DNA of 64,000 nt from Paremcibacter congregatus. Its GTDB lineage: Bacteria; Pseudomonadota; Alphaproteobacteria; Sphingomonadales; Emcibacteraceae. Location: the NCBI RefSeq assembly GCF_006385135.1, contig NZ_CP041025.1, forward strand, positions 3,379,501 through 3,443,500, written 5' to 3'. The position numbers were made by a program, and so were the translations under genes. The notes beneath the pieces were generated by a model that did not search any database, was not told the origin of the DNA, and saw nothing but the letters and a program-made list of their open reading frames with translations. Shown in pieces: positions 1 to 64,000 of this stretch (position 1 is its first letter; every line of letters begins with the position of its first letter).

Positions 1-1
1 T

Positions 2-829
2 CTCTATGTCGCCGATATTGACCGGCTCTATCGCTATCCCGCCATTGCCCGGACATTGGACAATTCTCCCCGCCGGGAATTGGCCACGGACCAGTTTCCT
101 GACAAAACCCACCACGGCTGGAAATTCATCAAATTCGGCCCTGATGGAAAATTATATGTACCGGTTGGCGCACCCTGTAATATCTGCCTGAGCGACGATC
201 CCATTTTCGCCACCATCACCCGGCTTGATGTGTCCGCCGCACAGCCTGCACCGGAGATATATGTTAAAGGGGTGCGCAACAGTGTTGGCTTTGACTGGCA
301 TCCCGGGACGGGCGACCTCTGGTTCACAGACAATGGCGGTGATGGGCTTGGCGATGAAGTGCCGGCTGATGAGCTTAACCACGTGATCCGCAAAAATCAG
401 CATTTCGGCTATCCCTATATCCATCAAGGCGACATCCGCGACCGAAAATTTGGCCAGGACAAAAACCCGGCAGACTATCAGGAACCAGCACAGAAACTGG
501 GTGCCCATGTGGCGGCGCTGGGCATGAGTTTTTATACCGGCGACATGTTTCCCGCCGCCTATCACAATCAAATCATTATCCCGGAACATGGCTCCTGGAA
601 CCGCAGCACGCGGGCCGGCCACGTCGGATACCGGCTGACAATGGTCACTCTGGACGCAGCGGGCAAGGCGGTGCAATACACCCCTTTCATTACCGGCTGG
701 CTGGATGAAGCGACCAACAAGAGCTGGGGTCGCCCCGCCGCAACCCTGGTAATGCCGGATGGCAGCCTTCTGATCAGCGATGACAAAGCAGGCGTGGTTT
801 ACCGGGTGACCTACCAGGCGCCGGAGTGA
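2..829 (+). CDS. PQQ-dependent sugar (sorbosone-type) dehydrogenase, C-terminal part
   Basis: The frame is open from the left edge, so the N-terminus lies outside the window; about 275 residues are visible. The protein resembles the soluble/periplasmic quinoprotein glucose/sorbosone dehydrogenase family (six-bladed propeller, PQQ cofactor). Visible family features are the blade starting LYVADIDRLYRY, the VPVGAPCNIC segment, IYVKGVRNSVGFDWHPGTG, LWFTDNGGD, and near the end WGRPAATLVMPDGSLLISDD followed by the final strand VVYRVTY. The two cysteines in APCNIC are typical of the YliI/sorbosone-dehydrogenase branch. No signal peptide can be judged. The substrate is unknown; members oxidise aldoses or sorbosone and pass electrons to the respiratory chain. 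The next gene is convergent. Confidence 0.85.
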   Translation, partial: LYVADIDRLYRYPAIARTLDNSPRRELATDQFPDKTHHGWKFIKFGPDGKLYVPVGAPCNICLSDDPIFATITRLDVSAAQPAPEIYVKGVRNSVGFDWHPGTGDLWFTDNGGDGLGDEVPADELNHVIRKNQHFGYPYIHQGDIRDRKFGQDKNPADYQEPAQKLGAHVAALGMSFYTGDMFPAAYHNQIIIPEHGSWNRSTRAGHVGYRLTMVTLDAAGKAVQYTPFITGWLDEATNKSWGRPAATLVMPDGSLLISDDKAGVVYRVTYQAPE

Positions 830-896
830 ACTTGTTACACCAGGGATATCGCCCGACAATACGTCATGTTAGCCCGCCAGAGATATAATATTCAGG

Positions 897-1898
897 CTAA
901 CTATCGTCTGGCCATTCGCAAGAGGCATGATCTTTTTCTTGCATAATCACCACCTTACCCATTGCCTTGGCGGTACCCAGACGAAGAAGTGCTTGGGGGA
1001 TTTGATCAAACGGATAACATCTGTCAATTACGGGATGCAGTTCTCCCGCCACAGATTGCCGCGCCAGTTCCGCCATATCCTGCTGATTCTGTCTGTGCCC
1101 GGTAAGCCCCATTTTCTTGGAGCTTAATAGGGAGATCAGAGGTCCAAGCAACAAAGACTGAAGCAAACATCCCATGGTGCCGCCCAGCATCAGGTAAACC
1201 CCGCCGGGACGCAAAACACGCCAATAAGAGAGAATGGACCGGTGGGCCATGACGTCGACAATCAGGTCAAATTTCGGTCCGCCAACCACGAAATCCTGCG
1301 TTTCATAATCAATCACATGGTCGGCCCCGATCCGCCGCATCACCGCGAGCTTGCCGCCGTGATCGACACCCGTCACCTCGGCCCCCAGACGTTTGGCGAT
1401 CTGGATCGCGAAACACCCGACACTGCCACCACCGCCATTGATCATAACATGCTGGCCCGCACGCAATTTTCCGGCGTTTCCAAGCGCCTGCAAGGCTGCC
1501 ACCCCGGCCTGAGGCAGAGCAGAGGCTTCTGCAAAACTCAATCCTGCAGGAATGGGCGTCACTTCTGTCCGGCGCATACAAACATATTCGGCAAATCCCC
1601 CGAAATGGCCAAAGCTGTCCCCAAAGACCCTGTCCCCCACCTTGAAGCCCGTTACCGTATCGCCTACGGCTTCCACCACACCGGCAATATCCGACCCCAA
1701 TATCGGATGACCCGGTGTAAAGAGCCCGAAGATGCGGGCATAAAAAGGGTTTCCGGTCAAAATTTCCCAGTCCGAAGCATTGAGTGAAGTGGCCTGAATC
1801 CTGATCAGAAGCTCATCGGCTTTTGGTCTTGGCTGCGGCACCTCAACCAGGGTCAATTCTTCCGGCGAACCATATTTATGGTAGGTAAAGGCTTTCAT
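897..1898 (-). CDS. MDR-family NAD(P)-dependent oxidoreductase (quinone-reductase type)
   Basis: A 333-residue medium-chain dehydrogenase/reductase. The N-terminal GroES-like half (residues about 1-130) carries the typical GHPILGSDIAGVVEAVG and FKVGDRVFGD segments. The Rossmann half starts at the nucleotide-binding motif GGGGSVG (about 155-161) followed by GAEVTGVD. No catalytic-zinc GHE motif is seen, which points to the zinc-free quinone-oxidoreductase/enoyl-reductase branch. It is the second gene of a two-gene operon: its ATG overlaps the stop of the upstream MDR gene by 4 bp (ATGA). The two proteins are clear paralogues. The substrate cannot be predicted; reactive enones or quinones are common in the family. 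Confidence 0.85.
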   Translation of the reverse strand: MKAFTYHKYGSPEELTLVEVPQPRPKADELLIRIQATSLNASDWEILTGNPFYARIFGLFTPGHPILGSDIAGVVEAVGDTVTGFKVGDRVFGDSFGHFGGFAEYVCMRRTEVTPIPAGLSFAEASALPQAGVAALQALGNAGKLRAGQHVMINGGGGSVGCFAIQIAKRLGAEVTGVDHGGKLAVMRRIGADHVIDYETQDFVVGGPKFDLIVDVMAHRSILSYWRVLRPGGVYLMLGGTMGCLLQSLLLGPLISLLSSKKMGLTGHRQNQQDMAELARQSVAGELHPVIDRCYPFDQIPQALLRLGTAKAMGKVVIMQEKDHASCEWPDDS

Positions 1899-2872
1899 TC
1901 CGTCACCGTAATGGTAATATTGCCGGCCTTGCCGCCGCTGTCGAGATAACGGTGCGCCCCGGCAATATCCGCGAGGGAGTAATCCCGGTCAATCAATGGT
2001 TTAAGATCGCCAGATTTCAACAAACCGCCCAGAAAATCCAGCTCGTCCTGATCATATTTTGCAAATCTGAACAGCACCGTCTTATCATTAAACAGGCCGG
2101 AGAAGGGCGACCGCAGCATCTGGAAAAACCCGGGATTGGCCAACAGGTAGCGTCCCCCGGGCGCCAAGGCCTGCAAGCTGCGGCCATAGTGACTATGGCC
2201 CGCCGTGTCAAAAACCACATCATACTGATCGCCGGTTTGGGTGAAGTCTTGCGTCGCATAGTCGATCACATGGTCGGCGCCGATATCGCGCACCGCCTGC
2301 AGCTTATCAGTGCTGTCCACGCCGGTGACCTCCGCGCCGAAATATTTGGCTAGCTGTACCGCGAAGGACCCTATATTGCCGCAGGCCCCGACAATGACAA
2401 CTTTTTCATCCGGCTTAATGTTGGCCAGACGCATATAATGCAGGGCATTCAATCCCCCGGTGGGCAGGGTCGCCGCCTGCCCATGGGTCGCATTTGGTGG
2501 CTTATGGGAAATAACCCCGCTCGCCTTCAGGCATTTATATTCTGCATGGGCGGCCAGACCAAGCTCCGTCGGGGCAAAAATTTCATCACCCGGCTTAAAA
2601 CGGGTTACCGCATCGCCGACGGCCTCGACCACCCCCGACAATTCCTGCCCCAGAATATTACACCGCTTGGGCTGCAACAAACCTGCATATACCCGCAACG
2701 GCAACCAGAACCAGGCGGGGAAAGTGAAAGCCCGGAATTCACAGTCCCCCTTGATCACGGTTGCGGCATGGACCCTGACAAGAACCTCATCTTGTTTCGC
2801 GACGGGTTTCGGCAGGTCAGAAATTTTGATCACTTCAGGGGGGCCATATTCCGTATAAAATGCCGCTTTCAT
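1895..2872 (-). CDS. MDR-family NAD(P)-dependent oxidoreductase, first gene of the pair
   Basis: 325 residues, same fold as the downstream gene: GroES-like N-terminal half with ILGQELSGVVEAVGDAVTRF and FKPGDEIF, then a Rossmann domain with GACGNIG (about 157-163) and GAEVTGVD. No structural or catalytic zinc cysteine cluster is evident. Translationally coupled to the next MDR gene by a 4-bp overlap. It is transcribed away from the Nudix-type regulator gene, and the 118-bp intergenic region holds a palindromic operator lying on a good -35 box, so this pair is probably the target of that regulator. Confidence 0.85.
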   Translation of the reverse strand: MKAAFYTEYGPPEVIKISDLPKPVAKQDEVLVRVHAATVIKGDCEFRAFTFPAWFWLPLRVYAGLLQPKRCNILGQELSGVVEAVGDAVTRFKPGDEIFAPTELGLAAHAEYKCLKASGVISHKPPNATHGQAATLPTGGLNALHYMRLANIKPDEKVVIVGACGNIGSFAVQLAKYFGAEVTGVDSTDKLQAVRDIGADHVIDYATQDFTQTGDQYDVVFDTAGHSHYGRSLQALAPGGRYLLANPGFFQMLRSPFSGLFNDKTVLFRFAKYDQDELDFLGGLLKSGDLKPLIDRDYSLADIAGAHRYLDSGGKAGNITITVTE

Positions 2873-2945
2873 TTCAGGCCTTCTCTTTTAAAGGGATCTT
2901 CGGTAAATGATCTATTGGACTCTCCGCGAATCCATGTTAACGTAA

Positions 2946-2974
2946 TTTTTACACGAACGAGTAAGTGTTGTCAA
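2946..2974 (-). promoter_or_regulatory. putative promoter of the MDR operon
   Basis: On the minus strand a perfect consensus -35 box TTGACA (2974-2969) is followed after 17 nt by TAAAAA (2951-2946), a fair -10. The -35 box lies inside the operator palindrome at 2962-2982, the arrangement expected for repression by promoter occlusion. Position and spacing are read directly; use in vivo is inferred. Confidence 0.55.
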
Positions 2975-2982
2975 AACACTTA
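2962..2982. promoter_or_regulatory. 21-bp palindromic operator, probably for the Nudix regulator
   Basis: Perfect 8-bp arms TAAGTGTT and AACACTTA separated by GTCAA. It sits 8 bp before the start codon of the Nudix gene and overlaps the -35 box of the divergent MDR operon. NrtR-type regulators bind palindromes of about 21 bp in just such positions, so autoregulation plus control of the MDR pair is the simplest reading. Confidence 0.6.
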
Positions 2983-2990
2983 AAGGACTT

Positions 2991-3659
2991 ATGACTTACA
3001 GCTACGACTATCCGCATCCGGCGGTTACCACCGACATCGTGATTTTCACTGTGCAGGACAACGCACTATGTCTGTTGTTGATCAGGCGGGGAGAAGACCC
3101 CTATAAAGGAAAATGGGCCCTGCCGGGCGGGTTCTTGCGGATGGACGAAGATATCGAACACTGCGCGGCACGGGAACTTGCCGAGGAAGCCGGGGTTCAG
3201 GGGGTATATCTGGAGCAGTTGGCGACATTTGGCACGATCGATCGCGATCCGCGGGAACGGGTAATCTCGGTGGCCTATTATGCATTGATCCCGTCAGACG
3301 ATGTCGCCCTCCAGGCGGGAACGGATGCGGCGGAGGCGCAGTGGTTCCCGCTCAGTGACTTGCCGCCTCTGGCCTTTGACCACAGCGATATCGTCAGGAT
3401 GGCGCAACAGCGGCTCAGCGCCAAAATGAGTTATTCAACCATCGGGTTGCAATTTATGCCGGCGGCGTTCACCCTGTCTGATCTGCAACGAGTGTATGAA
3501 ATTGCCTCCGGCAAGACGCTTGACAAGCGCAATTTCCGTAAATGGGTCCTGTCCCTTGATCTGGTGGAAGAAACAGGACATAAGCAAACGCAGGGAGCCC
3601 ATCGCCCGGCAATGCTTTACCGGGTTAAAAAGCCTTCTCGTATTGACATTATCAAGTAA
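2991..3659 (+). CDS. Nudix-domain transcriptional regulator (NrtR-like)
   Basis: 222 residues. The N-terminal half is a Nudix domain with a complete canonical box: G, five residues, E, seven residues, then RELAEEAGV (about residues 42-64). The C-terminal part (about 150-220) resembles the winged-helix domain of NrtR-type regulators (FTLSDLQRVYEIASGKTLDKRNFRKW). In that family the Nudix domain usually senses ADP-ribose-like ligands. Here the catalytic residues are intact, so hydrolase activity remains possible. Start chosen at the ATG behind AAAGGA. It is divergent from two MDR genes with a palindrome between them. The ligand and regulon beyond these genes are unknown. Confidence 0.8.
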   Translation: MTYSYDYPHPAVTTDIVIFTVQDNALCLLLIRRGEDPYKGKWALPGGFLRMDEDIEHCAARELAEEAGVQGVYLEQLATFGTIDRDPRERVISVAYYALIPSDDVALQAGTDAAEAQWFPLSDLPPLAFDHSDIVRMAQQRLSAKMSYSTIGLQFMPAAFTLSDLQRVYEIASGKTLDKRNFRKWVLSLDLVEETGHKQTQGAHRPAMLYRVKKPSRIDIIK

Positions 3660-3692
3660 TGTTGAGAAAAAACCTCAGACCCGTCAAAAGAA

Positions 3693-3714
3693 AAGCCGGG
3701 GCGAGCCCCGGCTT
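3693..3714. terminator. GC-rich stem-loop between convergent genes
   Basis: Perfect 10-bp arms AAGCCGGGGC and GCCCCGGCTT with a 2-nt centre. It lies between the stops of the convergent Nudix and membrane-protein genes and may terminate both. No strong U-run follows, so a dispersed palindromic repeat is an alternative. Confidence 0.45.
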
Positions 3715-3738
3715 GACATGTTTATATCACGCACTGCC

Positions 3739-4143
3739 TTAGTCTTCTGCTTTATAAACCAGCGAAGTGGTAATCCCGCCAGCCACATATATGATGATCC
3801 CGGTGATCGCCGAAATCAGGCTTTCCATGGCGCTCATAGGCAGAACCGCATACATCACCATACTGATCCCCGCCATCATCAAACCGATATAGAGACCGAA
3901 ACGCGCCCCCTCGGTCCAGCCTTTGCCTTCATGAAAATGGGCATAAATATAACAGAAGAATATGGTGACGATCAGGTATCCTAACATCATCCAGATAAAA
4001 TGTGCTTCCAGATCAGGTCCCATACGTCCCATAGCTTTCATCATAGGGGTAAAGTCCGACAACAATTGATCCGCCGCCATCCCCAATATTGACATCACAA
4101 CATAGGCGGCAACAATCGCCATTATTAATCGTTTGATATTCAA
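3739..4143 (-). CDS. Hypothetical small integral membrane protein
   Basis: About 134 residues if started at the TTG at 4143, which has GGGAG about 7 nt upstream; an ATG nine codons later (4122) is an alternative. The protein has four hydrophobic segments (VAAYVVMSILGMAA; WMMLGYLIVTIFFCYIYAHF; GLYIGLMMAGISMVMYAVL; LISAITGIIIYVAGG), giving a four-helix membrane protein. I do not recognise a characterised family. It lies upstream of nothing co-directional within 500 bp except the MarR gene, which is on the same strand further upstream, so joint transcription is possible. Confidence 0.6.
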   Translation of the reverse strand: MNIKRLIMAIVAAYVVMSILGMAADQLLSDFTPMMKAMGRMGPDLEAHFIWMMLGYLIVTIFFCYIYAHFHEGKGWTEGARFGLYIGLMMAGISMVMYAVLPMSAMESLISAITGIIIYVAGGITTSLVYKAED

Positions 4144-4241
4144 GACATGCTCCCATTTATTGTTATTAGGAACACCAGAATACCATAAGCCGAAGAACAA
4201 GTAAAACTGCGGCATTCAGCAACATTCAGGGGACATGATGG

Positions 4242-4760
4242 CTAGTCGTCAGCTTCTTCAAGCATCTGTTTCGCCTTGGCCTGAAGCTTGGCCATGATCT
4301 GATAATAATATTTCAATTCCTGCTTGGTCAGAACATCTTCAAAGGCTTGCCCCTTGGCGTCCATGATCGGCCGCACATCTTCGCAGGTCGTCGCGCCCTT
4401 CTGTGTCAGATACAATACCTTGCGGCGCCTGTCCTGATCATCGCTCCCGGTAAAAACATAGCCAAGTTTCTCCAGACGGCTGACCGCCCGGGTGATGGTC
4501 GCCCGATCCATACCGGTATCAGCCGCCACCTGGGCCGGCATCATCGGCCCTTTGCACCCCAGCATGCCAAGCACCCTCCATTCCCGCGACGACAATCCGC
4601 TTTCCCGCACATAGACGTCTGATGTCACCTGGCGGATCATATTGGTCAGCATGCCGATCTGAAAAGGCAAATGTTCCATGAGATTAAGCGGTGGATCCGG
4701 CATCTTGCCGCGCTTGTCCTGTGGTAATGTCACTTTTTTGACTCCATTACCTGATATCAT
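4242..4760 (-). CDS. MarR-family transcriptional regulator
   Basis: 172 residues with a MarR winged helix: helices at LSSREWRVLGMLG, PAQVAADTGMDRATITRAVSRLEKLGYV, and the wing DDQDRRRKVLYLTQKG, which matches the family pattern DxRxxxLxLT. The start is supported by GGGAGGG about 6 nt upstream. C-terminal helices would form the dimer interface. The ligand is unknown. It may control itself or the membrane protein downstream; the AT-rich 113 bp upstream contain short imperfect inverted repeats but no clear operator. Confidence 0.85.
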   Translation of the reverse strand: MISGNGVKKVTLPQDKRGKMPDPPLNLMEHLPFQIGMLTNMIRQVTSDVYVRESGLSSREWRVLGMLGCKGPMMPAQVAADTGMDRATITRAVSRLEKLGYVFTGSDDQDRRRKVLYLTQKGATTCEDVRPIMDAKGQAFEDVLTKQELKYYYQIMAKLQAKAKQMLEEADD

Positions 4761-4873
4761 CCAGTCCCTCCCTTATAAATTTTTCACCCCATAGTTATAT
4801 GAGATAAATACTATAGACATAAGAAAAGGAATTCAATATTTATGGGTTCTAATTCAAGAAGTTACTTGAGCGG

Positions 4874-6004
4874 TCAATTGATATCCATTAATTCACGCAC
4901 CTTGGCCTCGGCCTTGATCGCCCGGGGCTCATCACCAAGCTTTGCGTAAGTTTCCCCGAGAAGCTGATGAAATCTTTTCTCATCATCGCGTCGTTTTAAT
5001 GCCGCCTTCAGATGTGACAACGCCAGATCATAGTCCCCCGACCGATACGCCTCCAGGGCTTGAAAGTAGCGATAATATGGGTTCTTCATCTGATGACTTC
5101 TCGCAAGACGGAAATAATAGTCCGATTTTTCGGCATCCCCTATCTCATCATAAAGAACACTCAGATTACTCAGAACAGACTTTTGCCGACCATCATGGCT
5201 CAGGGCCACAAAATACGCTTTCTCTGCATAATTATGCAGGCCCTGGTGCCGGTAAAGCACCCCAAGATTGGACCATATGGCTGCATCTCTCGGTGACAGA
5301 CGCAGGGCTTTCACCAAATAGAGGAAAGCGGCCTTAATATTCCCTTCCTGCAGATAGTCTGTACCCATATTACTGTAATAAAGTGCAATAGCCTCACGGT
5401 TTGAAATGGTCCATTGGCGATAATAGGGCTTGTAATTGATCCGATCAATATCAACGACATAGCCACTGGTCTCTCTAAAGTCCCCCATATGAACCTTCAC
5501 ATTGACATGGCGACTGAAATATAACAATTCATCGTCGGCCTCATCCCATTGGGGCGGGATCTCGACTTCCTGAAAACTGACTTTAAGCCCCTTCTGCCGA
5601 GCAAACGCGGCAAATAAATAACTGAATGCCAGGCAATTTCCCTCGGCTTTGTGAAACGCATCCCGAGCCGTATAGGTCTTGGACATATCATAATGCATAT
5701 TCAATGTTCCTGCGCCCGTCATCATCGTGAGCAGGCTTCGTATCCGGGTAAGTTCATGATTTCTCCGCGGCACATAGCGATCAAGATACTCCAGCATATC
5801 TTCATCCAGCATCATCACCTGGTCATTGGGCAGGGAAAAATGCCGGGCTTCGGCACCAAAAAGGGCTTCACCGGACAGAAGGTCTGACTTGGATATGACA
5901 GTTGCCTGCGCGTGAGGCTCCTGCAGTTTAAAGCTACTGCACCCGCTGACGGTGACGATCAGCAAGAGGCTCAAATATGGAACAATTGTTTTTAAAAATG
6001 GCAT
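4874..6004 (-). CDS. TPR lipoprotein with transglutaminase-like domain
   Basis: About 376 residues from the ATG at 6004, chosen because it begins the lipoprotein signal MPFLKTIVPYLSLLL ending in the lipobox VSGC, with AGGTGA upstream. Residues about 90-200 look like a transglutaminase-like domain: Cys in EGNCLAFSYLFAAFAR, His in SRHVNVKV and Asp in VVDIDRI fit a Cys-His-Asp triad. Residues about 215-370 are tandem TPR repeats (for example AAIWSNLGVLYRHQGLHNYAEKAY). Probably anchored in the outer membrane facing the periplasm. Protease or scaffold roles are both possible; the exact function is unknown. It is alone in its transcription unit. Confidence 0.75.
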   Translation of the reverse strand: MPFLKTIVPYLSLLLIVTVSGCSSFKLQEPHAQATVISKSDLLSGEALFGAEARHFSLPNDQVMMLDEDMLEYLDRYVPRRNHELTRIRSLLTMMTGAGTLNMHYDMSKTYTARDAFHKAEGNCLAFSYLFAAFARQKGLKVSFQEVEIPPQWDEADDELLYFSRHVNVKVHMGDFRETSGYVVDIDRINYKPYYRQWTISNREAIALYYSNMGTDYLQEGNIKAAFLYLVKALRLSPRDAAIWSNLGVLYRHQGLHNYAEKAYFVALSHDGRQKSVLSNLSVLYDEIGDAEKSDYYFRLARSHQMKNPYYRYFQALEAYRSGDYDLALSHLKAALKRRDDEKRFHQLLGETYAKLGDEPRAIKAEAKVRELMDIN

Positions 6005-6211
6005 GTTGCAATCACCTACTTTTACGATGTGATAGTGCGCATTTTCCACCCATATATTTTATAATAAGCTAAAGTATAGCATATTTTACTTCGTTTTTCC
6101 ACTGACTGGTAGAAGGGCCGGATTATACCTATGATCCCCGACACAAGAGAAACCCGCTAGTCAGTCCAGACCCAGCTGCAGTGTTGTTCCCGGCCTTTAA
6201 ATATGATACAC

Positions 6212-6228
6212 TATATCTTAAAGATATA
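6212..6228. promoter_or_regulatory. 17-bp AT-rich palindrome upstream of the ThDP-enzyme gene
   Basis: Arms TATATCTT and AAGATATA around a single base, 58 bp before the start codon of the ThDP-enzyme gene. It may be an operator or part of the promoter. No regulator gene is adjacent, so its role is a guess. Confidence 0.3.
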
Positions 6229-6286
6229 TAATCAGAGCCCTCAGGGTCGTTATCAAAAATAAAAACAAAATATAGAGGGAAAATTC

Positions 6287-8020
6287 ATGCAACGCACCGG
6301 CGCCCGTCTTTTGAGAACCGCCCTGGAGAATCTTGGGGTCCATCATACCTTCGGCATTCCCGGGGTTCATACCACCGAGATCTATGACGAACTTAATCTG
6401 TCCAACCAAATCCGCCCCATGCTGGTCACCCATGAAGGCGGCGCATCCTTTATGGCCGATGCGGTCAGCCGCACCTCGGACAGTATCGGCGTGCTTGTCG
6501 TGGTGCCCGCCGCTGGCCTGACCCACGCCATGAGCGGCATCGGCGAGGCCTTTCTTGACGGCATTCCCCTGCTGGTGATCTCCGGCGGGGTGCGCACCGA
6601 CACGGATCATAAATATCAATTGCACGATATGGATATGCAGGCCCTGATGACGCCCCTGACCAAAAAGACATTCAAGATCACGCGCCATGATCAGGTGATG
6701 CCGATGATATATGAGGCCTATGCCTGCGCCATGAGCGGCGAACCCGGCCCGGTCTATGTGGAGCTGCCGGTCAATATCCAGTTCACCAAGGGGGCGGTCA
6801 CCGACCTGCCCGCGCCACCGACGCTCATCCGCTGCGCCAAACAGCTGGCAATGAAGGATATTGAGGCCGCGGCCCAGATGCTTCAAGACGCCCGGCAGGT
6901 TGGTCTGTTCCTCGGCTGGGGGGCAAAAGCGGCGCGCGCCGACGCCATCCGGATCGCCGACAGCCTCGCCGCCCCGGTCGCCACCAGCCTACAAGGCCTG
7001 ACAAGCTTCCCCCATGATCACCCATTGCATTGTGGTATGGGCTATGGTCCGGCGGCGGTGCCGGCGGCGGAGGCGGCCTTTGAGGCCTGCGATGTCATTT
7101 TGGCCGTCGGCGTACGTTTCGGCGAGATCGCCACCGCCAGCTATTCCATCCCCAATGCCGCCAAAATCATCCATATCGATATCAACCCGGACGCCCTCGG
7201 GGCCAATTATGCCGCCGCAATTGGTATTGAAGCCGACGCCGCCGTGGCCCTGAAGGCTCTGGCCGACGCGCTTCCGGCACAGGCGGCCTCGCCTCAAGAC
7301 ACCCCGATGATGCGCCTGATCGCCGACCAGGAAGCCGCCTATCGTCAGGAATGGCGCGATCACGCCTCTGACGGCAAGGTCAATCCCTGTCTTTTCTTTG
7401 ACGGGCTCGACAAGGCGCTGGCCTCTGACGCGATCGTGCTCGCCGATGACGGCAACCATACGTTTCTCGCCGCCGAGCTGATGCCGCTCGGCGGCGAACG
7501 GCGCTTTATCTCTCCCACCGATTTCAACTGCATGGGCTATTGCGTGCCCGCCGCCATTGCCGCCAAGCTGGAAAATCGCGAAGCCCAGGTGGTCGGCATC
7601 GTCGGCGACGGCGCCTTTTTGATGACCGCCATGGAAATCCTCACCGCCAGCGCTGACGGTCTCGGCGTGATTTATTTTATCTTTGCCGACGGTGAACTGA
7701 GCCAGATCGCCCAGGCCCAGGAAATTCCCTATAACCGCAAAGCCTGCACCGTCCTGCCCCGCTTAAAATACGCGCCTTTCGCCGAGTCAGTTGGCGCCGC
7801 CTACGTCAATATGGCAACCAACGCCGATATTGACAGCAGCCTGTCCCGCGCCTTTGCGGCGGCGGCGAAAGGACAGCCCGTGGTGGTCGAGGTTGCCATT
7901 GACTACAACAAGAAAACCCGCTTCACCAAGGGCGCGATCAAGGCCAATCTCGATCGGTTTGATTTCGGCACCAAGATGCGCTTTATCGGACGCGCGCTCA
8001 CCCGTAAGGTCACCGGCTGA
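6287..8020 (+). CDS. Thiamine-diphosphate-dependent enzyme (acetolactate synthase-like)
   Basis: 577 residues with the three-domain architecture of POX/ALS-type enzymes. The N-terminal Pyr domain has the ThDP-activating Glu50 in THEGGASFMADA. A central Rossmann-like domain runs from about 190 to 320. The C-terminal PP domain has GDG at 440-442, but the usual NN end of the ThDP motif reads FADGE. The start is an ATG behind an AGGGAAAA stretch. Such proteins cleave or join 2-oxo acids; the altered motif argues against a housekeeping acetolactate synthase, and no small regulatory subunit gene is nearby. Its stop overlaps the start of the FAD dehydrogenase gene by 1 bp, so the two are made together. 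Confidence 0.85.
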   Translation: MQRTGARLLRTALENLGVHHTFGIPGVHTTEIYDELNLSNQIRPMLVTHEGGASFMADAVSRTSDSIGVLVVVPAAGLTHAMSGIGEAFLDGIPLLVISGGVRTDTDHKYQLHDMDMQALMTPLTKKTFKITRHDQVMPMIYEAYACAMSGEPGPVYVELPVNIQFTKGAVTDLPAPPTLIRCAKQLAMKDIEAAAQMLQDARQVGLFLGWGAKAARADAIRIADSLAAPVATSLQGLTSFPHDHPLHCGMGYGPAAVPAAEAAFEACDVILAVGVRFGEIATASYSIPNAAKIIHIDINPDALGANYAAAIGIEADAAVALKALADALPAQAASPQDTPMMRLIADQEAAYRQEWRDHASDGKVNPCLFFDGLDKALASDAIVLADDGNHTFLAAELMPLGGERRFISPTDFNCMGYCVPAAIAAKLENREAQVVGIVGDGAFLMTAMEILTASADGLGVIYFIFADGELSQIAQAQEIPYNRKACTVLPRLKYAPFAESVGAAYVNMATNADIDSSLSRAFAAAAKGQPVVVEVAIDYNKKTRFTKGAIKANLDRFDFGTKMRFIGRALTRKVTG

Positions 8021-9624
8021 TGACGGACAAGACCGATATTCTGATCATCGGCGGCGGCATCGCGGGCGTCACGCTCGCGCTTGATCTGCTCGACCGGGGG
8101 GAAACGCGACAGATCACCCTGCTGGATGCCCAAGGGGAAGACGCCCTCGGCGGCCTGGCGAAATCGGCTTTTGGCGGCATGATGTTCGTCGACACGCCAC
8201 TGCAACGCAAATCCGGCATCCGGGACAGCCCCGATCGCGCCTGGGCGGACTGGCAGAATTTTGCCGATTTCGGCCCCGAAGACAACTGGCCCCGGGCCTG
8301 GGGGCGCTATTATGTCGATCAGGTTACACCACAGGTCCATGACTGGATCAGGGCCCAGGGGATAAAATTCCTCCCCGCCGTGCAATGGGTCGAACGCGGC
8401 CTGTTTCAACCGGGCAACAGCCTGCCGCGCTATCATGTGCTGTTCGGCACGGCCTACCATCTGATGACCGTATTAATTGACCGTTTGCGCGCCCAGGCCC
8501 GACAACAGGTCCGGTTCCGCTTTCATCATCGGGTCGAAAGCCTGATCACTGAGAACAACGACGTTATTGGCGTCACGGGCCGCAACAACGCCACGGGAGA
8601 AGCCTTCACCCTCACCGCCACCACCACCGTTATCGCCACCGGCGGCATTGGCGGCAACCACGCCAAGGTGCGGAACCACTGGCCGAAAAACTGGGGGAAG
8701 GCACCCCCCCGCATGCTCAACGGCAGCCACCCGAGCGCCGATGGCCATCTCCATGATCAGGTGGCCCAATTGGGCGGCCAGGTGACCCATCTCGACAAGA
8801 TGTGGAATTACGCCGCCGGGATCGCCCATCCGCAAGCGACATTCCCCAATCACGGGCTTAGCCTGGTGCCGACCCGCTCTTCTCTCTGGCTTGACCATGA
8901 AGGGCGGCGCATTGGCCCCCTGCCGCTGGTCACCGGGTTTGACACCCATTATCTCTGCAAGCAAGTGGCGCGGCAGGACCAGCCCTGGACCTGGCAGGTG
9001 ATGAACTGGAAAATCGCCCGGCGAGAACTCGCCATTTCCGGCGCTGCCCATAACCCGGACCTGCGCGACCGCAAAATGATCCGCTTTCTGGCCAAGCTGC
9101 TGCTGAAAGACGATGGGCTGGTGCGTCAGATGGTGGCGGAAAGCCCGGATTTTATCACCGCAGAGAATTTGCCGGAATTGGCGCAAAAGATGAACCAACT
9201 GACCGATGCGCCGCATGTGGATCTTGACCTGATGACGCGACAGATCAGCGCTTATGACCAGAATCTGGCGTGCGGAGCTAAGCTGCAAAATGACGATCAA
9301 ATCCGACGACTGCATCATCTGCGGCAATGGACCGGCGACCGGCTGCGCACCTGCAGGGATCAGCAGATTCTCGACCCCAAAGCCGGGCCCCTGCTCGCCA
9401 TTCGCACCCAGTTGATCACCCGGAAAACCCTTGGCGGCATTCAAACCAATCTGGATTGCGCCGTTCTGGATGCGGCGGGGGACGCCATTCCCCGCCTCTA
9501 TGCCATCGGGGAAGCCGCCGGGTTTGGCGGCGGCGGCGCATCGGGTAAAAAATCCCTCGAAGGCACCTTCCTCGCGGGCTGCGTCCTCACGGCCCGCCGG
9601 CTCGCCGAGGTGCTGACAAAATAG
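8020..9624 (+). CDS. FAD-binding dehydrogenase (fumarate reductase/ketosteroid dehydrogenase-like flavoprotein)
   Basis: 534 residues. The N-terminal dinucleotide-binding motif ILIIGGGIAGVTLALDLL is followed by a Glu/Asp-type ribose contact region. The C-terminus carries the FAD-binding signature YAIGEAAGFGGGGASGKKSLEGTFLAGC. The overall pattern matches the uncharacterised FAD-binding dehydrogenase family related to succinate/fumarate and 3-ketosteroid dehydrogenases. No signal peptide or heme motif is seen, so it is probably cytoplasmic. Translationally coupled to the ThDP enzyme, it may desaturate or oxidise the same pathway's intermediate. Confidence 0.8.
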   Translation: MTDKTDILIIGGGIAGVTLALDLLDRGETRQITLLDAQGEDALGGLAKSAFGGMMFVDTPLQRKSGIRDSPDRAWADWQNFADFGPEDNWPRAWGRYYVDQVTPQVHDWIRAQGIKFLPAVQWVERGLFQPGNSLPRYHVLFGTAYHLMTVLIDRLRAQARQQVRFRFHHRVESLITENNDVIGVTGRNNATGEAFTLTATTTVIATGGIGGNHAKVRNHWPKNWGKAPPRMLNGSHPSADGHLHDQVAQLGGQVTHLDKMWNYAAGIAHPQATFPNHGLSLVPTRSSLWLDHEGRRIGPLPLVTGFDTHYLCKQVARQDQPWTWQVMNWKIARRELAISGAAHNPDLRDRKMIRFLAKLLLKDDGLVRQMVAESPDFITAENLPELAQKMNQLTDAPHVDLDLMTRQISAYDQNLACGAKLQNDDQIRRLHHLRQWTGDRLRTCRDQQILDPKAGPLLAIRTQLITRKTLGGIQTNLDCAVLDAAGDAIPRLYAIGEAAGFGGGGASGKKSLEGTFLAGCVLTARRLAEVLTK

Positions 9625-9763
9625 ACTTATCCCTCTCCACTGCCTGCTGGAGCAGGGTTCAGGGGGGCAGAAAAGGCGGGGCGTTTCCTGCTTTACGGCC
9701 TCCGCTACACGATCCGATGCATTCCCTCCGTCTTGCTCTTTTCCCTTATTCCATTTTCCTTTC

Positions 9764-9790
9764 TTGACGGTATATGATTTTTAATATAAT
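9764..9790 (+). promoter_or_regulatory. putative promoter for the LLM monooxygenase gene
   Basis: TTGACG (9764-9769) and TATAAT (9785-9790) with a 15-nt spacer, shorter than ideal. They lie 39 bp before the start codon in an AT-rich stretch that stands out from the GC-rich flanks. This suggests that the LLM, aldolase and aminotransferase genes can be transcribed apart from the upstream pair. Confidence 0.4.
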
Positions 9791-9829
9791 ATTTCATTCA
9801 TGAACTAAATGACAATAGATGAGGTTTTT

Positions 9830-10927
9830 ATGTCGAGAGTGAAATCCCACCCCATGCGCGGCGGTAACGCCTTCAAGCTCGGCGTCTTTGGTGCCAACGC
9901 CGACGGCTGTCTGTCAATCACCAATCACGCCGACCGCTGGATGGCCGACTGGGACGATGTGGTGGCCGCCGCCCAGATGGCGGACCGGGCCGGGCTGGAC
10001 TTCTTCCTGCCGCTGGCGCGCTGGAAGGGTTTTGGCGGCGACACCAACGCCCGGCATATTTCCTATGAGACCTTCACCTTCGCCGCGGCGCTGGCCGGGC
10101 TTACCGAGCAGATCGCCCTGTTTTCCACCGTCCACACCCTGATTGTGCCGCCGGTCTATGCCGCCAAAGCCCTGGCCACCGTTGATCACGCCAGCCATGG
10201 CCGCGCCGGCCTGAATATCGTCTGCGGCTGGAACCAGCCGGAATTCGATATGTTCGGCCTGACCAAACCGGATCAGGTTTACGACCAGGGCAAGGAATGG
10301 TTCGAGATTCTGACCCGCACCCTGGAGGGTGGCGCCCCGTTTGATTATAAAGGCGATTATTTCGACCTGAAAGGCGTGTCCGGCGCCCCGGGCAGCGTGC
10401 AAGACCCCCATCCGGTGACCCTGTCGGCCGCCTTTTCGCCCCCCGGCCGTGATTTTGCCGCCAGCGCCTGCGACTGTATCTTCACCACATTCAACACCCA
10501 TGAAGACGCCCGCGAGACCATCGCCGATTTTCGTGCGCGGGTGGAAAAAGCCGACAGCAACGCCGGGGTTTTCGCCCCTGTGCATGTGGTCTGTCGCCCG
10601 ACCACCCAGGAAGCCGAGGACTATTACACCGCCTATGCGGTGACCGAAACCGACAATGCCGCCGTCGATCAGCATATGGCGATGAAGAAAAGCATGTCCG
10701 GGTCCCATGACCCAAAGGCCTATGATCTCTACCGCAAGCGTTTTGCGGGCGGCGCCGGGACTTACCCGTTGATCGGGACGCCGGAGCAGATCGCCGATGA
10801 AATGATCGCGCTGCATGATTTGGGTTTTGGCGGGCTGGCCCTGTCTTTCGTTAATCCGAAGTATGAATTGCCCTATTTCCTCGACCGGGTGCTGCCGTTG
10901 CTGAAAAAGGCCGGGATACGCACATAA
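9830..10927 (+). CDS. LLM-class flavin-dependent monooxygenase
   Basis: 365 residues from the ATG at 9830, which has GAGG 5 nt upstream; an in-frame ATG 21 nt earlier is less well placed. It has a bacterial-luciferase-like TIM barrel, with segments (ARWKGFGGDTN, YETFTFAAALAGLT, STVHTLIVPPVYAAKALATVDHASHGRAGLNIVCGWN) closest to the RutA/alkanal-monooxygenase-like group. Such enzymes use reduced FMN from a partner reductase to insert oxygen, often at C-N, C-S or carbonyl positions. No flavin reductase gene is next to it. It begins a three-gene run with the aldolase and aminotransferase. Confidence 0.85.
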   Translation: MSRVKSHPMRGGNAFKLGVFGANADGCLSITNHADRWMADWDDVVAAAQMADRAGLDFFLPLARWKGFGGDTNARHISYETFTFAAALAGLTEQIALFSTVHTLIVPPVYAAKALATVDHASHGRAGLNIVCGWNQPEFDMFGLTKPDQVYDQGKEWFEILTRTLEGGAPFDYKGDYFDLKGVSGAPGSVQDPHPVTLSAAFSPPGRDFAASACDCIFTTFNTHEDARETIADFRARVEKADSNAGVFAPVHVVCRPTTQEAEDYYTAYAVTETDNAAVDQHMAMKKSMSGSHDPKAYDLYRKRFAGGAGTYPLIGTPEQIADEMIALHDLGFGGLALSFVNPKYELPYFLDRVLPLLKKAGIRT

Positions 10928-11038
10928 GACTGCGATAAAATTCTATGGGAAAGGCGACCTAAAAGAAAGGCCTGGAAAAACCTGTGGCATTTATTTGATT
11001 TTACATATATCTTGATCCTTCACAAGGAAGAATAAGCT

Positions 11039-11773
11039 ATGCGCTGCAAAGACGCTCTACAGAATAATCATCCCCTTGGCTGCTTCTGGCTCTGTCTCGG
11101 GGCGCTGCCGCTGACGGAATTTGTCACGGAAACCTCCGCCGATGCGGTCGTGTTCGATGCCCAGCATGGATTGTGGGACCGCAGGTCGCTCGAAAGTGCC
11201 ATTGGCATGGTCAAGGATCAAATGATCCCCATGGTGCGGCTGGCCGACGGGTCGCGCTTCGCCATCAGCAGTGCGCTGGATGCAGGCGCAGAGGTGGTTA
11301 TCGTCCCGTTGATTGAAACGGCGGAAGAGGCGCACAACGCCGTCGACTGGGCCCTGTACCCCCCGCACGGCTCGCGATCCGGCGGCGGTATCCGGCCGTT
11401 ACGTGATTTTCCGGCCTATAAGGAACAGGCCGACAAGACCACCGTCACCGCCCTGATGATTGAAACCGCCCGCGGGGTGGATAATCTCGCCGAAATTCTC
11501 CAAACCCCGCATCTCGATATGATCTTCATTGGCACCGGCGATCTGTCGCTGTCTCTCGGGCTTGCCCCGACAGAGTCCGCCTATGAAGCCACCATTCAGG
11601 ACATCAAGCGTCAATGCGAAGCCGCGAATGTTTCCTGTGGCATTTTCACCGCGACATTACAGCAGGCGAAAGCCCGCCGGGATCAGGGCTTCAGCCTTGT
11701 GGTGATCGGTGATGATATCACCGCCAACCGCAGTTATTTTTCCACACAACTTACAGAATTTTCGGCCACATAA
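11039..11773 (+). CDS. HpcH/HpaI-family aldolase
   Basis: 244 residues of the class II pyruvate aldolase/citrate lyase beta family. Visible motifs are VVFDAQHG near residue 40 (the substrate-binding DxxHG region), IETARGVDNLAEI with the metal-binding Glu, and MIFIGTGDLSLSLGL with the metal-binding Asp. Members split 4-hydroxy-2-oxo acids into pyruvate and an aldehyde. A metal-dependent retro-aldol step would fit the end of a catabolic route with the neighbouring oxidoreductases and aminotransferase. The start is behind AAGGAAGAA. Confidence 0.85.
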   Translation: MRCKDALQNNHPLGCFWLCLGALPLTEFVTETSADAVVFDAQHGLWDRRSLESAIGMVKDQMIPMVRLADGSRFAISSALDAGAEVVIVPLIETAEEAHNAVDWALYPPHGSRSGGGIRPLRDFPAYKEQADKTTVTALMIETARGVDNLAEILQTPHLDMIFIGTGDLSLSLGLAPTESAYEATIQDIKRQCEAANVSCGIFTATLQQAKARRDQGFSLVVIGDDITANRSYFSTQLTEFSAT

Positions 11774-11803
11774 AGCCCGAACAAGACACATCAGGAGTTT
11801 TCG

Positions 11804-12985
11804 ATGTCAATAGCCCCTTCACAGACCGCCCTTTCCGGCCTTCAGGATCATATTCGGGCGATCCCGCTGGAAAATATCGCCAATATCGCCAAGGACGCCT
11901 TCACCAACAAGGAGATCCTGCCCCTGTGGTTCGGCGAAGGCGATATCAAAACGCCTGACTTCATCGGCCAGGCCATCACCTCCGCCATGCAGGAGGGCAA
12001 AGGCTTCTATTCTCATCAGAACGGCATTCCCGAATTACGTCAGGCGCTGGTCGATTATCTCGGCAAACTGAACGCCAAACCCATCACCATGGACCGGATC
12101 ACGGTCACATCCGGCGGCATGCCGGCGATTATGCTGGCGGTGCAGGCCACCGTGGGCCGGGGCGACAATGTGGTGATCATCGACCCGGTCTGGCCCAATA
12201 TTACCGGCGTGGTTCGTCTGATGGGTGCGGAAACCCGGTCCGTGCGTATGGATCTTGGCGATGACGGCTGGACCCTGGATGTGGAAAAGGTCGCCGCTGC
12301 CTGTGACAGCCGCACCAAAGCGATTTTCTTCGCCTCGCCCGGCAATCCCACCGGCGCGGTGCTGCCTGTGCCGGTGCAGAAGCAACTGCTCGAGCTCAGC
12401 CGCAAGACCGGCATCTGGATTTTCTCTGACGAGGTCTATTCCCGCATGTCCTACGAGATGCCCATGGTGCCGTCCTTCAGTGACATTGCGGAACCGGAAG
12501 ACCGGGTGATCATCATCAACAGTTTCTCTAAATCCTGGAGCATGACCGGGTCACGGCTTGGTTGGCTGATCCATCCGCCGAGCCTGGAAGCCACCCTGGC
12601 CATGATGGTGCAATATACGTCCAGCGGCACCACCACCTATTTGCAATATGGCGGGGTCGCCGCCTTGCAGCAGGGCGAGGATTTCGTCAAATTCATGACC
12701 AATTATTGCCGCGAAGGCATGGAGATTGTCTGCGGTGCGCTGGAGGATATTCCCCGGGTGATCCTGCGCCGCCGCCCCACCGCCGCCATGTACGCCTTCT
12801 TTGAAATTGACGGCATGGCGGACTCGAAACAGGCCTGCCTTGATATTCTGCGCAGCAGCAATGTCGGGCTTGCGCCGGGTTATTTCTTTGGCAAGGGTTC
12901 GGAAAGCTTCCTGCGCATCTGTTATTGCCGCTCGCCCGAGCAGCTCAATATCGCCATGGAGCGACTGAAGAAGGCCCTGAAATAA
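11804..12985 (+). CDS. Class I/II aminotransferase (PLP)
   Basis: 393 residues with the fold-type I aminotransferase pattern: YSHQNGIPELRQAL, the substrate/PLP region SPGNPTGAVLP, SDEVYSRMSYE, and the Schiff-base Lys243 in NSFSKSWSMTGSRLGW. RBS CAGGAG lies just before the start, 31 bp after the aldolase stop. It probably interconverts an amino acid and the 2-oxo acid handled by this cluster. Substrate specificity cannot be read from sequence alone. A strong terminator follows. Confidence 0.85.
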   Translation: MSIAPSQTALSGLQDHIRAIPLENIANIAKDAFTNKEILPLWFGEGDIKTPDFIGQAITSAMQEGKGFYSHQNGIPELRQALVDYLGKLNAKPITMDRITVTSGGMPAIMLAVQATVGRGDNVVIIDPVWPNITGVVRLMGAETRSVRMDLGDDGWTLDVEKVAAACDSRTKAIFFASPGNPTGAVLPVPVQKQLLELSRKTGIWIFSDEVYSRMSYEMPMVPSFSDIAEPEDRVIIINSFSKSWSMTGSRLGWLIHPPSLEATLAMMVQYTSSGTTTYLQYGGVAALQQGEDFVKFMTNYCREGMEIVCGALEDIPRVILRRRPTAAMYAFFEIDGMADSKQACLDILRSSNVGLAPGYFFGKGSESFLRICYCRSPEQLNIAMERLKKALK

Positions 12986-13046
12986 GGCCGCGCAAAGACA
13001 ATAAAGCCATTAACCCTTTATTAACCATAAGCATCCCACAAAAACA

Positions 13047-13080
13047 CCGGGCGCACCTTTCAGGGTGCGCCCGGTTGTTT
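13047..13080 (+). terminator. Rho-independent terminator after the aminotransferase gene
   Basis: An 11-bp GC-rich stem, CCGGGCGCACC and GGTGCGCCCGG, encloses the loop TTTCAG and is followed by TTGTTT. It closes the five-gene metabolic run and may also serve the convergent PhnA-like gene. Confidence 0.8.
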
Positions 13081-13138
13081 AAGCCGTTAATACAAAACAA
13101 ATAACTTAATATTATATCTTGCTAATTTGTAGATGCAT

Positions 13139-13717
13139 CTAACTGGATTTCTTCACGAATTTGGTCAAAATTACGATATGTTGTCCATTGACCCGGCCTT
13201 CGATATGTTCCGGGTTATCCGCCACCAGAGAGATATTGCGCACCGCCGTGCCGCGCTTGGCGGTAAAGCCACCACCCTTTACCGGCAGGTCCTTGATCAG
13301 GGTTACCGTATCGCCGGCGGCGAGCGTCGCGCCATTACTGTCTTTATGGACGATGCCATCCTCATCACCAGCCCCCTCGCCCGCCTCGGCCCAGGCCTGA
13401 ACCTCGGGCTCGAGATAGAGCATATCCAGCAGATCCTGAGGCCAGCCTTCACCGCGCAAAGCCGTGAGCATCCGCCAGGCCACCACCTGCACTGCCGGCA
13501 CCGGTGTCCACATGCTGTCATTCAGGCAGCGCCAGTGATTGGGCTCCACCTGTTCCGGATGGCTGATCTGGGCATGACAGGTCGCGCAGAGCAGCACCGC
13601 CTGATCCGCCGTGTCATCGGAGGCGGGCGGCACGGGATAAACGGTGAGCCCGTCCTCGGCGCCACACAATTCACATTTATTTTCGGCCCGGGCGCGCAAG
13701 GTGGTTTCGATGGTCAT
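13139..13717 (-). CDS. PhnA-domain protein
   Basis: 192 residues from the ATG at 13717, which has AGGAAA 8 nt upstream. The N-terminal zinc ribbon shows CELCGAEDGL and CATCHAQI. The C-terminal PhnA domain follows (DSNGATLAAGDTVTLIKDLPVKGGGFTAKRGTAVRNI), with the SH3-like barrel typical of the family. Despite the name, PhnA-domain proteins have no established role in phosphonate breakdown, and there are no phn genes here. Function open. Confidence 0.8.
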   Translation of the reverse strand: MTIETTLRARAENKCELCGAEDGLTVYPVPPASDDTADQAVLLCATCHAQISHPEQVEPNHWRCLNDSMWTPVPAVQVVAWRMLTALRGEGWPQDLLDMLYLEPEVQAWAEAGEGAGDEDGIVHKDSNGATLAAGDTVTLIKDLPVKGGGFTAKRGTAVRNISLVADNPEHIEGRVNGQHIVILTKFVKKSS

Positions 13718-14006
13718 ATGATTACGTTTCCTAAAGGTATAAATATGGCCGCCTTTATGACTCTCCCCCGTCGCCAAGGCAAGGAAAAGTTATCCTTTGC
13801 CCCCCCTATTCCACTCAGGCCGCGACCCGGATCTTGCCAAGGACCGCCCGCTGTGGTTAAATTCAGAAGAAATTTAAGAGTGATAGATAATTGGGGGCGC
13901 ATATGATGTGGAACAACCCTTCCATTAGTTTAGAGAAATGCCGAAATATTAAATTCCACCATACCGACCCCACAGCGGGCGAGCGGAAAGTGATGGAGCT
14001 TGGGGG

Positions 14007-14624
14007 GTGAGGGAAATATCGCCTACAATTTTGGCTTCAACTAAGCGTAATGTAATTCGCGAAGATGGCTATAATATTCGTTTAAACAAGAAATATATAT
14101 TCATGATTTTCATGATATTTTTTGTAATAACAATCGGTTCTTTGGAGTTGGTTTTAGAAGGTCTTTTTACAGATTTCAAAATATCAAGGGATCAGTTTAC
14201 AGATTTTCAAGTAATGTGGATGAAAGCTGGTTTGTGGCTAGGCATAGTATTTTTTAGTATAGTGACGCTGGTTATGCTGCATGGAATTACTGGTTTTGTG
14301 CAGCCCCTGATGAGAGTTGTGCAAAGAGGCATTTGGTTACAGACATCTGCCAGGAGATTTAAATTAATAGAATGGAGTAATATTGAATCTCTCAACATTC
14401 AAGAGAAAAAAATACCAAACTTAATTTTGCCCTTCCTTCCTCTCAAACTGAGTACATTTTCCATTAAATTAAAGAATAGGCAGAAACTTCGGTTCGTTCA
14501 GAAAGAGGCCTCATTCAAGTTAGAGGGGCTTTCATTCATGCCCCATGATCTCAAATGGGCGGTTGAAGAATATTCAAGCAATAAATGTACAGTAACTATA
14601 TTAATTGGTTCCAAGAAGGGTTAG
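14007..14624 (+). CDS. Hypothetical two-helix membrane protein in an AT-rich patch
   Basis: 205 residues, not recognised. Two strong hydrophobic segments near residues 30-50 (YIFMIFMIFFVITIGSLELV) and 72-100 are followed by a basic, beta-rich cytoplasmic part (SNIESLNIQEKKIPNLILPF), somewhat like PH-domain-type membrane proteins. AT content and codon use differ sharply from both flanks, suggesting recent acquisition. The start is uncertain: GTG at 13993 or ATGs further in (14103, 14112) are possible. Confidence 0.5.
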   Translation: MREISPTILASTKRNVIREDGYNIRLNKKYIFMIFMIFFVITIGSLELVLEGLFTDFKISRDQFTDFQVMWMKAGLWLGIVFFSIVTLVMLHGITGFVQPLMRVVQRGIWLQTSARRFKLIEWSNIESLNIQEKKIPNLILPFLPLKLSTFSIKLKNRQKLRFVQKEASFKLEGLSFMPHDLKWAVEEYSSNKCTVTILIGSKKG

Positions 14625-14805
14625 AGCGACAGCTCACACTAATAGACATTATATTTCTCTCTATAACTCCTTCTTTGATCATCGCTCTTTTCTTCTTATC
14701 TCTGATTTGGGGCATTTCTTATTATGTCCATAATTTAAGAAAATCATTATGAATTACGCCGTATCACAGTAATCTAAACAGCATTCTGAGGGGAACCATG
14801 GGGCA

Positions 14806-15160
14806 ATGAAAGCTAGAAAATTAGAATCACTTACAAACGAGCTCATTGAGTTAAACGACAAATTCCATAAGAAACTACTAGTTAATGAGGACTTCTATAA
14901 GCAATTAATGCAAAGTGGATTAGTATATCGTCAGTGTCTATTGGTATAAATATTTCCCGATAGCAGCAACACTTACTGCAGTATTATTATTCTGCCAAGA
15001 CGGTAATGTATTCAAGTTCGATATTGATTTAGATTCGGCAGAAAATTCATCATGGGAAGATGTTACAGACAATTTTCTCGAACTGTGCGACAAAAATCAG
15101 CTTGCAAAGCTAGAGGCGGTTGCTTGTAACTTATTTTTTCAATTACGTAGTCAGTCTTAA
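14806..15160 (+). pseudogene. Broken small ORF, frameshifted
   Basis: An ATG at 14806 opens 47 codons rich in Lys, Leu and Glu (MKARKLESLTNELIELNDKF) and ends at TAA 14947-14949. A different frame, overlapping this end, stays open for about 75 codons to TAA at 15158-15160 (YWYKYFPIAATLTAVLLFCQDGNVFK and onward). Joined, they would make a protein of about 115 residues with a coiled N-terminus and one membrane helix. I infer a frameshifted gene, but two small genes or noncoding DNA remain possible. Base composition matches the AT-rich membrane-protein gene before it. Confidence 0.35.
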
Positions 15161-15290
15161 ACTTAGGTGCCAATTTCCTTTTATAGGTATCCTACATGGA
15201 ATTCACCGTCTCAAAACCAATAGCGATGGTCTCCATCTGCATATTTTAAAACATCCGCGCAGGCGGCACCCATAACCTGATACATCTCCC

Positions 15291-16214
15291 TCACCCCCCG
15301 CCAATTACCTTGCGCACCTCTTCATAGAAAAGATTGCGCAACCAGATATGGCCGGGGTCCTGATGATGGACCGGATGCCAGGAAAAATAATAATCAATCG
15401 GCGGATAATCAAACGGCAGGGGCTTGATCACCAGATTGAAGGGCGTTTTGAATTTCTCGACCAGATTCGACGCCATGGTCAGCAACAGATGGCTCTGCCC
15501 GACCATTTCAAGACCCGCGACAATATGCGGCAGGCGCAATTGAATATCCCGGCGATGACCAAGCCGTTCCAGCACCGGCTCCATCGTCCCACTATGAGGA
15601 CTGCCGCCCACGGTAATCAGGCTATGGGGATAGGCAACGTAAGAGTCCAGCGTCAGATCGACCCCCGCCAACGGATGATCGGCGCTCATCACCACAACCA
15701 TGCGGTCATGGCCCACCTGCCGCTGTTTAAAACTGTCAGGAATACCCATACCGCCGCCGCAGAGTACCAGATCACTCGATGCCGCCTCATCGCCCGCCAT
15801 TTCATTGAAGGTCAAATTATGGATCGACAGGGACGCCCCCGGCGCCTCCTGATAAAACCGCTGCAGCGCCGCCGGAAAATAGGCCTGGGCCACGTAACTG
15901 GTGCCCTTGATGTGGAAATGCCGGTCCGTGGTCAGGGGATCAAAGACCTCCCGCTGCAGCAACCCTTTCACCCCGCCCAGCACCTGCTTCAACGGCACGT
16001 GCAGCTGTTGCGCCCGGGCGGTCAGGATCATGCCTTTCGGCCCCCGGATCAACAGCGGGTCATCCAGCAGATCACGCAACCGGGCCAGCGTCCGGCTCAT
16101 GGCCGACTGGCTGAGGTTCAACCGTTCCGCCGCCCGGCTGACGTGCGCTTCCTCGAGCAAAGCTTCCAGAGCGGTCAGCAAATTAAGGTCGATGCTGCGC
16201 AGATTTTCATGCAT
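15291..16214 (-). CDS. LysR-family transcriptional regulator
   Basis: 307 residues. The N-terminal LysR helix-turn-helix is clear (DLNLLTALEALLEEAHVSRAAERLNLSQSAMSRTLARLRDLLDDPLLIRG), followed by the two-lobed effector domain (about 90-300). The layout is closest to NodD/NahR-like members. It is divergent from an EamA transporter gene, with an 11-bp-arm palindrome between them, so it probably controls that transporter and itself. Confidence 0.9.
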   Translation of the reverse strand: MHENLRSIDLNLLTALEALLEEAHVSRAAERLNLSQSAMSRTLARLRDLLDDPLLIRGPKGMILTARAQQLHVPLKQVLGGVKGLLQREVFDPLTTDRHFHIKGTSYVAQAYFPAALQRFYQEAPGASLSIHNLTFNEMAGDEAASSDLVLCGGGMGIPDSFKQRQVGHDRMVVVMSADHPLAGVDLTLDSYVAYPHSLITVGGSPHSGTMEPVLERLGHRRDIQLRLPHIVAGLEMVGQSHLLLTMASNLVEKFKTPFNLVIKPLPFDYPPIDYYFSWHPVHHQDPGHIWLRNLFYEEVRKVIGGG

Positions 16215-16239
16215 GGCGGTCAGACTTTATTATTACTTC

Positions 16240-16269
16240 AATGCATATCATATATAATTGATATGCATT
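16240..16269. promoter_or_regulatory. 30-bp inverted repeat, probable LysR operator
   Basis: Perfect 11-bp arms AATGCATATCA and TGATATGCATT separated by TATATAAT. The inner bases fit the T-N11-A pattern typical of LysR binding sites. It lies 25 bp upstream of the LysR start and about 45 bp upstream of the transporter start. Confidence 0.6.
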
Positions 16270-16314
16270 AGACAATATAGCAAAAAGAGATCATATAGAG
16301 GAATATTGTTATAT

Positions 16315-17289
16315 ATGAGACGACATATGACCCAGAAAAACCATGACACCGCCTTTGCCAAAGGATTAATCCTGATCCTGATCTCCGTACTCTTCTGGGG
16401 TATTCTGCCGCTGGCGCTGAAATTCAGTCTGCAGAAACTCGACGGGGTGACCATCACCTGGTTCCGGTTTCTTGTGGCGCTTGGGGTCTGCGCCGTAATT
16501 CAGTATTTCAACGGCGCGCTGGCACAGTTCCGCACACTGACCCGCCGCGACTGGACCCTGCTGACAGCGGCGGCCCTGTTTCTCATTATTGATTATGTCG
16601 GCTATATCAGTTCCCTGAATTACATTTCCCCCAGCGCGTCTATCGTCTTCACCCAGGTGACGCCCTTTTTTCTCACCATCGGCGGTGTGATTGTCTTCAA
16701 GGAACGCATGAGCGCCCTTCAGGTCCTGTGTTTTGTTCTGCTGTTCGCCGGGCTGGTCCTGTTTTTTCATGACAGCCTGATCAGCGCCCTGACCACGGAA
16801 GCGATGCTGTGGCAAGGGGTATTTCTCACCGTCGGGGCCGCGCTGTTCTGGACTTTCTACGCCATGCTGCAAAAGAAACTCAGTCAAAAACTCAGCCCCA
16901 GCAATATCCTGTTGTTCACCTATGGCCTGGCAATCGTCGTTTTGTTTCCCGCCTCGGACACCAGTGGTTTCGCCGCCCTGACACCCCTTGACTGGAGCCT
17001 GCTGACTTTTTGTGCTTTCAACACCATCATCGCCTATGGCGCCTTCGCCGAAGCCCTACATTATTGGGATGCCTCGCAAGTGGGCAGCGTTTTGGCGACA
17101 ACGCCGCTATTCACCATCGCCGCAACCTTTACGGCTTCCTTGATTTGGCCGGGTCTCTATACCGCCGATCAGGTCAGTCTCGGCGGCTGGATTGGCATCG
17201 CTCTGGTGATCTTCAGCGTCGCGGGCTTTAACATCGTTAAACACCGGCGGACAAAGGCCCTGCAGGCGCTCGCCGCCACCCCCTGCTAG
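16315..17289 (+). CDS. EamA/DMT-family transporter
   Basis: About 324 residues from the ATG at 16315; an ATG four codons later (16327) is equally plausible and neither has a strong RBS. It has ten predicted membrane helices in two EamA repeats (first from LILILISVLFWGILPLALKFSL, second from MLWQGVFLTVGAALFWTFYAML). Drug/metabolite transporters of this family export amino acids, purines or small metabolites. The divergent LysR gene suggests inducible export; the substrate is unknown. Confidence 0.85.
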   Translation: MRRHMTQKNHDTAFAKGLILILISVLFWGILPLALKFSLQKLDGVTITWFRFLVALGVCAVIQYFNGALAQFRTLTRRDWTLLTAAALFLIIDYVGYISSLNYISPSASIVFTQVTPFFLTIGGVIVFKERMSALQVLCFVLLFAGLVLFFHDSLISALTTEAMLWQGVFLTVGAALFWTFYAMLQKKLSQKLSPSNILLFTYGLAIVVLFPASDTSGFAALTPLDWSLLTFCAFNTIIAYGAFAEALHYWDASQVGSVLATTPLFTIAATFTASLIWPGLYTADQVSLGGWIGIALVIFSVAGFNIVKHRRTKALQALAATPC

Positions 17290-17431
17290 AACCGGTCTGC
17301 TTCCGCAAAGCACCCCCGGCAAACCGCCCGGAAGACGCCATCCTGACGGCCGGCTTACTCTTTTATGCTTTTCCCTGATCCATTTGCCGCGCATCTGCGT
17401 ATAACGCAGGATACAATGGGAAGAGAGCATC

Positions 17432-18442
17432 ATGAAGCATCATTCAAAACGAATAGCCGTCATCGGGGGAGGCATGGCCGGGGTCAGCTGCGCCAAGGCC
17501 CTGGCCGCCGCCGGGGCAAATGTGGTTTTGTTTGCAAAGAGCCGCGGGCTCGGGGGGCGTCTCGCCACGCGACGGTTTGACAGCATGTCACAGGCCGATC
17601 ACGGCGCACAATTTTTCACCGCCACATCCCCGTCCTTTCAGTCCTATATTACCACGGAATGTCAGGCGGGACGCATGGCTTCCTGGGCGCCGACGGGAAA
17701 AACCAGCCCGGCCGCCTGGTTTGTCGGCCAACCGACCATGAACAGTTCTTTGAAAAACAACCTTGATGGCATCACCGTCAGGCTCAACAGCCGGGTGGCG
17801 AACCTTCAACGGATTGGTGCGCGCTGGCGGCTTGATATTTCCGATACGACAGATCCGCTTATGGCGCAGCAGGATTTTCAGGACTTTGACGTGGTTGTCT
17901 GCACCGCTCCCGCGCCTCAGGCACAACATCTTCTGATGAAAAGCCTGCCCGACCTTGCTGAAAAACTGTCCGCTGTTGAATTCGCCCCGTGCTGGGCCTT
18001 GATGCTCACTTTCGAGACACCGCTGGCCACCGGGTTTGATGTCTGGCGCGCTCCCAAAAATCCAGAAACGCCATCCATCATTAACTGGGCCGCCCGCAGC
18101 AGCCACAAACAAGGCCGCGAAAGGGGAAAGGACAGCTGGACCATCCATGCCACAGAATCCTGGACCGCCGATCATCTCGAAGACACCCCGACAACCGCAG
18201 CCAAGATCCTGCGCCATGCCTTCGCCCATTTGAGCGGCGCGACCTTACCCGCCCCGGTTCACTGGGCGGCGCATCGCTGGTGCTTTGCCCGCACGGTCAC
18301 GCCCCTGGGCCGGTCTTATCTGGGTTCGGACTGTGGCAGCCTGTTTGCCGGCGGTGACTGGTGCCTCGGGCCACGGCTGGAAAATGCCTTTGAAAGCGGC
18401 CGGGCGATCGCCAAGGCAATCCTCGACCAGTCCCCGGATTAG
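17432..18442 (+). CDS. Renalase-like FAD-dependent oxidoreductase
   Basis: 336 residues. The N-terminal FAD motif IAVIGGGMAGVSCAKAL is followed by the family-typical SRGLGGRLATRR segment. Near the C-terminus, SLFAGGDWCLGPRLENAFESG is the second FAD contact. This matches bacterial renalase-like amine-oxidase-superfamily proteins, some of which oxidise wrong-form dihydronicotinamide species; that activity is not certain here. The stop overlaps the stop region of the convergent TonB receptor gene by 4 bp. Confidence 0.8.
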   Translation: MKHHSKRIAVIGGGMAGVSCAKALAAAGANVVLFAKSRGLGGRLATRRFDSMSQADHGAQFFTATSPSFQSYITTECQAGRMASWAPTGKTSPAAWFVGQPTMNSSLKNNLDGITVRLNSRVANLQRIGARWRLDISDTTDPLMAQQDFQDFDVVVCTAPAPQAQHLLMKSLPDLAEKLSAVEFAPCWALMLTFETPLATGFDVWRAPKNPETPSIINWAARSSHKQGRERGKDSWTIHATESWTADHLEDTPTTAAKILRHAFAHLSGATLPAPVHWAAHRWCFARTVTPLGRSYLGSDCGSLFAGGDWCLGPRLENAFESGRAIAKAILDQSPD

Positions 18443-21117
18443 AAATTCACATTGACCGCCATACCGATATAGCGTTTAAAATCCCGCGGCACCGTATGGA
18501 TGATCACCCCGCCGCCATCGGCGCTGTTGGCGCTGACCCCTGCGACATATTTCTGGTCAAACAGGTTTTTCACAAACAGGCTGAAATGATAGCGTTCATC
18601 CTCGGCATACAGTCCCAGACTAAGATCCATGATGCCGTAAGCGTCCTGAATACTGCCCGGGTCGGCGTCATCGGACAGAAAAACCGCGCTCTGGCGGCGG
18701 TAACTGGCCTGCAGATAACCGTAAGCCCCAAGTCCCCCTATTTCCCGGGCGTAACGCAGGCTCAACACCCCTTTCCAGCGTGGCGCATTTTCCAATACAT
18801 GGCCACTAAGATCCTGGGCCCCGGAAAAGCACTTTTCCGCTTCAGTCTGACCGAGATAACACAGGCCATTGGTAAAATCATCAAAACGGGCGTTGTTATA
18901 GGCAATCCCCCCTGACAAAGTCAGACCATGGGTCACACGGCCGACCAAACCGATTTCGGCTCCCCGCACACTGGTTTCCGGCACAGACCCCAACAGATTG
19001 GCTATTCCGCGTAAATCACGCAGCCCCAGTTGCAACCCTTCGATCCGGGTGTGATAGGCGGTGACCACCAGTTTCAGACGGCGATCAAAATACGTCGCCT
19101 TAAGGCCCGCTTCCAGAGAGGTCGAGCGTTCGGCGTCAATAGGTTCACTCTCGACAAATCGCTGGGGATCGAAACCGAATTCAACCCCGAATCCGCGGCC
19201 TTTATACCCCCGCCCGTAAGTCACATAACCATTCAGGCTGTCGGTAAAGTCATATTGCAGCCCCGTCTTCATCACCAGTGCGATCTCGCTTTTACTGTTA
19301 TGTACTTCTGGCGTGGAATGATCCATCAGCACCCTTCCATCCGGGGCCAGATCCCGGCCGCCGCGCCGGGCCGTGCCGGTGATCTGATCATACAGCACCC
19401 GAAAACCACCAAAAAGTTTCAGTTTTTCCGTCGGGTGGTAATTCACATGCCCAAAGAAGGCGAGATTTTCATTCTCTATTTTCGATTGCACAAATATAAT
19501 CTGGTCAAGATCAATATTGACATATTTCCGGTCGGCGTATTCCAGTGCGTCCGTGGCGGTCTTGTAAAAATAAAGCCCTAGCAGATAATCAAAATACCCG
19601 TCCGTCGGCGAGGCCAGACGGAATTCCTGTGTCGCCCAGTCCGCCGAACGTTCCGAACGTTGCTGCCGGTGGAAATTGATCGGCAACAGGTCATTGTCCC
19701 AGCTGTTCAGAGCTTCCCACACCCGATAGGCTGAAATGCTGGTCAATGTATGGGTGCCCAGGTCCATGTTGGCGGTCAGGGATGCCCCGTAATTTGTGGA
19801 AATGACAAAAGGGTCGCGGTTATGGGCAATCCGGTCCGCCATAGGACCAATCGGCACCCCCAGAATATCGGCTGTCCCGCCACCGGGCCGCGCATCCCCG
19901 GCAATCGCAGGATCAATATACAGCCCCAGACGGTCTTCCCGGGTGATGCGGGCGCAACATTCCGTATTCTGACGCGAATAATCCGCCGACAACAGAACAT
20001 CCACATTCTCCCGCGCGCTCCATTGCAATTTACCGCGCAGGCTTTTGGCGGTAACGCCATTCACGTCATTGCCGGTTATGATATTTTTTACATTACCATC
20101 CCAGTCACTAAAAGATCCACTAAAACGATAGGCCAGCGTAGCCCCAAGCGGGCCGCTGAAGCTGAACTTTACCCCATATTCCTCGTCACTGGTGGCCCGG
20201 GTGGAAAAGGACGCTTCGGCATTTTGCCGGTTGGGGCTTTTGGTGATGATATTTAACGACCCGGCGGAGGCGTTCTTGCCGAACAAGGTGCCCTGCGGCC
20301 CGTTCAGGATCTCGACCCGCTCCACATCGGGAAGATCATTGAGCGCCGCCCCCCCACGGGCCATCACCACCCCGTCAATAAAGGTGGCCACTCCCGGCTC
20401 CACACCTGCCCCCAGAATCTGGGTTCCTACCCCGCGAATACGATAATTCGACTGATCATAACCGCGCCGTTGGGTGAAGGTCACCGTCGGCAACAGCACC
20501 ACCAAATCCTCCATCCGGTTGAGATTACTCTGGGTCAGCTGATCTTTATCCAACACCTGCATATGCACCGGCACATCCTGCAAATTCTGCACCCGTTTCA
20601 GAGCCGTAACGATCACTTCTTCCAGCAGCGCCTTCGGGTCGCCGCCTTTGTCCTCTTCCGAAAGTTCTTTTCCGGATTTTTCTGATGGTTCCGCTTCCGG
20701 GTTCTGGCTCGACAGAAGATGTACATTGCGCCCGACAACAATGGTATTCTGCCCCGCAACCGCAAATTTCAAACCACTGCCACGCAAGATTTGCACCAAC
20801 GCTTCCAGCGGTTTGAACCGACCGCGTAAAGACCGGCTTTTCATCCCGCCCAGGTCAGATGTCTTGGAGATGATCTGGATATCCGTCTGCAGGGTAAAAT
20901 CCAATAAAGCCTTGTCCAGCGGTTGCGCCGGTTGATCAAAGGGCACCCTGCTGTGCAGTTTTTCCGGCGCGGCGCCGTGAACCTGGCCCACACTTAACAG
21001 GACCGGCAGAACACACGCCATGACCCTGATCCGTCGACCCGCGCAAGCGCCGCCGCCAAAGAAACCTCCTCCTGCTTTCATGATTTCCGTCAGCACTGTC
21101 CCGAACAACGCGATCAC
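18439..21117 (-). CDS. TonB-dependent receptor with STN signalling domain
   Basis: 892 residues from a GTG at 21117 with GGAGG 3 nt upstream; an ATG at 21081 is a possible start. Signal sequence, then an STN domain (about 55-135: LDKALLDFTLQTDIQIISKTSDLGG), a TonB-box-like stretch LLEEVIVTALKR, plug domain (VEILNGPQGTLFGKNASAGSLNIITKSP) and a 22-strand barrel ending in aromatic F (VNVNF). The STN domain marks a transducer that signals to FecR, and the divergent sigma/FecR genes are next to it. Substrate unknown; possibly a siderophore or another large substrate. Confidence 0.9.
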   Translation of the reverse strand: MIALFGTVLTEIMKAGGGFFGGGACAGRRIRVMACVLPVLLSVGQVHGAAPEKLHSRVPFDQPAQPLDKALLDFTLQTDIQIISKTSDLGGMKSRSLRGRFKPLEALVQILRGSGLKFAVAGQNTIVVGRNVHLLSSQNPEAEPSEKSGKELSEEDKGGDPKALLEEVIVTALKRVQNLQDVPVHMQVLDKDQLTQSNLNRMEDLVVLLPTVTFTQRRGYDQSNYRIRGVGTQILGAGVEPGVATFIDGVVMARGGAALNDLPDVERVEILNGPQGTLFGKNASAGSLNIITKSPNRQNAEASFSTRATSDEEYGVKFSFSGPLGATLAYRFSGSFSDWDGNVKNIITGNDVNGVTAKSLRGKLQWSARENVDVLLSADYSRQNTECCARITREDRLGLYIDPAIAGDARPGGGTADILGVPIGPMADRIAHNRDPFVISTNYGASLTANMDLGTHTLTSISAYRVWEALNSWDNDLLPINFHRQQRSERSADWATQEFRLASPTDGYFDYLLGLYFYKTATDALEYADRKYVNIDLDQIIFVQSKIENENLAFFGHVNYHPTEKLKLFGGFRVLYDQITGTARRGGRDLAPDGRVLMDHSTPEVHNSKSEIALVMKTGLQYDFTDSLNGYVTYGRGYKGRGFGVEFGFDPQRFVESEPIDAERSTSLEAGLKATYFDRRLKLVVTAYHTRIEGLQLGLRDLRGIANLLGSVPETSVRGAEIGLVGRVTHGLTLSGGIAYNNARFDDFTNGLCYLGQTEAEKCFSGAQDLSGHVLENAPRWKGVLSLRYAREIGGLGAYGYLQASYRRQSAVFLSDDADPGSIQDAYGIMDLSLGLYAEDERYHFSLFVKNLFDQKYVAGVSANSADGGGVIIHTVPRDFKRYIGMAVNVNF

Positions 21118-21371
21118 TTTCCTCCCGGTCCCACCCTCTTTTTCCCGATGCCTCTGTGGGCCTGTTCAGGGATTTATCTTTATATCATTCCCGGTTTCGG
21201 GTTTATTATCGAACCATGCTATAAACAAAATACACCAATTGCAACGACGAAGTTTTCCGCAGAATTCTGCGGCATACAGCGGCTGCTAAAATTTATTTTG
21301 TTTTTCCATTCCCAAATCCGGAAGCTGGATTGTCTTATATCATGGATGGAAATTTTAACTGATGGGCGTGT

Positions 21372-21950
21372 ATGGTATTTGGACCCAAGAATGATGTGAA
21401 TGCTCCCCGCGCAAGGGAGGAAACAGATGATGACCCCGCCGCCTCGACGCACTGCCGTGACGAGATAGAGCGTCTGTTTCTACAGCATAACGACAGCCTG
21501 ATCCGCTTCCTCGTACTCAAACTCGGCTCGCGTCATGAAGCCCGGGACGTGGCGCAGGAAGCCTATGTCAAAATTCTTGGCCTTGATCAGGACGAAGTCG
21601 TCAATCATCTGCGGGCCTATCTTTTCAAAACGGCCAGCAATCTCGCCATCAACCGGATCAGGCAACGTATCCGGCGCGGCGAAAGCAAGAATATAGATGT
21701 CACAAAAATCGACCCTCCGGATGAAAAAGCCCTGGCCGATGACATCGTCGACGCCCGCAAAAGAATACGTAAACTGGAACTGATTATCGAAGAACTACCG
21801 CCCAAATGCCGTATGGCCTTTCTGCTCCATAAAGTAGAATGCCGTGACTATGCCGATATCGCTCGCCAAATGAACCTCAGCGAGAGCATGATCCGGAAAT
21901 ACGTCTTACAGGCCATCAGATACTGCAAAGATCGAATGAATAATGGTTAA
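21372..21950 (+). CDS. ECF sigma factor, FecI type
   Basis: 192 residues. Sigma region 2 (HNDSLIRFLVLKLGSRHEARDVAQEAYVKIL) and region 4 (PPKCRMAFLLHKVECRDYADIARQMNLSESMIRKYV) are clear, with no other domain. It overlaps the FecR gene by 8 bp and is divergent from the STN-type receptor, the standard cell-surface-signalling layout. It probably drives the receptor promoter in the 250-bp intergenic region. Confidence 0.9.
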   Translation: MVFGPKNDVNAPRAREETDDDPAASTHCRDEIERLFLQHNDSLIRFLVLKLGSRHEARDVAQEAYVKILGLDQDEVVNHLRAYLFKTASNLAINRIRQRIRRGESKNIDVTKIDPPDEKALADDIVDARKRIRKLELIIEELPPKCRMAFLLHKVECRDYADIARQMNLSESMIRKYVLQAIRYCKDRMNNG

Positions 21951-23040
21951 ATTTATGCCCCGGAAACACACCAAAAATCAGATAAAATCTGCCGACGCGG
22001 TGGATAAAAAGAGCGCCGAGCTTTTTCTGTCCATTCAGGAAAAATCCGCCACCGTCGATGAATGGGAAGCCTTTCATGACTGGAGCAAACAGTCCGAAGC
22101 CGCGGCGAAGACCGTCGACGCCTATAGCCAACTGTGGCAGGATGTCGATTATGTCAGCAGATATAGAATGCCCACTCCTGAGGAACTCGCCGCCGACAGT
22201 TATGACGGCAGCCAGTCGATCAAAGACCATCAGCGCGCCCAGGCTGCTGCATTGCCTTCCTGCTGGCAAAGACTGCGGTCTTTACTGACCATATCCCCTG
22301 TGCCGGTTTACGCCGGTGCCCTCGCGCTTCTCGCCTTGGTGGTCGCCGTTCCGATGTATAACACCATGGTGACGCCCCTTGAATTCACCACCCATACGGC
22401 GGAGCATCGTCGTATTGTGCTTGACGACGGATCGTCGGTCTTTCTGGGCGCCGAAACCCGTATCCTATCGGACTACAGCCCCCATCAACGCCATATCACC
22501 CTGTCCAGCGGGGAAGCCTATTTCGATGTGGCGAAAGACCCTGACCGGCCCTTTACCGTCGATATCAACGGTCTTGAGGTTCGCGCCATCGGCACCGCCT
22601 TCAACATCCGCAAATCCCCGGCCTTCATTATGGTTTCGGTGGTGGAAGGCACAATCGGCCTGAAAAGCGATGATGCCCCGGCGCTGACCGAGTCCGCCAG
22701 CGCGACGCTGCCCGCCACCCTGACCGTCGGCGAGCAAATCAGCTATGCCAAAGCCGATCACAAAGTCAATTATGCCGTCGCCGACACCCGGGACATGTTG
22801 TCCTGGCAGAGCGACGTGCTGTTTTTCCGCGGCGAAACGCTGCAGGATGTTTTCTACAGGCTTGATCGTTACACAGACGAAACTATTATTTTACTGGATA
22901 AAGACCTCGGCGATTTGCAGTTTTCCGGCACGGTGCATCGCCAGAATATCGACAGCTGGTTTGACGCCCTGTCATTGGCCTTTCCTGTCAAGGTAACCCG
23001 TGTGCAGGGTAAAATCCTCATCGCCCGCGCGCCGATATAA
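21943..23040 (+). CDS. FecR-family anti-sigma regulator
   Basis: 365 residues: N-terminal cytoplasmic DUF4880-like region (about 25-75), one membrane helix (VPVYAGALALLALVVAVPMY, near 120), periplasmic FecR domain (IVLDDGSSVFLGAETRILSDY ... GEAYFDVAKDPDRPFTV ... VRAIGTAFNIRK), and a C-terminal STN-like region (VFYRLDRYTDETIILLDKDL) that would contact the receptor's signalling domain. An internal start at 21955 (MPRKHT) is possible. It partners the sigma factor just upstream. Confidence 0.9.
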   Translation: MVKFMPRKHTKNQIKSADAVDKKSAELFLSIQEKSATVDEWEAFHDWSKQSEAAAKTVDAYSQLWQDVDYVSRYRMPTPEELAADSYDGSQSIKDHQRAQAAALPSCWQRLRSLLTISPVPVYAGALALLALVVAVPMYNTMVTPLEFTTHTAEHRRIVLDDGSSVFLGAETRILSDYSPHQRHITLSSGEAYFDVAKDPDRPFTVDINGLEVRAIGTAFNIRKSPAFIMVSVVEGTIGLKSDDAPALTESASATLPATLTVGEQISYAKADHKVNYAVADTRDMLSWQSDVLFFRGETLQDVFYRLDRYTDETIILLDKDLGDLQFSGTVHRQNIDSWFDALSLAFPVKVTRVQGKILIARAPI

Positions 23041-23073
23041 CGACAGCCCCTTTAACAAACCATATATATGGGA

Positions 23074-24597
23074 TCAGAAGGGATACATCCGGGCAAGATG
23101 ATCTCTGTGATCAGGGAAATAGGCCAGTGCCTCGGTATGCAGATCATGGATCTGATGCATCGGCGCGATCGGGGTCTTCGCCGGTGCGGATGTCGCATGA
23201 GACGGAAAACGCCCCATACCCGCCAGAATGGCATACCAGCTCGGGCGCAGATAAATCAGCGCATCACCGTATCTGTCCAGTAGCGTTTCAAAATCGCCGC
23301 CGCCATCCCAGACCGCGAGCAGCTCCGCCAGCCTGTCAGAGATATGAGGGTTATCCCGGTTCTCAATCCAATAATCACTGTCGTTGCGGCCGTTGATCTT
23401 GTAATGGGTGACGATATAGTCGCGGATGCCGTCGAAGAACATGTTGATCCTCTGATTGAATGCCGGTTGATGTCGCGACGTATAGTCGCCCTCGCCATAC
23501 ATCTGGATGAATTTCTCGATGGTCAGTTGCACCAGCATCAGCGCCGTCGCCTCCAGCGGCTCAATGAACCCTTGAGACAGGCCAACGGCCAGACAATTCT
23601 TCTGCCAGTGATTTTCCACCCGTCCCACCCGCATTTTCAGATGCCGGGCCTCCCCCCCCTTGGCGGCCGGCCCCAGATGACGGCGCAGCGCGTCCTCCGC
23701 CGTACTCTCGTCGATATGCGCCGAAGAATAGACATAGCCGTTGCCAAATCGGGTGGTGAGGGGAATTTTCCAGGCCCAGCCATGACCAAGCGCGGTCGAG
23801 ACCGTTTCGGACGGCAGCCCCTCCGCCGGATTGAGCGGACTGGCCAGCGCCACAGCCCGGTCATTAAACAAGACATCCCCGTAACTGACAAACCTCTCCC
23901 CTAAACTCTTTTGTATCATCAGCGCCGCAAAGCCCGTGCAATCAATAAACAAATCGCCGTCCACACTGCCCCCGTCCTTCAAGTGAAGGGCCGTGATGTC
24001 GCCGCTCTCGTCCTGCGCCACCCGCTCCACCGTGTCAATCCGGTGATTAATACCGCGCGCCTCGGCCCGCTTCTTAAGAAAAGCGCCCAGCAATCCGGCA
24101 TCAAAATGATAACCGTAATCGGGGGTGTGCCGCAAACCGTCACCGGCGACCGGTGATTTATGCTGCGCCGCCAGTTGCGCCGAAACAAAAAAACGGTCCG
24201 GGTTGACCGGCACGTCAATCCCGCCGCGTCGCAGAGCGCAATTATGAAAGAAAGCATAACCCGTATCCTGATCCAGTTCGGAAAAGAAGGGATGAAAATA
24301 ACTTTCAAAACCGGGCTTGCCGCTCCAGCCGGGGAAACGGATGCCGCATTTATAGGTGGCGTTGCAGGCCGGCATCCATTCATTCTCAGGAATATTCAGT
24401 GTGCGGAAAAACTGCCGCAAATAGGGGGTAGAACCTTCCCCGACACCAATGGTGTCGATCTCCGCCGATTCAATCAACGTGATGCGCGCGCCGTCCGCCC
24501 CCCAAGCCTGGTCAAACAGACTGGCCGCCATCCATCCGGCGGTGCCGCCGCCCAGAATGATAATATGCTTTTCCCCGAAAGGTTTTTTCTGCATCAT
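23074..24597 (-). CDS. Flavin-dependent tryptophan halogenase-like protein
   Basis: 507 residues. FAD motif GGGTAGWM (about 16-23), Lys83 in TYKCGIRFPGW at the position of the catalytic Lys of tryptophan halogenases, the halogenase signature WAWKIP, and GFIEPLEATALM, where the family Glu sits. Members of this family next to TonB receptors in Caulobacter-type bacteria are common but mostly uncharacterised; true halogenation of tryptophan is not established for them. It lies 89 bp downstream of a TonB receptor gene on the same strand, with a hairpin between, so it is probably co-expressed at lower level. Confidence 0.85.
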   Translation of the reverse strand: MMQKKPFGEKHIIILGGGTAGWMAASLFDQAWGADGARITLIESAEIDTIGVGEGSTPYLRQFFRTLNIPENEWMPACNATYKCGIRFPGWSGKPGFESYFHPFFSELDQDTGYAFFHNCALRRGGIDVPVNPDRFFVSAQLAAQHKSPVAGDGLRHTPDYGYHFDAGLLGAFLKKRAEARGINHRIDTVERVAQDESGDITALHLKDGGSVDGDLFIDCTGFAALMIQKSLGERFVSYGDVLFNDRAVALASPLNPAEGLPSETVSTALGHGWAWKIPLTTRFGNGYVYSSAHIDESTAEDALRRHLGPAAKGGEARHLKMRVGRVENHWQKNCLAVGLSQGFIEPLEATALMLVQLTIEKFIQMYGEGDYTSRHQPAFNQRINMFFDGIRDYIVTHYKINGRNDSDYWIENRDNPHISDRLAELLAVWDGGGDFETLLDRYGDALIYLRPSWYAILAGMGRFPSHATSAPAKTPIAPMHQIHDLHTEALAYFPDHRDHLARMYPF

Positions 24598-24635
24598 TTT
24601 ACCCCTTGTTTACGTGGCTCCCCAAAAACAGGGAA

Positions 24636-24663
24636 GGCTGGCCCCAGGGAAAGGGGGCCAGCC
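24636..24663 (-). terminator. Stem-loop between receptor and halogenase-like genes
   Basis: A 10-bp stem, GGCTGGCCCC and GGGGCCAGCC, lies between the receptor stop and the halogenase-like start, both on the minus strand. No U-run follows directly (TTTTT comes about 8 nt later), so it could be a partial terminator or an mRNA-stabilising structure. Confidence 0.5.
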
Positions 24664-24685
24664 GGAGAGTGGTATTAATGCGTTA

Positions 24686-27358
24686 TTAATACCGGAAACG
24701 AACCCCCACACTATAACGTGGGCCATTCTCATAAAACCCCACCGGGATTCCGTCGTTGGTGCGCTGGAAGATCACTTCATTGGTGATATTCACCGCATTC
24801 ATGAAGACATCCACCTGATCGGTCGCATGCCATGTGGCCGTGGCGTCGAACTGATCATAGGGCGCTGTCGACAATTGCCCGCCGGAAATCTCGGTACTGA
24901 AGGATTCCGACCGGTAGTTGTAGGACAGGCGCAAACTGAAGGTATCATCCTCATAATAGACCGAGGCATTCATTTGATGTTTGGAGTTGCCGGGCAGTTC
25001 GGATTCCTTGCCGTCCGTGGTCACCGACGCTTCCGTCAGCGTATAGTTGGCCAAGGCACCAATACCCATGCCAAAGTCATGCTGCAACTGCACCTCAAGC
25101 CCGGTGATATCCGCCCCGTCCGAATTAAACGGCCGGGTGATGGTCAGGGTGCGGCCTTCGAAAACCTCTTCCTGGGCAATCGTGCGGATGGAGCTCGACA
25201 GGTCCTTACGGAAAACCGTGGCGGAGAAGATGGACGCCTCATCATAATACCATTCAAAGCCCGCCTCGAACTGTGTCGCGAAGGTCGGTTTCAGGAACGG
25301 GTTACCCCCAGACGCCGTTGGTGTTGTCGCATCAACCAGTAGGTTGGCGCTCAAATTCTGGAAAGTTGGCCGCGCCATGGCCCGTGATGCCGCCGCCCGG
25401 ATCAGAACATCGTCCCGCAGGTTATAGACCAGATTGAGGCTCGGCAGGAACTCGGTATATTTGCGGTTCACTTCCTGCAGACTACCGCCCTGATAGGCTT
25501 TTGAAGTCTGGTTGGTATGCACCATGCGCACGCCCACATTACCGCGCAGATTGCCGGTTTCAAAATTAGCCTGCGTATAGAAGGACGTGATCTTTTCGTT
25601 AATGTTGAAAAAAGCGTTCAGGTCCGGTGTATAGGTCATCAGACCACCGTCAAGCACCGCATCCACCTGGGCCCGCGCCTTGTCGATGTCCATGAAGGCA
25701 TAGCTGGTCAAAGATCCCTCTGTGGCTGTCGCGCCATGCAGGGTCGGGGTTGGTCCACTGGACAGGTCCGCCAATGTCAGCGCACTGAGCGCCGCTATGC
25801 CCGCCGCATTGGCCGGGTTGCTGGTGTCGACAGAGCCATTGGTCCGGTTATTCTCAATGGTGTGAGAGCGAAATTTCACGCCAAACTCAAGGGACGTGAA
25901 GGCGCTGTTGTCCAGATCATACTCCACATCGGTTTGCGCATAGAATTCATCATCCTCCATTTTGCGCACCCAGTCCCGTAGCGATCCCGGCATCAGACGC
26001 AATTGACTGCCGTCATTGGGGTCGACTTCCGGGAAGCTGAATTCATTGACGTCCGCCTGCAGATTCATGACGATGCGGCTGTTGCCTTCGAACCAGTAAT
26101 TGCGGTCATGTTCACTGCCGCCTTCGGCCGTGGTATAGCCGATCTGGCCCCGGGCGCGCCATCCGTCGCCTTCATAGCTCATATCCATATCATAGACCGC
26201 GGCCTTGATGTTGGATTCGCGGTAGATTGGCTCATCCGCCACCCCGTGGGTGGTGGCCAGTCCGAAAGTCCCGCCGACAATCGCCTGCTTGCCGTCACTG
26301 GTTGTGATGAACACCGGATCAACCACGACTTCACCACTGTTCACGCCGGTGTCGGGATCGACCTTGCCGAGCTTGAAGCCGCCGGGCACGAAGAGGTAAT
26401 TCTGGTTGTTATTGTCCATGTCCATGTCGGAACGCACCGCATTGACGACGATATCCCACTGATCATTGGGGCGGAACTGCAACACCAGGTTGGCGGTTTT
26501 GCGTTCACGCTTCTGCTGGAAGATGGCGGAACCGCCGCCCCAGACCGCATAGACGTCGCGGGTGACGTTGCCGTCCTGATCTTCCACGTCATAGAGGGAA
26601 TTGGTCGGGAAGCCTTCCAGACCGTCCCGGCGCACGGTTCTCTTCTGATAGTTATAGGAGCCAAGAATGGCAAAGGTTTCATTATCATTCTTCCAGCTCA
26701 CCAGACCAGACGCCTGGGGGTCAATCTTGTCCGGCAGCTTGCTATACTGGCCTTCAACGGAACCCATCACCGTTAAGGGATCGAGATCCATCGGGCGACG
26801 GGTGATGACATTGACCGCGCCGCCGATACTGCCCTCGTCCAGCTTCGCCATCGGGCTTTTATAAACTTCCAATGAGGCGACAAGTTCTGACGCCAGAATT
26901 GAATAGTTGAAGCCGCGGCTTGGGTTATCATTGGCCCACCAGTAGGCGGAGGCGACATTCTGACCGTTCATCAAGGTACGGTTGAGATCGCTGCCCGTGC
27001 CGCGGACAAAGATGTCCCGGCCCTCGCCCCAGATGCGATCGACGGAAACGCCGGGCACCCGTTGCAGACTGTCGGCGACATTCTTGTCGGGAAATTTGCC
27101 GATATCGAGTGAATTAATGCCGTCCACAATAGAATTGGAATCGCGCTTTTTATCCAGCGCCTGTTTCAGGCTGCCGCGGATGCCCGTCACCACCACTTCT
27201 TCCAGTGTGGTTTCATCGCCATTCTCCGCGGCGCGCGCGGGACCTGAAAATGCGATCAGTGAACTGGACGCCAATAAGGCGGCCAGCGTTATCCGGGCGA
27301 CGTTACGGTGTCGGGATATCCGGGGTGCAGAGGGATTATCGGGAACAGTATTGGTCAT
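24686..27358 (-). CDS. TonB-dependent receptor, Caulobacter/Xanthomonas type
   Basis: About 890 residues from the ATG at 27358, which has GGAG 8 nt upstream. Signal peptide ending GPARA, TonB-box region TTLEEVVVTG, then the plug signature of the Xanthomonas/Caulobacter TonB-receptor family (IRGSLKQALDKKRDSNSIVD, LDIGKFPDKNVADSLQRVPG). The barrel ends in VGVRFRY. No STN domain, so it is not a transducer. This family often imports plant- or algal-derived oligosaccharides or other complex nutrients. The halogenase-like gene follows on the same strand. Confidence 0.9.
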   Translation of the reverse strand: MTNTVPDNPSAPRISRHRNVARITLAALLASSSLIAFSGPARAAENGDETTLEEVVVTGIRGSLKQALDKKRDSNSIVDGINSLDIGKFPDKNVADSLQRVPGVSVDRIWGEGRDIFVRGTGSDLNRTLMNGQNVASAYWWANDNPSRGFNYSILASELVASLEVYKSPMAKLDEGSIGGAVNVITRRPMDLDPLTVMGSVEGQYSKLPDKIDPQASGLVSWKNDNETFAILGSYNYQKRTVRRDGLEGFPTNSLYDVEDQDGNVTRDVYAVWGGGSAIFQQKRERKTANLVLQFRPNDQWDIVVNAVRSDMDMDNNNQNYLFVPGGFKLGKVDPDTGVNSGEVVVDPVFITTSDGKQAIVGGTFGLATTHGVADEPIYRESNIKAAVYDMDMSYEGDGWRARGQIGYTTAEGGSEHDRNYWFEGNSRIVMNLQADVNEFSFPEVDPNDGSQLRLMPGSLRDWVRKMEDDEFYAQTDVEYDLDNSAFTSLEFGVKFRSHTIENNRTNGSVDTSNPANAAGIAALSALTLADLSSGPTPTLHGATATEGSLTSYAFMDIDKARAQVDAVLDGGLMTYTPDLNAFFNINEKITSFYTQANFETGNLRGNVGVRMVHTNQTSKAYQGGSLQEVNRKYTEFLPSLNLVYNLRDDVLIRAAASRAMARPTFQNLSANLLVDATTPTASGGNPFLKPTFATQFEAGFEWYYDEASIFSATVFRKDLSSSIRTIAQEEVFEGRTLTITRPFNSDGADITGLEVQLQHDFGMGIGALANYTLTEASVTTDGKESELPGNSKHQMNASVYYEDDTFSLRLSYNYRSESFSTEISGGQLSTAPYDQFDATATWHATDQVDVFMNAVNITNEVIFQRTNDGIPVGFYENGPRYSVGVRFRY

Positions 27359-27660
27359 TTTTTCACTCCATATATTTTTGAACTTCAGACGGTCGTATCC
27401 CGTCTTTTTTAAGCACAGTCGCGCTTTTAGTGGATTGACGTGAGGACGATAAAATGACAACGCTGTCATTTTTAACAAGACCCCACATCAAGGCGTCTCA
27501 TAGGTAAGACAGCGGACAGGACAGATTTGGGAATAAAAAAATAAAAGAAACTAAAAAATGACGGAAAATCCCGTCTTTCTGCCGGCTCGTTACTGCACCG
27601 TTTCAAGAAAGTTCAAGAACGCTATTGAGATATTAACGTCTCCCGGGCCGGGCTTCGACA

Positions 27661-27745
27661 TCAACCAGACTGACGATAAAATACTGATTTATATATATTA
27701 TTCTGGACCACAAATCCTGATGCACCAGAAAATGCGTAAAGTCAA
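27661..27745. repeat. Diverged second copy of the island-end sequence
   Basis: About 80 bp aligning without gaps to 44698-44782, roughly three quarters identical, with a 19-base exact block ACGATAAAATACTGATTTA. In both copies the same plus-strand frame is open and reads NQxxDKILIY followed by a similar basic tail (KMRKVKK and KMCKFRLK). No tRNA sequence accompanies this copy. It may be a scar of an older related insertion or a remnant of an integrase 5' end. Confidence 0.55.
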
Positions 27746-27820
27746 AAAAACTTCCCATGCCCCCGGCCTTCTATTACCATGGGAACGTCAGCAGAACCGT
27801 TCACAGCGGAGAATTGAAGC

Positions 27821-28348
27821 ATGAACAAAAACCAGATTGAAGTCCGCCCGGTGGGCGCCCATGAGATTCAGGACCTGCATCTTTTGGCGAAACGAACATT
27901 CCTCGAAGCCTTCAGCCTTCAGAATACACCAGAAGATATGGCGGCCTACAGCGAACAGGCTTTCTGTTACGGGGCCATTGAAGCGGAATTTCTCAACCCG
28001 GACTCAACATTTTTCTTTGCCGTCTGCTCCACCAAAATCATCGGTTATCTCAAGCTTAATCGCGGCGCGGCCCAAACAGAACACAAGCTCGAGAATGCGC
28101 TGGAAATTGAACGCATATATATCACCGCCGAATTCCAGGGCGGCGGCGTGGGACAGGCTCTGCTGCAGAAGGCTTTCGACGTTAGCCGGCAGGATAATTA
28201 CGACTGGTTATGGCTCGGGGTCTGGGAACAGAACCCTGGCGCCATACGCTTTTATCAACGCCACGGCTTTGTCGCCTTCGACAGCCACGCCTTCCTGCTC
28301 GGTGATGACCCGCAAACGGACCTGCTGATGCGCAAAAAAAACCGCTAG
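27821..28348 (+). CDS. GNAT-family N-acetyltransferase
   Basis: 175 residues with the GNAT core: a beta-strand LEIERIYITAEFQGGGVGQALLQKAF (acetyl-CoA binding Q-x-x-G-x-G/A loop) followed by WLGVWEQNPGAIRFYQRHGFVAFDSHAF. This is the PhiA/YjaB-like layout of small N-acetyltransferases acting on amines or peptides; substrate unknown. Its last ~60 bp are present again at 36244-36303, 8 kb away in the same orientation. Confidence 0.85.
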   Translation: MNKNQIEVRPVGAHEIQDLHLLAKRTFLEAFSLQNTPEDMAAYSEQAFCYGAIEAEFLNPDSTFFFAVCSTKIIGYLKLNRGAAQTEHKLENALEIERIYITAEFQGGGVGQALLQKAFDVSRQDNYDWLWLGVWEQNPGAIRFYQRHGFVAFDSHAFLLGDDPQTDLLMRKKNR

Positions 28349-28593
28349 AATGTACTGACAGCCGACCAAAGGCGAGAATGGCCGCATTATACTATGATGA
28401 TTTACCGCATTACTGACAGATCCTAGTCGGATAGACCGCATGAAAAACTTCAATTTGCTTCAATTGCATGATCGCAACAGCCCTTTTCATAACACGAGTA
28501 TCAATGGTCGAAGGGACGCTTAGTATCAGACTGTTGCAGAAAATCTATCCGCGACGTGTAATAAAAAAAAATTAGCCCAAAATGTCAGCAACG
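28349..28593. other. Intergenic stretch with no gene seen
   Basis: Together with the terminator that follows, this leaves about 310 bp between the GNAT and receptor stops. I see no ORF with an RBS, no RNA gene and no repeat, apart from the adjacent end of the duplicated GNAT segment. Confidence 0.5.
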
Positions 28594-28629
28594 AAAATGG
28601 CGGCCCGAAAACCGGAACCGCCATTTTTT
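28594..28629. terminator. Bidirectional terminator
   Basis: A 10-bp stem, AAAATGGCGG and CCGCCATTTT, lies just after the stop of the minus-strand TonB receptor gene, with T-runs on both sides. Confidence 0.75.
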
Positions 28630-28658
28630 AAATCTATTATCCCAAAGGATGAACCGGT

Positions 28659-31088
28659 TTAAAAGTTGGCCCGGAAGGTAAGGCCATAGGTCCGCGGCTG
28701 ATTGGTGCGGAAACCGAGACGTGCCCGGCCACCCCGTTCTTTGTCAAAAGACAGATTGGCGTTTTCATCCGTAACATTGTTGACGTAAGCCACCACTTCC
28801 CAGTCTTCCAGCACGATCCCAGCACTCAGATTCATGGTTTGATATCCGTCCAGTTCAAGATCAAGCACAGTGTTATCCGCACCACTTGCGCCGCCAAAAG
28901 GCAGGCCGGAGGCTTGCGTCAGAACCGGATTATCAGGTCCGCCCACTTCCTGATCGGAAGGTTGCGTGAAGACACTGCTGCGATGCTGGAAGGTTGCTGA
29001 TACATACCCCTCAGCCCCGCTGCTGACAGAGTCCAGTGCGAAATTATAAGTCGCTGTCATCGCGATGTTGAATTTCGGCGTGGACGGTAAACGGTTGCCG
29101 TCACGGACACCACCCAGTACATCACCATTACTATCCACAATAGTTGAATCGAACTCGGACTGGATCAGGCTACTGGCAAGAGACAGGTCCAAACCTTCAA
29201 AAGGATGGGCTTTCATCTCGACCTCGACCCCTTGACTATGGGCTTCCGGCACGTTGAAGGAAATTCGCGAGGAACAGGAACCCGCATCCAGGGTGACCTG
29301 CAGATTGGACATCTTGGTATAGAAGGCCGCCGCGTTCAGGGTCACGTTATCTGTCTTGATTTTGACACCCGCTTCGTAGTTCCACAGGGTTTCGTCGTCA
29401 TAATCCTGGAAACCACCGAAGATAGCGAGATCTTGCGCGTTACACAAAGCCGTGTTCAGGGGATCATTCACCCCGCCAAGACGGAAACCCTTCGAGATTT
29501 GGGCATTCAGCGTCACCTCGTCGCTGACATCATAGCTGGCCAGAAAACGTGGCGTGAAGCCATTCGAGGCGGTTTTGTCGACCTGATCGACAACGCCGTT
29601 GCCAAATAATCCGACCTGGGTCACCGAGCGCTCCTCTTTATAGTCATAATAGCGACCACCGGCCGTTACCTGAAGACGGTCGGAAATATCATAAGAAGCT
29701 TCACCGAAGACAGCGATTTGTTCCAAAGTATAAGGCAATTCAGAATAGAAGGGGGAATCCGCTGGCGCGACCCCCATACCAACCGCAGCAGATGTTCCCG
29801 CCCCTAGAACGGCGTCCGTCACGGCATCATACCCCGGCGTTGGCAGGAACTGTTTGTAAAAACGATCGGTATTGGAATAGAAAACACCACCAACCCATTG
29901 GAGGGGACTGTCGTTATTTGAACTCACCCGCAATTCTTGGGTGAATTGTTGAACTTTGGTGGTGTCCCGCAGATTAGAAGGCAGGAGGACGGCAGCATCC
30001 GGAAAGCCGAGATCAACAGACACACTGCCTGTGAGAGCGCTGGCGTCCCGGCTGACCAGAATGTCCCGGTCCGTATAGCTGGTCACGGAAGTGACATCAA
30101 TGCCCTCCATTTCTACTGCGATCGTCGTATCAGCAATGAACGTTTCGTCGTTAAACCCTTCCCGCAACAAGAGAAACTGCTGGCGTTCCTTGAACGTCAC
30201 CGGCGGTCGTGTTGTGGTGTAGGGGTTGGCGTAAAGATTGAAGACTTCCTGGCGGTTATTCCCATTGCTTTTGATCTTCTGATAAATCACCCGCGGTGTA
30301 ATCGTCACATTATCGGTAGGCTGGATCAGTAATGTCGCACGGCCGCCTGATCGATGACCATTGTTGACATTTTCCCAGATGCCGCCGCCTTCGGTCAGGG
30401 CGTCAATATAACCGCCATATTCGGTATGATAGCCGACGATACGCAAAGCCGCCTTGTCTTCAGAGACGGGAATATTGACCATGGCTTTAAAATGCCCACC
30501 CATACTGCCGCCGGAAATGCTGTTCACATTACCTTCAAGGGAGCCTTCCGCACCATCCAGGCTTGGTTGATTGGTGATATAGCGAATGGTCCCGCCAACA
30601 GAGCCGGACCCAAACAGGGTGCCCTGTGGGCCGCGCAGGACTTCAACCCGGTTCAGGTCATAGAGATCAAGGTCCGGCGTAAATAGAGACAATGAAATCA
30701 CGGATTCATCAAGATAAACCCCAACCTGCTCCTTCACACCCGGCTGGTCGCGCACGATCTGGCCGGCGGAGACGCCGCGAATGGCGACCTGGCTTTGCCC
30801 CGGGCCCAAATTCTGGATCATCAAACCAGCCACATTTCGCGCGACATCTTCCAGGTTTGTCGAACCAGTCTTCTGAATGTCCGCGCCAGACAAGGCGTTA
30901 ATGGAAAATGGCACATCCTGAATGGTGGAAGAGCGCTTCGTTGCTGTCACCAGGATTTCTTCAAAGACAAAACTGTCCTTCTTTTCTTCAACCTGATCCT
31001 GCGCAGCGGCGAAGCCGCCAAGCAAAAGACTGGTTGCAATGGCCGTGCCCGTCATGGCGATAAATTTGCGTGGTAATAAAATAGACAT
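28659..31088 (-). CDS. TonB-dependent receptor, paralogue lacking the STN domain
   Basis: 809 residues: signal peptide to GGFAAAQ, TonB-box region FEEILVTATKR, plug with NLGPGQSQVAIRGVSAGQ and RVEVLRGPQGTLFGSGSVGG, and a barrel ending LTFRANF. The ATG has GGAGA upstream. It is strikingly similar to the receptor at 33080-35845 (shared RDQPGVKEQVG and YLDESVIS, TPDLDL, GPQGTL), but lacks the N-terminal signalling domain. It is divergent from the sigma/FecR genes. I infer a common ligand class, with this copy transporting and the other sensing. Confidence 0.9.
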   Translation of the reverse strand: MSILLPRKFIAMTGTAIATSLLLGGFAAAQDQVEEKKDSFVFEEILVTATKRSSTIQDVPFSINALSGADIQKTGSTNLEDVARNVAGLMIQNLGPGQSQVAIRGVSAGQIVRDQPGVKEQVGVYLDESVISLSLFTPDLDLYDLNRVEVLRGPQGTLFGSGSVGGTIRYITNQPSLDGAEGSLEGNVNSISGGSMGGHFKAMVNIPVSEDKAALRIVGYHTEYGGYIDALTEGGGIWENVNNGHRSGGRATLLIQPTDNVTITPRVIYQKIKSNGNNRQEVFNLYANPYTTTRPPVTFKERQQFLLLREGFNDETFIADTTIAVEMEGIDVTSVTSYTDRDILVSRDASALTGSVSVDLGFPDAAVLLPSNLRDTTKVQQFTQELRVSSNNDSPLQWVGGVFYSNTDRFYKQFLPTPGYDAVTDAVLGAGTSAAVGMGVAPADSPFYSELPYTLEQIAVFGEASYDISDRLQVTAGGRYYDYKEERSVTQVGLFGNGVVDQVDKTASNGFTPRFLASYDVSDEVTLNAQISKGFRLGGVNDPLNTALCNAQDLAIFGGFQDYDDETLWNYEAGVKIKTDNVTLNAAAFYTKMSNLQVTLDAGSCSSRISFNVPEAHSQGVEVEMKAHPFEGLDLSLASSLIQSEFDSTIVDSNGDVLGGVRDGNRLPSTPKFNIAMTATYNFALDSVSSGAEGYVSATFQHRSSVFTQPSDQEVGGPDNPVLTQASGLPFGGASGADNTVLDLELDGYQTMNLSAGIVLEDWEVVAYVNNVTDENANLSFDKERGGRARLGFRTNQPRTYGLTFRANF

Positions 31089-31317
31089 GTCGTCTCCCTA
31101 AGTATTTTTGTTACGATACCCGATGACCGTTGAGATCATTAGATTCTCACAAGACTAAATCGAGCAAAACCACCCCTTATCTGGCGCCCTTATTTTTGCC
31201 CTGTATGATGTATGAGGCACGCATGGGCACTTTACCCCCACTCCCGCTTCGTTTTTTTCACAGAAAGCCCTACACGCCCGGTTTTCTTGACTTTTTCAAC
31301 AATTATGTGATAGGCAA

Positions 31318-31953
31318 ATGTCTATAGGGCGCTACACCGCATATAAAGATAAAAGAAAAACAACTTCCATGACGGCACAAAGCAAAAAAAAGACAGTCTT
31401 TTTAGCTTATCAGGAAACCCGCGGGTTTCTCAGCAGCTATCTGAGACGTTTTTACAACAATCGTCAGGATATTGAGGACGCTATGCAGGAAGGTTTTCTC
31501 AAGACCTTCGAAATTGAACAGAAACAGGCTATTGACTCCCCCTCGGCATACCTTTTTATGACAGTGAAGAATTTCGCCAGACGTGATCTTAAAAAAAAAT
31601 CGCGTCTCAAGGTTGAAGGAATAGAGGATATTGACGACGCCAGCCTCAGTATAGACAGGAAGGCGATCGAGGACAGCCTTGAATCGCGACAAACCCTGGC
31701 GATTTTCTGTGATGCAGCTGATGCGTTACCGGATCAATGTCGCAAGGCGTTCCTGTTGAGAAAAATTTATGGTTTTACACAGAAAGAAATTGCGGAATTG
31801 ATGGGCATCTCGGTCAGCACAGTGGAAAAACATTTAGCAAAAGGATTGCTTCGCTCGATGGAATATATGGCAGGGCAAGGCGATACCCGCCCTGTTGCCG
31901 ATGAGGTAAATCACAAAAAAGTACCACACAGCGTGCCGGTCAAGGACAGTTGA
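31318..31953 (+). CDS. ECF sigma factor, FecI type
   Basis: 211 residues, or 194 if the ATG at 31369 (MTAQSKKK) is used; neither start has a strong RBS. Region 2 is FLSSYLRRFYNNRQDIEDAMQEGFLKTFEIEQ and region 4 is LPDQCRKAFLLRKIYGFTQKEIAELMGISVSTVEKHLAKG. It sits with FecR and an STN-type TonB receptor in one co-directional run, and faces a paralogous receptor across a 229-bp shared promoter region. Confidence 0.9.
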   Translation: MSIGRYTAYKDKRKTTSMTAQSKKKTVFLAYQETRGFLSSYLRRFYNNRQDIEDAMQEGFLKTFEIEQKQAIDSPSAYLFMTVKNFARRDLKKKSRLKVEGIEDIDDASLSIDRKAIEDSLESRQTLAIFCDAADALPDQCRKAFLLRKIYGFTQKEIAELMGISVSTVEKHLAKGLLRSMEYMAGQGDTRPVADEVNHKKVPHSVPVKDS

Positions 31954-32990
31954 ACAGAAGTATGAGTAACATTATTAACCTCGTTCCCGCGGAGAAATTA
32001 ACCATTGAAGCAAGCCAATGGGTGATCAAACTTGATGGTCAGCGCCTGTCCCCGACGGAATTCGCCGCGTTCAAAGCCTGGGTCACCTCTTCCGAGGCCC
32101 ATGAAACCGCCTTCCGCTCCGCTGCAGGCACATGGGGCAATCTCGACATATTGAAGCAAGTTCCAACCTTAAGTTCCCTTAAAACCCAACAGCGGGCACA
32201 TTCTGTATTTTGGTGGGGGAAATTCCACCTCAAACAGGTCAGTATGGCCGCTGCTCTGATTTTGCTGGTGACGTTTTCTGTCAACCAGCTACTCCACAAC
32301 GCAGCTCCCGCTTTGCCCGTCATATACGGTACAGCGCTTGGTGACAACAAATCCATTGAACTGTCCGATGGCTCGCGCGTCATCCTCAATACGGAAAGTC
32401 AGGTTGAAATCCAGTATGAGGCAAACCGCCGGGTCATCAAGCTTCTCAAAGGGGAAGCTCATTTCGAGGTTGCCTCCAACAAAGCCCGTCCGTTCGAAGT
32501 CTATGCCGGTACGAATATCGTACGCGCCATCGGCACCGCTTTTGCTGTTCAAGTGAAGCCTGAGATGGTCGCCGTGACCGTGACCGAAGGCACCGTACAG
32601 CTGGCGACGCTCGTTCAAGATCCTGAAGATAGATCGGTCAAGGAAGTTTCCCTGGCTTTCGTCCAAAAAGGGCAGACCGCAGAATTTAACGAAAATATTA
32701 AGACCATCAACTCCATAGCGCCGAACGAGCTTGATCGCAGACTGGCCTGGCGGAGCGGAACACTTGTCTTTAATGGCCAGCCCCTGGAACAGGTGATTGA
32801 AGAAATCCACCGCTATACGACCACACAGATTATAATAGCCGACCCGGAAATCAGATCTCTCAAGATCGGCGGTTATTTCAAAACCTCTGAGATTGAAGAT
32901 ATGCTGAAAGCATTGGAAACCGGTTTTAATGTCACAGTTACCCGCATTAATAAAAATCTGGTCTATCTGTCGAAATCGAATAAAAACTGA
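31950..32990 (+). CDS. FecR-family anti-sigma regulator
   Basis: 346 residues from a TTG overlapping the sigma-factor stop; an ATG at 31962 is an alternative. N-terminal DUF4880-like part (ASQWVIKLDGQRLSPTEFAAFKAWV), a membrane helix near residue 95 (MAAALILLVTFSVNQLL), the FecR domain (IELSDGSRVILNTESQVEI ... GEAHFEVASNKARPFEVYAG ... VRAIGTAFAVQV) and the C-terminal STN-like tail. Expected to transmit the signal from the downstream STN-type receptor to the sigma factor. Confidence 0.9.
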   Translation: MNRSMSNIINLVPAEKLTIEASQWVIKLDGQRLSPTEFAAFKAWVTSSEAHETAFRSAAGTWGNLDILKQVPTLSSLKTQQRAHSVFWWGKFHLKQVSMAAALILLVTFSVNQLLHNAAPALPVIYGTALGDNKSIELSDGSRVILNTESQVEIQYEANRRVIKLLKGEAHFEVASNKARPFEVYAGTNIVRAIGTAFAVQVKPEMVAVTVTEGTVQLATLVQDPEDRSVKEVSLAFVQKGQTAEFNENIKTINSIAPNELDRRLAWRSGTLVFNGQPLEQVIEEIHRYTTTQIIIADPEIRSLKIGGYFKTSEIEDMLKALETGFNVTVTRINKNLVYLSKSNKN

Positions 32991-33079
32991 CGTCGTACCA
33001 GCCAAAGCAATGGTCAAATGGCCGATCAGTAATATTAAGTAAAAAATATAGGGAAGAATAATATTTTGAGGCCTTCGGG

Positions 33080-35845
33080 GTGAAAGCATTCTATCGTCCG
33101 AGAATACTGCCAGTATCAAGACTTCTTCGTCTATCTTTTATCCGACGGAGTGTGCTTATATTCGCCTTGACCTTGCTTCCGGTTTGGCTTCCTGCCACTG
33201 CCTTAGATGCTGCCGTTTCCGAACAAAATATAGCTCATCGGCTAAAAATCCCTGCCGGCCCGGCCGAGACGACATTGGTTAAGCTCGCCGAACTTACCGG
33301 CACCCAGCTCATTTTCCCTTACGATCTGGTTAAAGGGATAAAAACAAATGCTATCGACGGACGGTACTCTTTCTCTCAAGCCATTAAACTCATGTTGAGC
33401 GGCACCGTCCTCTCTGCCAGCCGAGGGCCGAGGGGCTTAATCACCGTATCACTTGACACCATACCTTCCCAGGCCGGCGCCCTGGCGGAGATGACGATGA
33501 AGGGTAATCCGCCGCAAGCCTCACAGACACCTCTTCTGTCGGAAGAACGCACCTACCTTGAGGAAATAACCGTGACCGCACGGAAACGTCTCGAATCCAT
33601 TCGTGACGTTCCTTTCTCCATCGCCGCCAAAACCTCTTCAGCCATATTTTTATCTGGCAGCCAGGACCTGACTGATCTCGCCCGCGGCGTAAGTGGACTG
33701 AGTTTCATTGACCTGGGCCCCGGGCAAAGTCAAATTGCCATACGCGGTATATCAGCAGGCCAGGTAGTTCGTGATCAGCCCGGCGTGAAAGAACAGGTTG
33801 GGATTTATCTTGATGAATCGGTCATATCCATGGCCTTGTTCACCCCGGATCTGGACCTGTTTGATTTTAATCGCATCGAAGTATTACGGGGGCCGCAAGG
33901 CACATTGTATGGCTCAGGGTCATTATCTGGTACCCTGCGCTATATTTCGAACATGCCTGACCTGACCAAAACCCAACTGATCACGGAACTTAGTGCCGAA
34001 TACACACAGCGCGGTGACGGAACCCATCGCCTGAAGGCCATGCTCAACCTCCCGGTCATGGACGATAAAATGGCGGTGCGCCTGGTCGGCTATCATAATG
34101 GTCTGGCCGGCTATGTCGACGCCCGCCTGCCCGACGGCAGGACCTTGAAAAATATCAATCAGGGGCAAAAGTCCGGGGGTCGTCTGGCGCTTTCTATCAA
34201 ACCCACAGAAAATATAATGATCACGCCCCGCCTGGTGATGCAAAAGATCGAAACGGATGGCTTTCCCCGGGCGGACATATATAATGTTCTGGCCAATCCC
34301 TTTACCCAAACCCGCCCACCGATCACCCTGAATGATCACACGCAATTCATCCAGTTTCGAGAGAGTCTCGATGATACATTTCTCATGACCGACATGCTTA
34401 CAACGCTTGACATGCAAGCTGTTACCCTCACCGCCGTGACCACATATATCAATCGCGATATCACGGTCATCCGCGATTCAGGCCAACTGACCCATAGCAT
34501 TCTGGCGCAACCGGACGCTTTTGGCCTCTCCGGCGTTATTCTAGATCAAAAAGCCCCGCTAGTCGACAAAACCGCCCTGAAACAGACAAGCCAGGAACTG
34601 CGCCTCAATTCTGCAGCGGATGGGCCGCTTAGTTATGTCCTGGGCGCCTTCTACAGTAAGACAGACCGTGAATATGGTCAGACCCTGCAGGTTGACGGTT
34701 TTGAAGATCTTACCGGGTTGTCCACAGCCGGCTATACCGGTTTACGCGACCTGATGTATTATGCCCGTTACGATTTTGACTTCAGTCAATGGGCGATCTT
34801 CGGGGAAGCCACTTACGCACTCACCCCCAAAGTCAATCTGAGCGGTGGCTTGCGCTGGTTTCATTTCCGGGAAAGTCGCCATTTGAGGTTGGATGGGCTG
34901 TTTACCGTTTCTACGGGGCCGGCAGGCCTTCCCGCAAAAACGGTTAGTCACGGCTTCACCCCGCGTTTCATTGTAGAATATAAGGCCAGTGAAAACCTGA
35001 GCCTGAATGCGCAGATCGCCAAGGGGTTTCGTCTGGGAGGCATCAATGACCCCCTGAACCGGCCCCTTTGCACGGATGAGGATTTTAATACTTTCACCAA
35101 CCATGATCTTTTCCAGAACGAAGAATTATGGAATTACGAAATAGGTCTCAAATCAAGCTTCAAACAAGGAAAGATCGTCTTTGATGCCGCCCTCTTTTAT
35201 GGAGAAGTCAAAAACCTGCAGGCCACCATTGATGCCGGCAGTTGTTCTTCACGAGTCATCTTTAACGTACCCCGGGCGCGCAGCATGGGTATGGAAGCCG
35301 AAATTACATTGCGCCCCCACCCCGATTGGGACCTGAACCTCTCCGCATCCCTGCAGGACGCCACCATTCGTTCAACCCTGACAACCCCTACCGCCGCGGC
35401 TCAGGGCATTCTCAATGGTGTGGAAGCACGAAACCGGCTGCCCACATCCCCCCGCGTGCAAGCCTCTGCCCAAATCACCCACTACTGGACGCTAAAGCCT
35501 ACATGGAACGGGTTCCTGGCCCTGAATATCAGCTATGTTGGCGCCTCCTATACCCAGATCCGCGATCAGGTCCCGACATTTGGCGCCATTGACCTGACCA
35601 GGGTTAATCTGGGCGCGCCTTCTATTGAACAGTTCACCTTTGACCCGCAACTGCCCGGCTACTCTCTCAGTAATATCCGGGTCGGCGTTCGCCATAACAA
35701 TTTCGAATTATCATTCTATGTAAACAATTTGTGGAATAAAACAGTCCGCACGTCACTTGACAGGGAACGGGGCGGCATCGCCAGAATTGGGTATACCCTG
35801 AGCCCACCCCGCCGTATCGGCCTAACCCTGCGCAGCCATTTCTAG
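33080..35845 (+). CDS. TonB-dependent receptor with STN signalling domain
   Basis: 921 residues from a GTG at 33080. Signal sequence, STN domain (about 55-125: IPAGPAETTLVKLAELTGTQLIFPYDL), TonB-box region YLEEITVTARKR, plug (LGPGQSQIAIRGISAGQ, IEVLRGPQGTLYGSGSLSG) and barrel ending LTLRSHF. It follows its sigma and FecR genes and is a paralogue of the STN-less receptor at 28659-31088. The shared plug motifs suggest that both recognise related ligands. Confidence 0.9.
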   Translation: MKAFYRPRILPVSRLLRLSFIRRSVLIFALTLLPVWLPATALDAAVSEQNIAHRLKIPAGPAETTLVKLAELTGTQLIFPYDLVKGIKTNAIDGRYSFSQAIKLMLSGTVLSASRGPRGLITVSLDTIPSQAGALAEMTMKGNPPQASQTPLLSEERTYLEEITVTARKRLESIRDVPFSIAAKTSSAIFLSGSQDLTDLARGVSGLSFIDLGPGQSQIAIRGISAGQVVRDQPGVKEQVGIYLDESVISMALFTPDLDLFDFNRIEVLRGPQGTLYGSGSLSGTLRYISNMPDLTKTQLITELSAEYTQRGDGTHRLKAMLNLPVMDDKMAVRLVGYHNGLAGYVDARLPDGRTLKNINQGQKSGGRLALSIKPTENIMITPRLVMQKIETDGFPRADIYNVLANPFTQTRPPITLNDHTQFIQFRESLDDTFLMTDMLTTLDMQAVTLTAVTTYINRDITVIRDSGQLTHSILAQPDAFGLSGVILDQKAPLVDKTALKQTSQELRLNSAADGPLSYVLGAFYSKTDREYGQTLQVDGFEDLTGLSTAGYTGLRDLMYYARYDFDFSQWAIFGEATYALTPKVNLSGGLRWFHFRESRHLRLDGLFTVSTGPAGLPAKTVSHGFTPRFIVEYKASENLSLNAQIAKGFRLGGINDPLNRPLCTDEDFNTFTNHDLFQNEELWNYEIGLKSSFKQGKIVFDAALFYGEVKNLQATIDAGSCSSRVIFNVPRARSMGMEAEITLRPHPDWDLNLSASLQDATIRSTLTTPTAAAQGILNGVEARNRLPTSPRVQASAQITHYWTLKPTWNGFLALNISYVGASYTQIRDQVPTFGAIDLTRVNLGAPSIEQFTFDPQLPGYSLSNIRVGVRHNNFELSFYVNNLWNKTVRTSLDRERGGIARIGYTLSPPRRIGLTLRSHF

Positions 35846-36243
35846 AAAGGCGATGGACTGCTCATGTCGTGTTCCCGGCAAAGCCCCACAACAGGCGTCC
35901 CAGCCTCGGCCTGTTTTAAAATACAGATAATTTGACAGCCTGACTGAATAGCGTGACTTCTTCATGTAAAATCTTCTGCATTATAGTTACAAGAAAATTT
36001 CACTTCTGAATACCTTTAATGAGCGGGGGTATTACCATACTTCAAACTGCATCAGAGGCGTTCAATGAATACACTGCCCTAAATTCCGGCTCAGCCACTC
36101 CCAGTTGTAGAAACTTCTTAACAGCACTTCCCCTTAGATAATACGTTCAAAATCCCAGGAACGTTCTCAAGAGTTTTATCTATGGCTTAACGTCAATGCA
36201 CTTACCGCTCTTGCTGCACGAAGAGCAGTCTCCTGTATCATAG
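35846..36243. other. Intergenic stretch, nothing recognised
   Basis: About 400 bp between the receptor stop and the GNAT-derived fragment. No convincing ORF, RNA gene or terminator with a U-run. It may be debris at the right edge of the inserted receptor module. Confidence 0.5.
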
Positions 36244-36315
36244 CACGCCTTCATGCTCGGTGATGCCCCCCAAACAGACCTGCTGATGCGCAAAAAAATC
36301 CACGCTCAAGGCTAG
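36244..36315 (+). pseudogene. Remnant of the 3' end of the GNAT gene
   Basis: About 60 bp, close to nine-tenths identical to 28286-28345. The frame still reads HAFMLGDAPQTDLLMRKK against HAFLLGDDPQTDLLMRKK in the intact gene, then runs into a TAG at 36313-36315. Same orientation as the full gene. The copies bracket the two-receptor/sigma/FecR module, implying duplication or insertion at the GNAT 3' end. Confidence 0.7.
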
Positions 36316-36324
36316 CACACCGCT

Positions 36325-37569
36325 TTACGTTTCGAGAAGGCGTCGGGTTATCTCGGTTTGCCGCCGGAAAAAATACAACATGATCAAAATCACACAGAGG
36401 GGCAGAAGCGACAGATAAAAGGCCGTCTGACCGTCAAATTTGCCAAAGACAAACCCCGTGATCATCGAACCCGTGGTCCCCCCAAGGGCGGAAAAGGCGA
36501 CGATCAGGCCGGTCATCGCCGAATGCTGATGTTTCGGCAGGCTGCTCAACATCACCGAATTGATCGCCGGGTAAATTGGCGCCATAAACAGGCCGATGAT
36601 CGGAAAGATATAAGCCGCCACCGGCACATTCAGCCAACTGACATCCCCCTGCACCATAATGTCATTGGTCAAAGGCAGGGTCAGCAGAATCATCACAATC
36701 ACGGTGACCAGGCAGAAATTGACGAAGGGATACCAGTTGACCCAGCGCAATACCCGCCCGGCGCTGAGGCGGCCAATAGCGAGACAGGCGGCGAAGATGC
36801 TCGCCGCCTGGACGCTCATCGCGGTCGGCAGCTTAAGAATTTCATTATTAAAGGTCGGCAACCATGTCATGATGCTTTGTTCGATCAGGACATAAAGAAA
36901 AGCCGAGATGACAAAAACATAAACCAGGGGCCGGATCACCAGCCGTAACATGTCGCCAAACTCGCGCAGCATATCGGGCGCATAGCCGGTTCGGGCTTCA
37001 CGTTCATCCAGCGGCGTCACCATCAGCACCAAAAAATTGACCACACAGATCACAGCCAGCACCCAATACACATCAAGCCAGCCCAGGGACGTGACATTAT
37101 CTGAATCGATAAAATGACCAAATAGCCAATAGCCACTGAGCACCCCGACCATAAACATGCCCTCTATAGTATTCATAAAGCTCGCGTGTTCCTTGGCCCC
37201 GCTCGTGATCAGACCAACGGTGGAATAGACCGACACCTTGATCAAAGCGAAAGAGACCCCGACGGACATGAAGAGAAGCTTTGTGGTCAGGAAAGCAGGC
37301 GCCAGCGGCATGCTCAGGCAGGCCAAGGTGACGATCACCAGTCCGATCATGATTGCCCGACGGTAGCCGATCCGCGGCAGGAAGGAGGCAATGACAAAGG
37401 ACACCACCGCTATGGGTAAATCTTTAAAGCCCTCCAGCACACTCGCCCCCTGCTTGGTCACGTCATAGGTATTGATCACCTGAAGAATGACCGTGCCGAC
37501 ACTATTGAGTAAAATCGCAAAGACAAAATACGTCAGCAGCAGTGAAAATTTGATCCGCGCCTGTTCCAT
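36325..37569 (-). CDS. MFS transporter, probable sugar uptake
   Basis: 414 residues, twelve predicted helices, with the FucP/TsgA-like layout and conserved IGYRRA and SSLPKHQHSAMTGL cytoplasmic loops. Divergent from the GH65 phosphorylase operon across a 132-bp region holding a 32-bp palindromic operator. In this context it should import the disaccharide (or glucose) delivered by the TonB receptor at 41875. Exact substrate unknown. Confidence 0.85.
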   Translation of the reverse strand: MEQARIKFSLLLTYFVFAILLNSVGTVILQVINTYDVTKQGASVLEGFKDLPIAVVSFVIASFLPRIGYRRAIMIGLVIVTLACLSMPLAPAFLTTKLLFMSVGVSFALIKVSVYSTVGLITSGAKEHASFMNTIEGMFMVGVLSGYWLFGHFIDSDNVTSLGWLDVYWVLAVICVVNFLVLMVTPLDEREARTGYAPDMLREFGDMLRLVIRPLVYVFVISAFLYVLIEQSIMTWLPTFNNEILKLPTAMSVQAASIFAACLAIGRLSAGRVLRWVNWYPFVNFCLVTVIVMILLTLPLTNDIMVQGDVSWLNVPVAAYIFPIIGLFMAPIYPAINSVMLSSLPKHQHSAMTGLIVAFSALGGTTGSMITGFVFGKFDGQTAFYLSLLPLCVILIMLYFFRRQTEITRRLLET

Positions 37570-37638
37570 AACCGGAAACTCCCTAATATTCTACTTTGAG
37601 GCAGAGCCGCCTTCCCCGTCTTAGCATACACCACATCA

Positions 37639-37670
37639 TAACACTATTGCAATCGATTGCAATAGTGTTA
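37639..37670. promoter_or_regulatory. Perfect 32-bp palindrome, LacI-type operator
   Basis: Left arm TAACACTATTGCAATC, right arm its exact reverse complement GATTGCAATAGTGTTA, with no spacer. The central 16 bp (TTGCAATCGATTGCAA, 37647-37662) are the same box seen upstream of the TonB receptor (44325-44340), and a one-mismatch form precedes the lacI-like gene (41795-41810). It lies midway between the divergent MFS and GH65 genes. Confidence 0.75.
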
Positions 37671-37701
37671 ATAATAGAGGAAGAAATATGATTCGTACGC
37701 T

Positions 37702-40080
37702 GTGATTGTGGAGATTGATTTGACGCGCGCCACCCCCAAAAGCCTTGCGGCACCTCTGGAGATCTGGACCATTCGGGAAGACGACTTCTCACGGGGTAAC
37801 TCCATGCTATCAGAGACTTTATTCTCTCTCGCCAATGGCTATATCGGCACCCGCGGCACCTTCGAAGAAGGCGCTGGCGACCCGAATTCCAGTTGCGAAG
37901 GCACCTATCTCAATGGCGTCTATATGCGGGAGAAAATTCCTTACGGCGAGAATGCCGCCGGGTTCGCCAGCCACAATCACAAAATGGCGCCCGTGCCCAA
38001 CGGCAAGTCGGTACGCATTTTCATTGGCGCGGAAGAATTCCGCCCGGAAAAGGGCACGTTGCATCACCATAGCCAACAGCTCGACATGCGCCGCGGCCTG
38101 CTGACCCGCCACGCCGACTGGACGTCGCCGTCTGGCAAACGTCTGCACCTGGACAGCCGCCGCTTTGTCTCTCTCGCCGATTCCCATCTGATGGCGCTGG
38201 AGATCAGTGTAACACCGCTCAATTTTGACGGTGTCCTTGATATCCACTCCGGACTCGATTGTTCGTCCGGTAGCGTACAGGACAACGATGACCCGCGCGT
38301 CGGCAAACTGTCGCTGAAAGATAGCCTGACGCTGGTGGAGAAGCATACTGACAACGGGCATGGTTTTCTGCGACATAATACCATTGGGGGTGACCGTGAA
38401 ATCTGCAGCGCCTTCAGCGAAAGCATTTCAGGTCCTGGTGCACCTGATAGCCTGACTTGGTCCACTCCCGACGGAATCGGCATGCGTCATATCTGCCCGG
38501 CGCTGCAAAACCAGCCCGTGATCCTGACCAAATATATCGCCTATTTCCATAAAGAGAACTCTTCGAAAGCCTCCCTCCCCCAAATGGCCGGTCACTGCCT
38601 GACCGCAGCGGCCAGCAACGGGTTTGACGTACTTTTGGAGCAGCATTGCCAGGTTCTCGATGATTTCTGGCGCGACGCCGATATCACCATCGACGGCGAT
38701 CCGGCCCTGCAGCAGGGCATGCGGTTTAATCTGTTCCACATATTCCTGTCCGCCGGTCGCGATGGGCGCAGCAACATCAGCGCCAAGGGGCTGACCGGTC
38801 CCGGCTATGACGGGCACTACTTCTGGGATACCGAGATTTACATTATCCCGAGCCTGCTCTACAGCATGCCGGATATCGCCCGCAAACTGCTGGAATATCG
38901 CTATCACATTCTGCCCGCCGCCCGCACCCGCGCCCGCCAGATGGGCCACGGGACCGGCGCGCTTTATCCCTGGCGCACCATTGGCGGTGAAGAATGTTCG
39001 GCCTTTTTCCCGGCCAGCACCGCGCAGTATCATATCAACGCCGCCATCGCCTATGCCATTGATCACTATTATGAGGTGACGGAGGACTGGGCCTTTATCG
39101 GCAAATATGGTGCGGAAATGATTTTCGAGACCGCCCGCCTGTGGCCAGGCCTCGGACATTTCTCCGCCCGCCATCAGGGCCAATTCTGTCTCTATGAAGT
39201 CACCGGGCCGGACGAATATACCGCCATGGTCGATAATAATTTCTATACCAACGCCATGGCCCAGCGCCATCTTGCGATCGCGGTGAAGATCGCCACGGAA
39301 ATGGCCCATCTCGACCCGGCGGCTTTCCGGATGCTTTGTAACCGGATAGATCTCAGCGATGACGAGATCGCGCTGTGGGCGGAAATGGCCGAGAAAATGT
39401 ATCTTCCTTACGATAAGGATCTCCAGATCAATCCGCAGGATGACAGTTTTCTGGACAAACCGGAGTGGGATTTCGCCAATGTTCCGAAAGAAAATTACCC
39501 GCTGCTGCTGCATTATCACCCGTTGGTGATCTATCGCCATCAGGTATTGAAACAGGCCGACGTGATCCTGGCGATGTTCCTGCTCGGCGAGCGTTATTCC
39601 ATCGATCTGAAACGGCGTAATCTGGACTATTACGAGCCCCGGACCACCCACGATTCCACTCTGTCTTCCTGCATTCACAGCATTATATGCACCGAAGTCG
39701 GGGAGGCCTCCGCCGCCTATGACTTCTTTGAGGACACGGCACGCATGGATCTGGATAACCATCATCACAACAGCGAATATGGCGTGCATACAGCGGCTAT
39801 GGCCGGCTCCTGGATGGCGGTGGTCAATGGTTTTGCCGGCATGCGCCTCCATCACAGCCGCCTGAGCTTCGCCCCGACCCTGCCCAAGGCCTGGACTGGA
39901 TATCACTTCTCCCTGCGGTTTAGAGGCCGCCGGATCACCTTGAGCGTTACGACGGATCAGGTGACCTATGCGCTGACCGACGGCCCGGAGCTGATGATCC
40001 TGCACGAAGATCAGAATGTCTCGCTCACCAAAGGCGCGCCCGTATCGCGCCTCCTCAAAGTTCCCGGAGAGAAGCCATGA
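37702..40080 (+). CDS. GH65 glycoside phosphorylase (maltose/trehalose/kojibiose type)
   Basis: 792 residues of glycoside hydrolase family 65. The general-acid Glu505 lies in GPDEYTAMVDNNFYTNAMA, and the substrate/phosphate region FWDTEIYIIPSLLYSMPD and PWRTIGGEECSAFFPA are present. The following pgmB gene (4-bp overlap) implies phosphorolysis of an alpha-linked glucose disaccharide to beta-glucose 1-phosphate. Which disaccharide cannot be read off. Start is a GTG at 37702; an ATG with better RBS spacing at 37688 is out of frame and stops after five codons. Cytoplasmic, no signal peptide. Confidence 0.9.
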   Translation: MIVEIDLTRATPKSLAAPLEIWTIREDDFSRGNSMLSETLFSLANGYIGTRGTFEEGAGDPNSSCEGTYLNGVYMREKIPYGENAAGFASHNHKMAPVPNGKSVRIFIGAEEFRPEKGTLHHHSQQLDMRRGLLTRHADWTSPSGKRLHLDSRRFVSLADSHLMALEISVTPLNFDGVLDIHSGLDCSSGSVQDNDDPRVGKLSLKDSLTLVEKHTDNGHGFLRHNTIGGDREICSAFSESISGPGAPDSLTWSTPDGIGMRHICPALQNQPVILTKYIAYFHKENSSKASLPQMAGHCLTAAASNGFDVLLEQHCQVLDDFWRDADITIDGDPALQQGMRFNLFHIFLSAGRDGRSNISAKGLTGPGYDGHYFWDTEIYIIPSLLYSMPDIARKLLEYRYHILPAARTRARQMGHGTGALYPWRTIGGEECSAFFPASTAQYHINAAIAYAIDHYYEVTEDWAFIGKYGAEMIFETARLWPGLGHFSARHQGQFCLYEVTGPDEYTAMVDNNFYTNAMAQRHLAIAVKIATEMAHLDPAAFRMLCNRIDLSDDEIALWAEMAEKMYLPYDKDLQINPQDDSFLDKPEWDFANVPKENYPLLLHYHPLVIYRHQVLKQADVILAMFLLGERYSIDLKRRNLDYYEPRTTHDSTLSSCIHSIICTEVGEASAAYDFFEDTARMDLDNHHHNSEYGVHTAAMAGSWMAVVNGFAGMRLHHSRLSFAPTLPKAWTGYHFSLRFRGRRITLSVTTDQVTYALTDGPELMILHEDQNVSLTKGAPVSRLLKVPGEKP

Positions 40081-40724
40081 GCCACATCCAAGCCGTCATC
40101 TTCGATCTGGACGGGGTGATCTGCGACACGGCGCATTTTCACTTTATCGCTTGGAAGCGGCTCGCCGATCACTTGGGCATCGCTTTTAGCGAGACAGACA
40201 ACGAGCAAATGAAGGGCGTCGATCGCTTGAATTCACTGGAAATGATCCTGAAGCTCGGCGGACAACAGCGCAGCGCCGCCGAGAAACAGGCCCTCTGCGA
40301 CCGCAAGAATGCCGATTATCAGACCTTGATCGCCGAGATGTCCCCGGCGGATGTCTTTCCCGGCGTGCAGGATATTCTGGCGACACTGAAAGTCCGTGAT
40401 ATTTCTGTCGGTGTCGCCTCGGCCAGCAAGAACGCCCCGGCGATTCTGCAGCGCCTCGGCCTTGACCGGGCCTTCGCCTATGTGGCGGATTCAAGTCTGA
40501 TCAAAAATAACAAGCCCGACCCGGAGATTTTTCTCACCGTTGCCGCAGCCCTCGAGGTTGCTCCCGCCCATTGCGTCGGGATCGAAGACGCGGCCGCCGG
40601 AGTCACCGCCATCAAGGCCGCCGGCATGCGGGCTATCGGCATTGGCGACGCAGAAGTCCTGCATCAGGCGGATATGATTTTTCCGACCACCGATAAAATA
40701 GACCTGATCCGGATGTTAAGCTGA
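40077..40724 (+). CDS. pgmB: beta-Phosphoglucomutase
   Basis: 215 residues of the HAD superfamily. Nucleophile and general acid/base Asp10 and Asp12 lie in VIFDLDGVICDT, with cap domain (HFHFIAWKRLADHLGI), SASKNA as motif II region, and GIEDAAAGVTAIKAAGM as the C-terminal motif. It converts beta-glucose 1-phosphate from the GH65 phosphorylase to glucose 6-phosphate. Start overlaps the GH65 stop (ATGA). Its 3' end overlaps the convergent LacI gene by 9 bp. Confidence 0.9.
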   Translation: MSHIQAVIFDLDGVICDTAHFHFIAWKRLADHLGIAFSETDNEQMKGVDRLNSLEMILKLGGQQRSAAEKQALCDRKNADYQTLIAEMSPADVFPGVQDILATLKVRDISVGVASASKNAPAILQRLGLDRAFAYVADSSLIKNNKPDPEIFLTVAAALEVAPAHCVGIEDAAAGVTAIKAAGMRAIGIGDAEVLHQADMIFPTTDKIDLIRMLS

Positions 40725-41744
40725 TTCCCCGCTGCTCGACTGGCGGACAATCAATTCCACATCCAGCACCACGGAGCGCTGCTCTTTCCCCGCCAACTGA
40801 TCGAGCAGGCATTTCACCAGTTGACGCCCGCCCTCGGCTGTGTTTTGCCGAACCGTGGTCAGAGACGGCGTGCAATAAGCGGACGTTGGGATATCGTCGA
40901 AGCCACTGACTGCGACCTCTTCCGGAACGCGCACTCCTTTTTCCCCGAGAAGTTTAATCGCCCCCATGGCGATGGCGTCACTGACAGTAAAAATGGCGTC
41001 GAAGGATCGCCCTTCTGTCATGAGTATATCGCGGGTGGCCTCATAGCCGGACTGGCTGGAAAAATCGGTCTCCACCTGCAGGGTCGGATCGGGGTTAAGA
41101 CCGGCCTCCGCCAACGCCTGATGATACCCGGCGAGCCGCTGCTCGATCTCCGGATGGCGACTGTCGCCGAGGAAAGCGATGCGACGCCGCCCAGTCTCGA
41201 TCAGATGGCGCACGGCGAGATAGGCGCCTTTTTTATTGTCACTGCCAACGGTCGCATAATTCTGCCCCGGCCGGTCGGCGCCCCAGACGACGAAGAGTTT
41301 TCGGCTGCCGGCGAGCGCGTCGATCTGCTGCCCCTGCGCCCCCTGCCCAATGATGATCATGCCATCAGCGCGTTTAGAATCGAGATAGCGCGGCGACAGA
41401 TCCTCGCCCAACACCTGGGTGGTCGACAGCAACAGATCGTAACCGTTCTTGGTCAGCTCATCGGCCACATTGCCCAGCAGGTCGAGCAGGAAGGGATCAG
41501 ATATCGCCTGACCACAAGCCGGGTCGAGCAACATCACCACCGCGATGGTATGGGATTTATTGAGCCGCAGATTGCGCGCGCTCTCATTGATTTGATAGTG
41601 GTGGTCGCGAGCAATCTGCTGGACTTTTTTGCGGGTTTTTTCATTGATGATCGGGTTATCGCGCAACGCCCGCGATACGGTCGATTCCGACACGCCGGCC
41701 AGGCGGGCGATATCTGACATTGTCAGTGTTTTATGCTCAGTCAT
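40716..41744 (-). CDS. LacI-family transcriptional regulator
   Basis: 342 residues from the ATG at 41744, placed at the classical LacI N-terminus: TMSDIARLAGVSESTVSRALRDNPIINEKTRKKVQ is the helix-turn-helix and hinge start. A periplasmic-binding-protein-like sugar domain follows (AGYHQALAEAGL, FDAIFTVSDAIAMGAIKLLGEKG, SGFDDIPTSAYCTPSLTTVRQ). An operator box of the same type as elsewhere in the locus lies about 50 bp upstream. It presumably controls MFS, GH65/pgmB, itself and the TonB receptor in response to an alpha-glucoside. Confidence 0.9.
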   Translation of the reverse strand: MTEHKTLTMSDIARLAGVSESTVSRALRDNPIINEKTRKKVQQIARDHHYQINESARNLRLNKSHTIAVVMLLDPACGQAISDPFLLDLLGNVADELTKNGYDLLLSTTQVLGEDLSPRYLDSKRADGMIIIGQGAQGQQIDALAGSRKLFVVWGADRPGQNYATVGSDNKKGAYLAVRHLIETGRRRIAFLGDSRHPEIEQRLAGYHQALAEAGLNPDPTLQVETDFSSQSGYEATRDILMTEGRSFDAIFTVSDAIAMGAIKLLGEKGVRVPEEVAVSGFDDIPTSAYCTPSLTTVRQNTAEGGRQLVKCLLDQLAGKEQRSVVLDVELIVRQSSSGESA

Positions 41745-41794
41745 ACGTGCTTTTTGTCCCGAAAATTTCCCTAATTCGCGGATGATATTCCAGA

Positions 41795-41810
41795 ATGCAA
41801 TAGATTGCAA
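41795..41810. promoter_or_regulatory. LacI-type operator box before the regulator gene
   Basis: ATGCAATAGATTGCAA, differing from the box at 37647-37662 in two bases. Positioned 51 bp upstream of the LacI start, consistent with autoregulation. Confidence 0.6.
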
Positions 41811-41813
41811 AAT

Positions 41814-41849
41814 CAAAAAATCAGGCCGACCCCAAGGGCCGACCTGATC
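41814..41849 (-). terminator. Rho-independent terminator of the TonB receptor gene
   Basis: On the minus strand an 11-bp stem TCAGGTCGGCC / GGTCGGCCTGA (two G-U pairs) is followed by TTTTTTGATTTT. On the plus strand the same arms contain A-C mismatches, so it works best for the minus-strand receptor gene ending at 41875. Confidence 0.75.
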
Positions 41850-41874
41850 AGATAAGATGGTATGAGATCAGAGG

Positions 41875-44163
41875 TTAAAAGTCATAACCAATGCTGAACT
41901 TGACAGAGCGACCCAGGATCGGGCGACCATTTGGCGCAGACGGGTTGCGCGGATCACCCTCGGTGATCCCGTGGCTATCCCCCAGATTGTCCGCATGGAC
42001 CTGAAAGAACAGGTTCGATCCAGTGCGGACCAAAACCCCGGCGTCCAACTTGGTATAGCCCGCCAGCTCCACTGTATTGCCGTTATCGCCAAAACGTTTA
42101 CCGACAAATTGCGCCGCGCCATAAATCGTCGCGGTCGCTTCGCCAATATGTAGATCGTAGCTCGGGGCCAGACGCACCAGGAATTTAGGCTGACGCAATA
42201 CCTGATTGCCCACATCTGACGCCGTGGTGGATTCGGTGATTTCCGCATCCTGCAGCGTGGCGATCAGAGCCAGATTAAAGTCCTCATAAGTGACACTACC
42301 TTCAAACTCCATACCGATTGAGCGGGTTTTAAAGGCCGTGGCACCCACGGTGCTGCCGACCACACTTGAGAAGCTGTCATTCTTGTTATAGAAGACCGTC
42401 GCGAACAGGTCATAGAATTCACCTGAGTATTTCACGCCGCCTTCGAGCTGCTTGATGCCGTTGACATTCAGGTTACCTTCGCGCACGTCATCGAAATGCG
42501 GGAACAGGAATCCATCGGAATAGCGGGCAAACACCCCGAGACCCTCGGAGATATCATAATTGACCGCGGCGGTATAAGCAAAGTCACTTTCGTTCAGGTT
42601 AACCGCCATGTCGCGCACCCCATCCGGATAGCCCGGCCCGGAATCGAGCGTATAGTTGATCTCGAGCCATTCTTTGCGCAAACCGACATCAAAGCGTAGA
42701 TCATCAGTGACCTGCCAGCTGTCCGCAAGATAAAGCGCATCGGCGGTCGCATCGCCAGCCGAGTTGATGCCATACGCCCAGCAACCGGACCCAGAGCCCG
42801 CATCCTGCAAATCTGCACAGGAAACATCGCTGTCCAGAAAATCGCCATTGGCCACATTATGAACTGGTGTGAAATTCCCCAAAGTCCAGAAATCGTCTGA
42901 AGACCAGGACGCGCGGTAATAACCAACGGTGATGCTGTGATCACCGACATCCTTGTTCAGGCTCAGGTCATTAGTGAAGGATTCCAGATCTTTTTGCACG
43001 ACCCAATGGCCGTAATTCTGAACATACTCATTGTCAGATAGGCTCGTGCCGCCAAGAGTACTCACCGTCGCGGAGCCGCTGCTGGCTTTCAAGGCCCCAA
43101 CAGTGACAGGGCTGCCATCGGGTACGAAGCCCAGCGTATCGGCGTCGCCCTTGGTATAAGACATATTATCCCGGACCTCGAAGCCATTCCCGAGATCGAA
43201 ATTGGCGTTGACGCCGGACACGCTGCCGTCCCAGCCCCGACCATCGCCGAAATCAAAATCCTTCGTGTCACCATTGGCGTTGACTTGAAGGGTACGGAAA
43301 CGCGTGGCGTTGCCCAGCTGAGAAAATGTTCCCAGATCACTACCGCTGTTCAGCGCCATCGGCAGATACCATTGACCGTGATCGTCGGTGACACGGCTCC
43401 AGACATTGATCTCGCCATTATCCAGCACTTTGGTCAACTGTGCCGTAATCTGATAACCGCTTTCCGAATTAAACTCGGCATCGCGCACGCCGGAAGAGGA
43501 TTGCACGTACCCGCCAACCATATAGTAGAATTCGTCTCCAAGGGGACCGGAAAGCACTGCATCGAAGCGTTGCAGGCCATAATCAGATGTACTGACTTTT
43601 ACCCGGCCTTCGGTTTCTTCACTGCCTTTTTTCAGATTGAAGTTCAGGGTCACGCCCGGCTCGCCATTGGAAAAGACCGCATTCGGTCCGCCGCGCAGCG
43701 CTTCAGCGCTGGCCACGGTTTCATCAACCCGGAAGATCGAGCTTTGCTCGAAGAAAGACAACATTTCAGTGCCGTAAATCGGCGATCCATTGATCGACAT
43801 GGTGACAAAAGGCGCATCGCCACCACCTGGCAGACCGCGCACGTCAATATTGGCGCCCGCCACCCCGCCGGAGCTTTCCGCCCATACACCGGGGACAAGC
43901 CCAAAAATCTCCGCGGTGCTTTTCACACCGGCCAGGCTGATCTTATCGGCATCCAGCGTGGTGATGGCAAAGCTGGCGTCCTGTTTAGCCAGCCCGGCGC
44001 CACCGGGGGTCCCCATGACGACGATTTCTTCAAAGACCTGATTTTCTGCCTCTTCCGCCGCTATAGCTGCAGAGACAGGAAAAATTCCCGACATGACCAC
44101 GGCCAACGCCGCTGTTGATTTCAATAAGCATTTGGATGTTAGTGTAATGTTGGTGATACGCAT
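41875..44163 (-). CDS. TonB-dependent receptor of the alpha-glucoside locus
   Basis: About 762 residues from the ATG at 44163, supported by AGGAGG 9 nt upstream. Signal peptide through SAAIAAEE, TonB-box region FEEIVVMGTPGG, plug (DVRGLPGGGDAPFVTMSING, LRGGPNAVFSNGEPGVTLNF), barrel ending FSIGYDF. No STN domain. Two LacI-type boxes precede it, linking it to the GH65/pgmB/MFS genes, so it probably carries the disaccharide or a longer glucan across the outer membrane. Confidence 0.9.
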   Translation of the reverse strand: MRITNITLTSKCLLKSTAALAVVMSGIFPVSAAIAAEEAENQVFEEIVVMGTPGGAGLAKQDASFAITTLDADKISLAGVKSTAEIFGLVPGVWAESSGGVAGANIDVRGLPGGGDAPFVTMSINGSPIYGTEMLSFFEQSSIFRVDETVASAEALRGGPNAVFSNGEPGVTLNFNLKKGSEETEGRVKVSTSDYGLQRFDAVLSGPLGDEFYYMVGGYVQSSSGVRDAEFNSESGYQITAQLTKVLDNGEINVWSRVTDDHGQWYLPMALNSGSDLGTFSQLGNATRFRTLQVNANGDTKDFDFGDGRGWDGSVSGVNANFDLGNGFEVRDNMSYTKGDADTLGFVPDGSPVTVGALKASSGSATVSTLGGTSLSDNEYVQNYGHWVVQKDLESFTNDLSLNKDVGDHSITVGYYRASWSSDDFWTLGNFTPVHNVANGDFLDSDVSCADLQDAGSGSGCWAYGINSAGDATADALYLADSWQVTDDLRFDVGLRKEWLEINYTLDSGPGYPDGVRDMAVNLNESDFAYTAAVNYDISEGLGVFARYSDGFLFPHFDDVREGNLNVNGIKQLEGGVKYSGEFYDLFATVFYNKNDSFSSVVGSTVGATAFKTRSIGMEFEGSVTYEDFNLALIATLQDAEITESTTASDVGNQVLRQPKFLVRLAPSYDLHIGEATATIYGAAQFVGKRFGDNGNTVELAGYTKLDAGVLVRTGSNLFFQVHADNLGDSHGITEGDPRNPSAPNGRPILGRSVKFSIGYDF

Positions 44164-44324
44164 ATGTTTGGTCCTCCTAACCATTAATTAGACCTTTTCC
44201 TCAATGCTTAAAACTCCGGATCCCTGCCCTGATATCCGGCTTAGCAAATAGCGTCAAAGAGGATACTCTCATGTTCCACCTGCGAATCACATTGAAGAAT
44301 GGTGCTATTATCAAATACCCTTTT

Positions 44325-44363
44325 TTGCAATCGATTGCAATATCAAATGCAATGGATTGCAAT
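44325..44363. promoter_or_regulatory. Two tandem LacI-type operator boxes upstream of the TonB receptor
   Basis: TTGCAATCGATTGCAA at 44325-44340 and ATGCAATGGATTGCAA at 44347-44362, centres 22 bp apart (two helical turns). They sit about 160-200 bp before the receptor start; the rest of the 479-bp upstream region shows nothing else recognisable. Together with 37647-37662 and 41795-41810 they define one regulon motif. Confidence 0.65.
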
Positions 44364-44642
44364 TGTTGTGAAATCTTCCTCTTTTTGAATAGCGCAGGTC
44401 CAAATACAAAAGTCACGGGGTTGACCTACCTGATCATTCCTTTCTGCATTATGGTGTCAGGTTATTTTCTCGACTTTTTGAATAAGATTTTACTTGCCGC
44501 ATTGCCTCCGGTGCATCTGCTATAGCCCCCACAACAAGAACACTCACGATGCCACCAAAGGCCACTTTATATTCTGATTATTTGTCGCATTCTAACGGTT
44601 GCGCGCCCTGGGCGATGCTGTAAAATGGAATTTAATCTTGAG

Positions 44643-44696
44643 TGGTGCCCCCAGTCGGAATCGAACCGACACGTCCAAAGGACACTGGATTTTGAA
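44643..44696 (-). tRNA. 3' half of tRNA-Leu(CAA), island attachment-site remnant
   Basis: On the minus strand the segment reads anticodon loop TTCAAAA (anticodon CAA), 3' anticodon stem TCCAG, a long class II variable arm (GTGTCCTTTGGACGT), T-stem GTCGG/CCGAC with T-loop TTCGATT, then TGGGGGC-A-CCA with encoded CCA. The 5' partner of the anticodon stem, D-arm and 5' acceptor strand are absent: the sequence switches just after the anticodon loop. That is how a displaced tRNA 3' end looks after integration of an element, with the element on the right. Not a functional tRNA. Confidence 0.85.
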
Positions 44697-44697
44697 G

Positions 44698-44782
44698 TCA
44701 ACCAGCCTAACGATAAAATACTGATTTATTTAGACTATCCTGATCCAGAAATCCGAATGTGTAAGAAAATGTGTAAGTTTCG
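44698..44782. repeat. Island-end sequence, matching 27661-27745
   Basis: Directly abuts the tRNA-Leu fragment. It contains a short internal repeat TGTGTAAG-AAAA-TGTGTAAG and a plus-strand open frame (NQPNDKILIYLDYPDPEIR then KKMCKFRLK), similar to the copy at 27.66 kb. It could be the attachment-site arm region or the decayed 5' end of an integrase gene. Confidence 0.5.
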
Positions 44783-44938
44783 ACTGAAACAAGACATTAC
44801 CAAAATACAAAGCCTGGTCTTCTTCCCAAAAACTGTCCAACCAATGGGGTCCACCTCTATAATCATAATCGGCCCGCCGTATTTTCCATCGCAGCGGGAA
44901 AAAAAGTAAACTGGCACCTTAACTCGTAATACTATTGA

Positions 44939-45346
44939 TCACCCATTGTTCATTCGCGACACACAAAATATCAGTGTGCATTTGGAATCCTCTGAAATAA
45001 TATTTCCATCAAATTGATCTATTTGAAAATGATCATCAGGTGTCACATTTTCGCTAAAAAAGTCTATAAGGGACTGTCCAAGTATTTTACACACATTGGT
45101 ACCGCCCGTTAGCTCCAAAGTTTTCCCCCTTATTTTTACCGAAAAATGGGCATCTTCATAGGGTGTGTGTGTGAACAAAGCTTCCTTTAAGGAATTTTTG
45201 TAAAACAGCGATTGTTTCCTGTCAAAAGAAATGGCAATTTGTTCAGTAAAACCTACTAATTTTCGACCCAATTCTTGCAGTTCCTCCGGTGAACCAGAAC
45301 ATTCAATCTCCGGATCATTTTCATCGCCGTCAAACATCAACCACAT
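44939..45346 (-). CDS. Probable immunity protein for the truncated toxin
   Basis: 135 residues from the ATG at 45346, one base after the stop of the toxin fragment. Acidic, beta-rich, no signal peptide or membrane segment, and no family recognised by eye. Placement directly behind a polymorphic-toxin C-terminus is the usual place of the cognate immunity gene. Codon use is as AT-rich as the rest of the island. Confidence 0.55.
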   Translation of the reverse strand: MWLMFDGDENDPEIECSGSPEELQELGRKLVGFTEQIAISFDRKQSLFYKNSLKEALFTHTPYEDAHFSVKIRGKTLELTGGTNVCKILGQSLIDFFSENVTPDDHFQIDQFDGNIISEDSKCTLIFCVSRMNNG

Positions 45347-45347
45347 G

Positions 45348-45887
45348 TTAATAATCACCTTTCCTAATAGTTGCTGGATCAATAGGTATATGAGGGTCCG
45401 CTAACTCACCTGTATTGATAATTTTTCCATTAACTTGTGTTTGTAAGTTCAAATGTGGCCCCAATTTTTGGACATGAGCACTAGCAGGGTTCAAATCAAA
45501 CCCCACTCTTTTAGTAATAGCCTCCCCAGCTTGGTTTATAGTTTTTTGAATGAATTGAAGACCTGTCTTACCTGCTATGCTTACTGTTTCTACACCTTCA
45601 TCTAGAAAATCACCAGCCATTGTTAATGCGCTTTCCATTGAAATACCAGCAGCACTTTTTGCTCCTACCGTAGCAACGGTAAATCCAAGCCCCGTTCCAG
45701 CAGCATCTCCCATTGCAGCTTCACCAACTGCCGTAACGATTTCTGTAGCAGTAGCAGGATTGGTTAAAGCCGCACCACCAACCTGCATAGCTACGGGAGC
45801 CGCGAGACCAAACGCTACCGCCCCTGCTGCTATTTTCTGAGCCGTCGGATTATTAGCCGCAGTTTCTGCAGCCCGAACCATCGCCCT
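45348..45887 (-). pseudogene. C-terminal fragment of a polymorphic toxin, 5' truncated by an IS6-type element
   Basis: About 180 codons remain. An alanine/glycine-rich hydrophobic stretch (AAGAVAFGLAAPVAMQVGGA and onward), typical of the pre-toxin region of Rhs/CDI-like proteins, is followed by a C-terminal domain with SAHVQKLGPHLNLQTQVNG, ADPHIPIDPATIRKGDY. I believe it is close to the polymorphic toxin type 24 (putative RNase) domain; a profile search is needed. The reading frame runs without a stop into the IS end at 45888, so the natural N-terminus was removed. Confidence 0.6.
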
Positions 45888-46706
45888 GGCTTTGACACAT
45901 TAACTTTTTATAAAATCTATGCTATGTAATTTTCATGAAAACAATATCTTACGATCGACATCGCTTCCACCCTGACATTATAAAACAAGCTATTTGGCTT
46001 TATTTCCGATTTACCATGAGCTACAGGGAAGTTGAAGAATTATTGGCGGAGCGCGGTATTGATGTCAGCTATGACCCGAAGGGCAGCGCGGAGCAGCAAA
46101 ACGGTGCGTCGATGGGCTATTAAGTTTGGAATTGATTATGCCCAGCGCATCAAGAAACGCAGACCTCACCCCCATACAGAATGGTTTCTGGATGAAGTAT
46201 TCGTCAAGGTCGGCGGCGAACCCATGTACCTCTGGCGCGCCGTTGATGGCGAAGGTGAAGTTTTGGATGTCTTGGCGCAAAAGCGTAGAAATAAAAGGGC
46301 TGCTCTAAAACTACTTCGAAAATTATTAAAAAATCAGAGCATTCCTCCAACAAAAATCGTTACTGATAAATTGAGGTCCTACGGCGCTGCACTCCGAGAA
46401 TTTGAAATTGAGCACCTGCAAGACACTACAAACAGACTGAATAATAGGGCAGAAAGCTCCCACGTTCCCATTCGGCGAAGAGAACGAAAGATGCAACGTT
46501 TCAAGTTCCATAAATCAGCACAATTATTTCTCTCAATTTATGGCCCAATCTATAATTTATTCAACACTCAGAGACATCTCATTTCAAGACAGACACTAAA
46601 AACATTACGGTCAATCGCAATGACCGAATGGAATTGTTTGACTAATGCTGCTTGATCCAAACCTCCTATGAAATTACTGCGCCTTGAGAAAGTTTATGTG
46701 ACAGCC
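45888..46706 (+). mobile_element. IS6-family insertion sequence, degenerate
   Basis: 819 bp, the usual size for IS6. Imperfect terminal inverted repeats: GGCTTTGACACATTAACTTT at the left and, read on the other strand, GGCTGTCACATAAACTTT at the right. No 8-bp target duplication is seen, consistent with deletion or recombination at the toxin gene side. Confidence 0.65.
45935..46655 (+). pseudogene. IS6-family transposase, frameshifted
   Basis: The N-terminus is in one frame (HPDIIKQAIWLYFRFTMSYREVEELLAERGIDVSYD). The rest is in another from VRRWAIKFGIDYAQR, through the DDE residues (LDEVFVKVGGEPMYLWRAVDG, IVTDKLRSYGAAL, NNRAESSH). The break looks like an insertion of about 25 bp between SY and TVRRW at roughly 46074-46098. 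Transposition in cis is therefore unlikely. Confidence 0.75.
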
Positions 46707-46939
46707 CCCAAAAAAGAGCTCCCGCGGAATAAAGGCCGTCTTACCTTCAACCAAGGCCGACAAACATTTTTTCTTACACAACTAGATTGGCCCCTATTTG
46801 GACTAGCGATGATATCAAATATAATTCGTATTCAAAACAATCAAAATCATTGTTACATACATCAAATAAAAGATTTTTCCCTGCAAACTATCCTTATAAT
46901 AAATACATTAAACGGCGATACACCAAAACTGGAATTCTT

Positions 46940-48430
46940 GTGACAACAGAAAACCCAAAATCATCTGAAGCGACAATACCTGCACCTCCATTATTAGATT
47001 CATTCATCCCACTCGGCTTCTTGATTATCCTTCTAGCTGGCTCAGTATACTTCTTTGGAGAAGATTCAACCGCAGGTGCAACACAGGTCGCCTTTTTCTT
47101 TGCTAGTGGTCTAGCTATACTAGCTGCTGTAAAAAATGGTCACTCTTGGAAAGAGATCGAAACATCCATTACGAAAGGTATATCAGTCACTATTAATGCC
47201 ATATTGATATTGTTTATGGTCGGTGCCGTAATTGGTTCATGGATCGTTTCCGGAACTGTTCCAACCTTGTTATATTATGGTCTAAAACTCATAGATCCCA
47301 ATATATTCTATATCTCAACATGCATCGTCTGTGCCTTTTCAGCACTTTGTATCGGAAGTAGCTGGTCCGTTATTGGCACTATAGGCCTTGGCCTTTTTGG
47401 AGTTGCTAATAGCTTAGGAATATCGTCTGAAATTACTGCAGGAGCAATCATATCTGGAGCATATTTTGGGGACAAAATGTCACCCTTGTCAGACACGACT
47501 AACCTAGCGCCTGCTGTTGCTGGCACGGATTTATTCACACACATTGGGAATATGATCTGGACAACCATTCCAGCAATTTCCATAGCCCTTGTTGCTTTTT
47601 GGTATTTGGGGCTGGATATAGAAGTTAAATCATCACCTAATGAACTCAATCAAAAGCTAGAATATCTCAGGGAGTTTTTTAACGTCGGTCTTCACCTTTT
47701 GATCCCGCCACTGCTCGTTTTGATTTTAGCATTAATGAAGTTTCCCGCTTTTCTCGCAATGCTGCTTAGTTCACTTTCTGGAATAGTAATTGCAGTATTT
47801 TTTCAAAAAGAACTCTTGATTTCGTTTGGAACCATCGAAAATTTATCAGATATGGAACTAATCATTAAAGGTGTTTGGACTGCACTTTTCGATGGGTATT
47901 CCGCAAATACGCCTGACGCAGATTTAAATAATCTACTCTCGCGAGGAGGTATGGCAGATATACGGAATAATGTATGGTTAGTGATATCGGCCATGATGTT
48001 TGGTTCTATTATGGAGCATGCAGGTTTCCTACAAAGACTTATAAAAGGTATGATGTCATTGGCTCGCTCAACCGGGTCACTTATTTTCACAACCGTGATA
48101 ACTTGTATTAGTGTGAACATTGTAGCTGCTGATCAATTCATCTCCATTGTATTGCCCGGACGCCTTTATCAACTGGAATATAGAAAAAGAAAACTTGGTC
48201 CCCAAACATTATCCAGGACATTAGAGGATGCCGGCACTGTAACCTCTCCATTAATTCCTTGGAATACTTGTGGCGTTTTTATCAGCAGTGTCTTTGACTT
48301 AACAGCCTTTTCCTATGCACCATACTGCTTTTTCAATCTTCTTTGTCCGATCATTTCAATATTCTATGGTGTGTTTAATTTCAAACTTACTTACACCCAC
48401 CAAAGAGAAACGCTCACTAGAACAACCTAA
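46940..48430 (+). CDS. NhaC-family Na+/H+ antiporter
   Basis: About 496 residues from a GTG at 46940; longer in-frame starts exist but add a hydrophilic extension not expected in the family. Twelve or so helices; NhaC hallmarks are GSSWSVIGTIGLGLFGVANSLG, GAIISGAYFGDKMSPLSDTTNLAPAV, and NIVAADQFISIVLPGRLY. Family members exchange Na+ for H+ or for organic acids (MleN-like), so a role in moving an organic or amino acid of the island pathway is possible. Confidence 0.85.
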   Translation: MTTENPKSSEATIPAPPLLDSFIPLGFLIILLAGSVYFFGEDSTAGATQVAFFFASGLAILAAVKNGHSWKEIETSITKGISVTINAILILFMVGAVIGSWIVSGTVPTLLYYGLKLIDPNIFYISTCIVCAFSALCIGSSWSVIGTIGLGLFGVANSLGISSEITAGAIISGAYFGDKMSPLSDTTNLAPAVAGTDLFTHIGNMIWTTIPAISIALVAFWYLGLDIEVKSSPNELNQKLEYLREFFNVGLHLLIPPLLVLILALMKFPAFLAMLLSSLSGIVIAVFFQKELLISFGTIENLSDMELIIKGVWTALFDGYSANTPDADLNNLLSRGGMADIRNNVWLVISAMMFGSIMEHAGFLQRLIKGMMSLARSTGSLIFTTVITCISVNIVAADQFISIVLPGRLYQLEYRKRKLGPQTLSRTLEDAGTVTSPLIPWNTCGVFISSVFDLTAFSYAPYCFFNLLCPIISIFYGVFNFKLTYTHQRETLTRTT

Positions 48431-48647
48431 ACAATATAAAACGCAAGAACTCCGCCATCAATATAGCTACCTTTAAAGAGGTTGAGAAATAATCATAGAC
48501 CAATTCCAAACCACTTAGATTTCCAATTATCCAATATGAATTGGTAACAAAAACCAATACATATAGCGCACCTACAGTATTAAATATAATCCCTCTCAAC
48601 AGTTCTGCAGGGATTTTCCTGAGATAGTATAGAATATCTGAATTCAT
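48417..48647 (-). CDS. Small hypothetical membrane protein
   Basis: 76 residues with two hydrophobic segments (IIFNTVGALYVLVFVTNSYWII and TSLKVAILMAEFLRFILFRLF). No convincing RBS, overlaps the NhaC stop by 14 bp tail to tail, no family recognised. It could be spurious in this AT-rich DNA. Confidence 0.3.
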   Translation of the reverse strand: MNSDILYYLRKIPAELLRGIIFNTVGALYVLVFVTNSYWIIGNLSGLELVYDYFSTSLKVAILMAEFLRFILFRLF

Positions 48648-48936
48648 GGTTATGAATTCAGAGAAATTTTTCCAATAATGATGAGAAATGACCTACCTAA
48701 AAGCTGTAAAAAAATGTTTTCACTACTGAAACATCACAATAGAGGCAGGTGTACATAATTTGATGAGAGTTTTTCTTCTTAAATATTATTCTGAGCGGAA
48801 AAACTGGTAACAACATGGAAATTCAGCGGAAACATCCGAGAAGTTTTTATATAGTTAATTACATGATACCCACATTTTGGATATTAATTTTCTGATCTAG
48901 GGTAGTATGATAAACTTATAATTAGAAAGAAGTTAT

Positions 48937-50409
48937 ATGCGAATCAATATGTTTCACCGCGGATTAATGGCAGGAACAGCGCTTCTCATAGCATCCTGTG
49001 CGCAATCTCCAAGTAAAAACATAAACACTGAATTCAATTCCGTTACAATAGATAAAGTGTTTAAAGACATAAAGGATGATACCCCCGGATGTATTCTGGG
49101 TGTGATCAAAGATGGTGCACTTGTCTTTCAAAAAGGATATGGCCTTGCTAATTTGGAACACAGCATTCCGATTACGACTGATACAGTGTTTCGAATTGCC
49201 TCTACGTCAAAACAATTTACGGCAATGTCTACAATAATCTTAGCTGAAGAAGGACAAATTTCACTTGATGATAATATACGTAAGTATGTTCCAGAAATGC
49301 CAGATTATGGTAAAATCATCACCATCCGTAATCTCATTAACCATACAAGTGGAATACGCGATTTCCTGACACTTTTCTTCCTAAAAGGTTTCAAAGACCA
49401 AGATTATTATACAGAAGTAGAGTTTCTGGAAATGCTTGCCAGACAAAAAGAATTAGACTTTACTCCCGGAGAAAAAATGTCTTATTCAAATTCCGGATAT
49501 ATCCTTCAATCAATTATCATTCAACGGGTAACGGGCAAAACTCTTGCTGAATATGCTAAAGAAAAAATATTCGACCCATTGAAAATGAAAAACACTCATT
49601 TTCACAACGACATCAAGCACCTTGTTAAAAATCGAGCCTATGGCTATTGGCCTGATAAAAAAGGTGGCTATAATGTAGGCGGTACACCACAGGAACTCAT
49701 CGGAGATGGCGGAGTATTTACGACAATTGCAGACCTTGCACTCTATGATCTAGATTTTTATGAGGGAAAAGTTTGGCGTCCAGCTGTAAAAGAACAAATG
49801 ATAACTCCTGGGGTCTTAAATGACGGTAGTCCAGCCGCTTTTTTTCCTGATATTTTTTATGCTGGTGGCTTGATTATCGGAAAACAACGTGGCCTTCCCT
49901 ACGTTCGTCATGCTGGTCAATTTGCTGGCTTTATAACAGATTTCATTCGTTTTCCAGAACAAAAACTGTCTGTCACTGCTTTATGCAATGGTGGAGATTT
50001 AGATGCAGTCGGTTTTACCGGTAAAGTTTCAGATATTTTTCTTGAATCCCATTACATAGAAGCAAAATCATCTCAAGAAAAAGAAACAACTGAAAAGCAA
50101 GTCAATCAAAAGAAAATTTCATCTGAGACACTGAATGCTATTTCTGGGAAATATTATAATTCTGATCTCGATGTTATATATAAAATTGTTAAAAATGGTA
50201 AAACGTTTGATCTACTGATCGGAAAAAGACCAACCAAGATAACTTTCGAAGAACTCAATTTACCTGTATTTGATCTGGGAGACGACGTTCTAGGCAATGA
50301 ATATATCAAGATCAAAATTATCAGGGATAAAGAAGGTCAGGTTACAGCCCTTAACTTTACTGACTTCAGTGTTGTGAAGAATCTATACTTTGAACGTGTG
50401 AATAAATAA
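48937..50409 (+). CDS. Serine hydrolase lipoprotein, class C beta-lactamase/DD-peptidase fold
   Basis: 490 residues. Lipoprotein signal with the lipobox ending at Cys21 (LLIASC). Beta-lactamase-superfamily catalytic motifs: Ser89-T-S-Lys92 in FRIASTSKQF, Tyr in SYSNSGYIL (YxN) and HAGQ replacing KTG near residue 328. A C-terminal extension of about 110 residues follows, as in D-aminopeptidases and esterases of this group. Probably periplasm-facing. The island context suggests cleavage of D-amino-acid peptides, but esterase or DD-carboxypeptidase activity is equally allowed. A good terminator follows. Confidence 0.8.
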   Translation: MRINMFHRGLMAGTALLIASCAQSPSKNINTEFNSVTIDKVFKDIKDDTPGCILGVIKDGALVFQKGYGLANLEHSIPITTDTVFRIASTSKQFTAMSTIILAEEGQISLDDNIRKYVPEMPDYGKIITIRNLINHTSGIRDFLTLFFLKGFKDQDYYTEVEFLEMLARQKELDFTPGEKMSYSNSGYILQSIIIQRVTGKTLAEYAKEKIFDPLKMKNTHFHNDIKHLVKNRAYGYWPDKKGGYNVGGTPQELIGDGGVFTTIADLALYDLDFYEGKVWRPAVKEQMITPGVLNDGSPAAFFPDIFYAGGLIIGKQRGLPYVRHAGQFAGFITDFIRFPEQKLSVTALCNGGDLDAVGFTGKVSDIFLESHYIEAKSSQEKETTEKQVNQKKISSETLNAISGKYYNSDLDVIYKIVKNGKTFDLLIGKRPTKITFEELNLPVFDLGDDVLGNEYIKIKIIRDKEGQVTALNFTDFSVVKNLYFERVNK

Positions 50410-50433
50410 AGTTTATCTACATACACAAACTGT

Positions 50434-50469
50434 GCCGCGCAAAGTTAAAAATGTTGCGCGGCTTTTTTT
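50434..50469 (+). terminator. Rho-independent terminator after the serine hydrolase gene
   Basis: 9-bp stem GCCGCGCAA / TTGCGCGGC followed by seven T. The remaining bases up to 50731 (about 260 bp) contain only AT-rich sequence with no gene seen, probably the receptor promoter. Confidence 0.85.
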
Positions 50470-50731
50470 ATAAAAATGAAAAGCAATGTTTTACATACAG
50501 AATAAATGTAACATTTATTCCTACAGGAGTATTTTTTATTGCCCATATACCATAAAAGCAATGGAAACAACTTTCTAAGGATTACAAAACAGCCATTTTA
50601 TCGGGACAAAATTGTTACACTTTGATTAGTGACTTTCTCAAGTTATCACCTAAAGAGAAAAGTTTTTTGGCAGGACGTTATGAAAGTCCAAGTAATTTTT
50701 AAATGTAAAAATATAGGTAATGGAGTAAACA

Positions 50732-52891
50732 ATGAAACGCTCAAATAATATTATACGAAGGCATAAAGTAGCATGGATAGCAACGACTGTTTTAATAAGT
50801 TCCTTTTCATCTAATGCTAACGCCGCAAATGACGTCGATGACAAGGTTGAAATGGATGAAATCGTCATAACCGCAACCAAGAGGAAGCTCAAACTGCAGG
50901 AAGCTCCTTTAAGCGTACGCGCTCTGCAAGGATACGAACTATCCAAAATCGGTGCTTTTGACCTGGAAGGTTATGCCCGAACAGTTCCTGGCGTGGCCCT
51001 AGATGAAAGCGGCCCTGGTCAAAATAGAGTTAATATTCGTGGCTTGGCCGCTGTTGCGGGAAGGGCATCAACGGTTGGCTATTATATTGACGGCATAGCA
51101 CAATCCCAAAACGAACAAAGTGATCTTGAATTATATGATGTCAGCAGCGTTGAAATCCTTCGTGGCCCACAAGGTACATTATACGGTGAAGGATCTATTG
51201 GCGGTTCAATTCTTGTGCGCACCAATCAGCCAAATATACAACAAATTGAAATGTCAGGTGACATAGAAGTTTCTTCTTATGCAAAGGGCGGAGAAGGTTT
51301 TGCCGTACATGGCATGGTAAATCTGCCTATTGCCCAAGACCTGCTTGCCATGCGCGTTGTCGGTTATTATCGGGATGAACCGGGGTTTATTGATAATATC
51401 ACAACGGGTAAAAATGATGTCAATGATTTTACCCGCAAAGGCGGCCGTGTCCAATTTTTGTATCAACCCAGTGAAGTATTCGATCTTACACTAGGGGCAT
51501 ATTTCCAGAAAATGACATCTGGCTCACTTCAAACCCAAAACCCACGTATTGGCATTCGCTTTAAAACCAGAGCGCCGATCGACGAGAATAACATCCAGAA
51601 TATTTTCCAGGTAAGTGCCGCTGCAAATTACGACCTTGGCGCCGCAACCTTGACGTCTGTTTCTGGTTATTATGAAAGAGATCAGGAACTTAACCAGATT
51701 TTCTCGCAATTCATCGCACTCGGTGGTTCTGATGACGAGTATGTCGGGCGGAAGAATGATGCACCAACATCCATATTCAATCACGAAACGCGCTTAGTTT
51801 CAAATGGAGACAACGATTTCGACTGGTTGGTTGGCGTTTATTACAATCGCAGGAATCAAAGTTTTAATCAGGACATCATATTTGTGACTGATGGTGTATT
51901 GGACAGCAGTCCTTTTATCAGCTTCCTCGAAGATTATAAGATTCGCCAATATGCCATTTTCGGTGAGGGTAGCTATGCCCTAACCGATAAACTGGATATA
52001 ACCGTAGGCCTACGGTTTTATAAAGAAACATATAGCTTTAAAGGATCAACTGTTCTTTTTGGCACCCCCTCTCCCACCTCCCCGCCGAATGGTAATGATA
52101 CCAGCTGGTCGCCAAAGGTCGCCGTTTCTTATAAAGCAACTGAGGACCTTAATCTTTATGCCAACATGACCAAAGGGTACCGCGCTGGCGGACATACGGG
52201 CAATATCCCTGAAAACACCCCAGCCGGCTTGACAGAAGCGCAATTCGTTTATTTCAAACCAGATGTAAGCTGGAACTATGAGGTAGGGTTTAAGAAAAGC
52301 TTTCTTGATGGAAATGTCATCATGAATGTCGCGGCCTATCTCATAAAATGGAATAATTTGCAGGTTTCCGATCAATTTCTTGATCAAAACATCGGTGATT
52401 TCGTCAATTACATATCAAACGCAGGATCAGCAGAAAGCAAGGGATTTGAGCTCGAATTATTTACCCAGCCTATGGAAGGCTTAAGCATAAATGCCGGGAT
52501 TGCCTATACGGATGCAACCCTCACGGCAGATGCACCTGCTATTGATGGCTACAAAGGTGATAAATTAGGTGATATCCCCGATTGGACAGTCTCACTCGAC
52601 TCACAATATAATTTTGCAATCTCAGATACACTTGATGGCTTTATCGGGGGCAGTTATCAGTATATTGGCAAGGCCGATGACAACTTTACCGCTGTTGTAT
52701 TCGATGGTGACCGTTCTATCGATAGTTACAATCTTGCTGGTATCAGAGTCGGCATTCAAAGCGATAACTGGGAATTCAAAGTATATGCTGAGAATTTATT
52801 CAATGAATATAATGTCATTTCGTTTCTCATAATTCAGGAAGTTGTGCTCCAGCCTCGACGGATCGGTGCCAAGCTTTCCTTCAATTTCTAG
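50732..52891 (+). CDS. TonB-dependent receptor of the island
   Basis: 719 residues behind a TGGAGT RBS. Signal peptide to SSNANAAN, TonB-box region MDEIVITATKRK, plug (SGPGQNRVNIRGLAAVAG, SVEILRGPQGTLYGEGSIGGSILVRT), barrel ending KLSFNF. No STN domain. Lower GC than the chromosomal receptors but higher than its neighbours. In context it may import peptides, peptidoglycan fragments or D-amino-acid conjugates; no substrate is visible in the sequence. Confidence 0.85.
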   Translation: MKRSNNIIRRHKVAWIATTVLISSFSSNANAANDVDDKVEMDEIVITATKRKLKLQEAPLSVRALQGYELSKIGAFDLEGYARTVPGVALDESGPGQNRVNIRGLAAVAGRASTVGYYIDGIAQSQNEQSDLELYDVSSVEILRGPQGTLYGEGSIGGSILVRTNQPNIQQIEMSGDIEVSSYAKGGEGFAVHGMVNLPIAQDLLAMRVVGYYRDEPGFIDNITTGKNDVNDFTRKGGRVQFLYQPSEVFDLTLGAYFQKMTSGSLQTQNPRIGIRFKTRAPIDENNIQNIFQVSAAANYDLGAATLTSVSGYYERDQELNQIFSQFIALGGSDDEYVGRKNDAPTSIFNHETRLVSNGDNDFDWLVGVYYNRRNQSFNQDIIFVTDGVLDSSPFISFLEDYKIRQYAIFGEGSYALTDKLDITVGLRFYKETYSFKGSTVLFGTPSPTSPPNGNDTSWSPKVAVSYKATEDLNLYANMTKGYRAGGHTGNIPENTPAGLTEAQFVYFKPDVSWNYEVGFKKSFLDGNVIMNVAAYLIKWNNLQVSDQFLDQNIGDFVNYISNAGSAESKGFELELFTQPMEGLSINAGIAYTDATLTADAPAIDGYKGDKLGDIPDWTVSLDSQYNFAISDTLDGFIGGSYQYIGKADDNFTAVVFDGDRSIDSYNLAGIRVGIQSDNWEFKVYAENLFNEYNVISFLIIQEVVLQPRRIGAKLSFNF

Positions 52892-52946
52892 TCCAATCTA
52901 CTGAGGAAATAATAAAATCTCCATTTATTATTCCTTCTGCAACTTG

Positions 52947-52976
52947 CCCTCCGCTTTAGTAAAGCGGAGGGTTTTT
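52947..52976 (+). terminator. Rho-independent terminator after the island TonB receptor
   Basis: 11-bp stem CCCTCCGCTTT / AAAGCGGAGGG, loop AGT, then GTTTTT. Confidence 0.85.
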
Positions 52977-53250
52977 ATGTGCTCGTTAGATATAACATTA
53001 ACATCAGGGTTTTATCCTTGAACGTTTCATCCAGTCTGCACTATTGCAGTTTAATGAAAGCTACCAAAAAAACACCGTGGTATGTGCCCCCCAGTAGAGC
53101 ACATATGATCTGGTTCTGTAAATAGACCTGAATTTTTCTAACCAAATGTCTGTATATATATTACATATATGACATTATTGGGATGATGTGGCTACCCTAT
53201 TCCGGACAAGTAAGTTAAAAGATATCTTACTTATTAGGGAATAAAATTAC
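52977..53250. other. Intergenic stretch leading into an IS3-family element
   Basis: No gene seen. The IS end is probably near 53186, where the sequence GATGTGGCTACCC begins; an AAGTAAG/CTTACTT inverted repeat (53208-53214, 53226-53232) precedes orfA. Confidence 0.4.
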
Positions 53251-53538
53251 ATGTCCAGTAGTAGAATAAATAACTATACCTCAGAGTTTCGAGAATCCTC
53301 GGTGAAGTTAGCTCTCGAAACTGATCAGCCCGTCGCTCAAACAGCTAAAAATTTAGGTATTAATATCAGCACACTCCATACTTGGATTAGCAAGTATGGC
53401 GTTGCTTTGGGAAAACCCAGTCCCCTTAACGAACATCATTTTGATGAAATTAAACGTTTGAAGAAAGAACTGGCACAAGTTACGCAGGAGCGTGATCTGC
53501 TAAAAAAGGCGGCCGCATACTTTGCCAAAGAAATTTAG
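53251..53538 (+). CDS. IS3-family transposase OrfA
   Basis: 95 residues: helix-turn-helix YTSEFRESSVKLALETDQPV ... LGINISTLHTWISKYG and a leucine-zipper-like tail (EIKRLKKELAQVTQERDLLKKAAAYFAKE). Complete by length. The stop overlaps the OrfB start, as usual for IS3 elements. Confidence 0.85.
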   Translation: MSSSRINNYTSEFRESSVKLALETDQPVAQTAKNLGINISTLHTWISKYGVALGKPSPLNEHHFDEIKRLKKELAQVTQERDLLKKAAAYFAKEI

Positions 53539-54088
53539 TGAAGTATGCGTGGATCTATGAGCAAAAAAGCCGTTATCCGATTTCAATACTCTGCCGTTTT
53601 ATGGGTGTCAGCCGGAGTTCTTATTACAGCTGGCGCGAAGCGCCGATAAGTCTGAGGGCTCGGCAGGATGAGAGTTTGACGGAAGATATCAAACATATCT
53701 TTAAAGAAAGCCGCCAGACCTATGGTACACGGCGGATTAAAGAAAAACGCGCGTCAGAGAATAATTTTGTTGGCCGCAAACGCATTGGCCGATAAATGAA
53801 AGAGGCTGACTTACAGTGCAAAACCAAGCGAAAATTCAAGGTGACAACCTGCTCTAAACATAAAAAAGAAATCTCACCTAACCTGTTGGAAAGACGGTTC
53901 GATGTGGACCATATGAACCAATATTGGGTCGGCGACATTACTTATGTGGCCACCAAAAAAGGCTGGCTGTATTTAGCGACTGTAATTGACCTATATTCTC
54001 GAAGTATCGTCGGATGGTCTATGGCCAATCACATGCGCGCCCCGTTGATCAATGATGCTTTTCTGATGGCTATTTGGAGGCGAAGGTA
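53538..54088 (+). pseudogene. IS3-family transposase OrfB, interrupted and truncated
   Basis: The frame reads YAWIYEQKSRYPISILCRFMGVSRSSYY ... RQTYGTRRIKEKRASEN, then hits TAA at 53793-53795 where the family has GRLM, and resumes in the same frame with MKEADLQCKTKRKF through YWVGDITYVATKKGWLYLATVIDLYSR. The DDE domain is cut off at IWRRR by the IS256-type element starting at 54089. Inactive. Confidence 0.85.
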
Positions 54089-55043
54089 GTGTCCAGAATT
54101 TTTCGCACTTTTGATTTCGAGTTGTGTTCTTCCGCTAAGCCAATTTCTCCTGTGGTTGCTGCGTGAGCAGGGTCATATCCAGATATCTCTTCGTGCTCCA
54201 CTTGGTGCCTGCAATATGCCTCAATCTGGCGGCGGCCGCCAGATTGAGGGCGCTTTCCCCATCCGGGAAGGCCCCGACCACGCGGGTGCGGCGTCTGATC
54301 TCGCGCATGATCCGCTCCAGCGGATTGTTGGTTCGGATCCGTTGCCAGTGCCGGTCAGGGTAGCTGTAATAGGCCAGGGTTTCCTGCACCGTATCAGCGA
54401 CACATTCTTCACCTCACCTGCCCAACTGCGTTTTAGGACAATGCCGTCGAGATAAACATAGGGATGTGTGCCTTCGATGGGGCGGTTGCGCCAGACGGCA
54501 ATCTTCTTGTAGATCTTTTTATTGAGGTTACTGATGGTCGATGGCGATACCTTGGCGCCCCACAGCGCCTCGGTGATATCCTCGACCCGGCGCACGGAAA
54601 CGCCCGCCAGATACATCTCGACCATGCTTTCCTCTACACTGGCTTCCCGACGGCGATAGCGTTCAATGATCGCGGTTTCAAATGTCTGGCGACCTAGCTT
54701 GGGCACCTTCAGCTTTACCTCGCCGGCGCGGGTGTGCAGGCCACGTTCATAGCTGCCCGCCCGGATGTCATGGCGCTCGGCACTGCGCTCATATCGTTCC
54801 GCCCCGCAAAGCCGGTCCGCCTCCGCATCCAACAGCGCGTTCAGGGTCTCCTAAACCGTGCCGCGCACGATCTTGCCCAGATGGTCCTCTATCCGCGCAT
54901 CATCAATTTTGATGACATTAGTCAAAGCCTTTGTGGTTTCCTCTTCCATGGTGTCTCCTTTCCTGATGTTGAAATCGTTACTGAAATCAACCTAACAGTC
55001 AAGAACCACCAACCTTTCCTCAAATGTGCGAAAAATAGTGTAC
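54089..55043 (-). mobile_element. IS256-family element with internal deletion, inserted in IS3 OrfB
   Basis: Ends show an imperfect inverted repeat: GTGTCCAGAATTTTTCGCAC at the left and, on the other strand, GTACACTATTTTTCGCAC at the right. About 955 bp compared with roughly 1.3-1.4 kb for intact members. No target duplication seen. Confidence 0.7.
54135..54949 (-). pseudogene. IS256-family (Mutator-type) transposase, decayed
   Basis: ATG at 54949 (MEEETTKALTNVIKIDDARI), an in-frame TAG replacing the expected Glu in GTVEETLNALLDAEADRL, then the N-terminal domain (AERHDIRAGSYERGLHTRAGEV ... YVYLDGIVLKRSWAGEVKNVS). The central catalytic part is missing. In another frame the C-terminus follows (QETLAYYSYPDRHWQRIRTNNPLERIMREIRRRTRVVGAFPDG). 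GC-rich, unlike the island around it. Confidence 0.8.
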
Positions 55044-55242
55044 GTTATCAACATATCTGCCATCATATAAAATAATAATGGTAAAGGAATTCTATGAAAT
55101 CTGAGCCGATGAAAGACACCAATTTACATCAATCACTGTCTACTGGTGTCTCCAATATATTGATATTAATACTTTAAACATCACTTACCAAAGCAAGGTT
55201 ATTTTTTAATCTTATTAATTACCCTAACCTACAACATAATAT

Positions 55243-56322
55243 TTATTTTCCCTTAATAGTATAGACAAAATAATTATAAACAGCCTGCGAAATATCCGCG
55301 ATAATTTCTTCGTTAAACTCTATGCCCTTACCTGCATCTTTTGTATATACAACAATGGCAATATTACCTTTATTTCCAGGCAATTGAATGACGCCAACAT
55401 TATTAATGACACCGTGTGCAGTATCCAGCGTGCCGGTTTTATGCATAACTATAGTATTTTTTGGTAATTTTCCTTTAATACGCCCTTTACCAGTCTCACA
55501 ACGTTCCATTATTTTTTGAAGAATTTTCTTGCTTGAATTTGTTAAAATATCACCTGTCCAAATATTATCCAGTAATTGCAACATGGCATTTGGTTCTGCC
55601 TTGTCATCATTATTTCTAGAAAGATATGCAGCCCATTTCGGATCCTGACTTCTTTGTTTTTCTATAACTGACAATTCTTGCAATTGTAGTGGTGATAAAC
55701 TTGACCATGCCTCTGCAAAAGACAGACCGTCCTCTCTGACCAGTTTTGTGAGAGGTGCGAAACTAGCAAAATCAATGATCAAATCTTTGGTACCTCGTGA
55801 TACTGTCATTTCTTTAATATTCTGATCACGGAGCATCGCCGTTACAGCTTTACCTCCTCCGGCAATACGAAGTAATACGTCAGTCGCTGTATTATCGCTG
55901 AGAACAAGCATTAGCTCCATCAAATTAGAAATTGAAATAGATACAGGTCCACGGTTAAACCGATCTGCAATTATACTCCAGGAAACATATTCATCCTTAC
56001 GAATCTCAATCAGATCATCCAATGAAAGTTTGCCCTGATCTACCAATTGCAATATTCGAACAGCAATCGGTATTTTATATGTACTCGCCATTAAAAACTG
56101 AGCATCACCATTAAAAGATAATAGTTTGCCAGTTTCCAAATGACGAACAGCAACCCCAACATTTCCACGATTTCTTTCTGCAATTCTCCGAATTTCTTGC
56201 AGCAGAACATCAATGTCGATAGTCGGGTTATAGATTACTTTCCCTGAAGAGGAATAGGACGATGAAATACTAAGAAAAAAAATCAATCCACTGCATATTA
56301 AAAACATATATTTCTTGATCAT
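55243..56322 (-). CDS. Class A beta-lactamase-like serine hydrolase
   Basis: 359 residues with an N-terminal signal peptide (FLICSGLIFFLSISSSYSSS). Penicillin-recognising motifs: Ser80-T-Y-Lys83, SDN at 142-144, and HKTG at 294-297. The class A omega-loop motif ExxLN with the deacylating Glu is not recognisable: the aligned stretch reads VSRGTKDLIIDF. The 190-245 segment is longer than in TEM-like enzymes. It may be a slow beta-lactamase, a DD-peptidase or an amidase acting on D-amino-acid peptides. Calling it a resistance gene from this sequence would be premature. Confidence 0.8.
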   Translation of the reverse strand: MIKKYMFLICSGLIFFLSISSSYSSSGKVIYNPTIDIDVLLQEIRRIAERNRGNVGVAVRHLETGKLLSFNGDAQFLMASTYKIPIAVRILQLVDQGKLSLDDLIEIRKDEYVSWSIIADRFNRGPVSISISNLMELMLVLSDNTATDVLLRIAGGGKAVTAMLRDQNIKEMTVSRGTKDLIIDFASFAPLTKLVREDGLSFAEAWSSLSPLQLQELSVIEKQRSQDPKWAAYLSRNNDDKAEPNAMLQLLDNIWTGDILTNSSKKILQKIMERCETGKGRIKGKLPKNTIVMHKTGTLDTAHGVINNVGVIQLPGNKGNIAIVVYTKDAGKGIEFNEEIIADISQAVYNYFVYTIKGK

Positions 56323-56423
56323 TATCGGTCACCTCTGGTTTTAAATTGTTGAAGTTTGTATATATAAAAATCTCTTATGGTACGGAATATTGCACCGATC
56401 TATTAGGTTCAAAATCCATCTGG

Positions 56424-58115
56424 CTACTCGGTAATGACAAATTGATCTATACCCCCAACAACTGTCCTAAGTACTTTTACATTAGCGATTTCTGATGGGT
56501 CAATGAGTAGTATATTTTTTGATAAAACTGTAAAGTCAGCCAATTTTCCAGCCTTCAAAGTACCGGTATCACTCTCATTAAAACCAGCATAAGCATTATT
56601 GGTAGTATATGCTCTCAGTGCTTCTTCTACTGAAATTTTCTCGTGTGGCACCCAACCTCCAGGATTATTACCATCAATGGTTCGACGTGTAACAGCTGCA
56701 TAAATTCCCTGTAATGGCGACAAGGGAGCAACAAACCAATCCGACCCGAATGAAAGCGGTGCCTCGGCATCTATCAAAGACCGAAATGCATAGGTTCGTG
56801 TTATACGATCCGGCCCTATTAATTCTTCAGCCCAACGCCCATCATCAATAGCATGGTATGGTTGCATTGAAGGGACTACATTTAATGCTTGAAATCGTGA
56901 AAATGCCTCCTGAGAAAGATGTTGACTATGTTCAACCCGAAATCGCCGATCTCGACGTCCATTTTTATTTTCAACACTTTCAAAGATATCTAACAATGTA
57001 TCGTTGGCTTGATCACCGATTGCATGAACAGCCACATGTAACTTTGCAGCATCTGCCCCCAATATCATGTCATGAAGTTTTTTAGTGGAAATTACAGGGA
57101 AACCCGAGTTTTCTGTATTCCCAAGATATGGCTCTTTAAACCATGCCGTTGCAGAACCTAAAGAACCATCTAAAAATCCCTTCAGCCCACCCCATCTGAG
57201 CCACTCGTTTCCGTAGCCATTTTTTTGTACAAACTTATCGAGCTGCTTCCAGTAATTTAAGGGAATAAAACTATAAATTCGTAATTTCAGATTGTGTTTT
57301 TTTTGGGCACGAAGATAGACATTTAAGCTATTCCAAACTGCATCTTGTCCTTCATCCATACCCATGTCATGGATTTGTGTAATACCATTCTTGAGGGCAA
57401 GTTCACTAGCAGCTTGAAATGCTTCATCCATCTCTTTCGGTTGAAAAGTAGGAATAATATTAGCAACCAGATTAATCGCCTGATCCTTTAATACTCCAGT
57501 CGGATCTCCGTTTTTATCCCGTACAATTACTCCTCCTTTAGGAGCAACTGTGTCTCTAGTGATACCTGCTAGTTTCAAAGCAAGGGAGTTTGCCAAAACC
57601 ATATGGCCATCTAATCGACGGACAAAAACAGGATTATCTAACGTCACCTCATCGATCCAGTCTTTGTGGGGCAATTCCCCTCCCCACCCTGTATGATCCC
57701 AATTTCCACCCAAAACCCAACGTCCTTTAGGAATTGATTTTACATGATCAGTCATTCGCCTAACAAATTCTCTAGGGGAAGTAGCGGACCGTAATTTTAC
57801 ACTCGCAAAGTCAGTTCCTCCTGCAAGAAAGTGAACGTGGCTATCGATAAATCCTGGAACCATAAAGGCACTCTTGAGGTCAATTATCTTAGTGGAGGGC
57901 TGGATATATTTTTTCATCTCGATATATGAACCCAAAGCAAGAATTCGGCTACCTCGAACCGCGAGAGCATTTACAACCGGTTGTTTTTCTTCACCTGTCC
58001 AGATCTCAGCATTTATATAAATTTTATCTGCTCCTGATTCCGTGCCCGCAGAAGATACTCCCGTTGAAAAAAATAAAAAGCAAATAGAGGAAATAATCGT
58101 AATAAATCGGTTCAT
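56424..58115 (-). CDS. Exported YtcJ-type amidohydrolase
   Basis: 563 residues with a signal peptide (SSICFLFFSTGVSSAG). Amidohydrolase TIM barrel: HVHF metal site near residue 92 (GFIDSHVHFLAGGTDF), GNWDHTGWGGELP, VAVHAIGDQAND with the metal His, VEHSQH, and the final Asp in FGSDWFVAPLSP. This fits the YtcJ/NfdA group, which hydrolyses N-formyl or N-substituted compounds. Located between the class A-like hydrolase and the aminotransferase of the island; both hydrolases are exported, suggesting stepwise periplasmic breakdown of one substrate. Confidence 0.85.
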   Translation of the reverse strand: MNRFITIISSICFLFFSTGVSSAGTESGADKIYINAEIWTGEEKQPVVNALAVRGSRILALGSYIEMKKYIQPSTKIIDLKSAFMVPGFIDSHVHFLAGGTDFASVKLRSATSPREFVRRMTDHVKSIPKGRWVLGGNWDHTGWGGELPHKDWIDEVTLDNPVFVRRLDGHMVLANSLALKLAGITRDTVAPKGGVIVRDKNGDPTGVLKDQAINLVANIIPTFQPKEMDEAFQAASELALKNGITQIHDMGMDEGQDAVWNSLNVYLRAQKKHNLKLRIYSFIPLNYWKQLDKFVQKNGYGNEWLRWGGLKGFLDGSLGSATAWFKEPYLGNTENSGFPVISTKKLHDMILGADAAKLHVAVHAIGDQANDTLLDIFESVENKNGRRDRRFRVEHSQHLSQEAFSRFQALNVVPSMQPYHAIDDGRWAEELIGPDRITRTYAFRSLIDAEAPLSFGSDWFVAPLSPLQGIYAAVTRRTIDGNNPGGWVPHEKISVEEALRAYTTNNAYAGFNESDTGTLKAGKLADFTVLSKNILLIDPSEIANVKVLRTVVGGIDQFVITE

Positions 58116-58386
58116 TTATGTTCCCAGTAATAATCTATTAATTTTATGTCATAGTACCAATACTTACCTTCAAGCCTTTACCTCTTAGACAAACTGATTG
58201 GCAGTAAGAATTAGCAAAATAGTTACTACAATATTTCATGTATTCATGAAATATTTGCACTGAATATCATACAGATTTTGAAAGAAATCAGTGAAACTTC
58301 AACTCAATTCAACATATCCCTTTGCCAAAATTGCTTATATCTATTTCACAATAACAACACCCATCAGTATTGAAGGAGTATTAGTA

Positions 58387-59448
58387 ATGAAGTTTAGACG
58401 TATGCCGATTGAGGCTGAATCACCAGAACAGCTTGGTTATGACAAAATAAAATACAATCTCGCTGAATCTTCCGTAAGTGATAGATTTTTAAGTCAATTC
58501 ACTGTGGATTTTCATTCCCAATTGTTATGTTATGGCGATCATATTGGACATCCTGGACTGAGGGATGCCATCGCAGAAGATGCAGGATCTCCTATTACAA
58601 TAGATAACATCCTGATTACTACAGGAGCCGCAACAGCACTTTTTATTATCTCGACTACACCTTTGGAAAAAAACGACCATATGATTGTTGTTCGTCCTAA
58701 TTATGCGACCAATATTGAAACACCTCGTACCATCGGATGTGATATTGACTTTCTGGATCTCTCCTTTGAGGACTCATTTCAACTAAATATAAATAAATTA
58801 CGTTCACTTATCAGGCCGGAGACAAAATTAATAAGCCTGACAACACCTCATAACCCAACTGGTGTTTGCCTTTCTACAGATGAAATATTACAGATTCTCT
58901 CACTTCTAGAAGATACTTCAGCCTTCCTCCTCATCGATGAAACTTATGGTGACATGTATGATAAATCAAGACAAGCCGTTGCTGCGACACTATCGGACCG
59001 ACTTATTTCGGTCAGCTCTCTATCTAAATCCTATGCCATTCCCGGAATTCGCATTGGGTGGCTGATCACACAAAATTCGGAACTGTTCCACATGTTTTTG
59101 TGCGCAAAGGAACAAATCAATATCTGTGGCAGCGTTATAGACGAAGAAATAGCCTTTCAGGCATATACTCAACGAGAAATATGGCAACCCAGCAATAACA
59201 AGCGTATTGCTCGTACACGAAACATTGTAAAAAACTGGATTGAGCTCGAACCATTAATAGAATGGGTTGAACCCAATGGAGGTTGTGTATGTTTTCCAAG
59301 GCTTAATCCTGGTGTACCTGTTAGTATTGAATCATTTTATAAGATTTTAAATGAAAGATACGAAACCTATGTCGGTCAAGGGCATTGGTTTGAAATGCCC
59401 AAAAATTATTTCCGTATTGGATATGCCTGGCCGGAAGAGGGTGAATAG
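58387..59448 (+). CDS. PLP-dependent aminotransferase, class I/II
   Basis: 353 residues from the ATG at 58387, which has AAGGAG 8 nt upstream; the in-frame upstream extension has none. Fold-type I motifs: GHPGLRDAIAED, TTPHNPTGVCLS, IDETYGDMYD, and PLP Lys in VSSLSKSYAIPGIRIGWL. Convergent with the DUF1611 gene. It could transaminate the L-amino acid produced by the epimerase or the D-amino acid itself; specificity unknown. Confidence 0.85.
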   Translation: MKFRRMPIEAESPEQLGYDKIKYNLAESSVSDRFLSQFTVDFHSQLLCYGDHIGHPGLRDAIAEDAGSPITIDNILITTGAATALFIISTTPLEKNDHMIVVRPNYATNIETPRTIGCDIDFLDLSFEDSFQLNINKLRSLIRPETKLISLTTPHNPTGVCLSTDEILQILSLLEDTSAFLLIDETYGDMYDKSRQAVAATLSDRLISVSSLSKSYAIPGIRIGWLITQNSELFHMFLCAKEQINICGSVIDEEIAFQAYTQREIWQPSNNKRIARTRNIVKNWIELEPLIEWVEPNGGCVCFPRLNPGVPVSIESFYKILNERYETYVGQGHWFEMPKNYFRIGYAWPEEGE

Positions 59449-59551
59449 GATAGGCTCAGGGAATCTCTTAAAGTCTAGCTATCATACAATTATTGGTCGG
59501 GCCTGTTTTTTTTATTTAAACAAGCCCGTACCATCATCTGATTACAACAAA

Positions 59552-60565
59552 TTATGTGAGTTCTATCATTCGGTCCACAATTCCCGAAACTCCTGTCCGA
59601 ACGGGGTCGCAACAAGGTAAAGCATACTTTTGTTCAAGAGATTTCAAATATTTTATAGCTGAATCTTCATCAAGCTTAGATGTATTTATACTCATACCTA
59701 CAAAGTAAACGTTAGGATTTGTAAGTTTTGCCGCAGCAATATAAAAATCCATACAGTCACCGAATTCTGGTATTGGAAAATCAGGATAATCTTCAATGGT
59801 TTCTCTTGAAGCATCATGACATAATACTAATGCATCAGGCTGGCTTCCATGGAGCAGCCCAAGTGTTACCCCCGCATAAGCTGGATGAAATAATGACCCC
59901 TGTCCTTCTATCACATCCCAATGATTTGTCTCATTATCAGGGGATAACACTTCTGTAGCACCCGCAATAAAGTCTGATACAACAGCATCAACGCAAACGC
60001 CTTCCCCCGTGATAAAAATTCCGGTTTGGCCTGTTGCACGGAAATCGGCATTATAACCTCTGGCTACAAGCTCTTTTTCAATGGATAATGATGTATACAT
60101 TTTACCGACTGAACAGTCGGTGCCCACTGACAACAACCTCTTACCAGTACGTTTATTACCTTTGCCTACATTAAATTGCTGTTCAGGTTGTCGAATATCA
60201 AAGAGCTTCCTGTTATAATTTTCAGCCAACTCAACCAATTCGGGTACATTGTTCAATTGTGTATGTAAACCTGCTGCAATATTTAAGCCAGACCGAAGAG
60301 CATCCTTAAGAACCGGCATCCAATTTTCTGACACCCGTCCACCGAAATTAGCTATTCCTATTACAAGAGTTTTGGCACCAGCTTCTTTTGCCTGAGCTAT
60401 TGTCACTTGAGGTAGACCAAGATCCACAGTCCCACCATCTAAACTAATCTGTCCTACACATTGCTCCGACCTCCAAAATGCAATTCCAGAAGATGTTTTT
60501 ACATTTCCGACTTCAGTTTCATCTCCGAGAAATAGTAGATATGGCTTAGGTAGAGTTGTTGGCAT
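59552..60565 (-). CDS. DUF1611 family protein, DgcN-like (D-glutamate N-acetyltransferase family)
   Basis: 337 residues. N-terminal Rossmann-like part (LVIGIANFGGRVSENWMPVLKDAL, AAGLHTQLNN), then a P-loop GTDCSVGKMYTSL (Walker A) and DVIEGQGSLFHPAYAGVTLGLLHG, the DUF1611 hallmark. DUF1611 proteins paired with an enolase-superfamily epimerase are known in marine bacteria as DgcN-DgcA, in which DgcN acetylates D-glutamate and DgcA racemises the N-acetyl product. Both partners are present here, with a regulator between. Assignment to D-glutamate itself is inference from family and context. Confidence 0.8.
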   Translation of the reverse strand: MPTTLPKPYLLFLGDETEVGNVKTSSGIAFWRSEQCVGQISLDGGTVDLGLPQVTIAQAKEAGAKTLVIGIANFGGRVSENWMPVLKDALRSGLNIAAGLHTQLNNVPELVELAENYNRKLFDIRQPEQQFNVGKGNKRTGKRLLSVGTDCSVGKMYTSLSIEKELVARGYNADFRATGQTGIFITGEGVCVDAVVSDFIAGATEVLSPDNETNHWDVIEGQGSLFHPAYAGVTLGLLHGSQPDALVLCHDASRETIEDYPDFPIPEFGDCMDFYIAAAKLTNPNVYFVGMSINTSKLDEDSAIKYLKSLEQKYALPCCDPVRTGVSGIVDRMIELT

Positions 60566-60799
60566 TTAGTAATCCTTCTTTAACATTTGAACCGGGTCGA
60601 ATATCGAGGCTCTTCCACATTCAATATGCCAAGTAATTACTTATGAAATTCAACGAAATACCTAAATTTGCATTATGTTTCCGTCTTTTAACACGCAATT
60701 TACGGTATTTTTATCTGATATGACCTAATCTAATATTCAGTGCTCAAACCAATATCTTCAGGCCTCAGCTCACACCGAACTTTATAAGACAATAACAAC

Positions 60800-61309
60800 T
60801 TAACCATCAACAATTAAGTCAATCAACCCTAGAATACTGATATCATTGACTAGTTTTACTGATTTGGTGACAGGATAGGTTTGATAATCAAAATTAACTT
60901 CCTCATTATTCATCATATGCTCAATAACATCCTGATATCGCTCCACACTAGTTGCTGCAATGGTCAACATATAATCCAAACCGCCCAAAACTGCTCTACA
61001 TTCTACCACTTCCGGCATTCTCTTAACCATAACTTCAAATCTTTTGGCAACATGCATAGAGTAATTATTGATCGTTACCTCAACCTGGAAAAAAGATATA
61101 TTCACTAATTTTGTAAGATCTACGTCTGCATGATAGCCACGAATTATATTCTGTTTTTCCAGTCGTTTCATGCGCTCCCAACACGGTGAGGCTGACAATC
61201 CCACTTCTTCAGAAAGTTGAACTTTAGAAATACGTCCCTGCTTTACAAGAGCCGCTATAATTTTATAATCAAGACGATCAAGGTTTAAAGGGTTGCTTGC
61301 CAAATTCAT
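60800..61309 (-). CDS. Lrp/AsnC-family regulator
   Basis: 169 residues from the ATG at 61309, which overlaps the epimerase stop (ATGA). N-terminal helix-turn-helix (LDRLDYKIIAALVKQGRISKVQLSEEVGLSASPCWERMKRLEKQNIIRGY) and C-terminal RAM ligand domain (VEVTINNYSMHVAKRFEVMVKRMPEVVECRAVLGGLDYMLTI). Probably an amino-acid sensor controlling this operon. Confidence 0.9.
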   Translation of the reverse strand: MNLASNPLNLDRLDYKIIAALVKQGRISKVQLSEEVGLSASPCWERMKRLEKQNIIRGYHADVDLTKLVNISFFQVEVTINNYSMHVAKRFEVMVKRMPEVVECRAVLGGLDYMLTIAATSVERYQDVIEHMMNNEEVNFDYQTYPVTKSVKLVNDISILGLIDLIVDG

Positions 61310-62301
61310 ATCCTTTCCCCCCACAACTCAACACCTGAAGAGTAAACAGAACTCGTAACATCACAATATTGTAGTCCATTTTTTCTATCTTCACGTAATA
61401 ATAGAGGTCCATCCAAATCGACAAACTCAGAAAGCGATCCAATCAGCATTGCAGGTGCCATTGCCAATGATGTTCCCACCATACAGCCTGTCATAAGACG
61501 AAGACCAGCCTTTTTTGCATCACTAGCTAGTAATAAAGCCTCTGTTAAGCCACCTGTTTTATCGAGTTTAATGTTAACAAATTGATATCGATCAATCAAA
61601 TTTGGCAGATCTGCTCGAGTATGACAACTTTCATCAGCACATAATGCAACTGGTGATTTGAATTTCACTAGAGAATAGTCATTTTCTGCTGGCAACGGTT
61701 GTTCAATGAGTTTAACACCCAACTGATGAAGATAAGGAGCATATTTTATTAATTGATCGAAAGTCCAGCCTTCATTCGCATCAATTATAAGGTCACTATT
61801 TGGCGCCGCCCTGCGAACTCCCTCAATCCGTTTCATGTCTCCCTGGCGACATCCTAACTTAATTTTTAATAATTTTCGGTGTCTATTGGAAAATGCTTTA
61901 GATTCCATTTTTTCTGCTGTATCTATACCGATCGTATATGCTGTCGTTAGAGGTTTAGGCTTGGTATGACCAATTTTTTGCCAAACTGGAATTCCATTTC
62001 GATTGGCCTCAAAGTCCCAATACATACAATCAAGGGCATTTCTGGCCCTTAAATGGTGTACAGAAGGATAAATCATCGGCCAAGGCCTTCCTTGTTCGAT
62101 CAGATCCTTTACCTTTTGGATTTCTTTAACAACAATATCCATTTCGTCTGGATTAACATCATGAGCTTCGGCTTCCCCTTGGCCAAAAATTGCTCCATCC
62201 TGAAGAACCACACGAATTATATAACTGTGAGTGATTTTATGATGAGCAATACGAAACGTCTCCCGTAGCTGCCAAGTTTCAGCATAGATTGAAAGTTTCA
62301 T
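61306..62301 (-). CDS. Enolase-superfamily epimerase, DgcA-like
   Basis: 331 residues of the muconate-lactonising/dipeptide-epimerase group. Catalytic lysines: KIKLG (KxK region, near residue 146) and NIKLDKTGG. Metal ligands: Asp in LIIDANEGW, Glu in LIEQPLPAEN, Asp in ALCADESC. The N-terminal capping domain starts LSIYAETWQLRETFRIAHHK. It epimerises L-Ala-D/L-Glu-type dipeptides or racemises N-acylated amino acids. Next to a DUF1611 gene the DgcA-type role (N-acetyl-D-glutamate racemase) is favoured. First gene of a run with the Lrp-type regulator. Confidence 0.85.
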   Translation of the reverse strand: MKLSIYAETWQLRETFRIAHHKITHSYIIRVVLQDGAIFGQGEAEAHDVNPDEMDIVVKEIQKVKDLIEQGRPWPMIYPSVHHLRARNALDCMYWDFEANRNGIPVWQKIGHTKPKPLTTAYTIGIDTAEKMESKAFSNRHRKLLKIKLGCRQGDMKRIEGVRRAAPNSDLIIDANEGWTFDQLIKYAPYLHQLGVKLIEQPLPAENDYSLVKFKSPVALCADESCHTRADLPNLIDRYQFVNIKLDKTGGLTEALLLASDAKKAGLRLMTGCMVGTSLAMAPAMLIGSLSEFVDLDGPLLLREDRKNGLQYCDVTSSVYSSGVELWGERI

Positions 62302-62605
62302 TAGATTGCTCCTGCATATTTCTTAAAAGAACAATATGCAGTATTTTTCATTGCAATTACGCCTCAATCCAACATCAATCACAATAGAAACACCTGAATT
62401 ACCCATCAATGACAGCCGATGTAACCGGACCGAAAGACAAAAGGGCATGAAAATGCCATAGATCTCACTGCAGCATATCAAAAATACAGTTTTTTTATTC
62501 TATATGTCAAACTGTCAAATTTATATTATCATACAACATCCACAGCGGAATCCAACATCTCATGGCCACCTTAAAATAGTGATATGTCAAAAACACACAA
62601 TTTAA
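62302..62605. other. Intergenic region, presumed operon promoter
   Basis: 304 bp between the deacylase stop and the epimerase start, both on the minus strand. AT-rich with no ORF or repeat that I can support. It may hold the promoter and Lrp-type binding sites. Confidence 0.4.
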
Positions 62606-64000
62606 TCATTCTGTAATGATACGCCTCGTAATAAGTTGACCTGGGCGAGCACCTGTCGCTTGACCATCCTGAAATACCAGTTTTCCATTCACCCAAACCA
62701 TAGCGACACCTTCTGACAATTTTGACATGTCTCTAAAATTAGCACGATCTATAATAGTTTTAGGATCAAACAAAACCATATCAGCAGAATATCCTGGTTT
62801 TATTTTACCTCGATCAGAGAACCCCATATGATGTGCTGCGAGTGATGTCATCTTCCGAACCGCTTCTTCGATACTCATGATTTTGTCGTTTCTTACATAT
62901 TTCCCGAGAACCCTAGGATAACTGCCGACCCCTCTAGGGTGACCAATATGTGCTCCGTCCGTACATAAGTTAGTATGTTCCCAATTTAAAAGGGTTACAA
63001 TATCTTCAGAAGTCATACTTCGTCCCATGACGGATTCAGCCACTTGATCACTATTGGGATTGTCTGTCTGCCACTGTTTCGACTGTTTTAACAATGCAAG
63101 GTAAGTATCTATAGGATCTTCACCACGCTCCTTTGCAATTGCTGCCACCGTCTTGCCTTCCAATGATGGATCAGCTGCAAATATAGCCAAAACCAGACCT
63201 TCCGGTGGTGCAAGTTCATCCAACGCAAACTTAACTGCAGACCTGTCATCGAAATTTCGTTCCGGTAACATTACCTCAAGCACAGATGCCCAATATTCAT
63301 AGGGGTAAATATCAGCACTGATTTCAATCCCTTCTGCTCGAGCTGCATTAAGCTTCTCCAATAATTCGGGAGCCCTCCCCCATAAACTCTTCATAGCAAG
63401 TTTTACATGAGAAATTTGAATTGGCATCCCTGTTTTCCGCCCAATGGAAATAATTTCATCAACCGCTTCAAATAAAAATTTGTCTTCACTACGGATATGA
63501 CTGATATATCTTCCATCCTGTTCAGCAGTAATCTGTGCAAGCTGCAAAACTTCACGACGACTTGCGTAAATTCCAGGATCATATTCAAGACCAGTAGACA
63601 ATCCGATTGCCCCTGCTTGCATTTCTTTTTGCAAGAGTGCTTCCATTTTTGACAATTCATCTTCAGTGGACTTTCTCCGATAGTCTTCTCCCAATACAAT
63701 ACCTCTAATTGAGTTATGACCAACATATGAAGCGATATTGACAGCAACAGGGCGTTCACGTCTTTGTTGATAAAATTCTGAAAGTGGATAATTGGAAAAT
63801 CCATCCTGGCCAATAACAATTGTTGTTATTCCTTGGCTGGTAGCAGCAATAACATCACGTTGTTGTTCTATATAAGCGTCATGATGACTATGGGTATCAA
63901 TAAAACCAGGAGCTAATATTAACCCCTTTCCGGCGACAGCAACTTCACTAGGTAATTTGGTCAGTTGTCCTACTTCAACTATCTTACCGGCAAGGATTCT
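62606..64000 (-). CDS. N-acyl-D-amino-acid deacylase (D-aminoacylase), N-terminus outside the window
   Basis: About 464 residues are visible; the frame stays open to the right edge. D-aminoacylase-type amidohydrolase: metal site HSHHD in LILAPGFIDTHSHHDAY, then QAGAIGLSTGLEYDPGIYAS (the typical loop before the catalytic metals), HIRSED, ISHVKL, CTDGAHIGHPRGVGSYPRVLG with the active-site Asp. The C-terminal small beta-domain ends with an amidohydrolase tail (GKIKPGYSADMVLFDP). It releases D-amino acids from N-acyl forms and suits the DgcN/DgcA-type pathway downstream. Confidence 0.85.
   Translation of the reverse strand, partial: RILAGKIVEVGQLTKLPSEVAVAGKGLILAPGFIDTHSHHDAYIEQQRDVIAATSQGITTIVIGQDGFSNYPLSEFYQQRRERPVAVNIASYVGHNSIRGIVLGEDYRRKSTEDELSKMEALLQKEMQAGAIGLSTGLEYDPGIYASRREVLQLAQITAEQDGRYISHIRSEDKFLFEAVDEIISIGRKTGMPIQISHVKLAMKSLWGRAPELLEKLNAARAEGIEISADIYPYEYWASVLEVMLPERNFDDRSAVKFALDELAPPEGLVLAIFAADPSLEGKTVAAIAKERGEDPIDTYLALLKQSKQWQTDNPNSDQVAESVMGRSMTSEDIVTLLNWEHTNLCTDGAHIGHPRGVGSYPRVLGKYVRNDKIMSIEEAVRKMTSLAAHHMGFSDRGKIKPGYSADMVLFDPKTIIDRANFRDMSKLSEGVAMVWVNGKLVFQDGQATGARPGQLITRRIITE

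What the first reader, a model, noticed from the sequence alone, without database searches (positions are those of the whole stretch)
6287..12985. Unassigned five-enzyme cluster: ThDP enzyme, FAD dehydrogenase, LLM monooxygenase, HpcH/HpaI aldolase, aminotransferase
All genes are co-directional, the first two are fused by a 1-bp overlap, and a terminator closes the set. The chemistry suggests transamination of an amino acid, 2-oxo-acid decarboxylation or carboligation, desaturation, oxygen insertion, and retro-aldol release of pyruvate. I know no characterised pathway with this combination. The ThDP enzyme's altered PP motif (FADGE in place of NN) argues for an unusual substrate.
Basis: inference. 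Interest (0 to 1): 0.55.

Follow-up and report, generated by a model that had tools for sequence, protein, structure and literature searches.

The report
Two enzyme modules placed side by side
Five neighbouring enzyme genes in an Emcibacter-like bacterium behave as two separate sets, one of which is a thiamine-dependent enzyme and a flavin enzyme that accompany each other across several bacterial phyla and whose function is still unknown.

Summary
The five genes are real, co-directional and correctly placed. They are not one conserved five-gene cluster but two modules. Module A is a ThDP enzyme plus an FAD dehydrogenase of one PRK12834 subfamily. In 37 of 80 loci examined the FAD gene lies upstream of ThDP on the same strand (7 phyla); of the other 43 genomes 30 hold it elsewhere, against 5 of 248 background genomes. 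The window's order (ThDP first, 1-bp overlap) is the reverse of those 37, and the other Emcibacter loci examined have the genes apart, so the pair probably re-formed here. Module B is LLM monooxygenase, HpcH/HpaI aldolase and aminotransferase; it comes and goes downstream of FAD within the genus, and LLM with an aldolase recurs in other alphaproteobacteria. A MdlD-like aldehyde dehydrogenase sits beside FAD in Emcibacter and beside ThDP in Woeseiaceae-type genomes. The 'altered NN motif' is a family trait (D468 in 84 of 84 rows), not an oddity. Likely chemistry, inferred only: ThDP cleavage of a 2-oxo acid to an aldehyde, plus FAD-dependent alpha,beta-dehydrogenation; substrate unknown. No characterised counterpart appeared in the searches made. 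Interesting as a widespread uncharacterised enzyme pair; the enzyme families are known.

The parts
6287..8020 (+). Module A: ThDP-dependent enzyme, 577 aa (TPP_enzyme N, M, C domains); 2-oxo-acid-cleaving or carboligating, family uncharacterised
   Evidence: Pfam PF02776/PF00205/PF02775; best NCBIfam matches acetolactate synthases, those shown all below cut-off; predicted fold Z 41.6 to ThDP-dependent HKA synthase and 40.7 to AHAS; E50, H113, D441, D468 invariant in 84 rows
8020..9624 (+). Module A: FAD-binding dehydrogenase, 534 aa, ThDP-linked subfamily of PRK12834 (NF009472)
   Evidence: 498 bits, cut-off 476; fold of urocanate/fumarate reductase and 3-ketosteroid dehydrogenase; linked subfamily split from general PRK12834 with 100/100 support
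9809..10927 (+). Module B: luciferase-like (LLM) FMN-dependent monooxygenase, 372 aa
   Evidence: Bac_luciferase PF00296, 190 bits; RutA, SfnG and NtaA models matched below cut-off; a flavin reductase follows the relative in Rhizobium L226
11039..11773 (+). Module B: HpcH/HpaI-type aldolase, 244 aa
   Evidence: PF03328, 87 bits; HpaI model 110 bits, cut-off 368.8, not reached
11804..12985 (+). Module B: PLP aminotransferase class I/II, 393 aa, PRK06108 subfamily
   Evidence: NF004770 456 bits, cut-off 422; PF00155
13046..13075 (.). 12-bp-stem hairpin between the convergent aminotransferase and YjdM genes; T-run on the minus strand

Best explanation
The five genes are two modules. Module A (ThDP + FAD) is an old pair of enzymes that probably act on the same compound: the ThDP enzyme forms an acyl anion from a 2-oxo acid (loss of CO2) and releases it mainly as an aldehyde, which a MdlD-like aldehyde dehydrogenase, encoded elsewhere in this genome, oxidises; the FAD enzyme adds or removes a double bond next to the carbonyl of the substrate or product. 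Module B (LLM oxygenase, HpcH/HpaI aldolase, aminotransferase) is a separate degradative block, probably hydroxylation, retro-aldol cleavage and transamination, which in Emcibacter lies behind the FAD gene and whose aminotransferase could supply the 2-oxo acid to module A. Shown here: the two-module anatomy, the co-occurrence and the recurring neighbours. Inferred: every reaction and their order. Unknown: the substrate.
For: Adjacency: FAD upstream of ThDP, same strand, in 37 of 80 loci (35 with gaps of 25-299 bp), 7 phyla (phyla). Co-occurrence: of the 43 genomes without adjacent FAD, 30 hold it elsewhere (28 at 713-854 bits, 2 fragments at 399 and 415); in a phylum sample of 249, ThDP is in 3 and all 3 have linked FAD adjacent, while linked FAD (687 bits or more) is in 6; Fisher 30/43 against 5/248 p about 1e-25, lineages not independent. 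The window's reversed order inside a genus whose other loci have them apart, with both proteins in the Emcibacter clade, suggests re-joining. Aldehyde dehydrogenase: divergent from FAD in 8 of 10 same-genus FAD loci (in L166 the contig ends too soon to tell); a 34-38% relative convergent with ThDP in L031, L046, L047, L055, L067, and near it in L073; both kinds match MdlD best, below cut-off; the window genome keeps a 67% copy at 1.24 Mb. FMN 2-hydroxyacid dehydrogenase relatives: between FAD and ThDP in L082, next to FAD in L205, about 6 kb from ThDP in L048. A methionine-type aminotransferase two genes after ThDP in L033. LLM beside an aldolase-SDR fusion in L230 (plus another aminotransferase) and L231.
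Against: No substrate evidence. 13 of 43 genomes with unpaired ThDP gave no FAD match, among them Marinobacter sp. ELB17 (L076), and G008 (97% complete) has ThDP without FAD, so the pair is not obligate. 3 of 6 genomes with linked FAD in the phylum sample lack ThDP. The 80 loci are the best-scoring of 205 found, not a random draw. Aldehyde dehydrogenase neighbours come from two or three lineages and different branches (25-38% identity between them); they are 7 of 119 immediate neighbours. The best-ranked folds for the ThDP enzyme are carboligases (HKA synthase, AHAS) rather than decarboxylases.
Confidence: 0.45

Rival explanations
1. Module A is a carboligase system: the ThDP enzyme joins a 2-oxo-acid-derived acyl anion to a second carbonyl compound (acyloin or alpha-hydroxy-beta-keto acid), and the FAD enzyme then desaturates or reduces the new ketone. 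The aldehyde dehydrogenase would be incidental.
For: Nearest sequences and best-ranked folds are the ThDP-dependent HKA synthase BbmA and AHAS. The FAD fold includes ketone dehydrogenases (3-ketosteroid, cyclohexanone).
Against: The Arg of the AHAS loop GARFDDR is I or L (position 281) in 84 of 84 rows, and the Gln of FQE is H113 in 84 of 84 (register, counts). Aldehyde dehydrogenase recurs beside the pair.
Confidence: 0.25
2. One reading: one five-enzyme pathway encoded as one unit, starting with transamination and ending in retro-aldol release of pyruvate.
For: FAD-(LLM)-aldolase-aminotransferase is contiguous in 7 of 10 same-genus FAD loci (4 with LLM, 3 without); the genes are co-directional and ThDP-FAD overlap.
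Against: ThDP is elsewhere in the same-genus loci examined; the block is absent behind FAD in L164-L166 and present without FAD on the contig in L162; LLM is missing in L158-L160 and split in L161; among the loci fetched with ThDP no relative of LLM or the aldolase was found in the held flanks and one distant aminotransferase was, L033.
Confidence: 0.2
3. Chance juxtaposition: the two modules serve unrelated pathways and merely adjoin in this genus. (Not exclusive with the chemistry given for module A.)
For: Both modules occur independently. The gap between FAD and LLM is long (184 bp).
Against: FAD and the block have stayed contiguous in 7 of 10 loci while the proteins diverged to 64-69% (FAD), 54-64% (aldolase) and 73-80% (aminotransferase) identity to the window's.
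Confidence: 0.3

Closest known systems
Acetohydroxyacid synthase (AHAS/ALS) large subunit
   Same: Three-domain ThDP fold, Z 40.7 over 520 residues, rmsd 2.6; catalytic Glu (E50) and GDG motif; best NCBIfam match
   Different: 310 bits against a cut-off of 538; Gln of FQE replaced by an invariant His; GARFDDR replaced by RFxE(I/L); NN replaced by x-D; conserved basic C-terminal tail; no small subunit among the five genes
ThDP-dependent HKA synthase BbmA (PDB 8x3x)
   Same: Best PDB sequence match (4.8e-59) and best-ranked fold, Z 41.6 over 515 residues, rmsd 2.1
   Different: 28% identity in the structural alignment; keeps NN where this family has x-D; no FAD partner known to me (recalled)
Mandelate pathway (MdlB-MdlC-MdlD; recalled)
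   Same: Same sort of parts recur around module A: ThDP enzyme, MdlD-like aldehyde dehydrogenase, FMN 2-hydroxyacid dehydrogenase
   Different: MdlD model 309-400 bits, cut-off 550; the parts were not seen all together; adds an FAD enzyme with no counterpart in that pathway (recalled)
PRK12834 FAD-binding dehydrogenases (NF009472)
   Same: 498 bits, above the cut-off; R468, K469, G472, G473 invariant in both groups
   Different: The ThDP-linked subfamily is a separate clade, 100/100; the window protein is 35-38% identical to eight general members; S281 and N329 in 71 of 71 linked rows against R (8 of 8) and T/D (7 and 1 of 8)
Fumarate/urocanate reductase and 3-ketosteroid dehydrogenase
   Same: Same fold, Z 33-39
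   Different: 17-23% identity in the structural alignments; the His before TMGG of yeast fumarate reductase Osm1 aligns with R468, and the Arg of NRLGG of flavocytochrome c3 with Ser

Membership tests
Acetohydroxyacid synthase | Score above NCBIfam cut-off for the large subunit | tested here: not met
   TIGR00118 309.9 bits, cut-off 538.35
Acetohydroxyacid synthase | Active-site Arg of the RFDDR loop and Gln of FQE (roles recalled) | tested here: not met
   I/L at 281 and H at 113 in 84 of 84 rows (register)
ThDP-dependent enzymes (TPP_enzyme superfamily) | N, M and C domains, catalytic Glu, GDG and Mg2+ ligand position | tested here: met
   PF02776, PF00205, PF02775 above cut-off; E50, G440-D441-G442, D468 invariant
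2-oxo-acid decarboxylase | Decarboxylation with release of aldehyde | not testable with these tools
   Only indirect: H113 and aldehyde dehydrogenase neighbours
PRK12834 FAD-binding dehydrogenase | Score above cut-off of NF009472 | tested here: met
   498.4 bits, cut-off 476
Fumarate reductase | His before TMGG and Arg in NRLGG (roles recalled) | tested here: not met
   R468 and S512 at the aligned positions
RutA / SfnG / NtaA monooxygenases | Score above cut-off of the equivalog or subfamily model | tested here: not met
   121.7/498.3, 139.4/382.95, 140.4/279.7 bits
HpaI 4-hydroxy-2-oxoheptanedioate aldolase | Score above cut-off of TIGR02311 | tested here: not met
   110 bits, cut-off 368.8; PF03328 met
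PRK06108 aminotransferase subfamily | Score above cut-off of NF004770 | tested here: met
   456 bits, cut-off 422

The most novel reading that the evidence does not exclude
The ThDP enzyme and its linked FAD enzyme form an undescribed two-enzyme metabolic module, kept together or re-joined in at least seven phyla, apparently in aerobes and sulphate reducers alike (lifestyles recalled from the taxon names), in which acyl-anion chemistry and alpha,beta-dehydrogenation of one intermediate are coupled: a widespread route for 2-oxo-acid or lipid-derived carbon that has not been described.
Probability: 0.35. Interest if true: 0.65.

Novelty: new variant of a known kind. Interest (0 to 1): 0.42.

Why it matters
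Automatic annotation would probably call the ThDP protein an acetolactate synthase and the FAD protein a generic dehydrogenase. Here they are shown to be a specific partnership with its own sequence signatures, spread over several phyla, so one biochemical assignment would carry over to many genomes. The window species, where the pair sits in reversed order with overlapping reading frames, is a natural test bench.

Tried and rejected
Rejected: the PP-motif change as a sign of an unusual enzyme (it is family-wide). Rejected: acetolactate synthase identity. Rejected: a fumarate-reductase active site. Considered and left weak: a third core partner. A Pfam tally of 119 immediate neighbours from 70 loci (near-duplicates, the window and L157 dropped; only proteins of 151-619 aa kept) gave aldehyde dehydrogenase 7, DUF456 5, acyl-CoA dehydrogenase 4, fatty-acid desaturase 3, FMN dehydrogenase 2; several of these come from one lineage each. 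Considered and left weak: a periplasmic cytochrome c / MauG-like / beta-helix operon. It lies beside the aldehyde dehydrogenase in this genome and beside FAD in Woeseiaceae-type genomes, and the beta-helix gene is found in 6 of 50 ThDP genomes (50 of the 80 were given to the call) against 2 of 248 other genomes of the phylum sample, one of which, G250, also has ThDP (Fisher p 0.0004). But five of the six are one lineage, the sixth is Kordiimonas, where it lies about 14 kb from FAD, and in G250 it lies far from the pair. Mirror-tree correlation of the pair was only moderate, rho 0.37 over 61 genomes, best of 1000 permutations 0.16. Paper searches listed no study of the pair or the cluster; only listed rows and abstract starts were seen (20 of 130 and 15 of 54 papers), no paper was opened, and the library holds open-licence papers only. 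The VIA-align lists are no search and exclude no family.

Full report
What is there. The window lies at 3,379,501-3,443,500 of a single 4.19-Mb contig. By its ThDP protein its nearest named relatives are genomes titled Emcibacter, Sphingomonadales or Alphaproteobacteria (75-77%), so I call it Emcibacter-like. The five ORFs stand at the stated coordinates, all on the + strand, and belong to the stated enzyme classes. ThDP and FAD share one base at 8020. The FAD protein passes the PRK12834 cut-off and the aminotransferase the PRK06108 cut-off; LLM and aldolase pass none, and ThDP none of the 25 best shown. A strong hairpin at 13046-13075 follows the aminotransferase gene, but its T-run is on the minus strand, and the next gene is a convergent YjdM/PhnA gene at 13142-13717, minus strand, 71% identical to its relative in L157.

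Module A. A scan of genome contigs with the ThDP protein found 205 relatives, of which the best 80 loci were kept; the rest were not seen. A relative of the FAD protein lies upstream of ThDP on the same strand in 37 of the 80: 35 with gaps of 25-299 bp, L082 and L029 with 1.2 and 2.1 kb; in L032 and L072 the FAD match is partial. These 37 cover Pseudomonadota, Myxococcota, Thermodesulfobacteriota, Spirochaetota, Balneolota, Bacteroidota and Calditrichota (titles, labels). Of the 43 loci without adjacent FAD, seven have under 2 kb of upstream DNA. Searching those 43 genomes with the FAD profile gave a match in 30: 28 at 713-854 bits and two fragments at 399 and 415 bits. Together 67 of 80 ThDP genomes hold an FAD relative of this kind; 13 of 43 gave none. 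In a phylum-wide sample of 249 genomes ThDP occurs in 3, including the window's own, and in all three the linked FAD gene is adjacent; linked FAD (687 bits or more) occurs in 6, so 3 lack ThDP, and a further 25 genomes have only general PRK12834 proteins at 490-558 bits. In a tree of 79 FAD proteins the linked group of 71 is split from eight general members with full support. LLM and aldolase relatives were found in the held flanks of none of the fetched ThDP loci, and an aminotransferase relative (25%) in one, L033.

The pair in Emcibacter. Other genomes of the genus carry both proteins but not side by side: the ten FAD loci examined (L155-L161, L164-L166) have no ThDP, and the ThDP loci L017-L023 have no FAD in the held flanks. 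Kordiimonas, next to Emcibacter in both trees, has the usual FAD-ThDP order. Of the loci seen, the window alone has ThDP-FAD, with overlapping frames. Both window proteins fall in the Emcibacter clade, so the simplest reading is that the two genes were separated and came together again in reversed order. This is inference from trees and order.

Module B. Of ten same-genus FAD loci, four have LLM-aldolase-aminotransferase downstream (L155, L156, L157, L161; in L161 LLM is split in two ORFs), three have aldolase-aminotransferase only (L158-L160), three have neither (L164-L166); L162 has the block without FAD on the contig. Outside the genus, LLM relatives of 58-59% sit beside an aldolase fused to a short-chain dehydrogenase in L230 and L231, with a HisC-like aminotransferase also in L230. 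A HpcH/HpaI gene is divergent from LLM in Neorhizobium L228, and a flavin reductase follows LLM in Rhizobium L226. In L163 a 67% LLM relative lies with a sodium symporter, a 50% aminotransferase, a kynureninase-like protein (241 bits, cut-off 246.4), a hydrolase and a short-chain dehydrogenase. These settings fit a degradative block for a nitrogen-containing compound; this is inference.

Other parts. A MdlD-like aldehyde dehydrogenase is divergent from FAD in eight of the ten same-genus FAD loci (L155-L161, L164; L165 lacks it, L166 ends too soon), in the place where the window has ThDP. A 34-38% relative is convergent with ThDP in L031, L046, L047, L055, L067, and nearby in L073; a more distant one stands beside ThDP in L020 and L023. 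The window genome keeps its copy at 1,238,188-1,239,594 (67%) in a run of TonB receptor, aldehyde dehydrogenase, cytochrome c, MauG-like di-haem protein and beta-helix protein. Relatives of the last three (38-44%, 62-65%, 58-61%) stand divergent from FAD in L207-L212. FMN 2-hydroxyacid dehydrogenase relatives lie between FAD and ThDP in L082, next to FAD in L205, and about 6 kb from ThDP in L048.

Residues and folds. AlphaFold models are confident (pLDDT 91.5 and 89.0). The ThDP model ranks first with the HKA synthase BbmA (Z 41.6, 515 residues, rmsd 2.1) and AHAS (Z 40.7, 520 residues, rmsd 2.6); these are tied. In 84 aligned rows (the window included, Kordiimonas twice) E50, H113, E280, D412, N414, D468 and G469 never vary, position 467 is N in 49, H in 13, S in 11 and A in 9, and a basic C-terminal tail (K563, R569, R573) is kept. 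The FAD model has the fold of flavocytochrome c3, urocanate reductase and ketosteroid dehydrogenases, but not the two fumarate-reductase residues that could be aligned.

Interpretation. The pairing is strong evidence that ThDP and FAD serve one process. Aldehyde dehydrogenase, 2-hydroxyacid dehydrogenase and aminotransferase neighbours in separate lineages point to 2-oxo acid in, aldehyde out, hence the decarboxylase reading; the best-ranked folds point rather to carboligation, hence the main rival. Substrate and direction remain open. The window's five genes are best described as module A and module B side by side, possibly linked through the aminotransferase.

Noticed in passing
window:13142-13717, minus strand: YjdM/PhnA-domain gene, 71% identical to its relative in L157; the + strand ORF 13133-13906 that covers the same stretch has no family match and is probably not a gene.
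   Followed up: yes
L252:4152-11468 (G000:C1 about 1,235,651-1,242,967): Tight run of TonB receptor, MdlD-like aldehyde dehydrogenase, cytochrome c, MauG/MbnH-like di-haem protein and TIGR03805 beta-helix protein; the last three recur divergent from FAD in L207-L212, and in L263 and L264 near a TonB receptor without FAD.
   Followed up: partly
window:44001-64000: G+C falls from 50-59% to 38-44%, possibly an acquired region.
   Followed up: no
L041:10285-11829: A second ThDP-enzyme gene directly follows the ThDP gene of the FAD-ThDP pair in a Myxococcales genome.
   Followed up: no
G011:C26 (L161), also G009:C29 and G014:C160: LLM is split into two ORFs in L161; the LLM matches in G009 and G014 were flagged with one in-frame stop, although a 365-aa ORF spans each, so decay is likely only in G011.
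   Followed up: no
L163:4648-11626: LLM, sodium symporter, aminotransferase, kynureninase-like gene, hydrolase and SDR in a row, a possible uncharacterised catabolic operon.
   Followed up: partly
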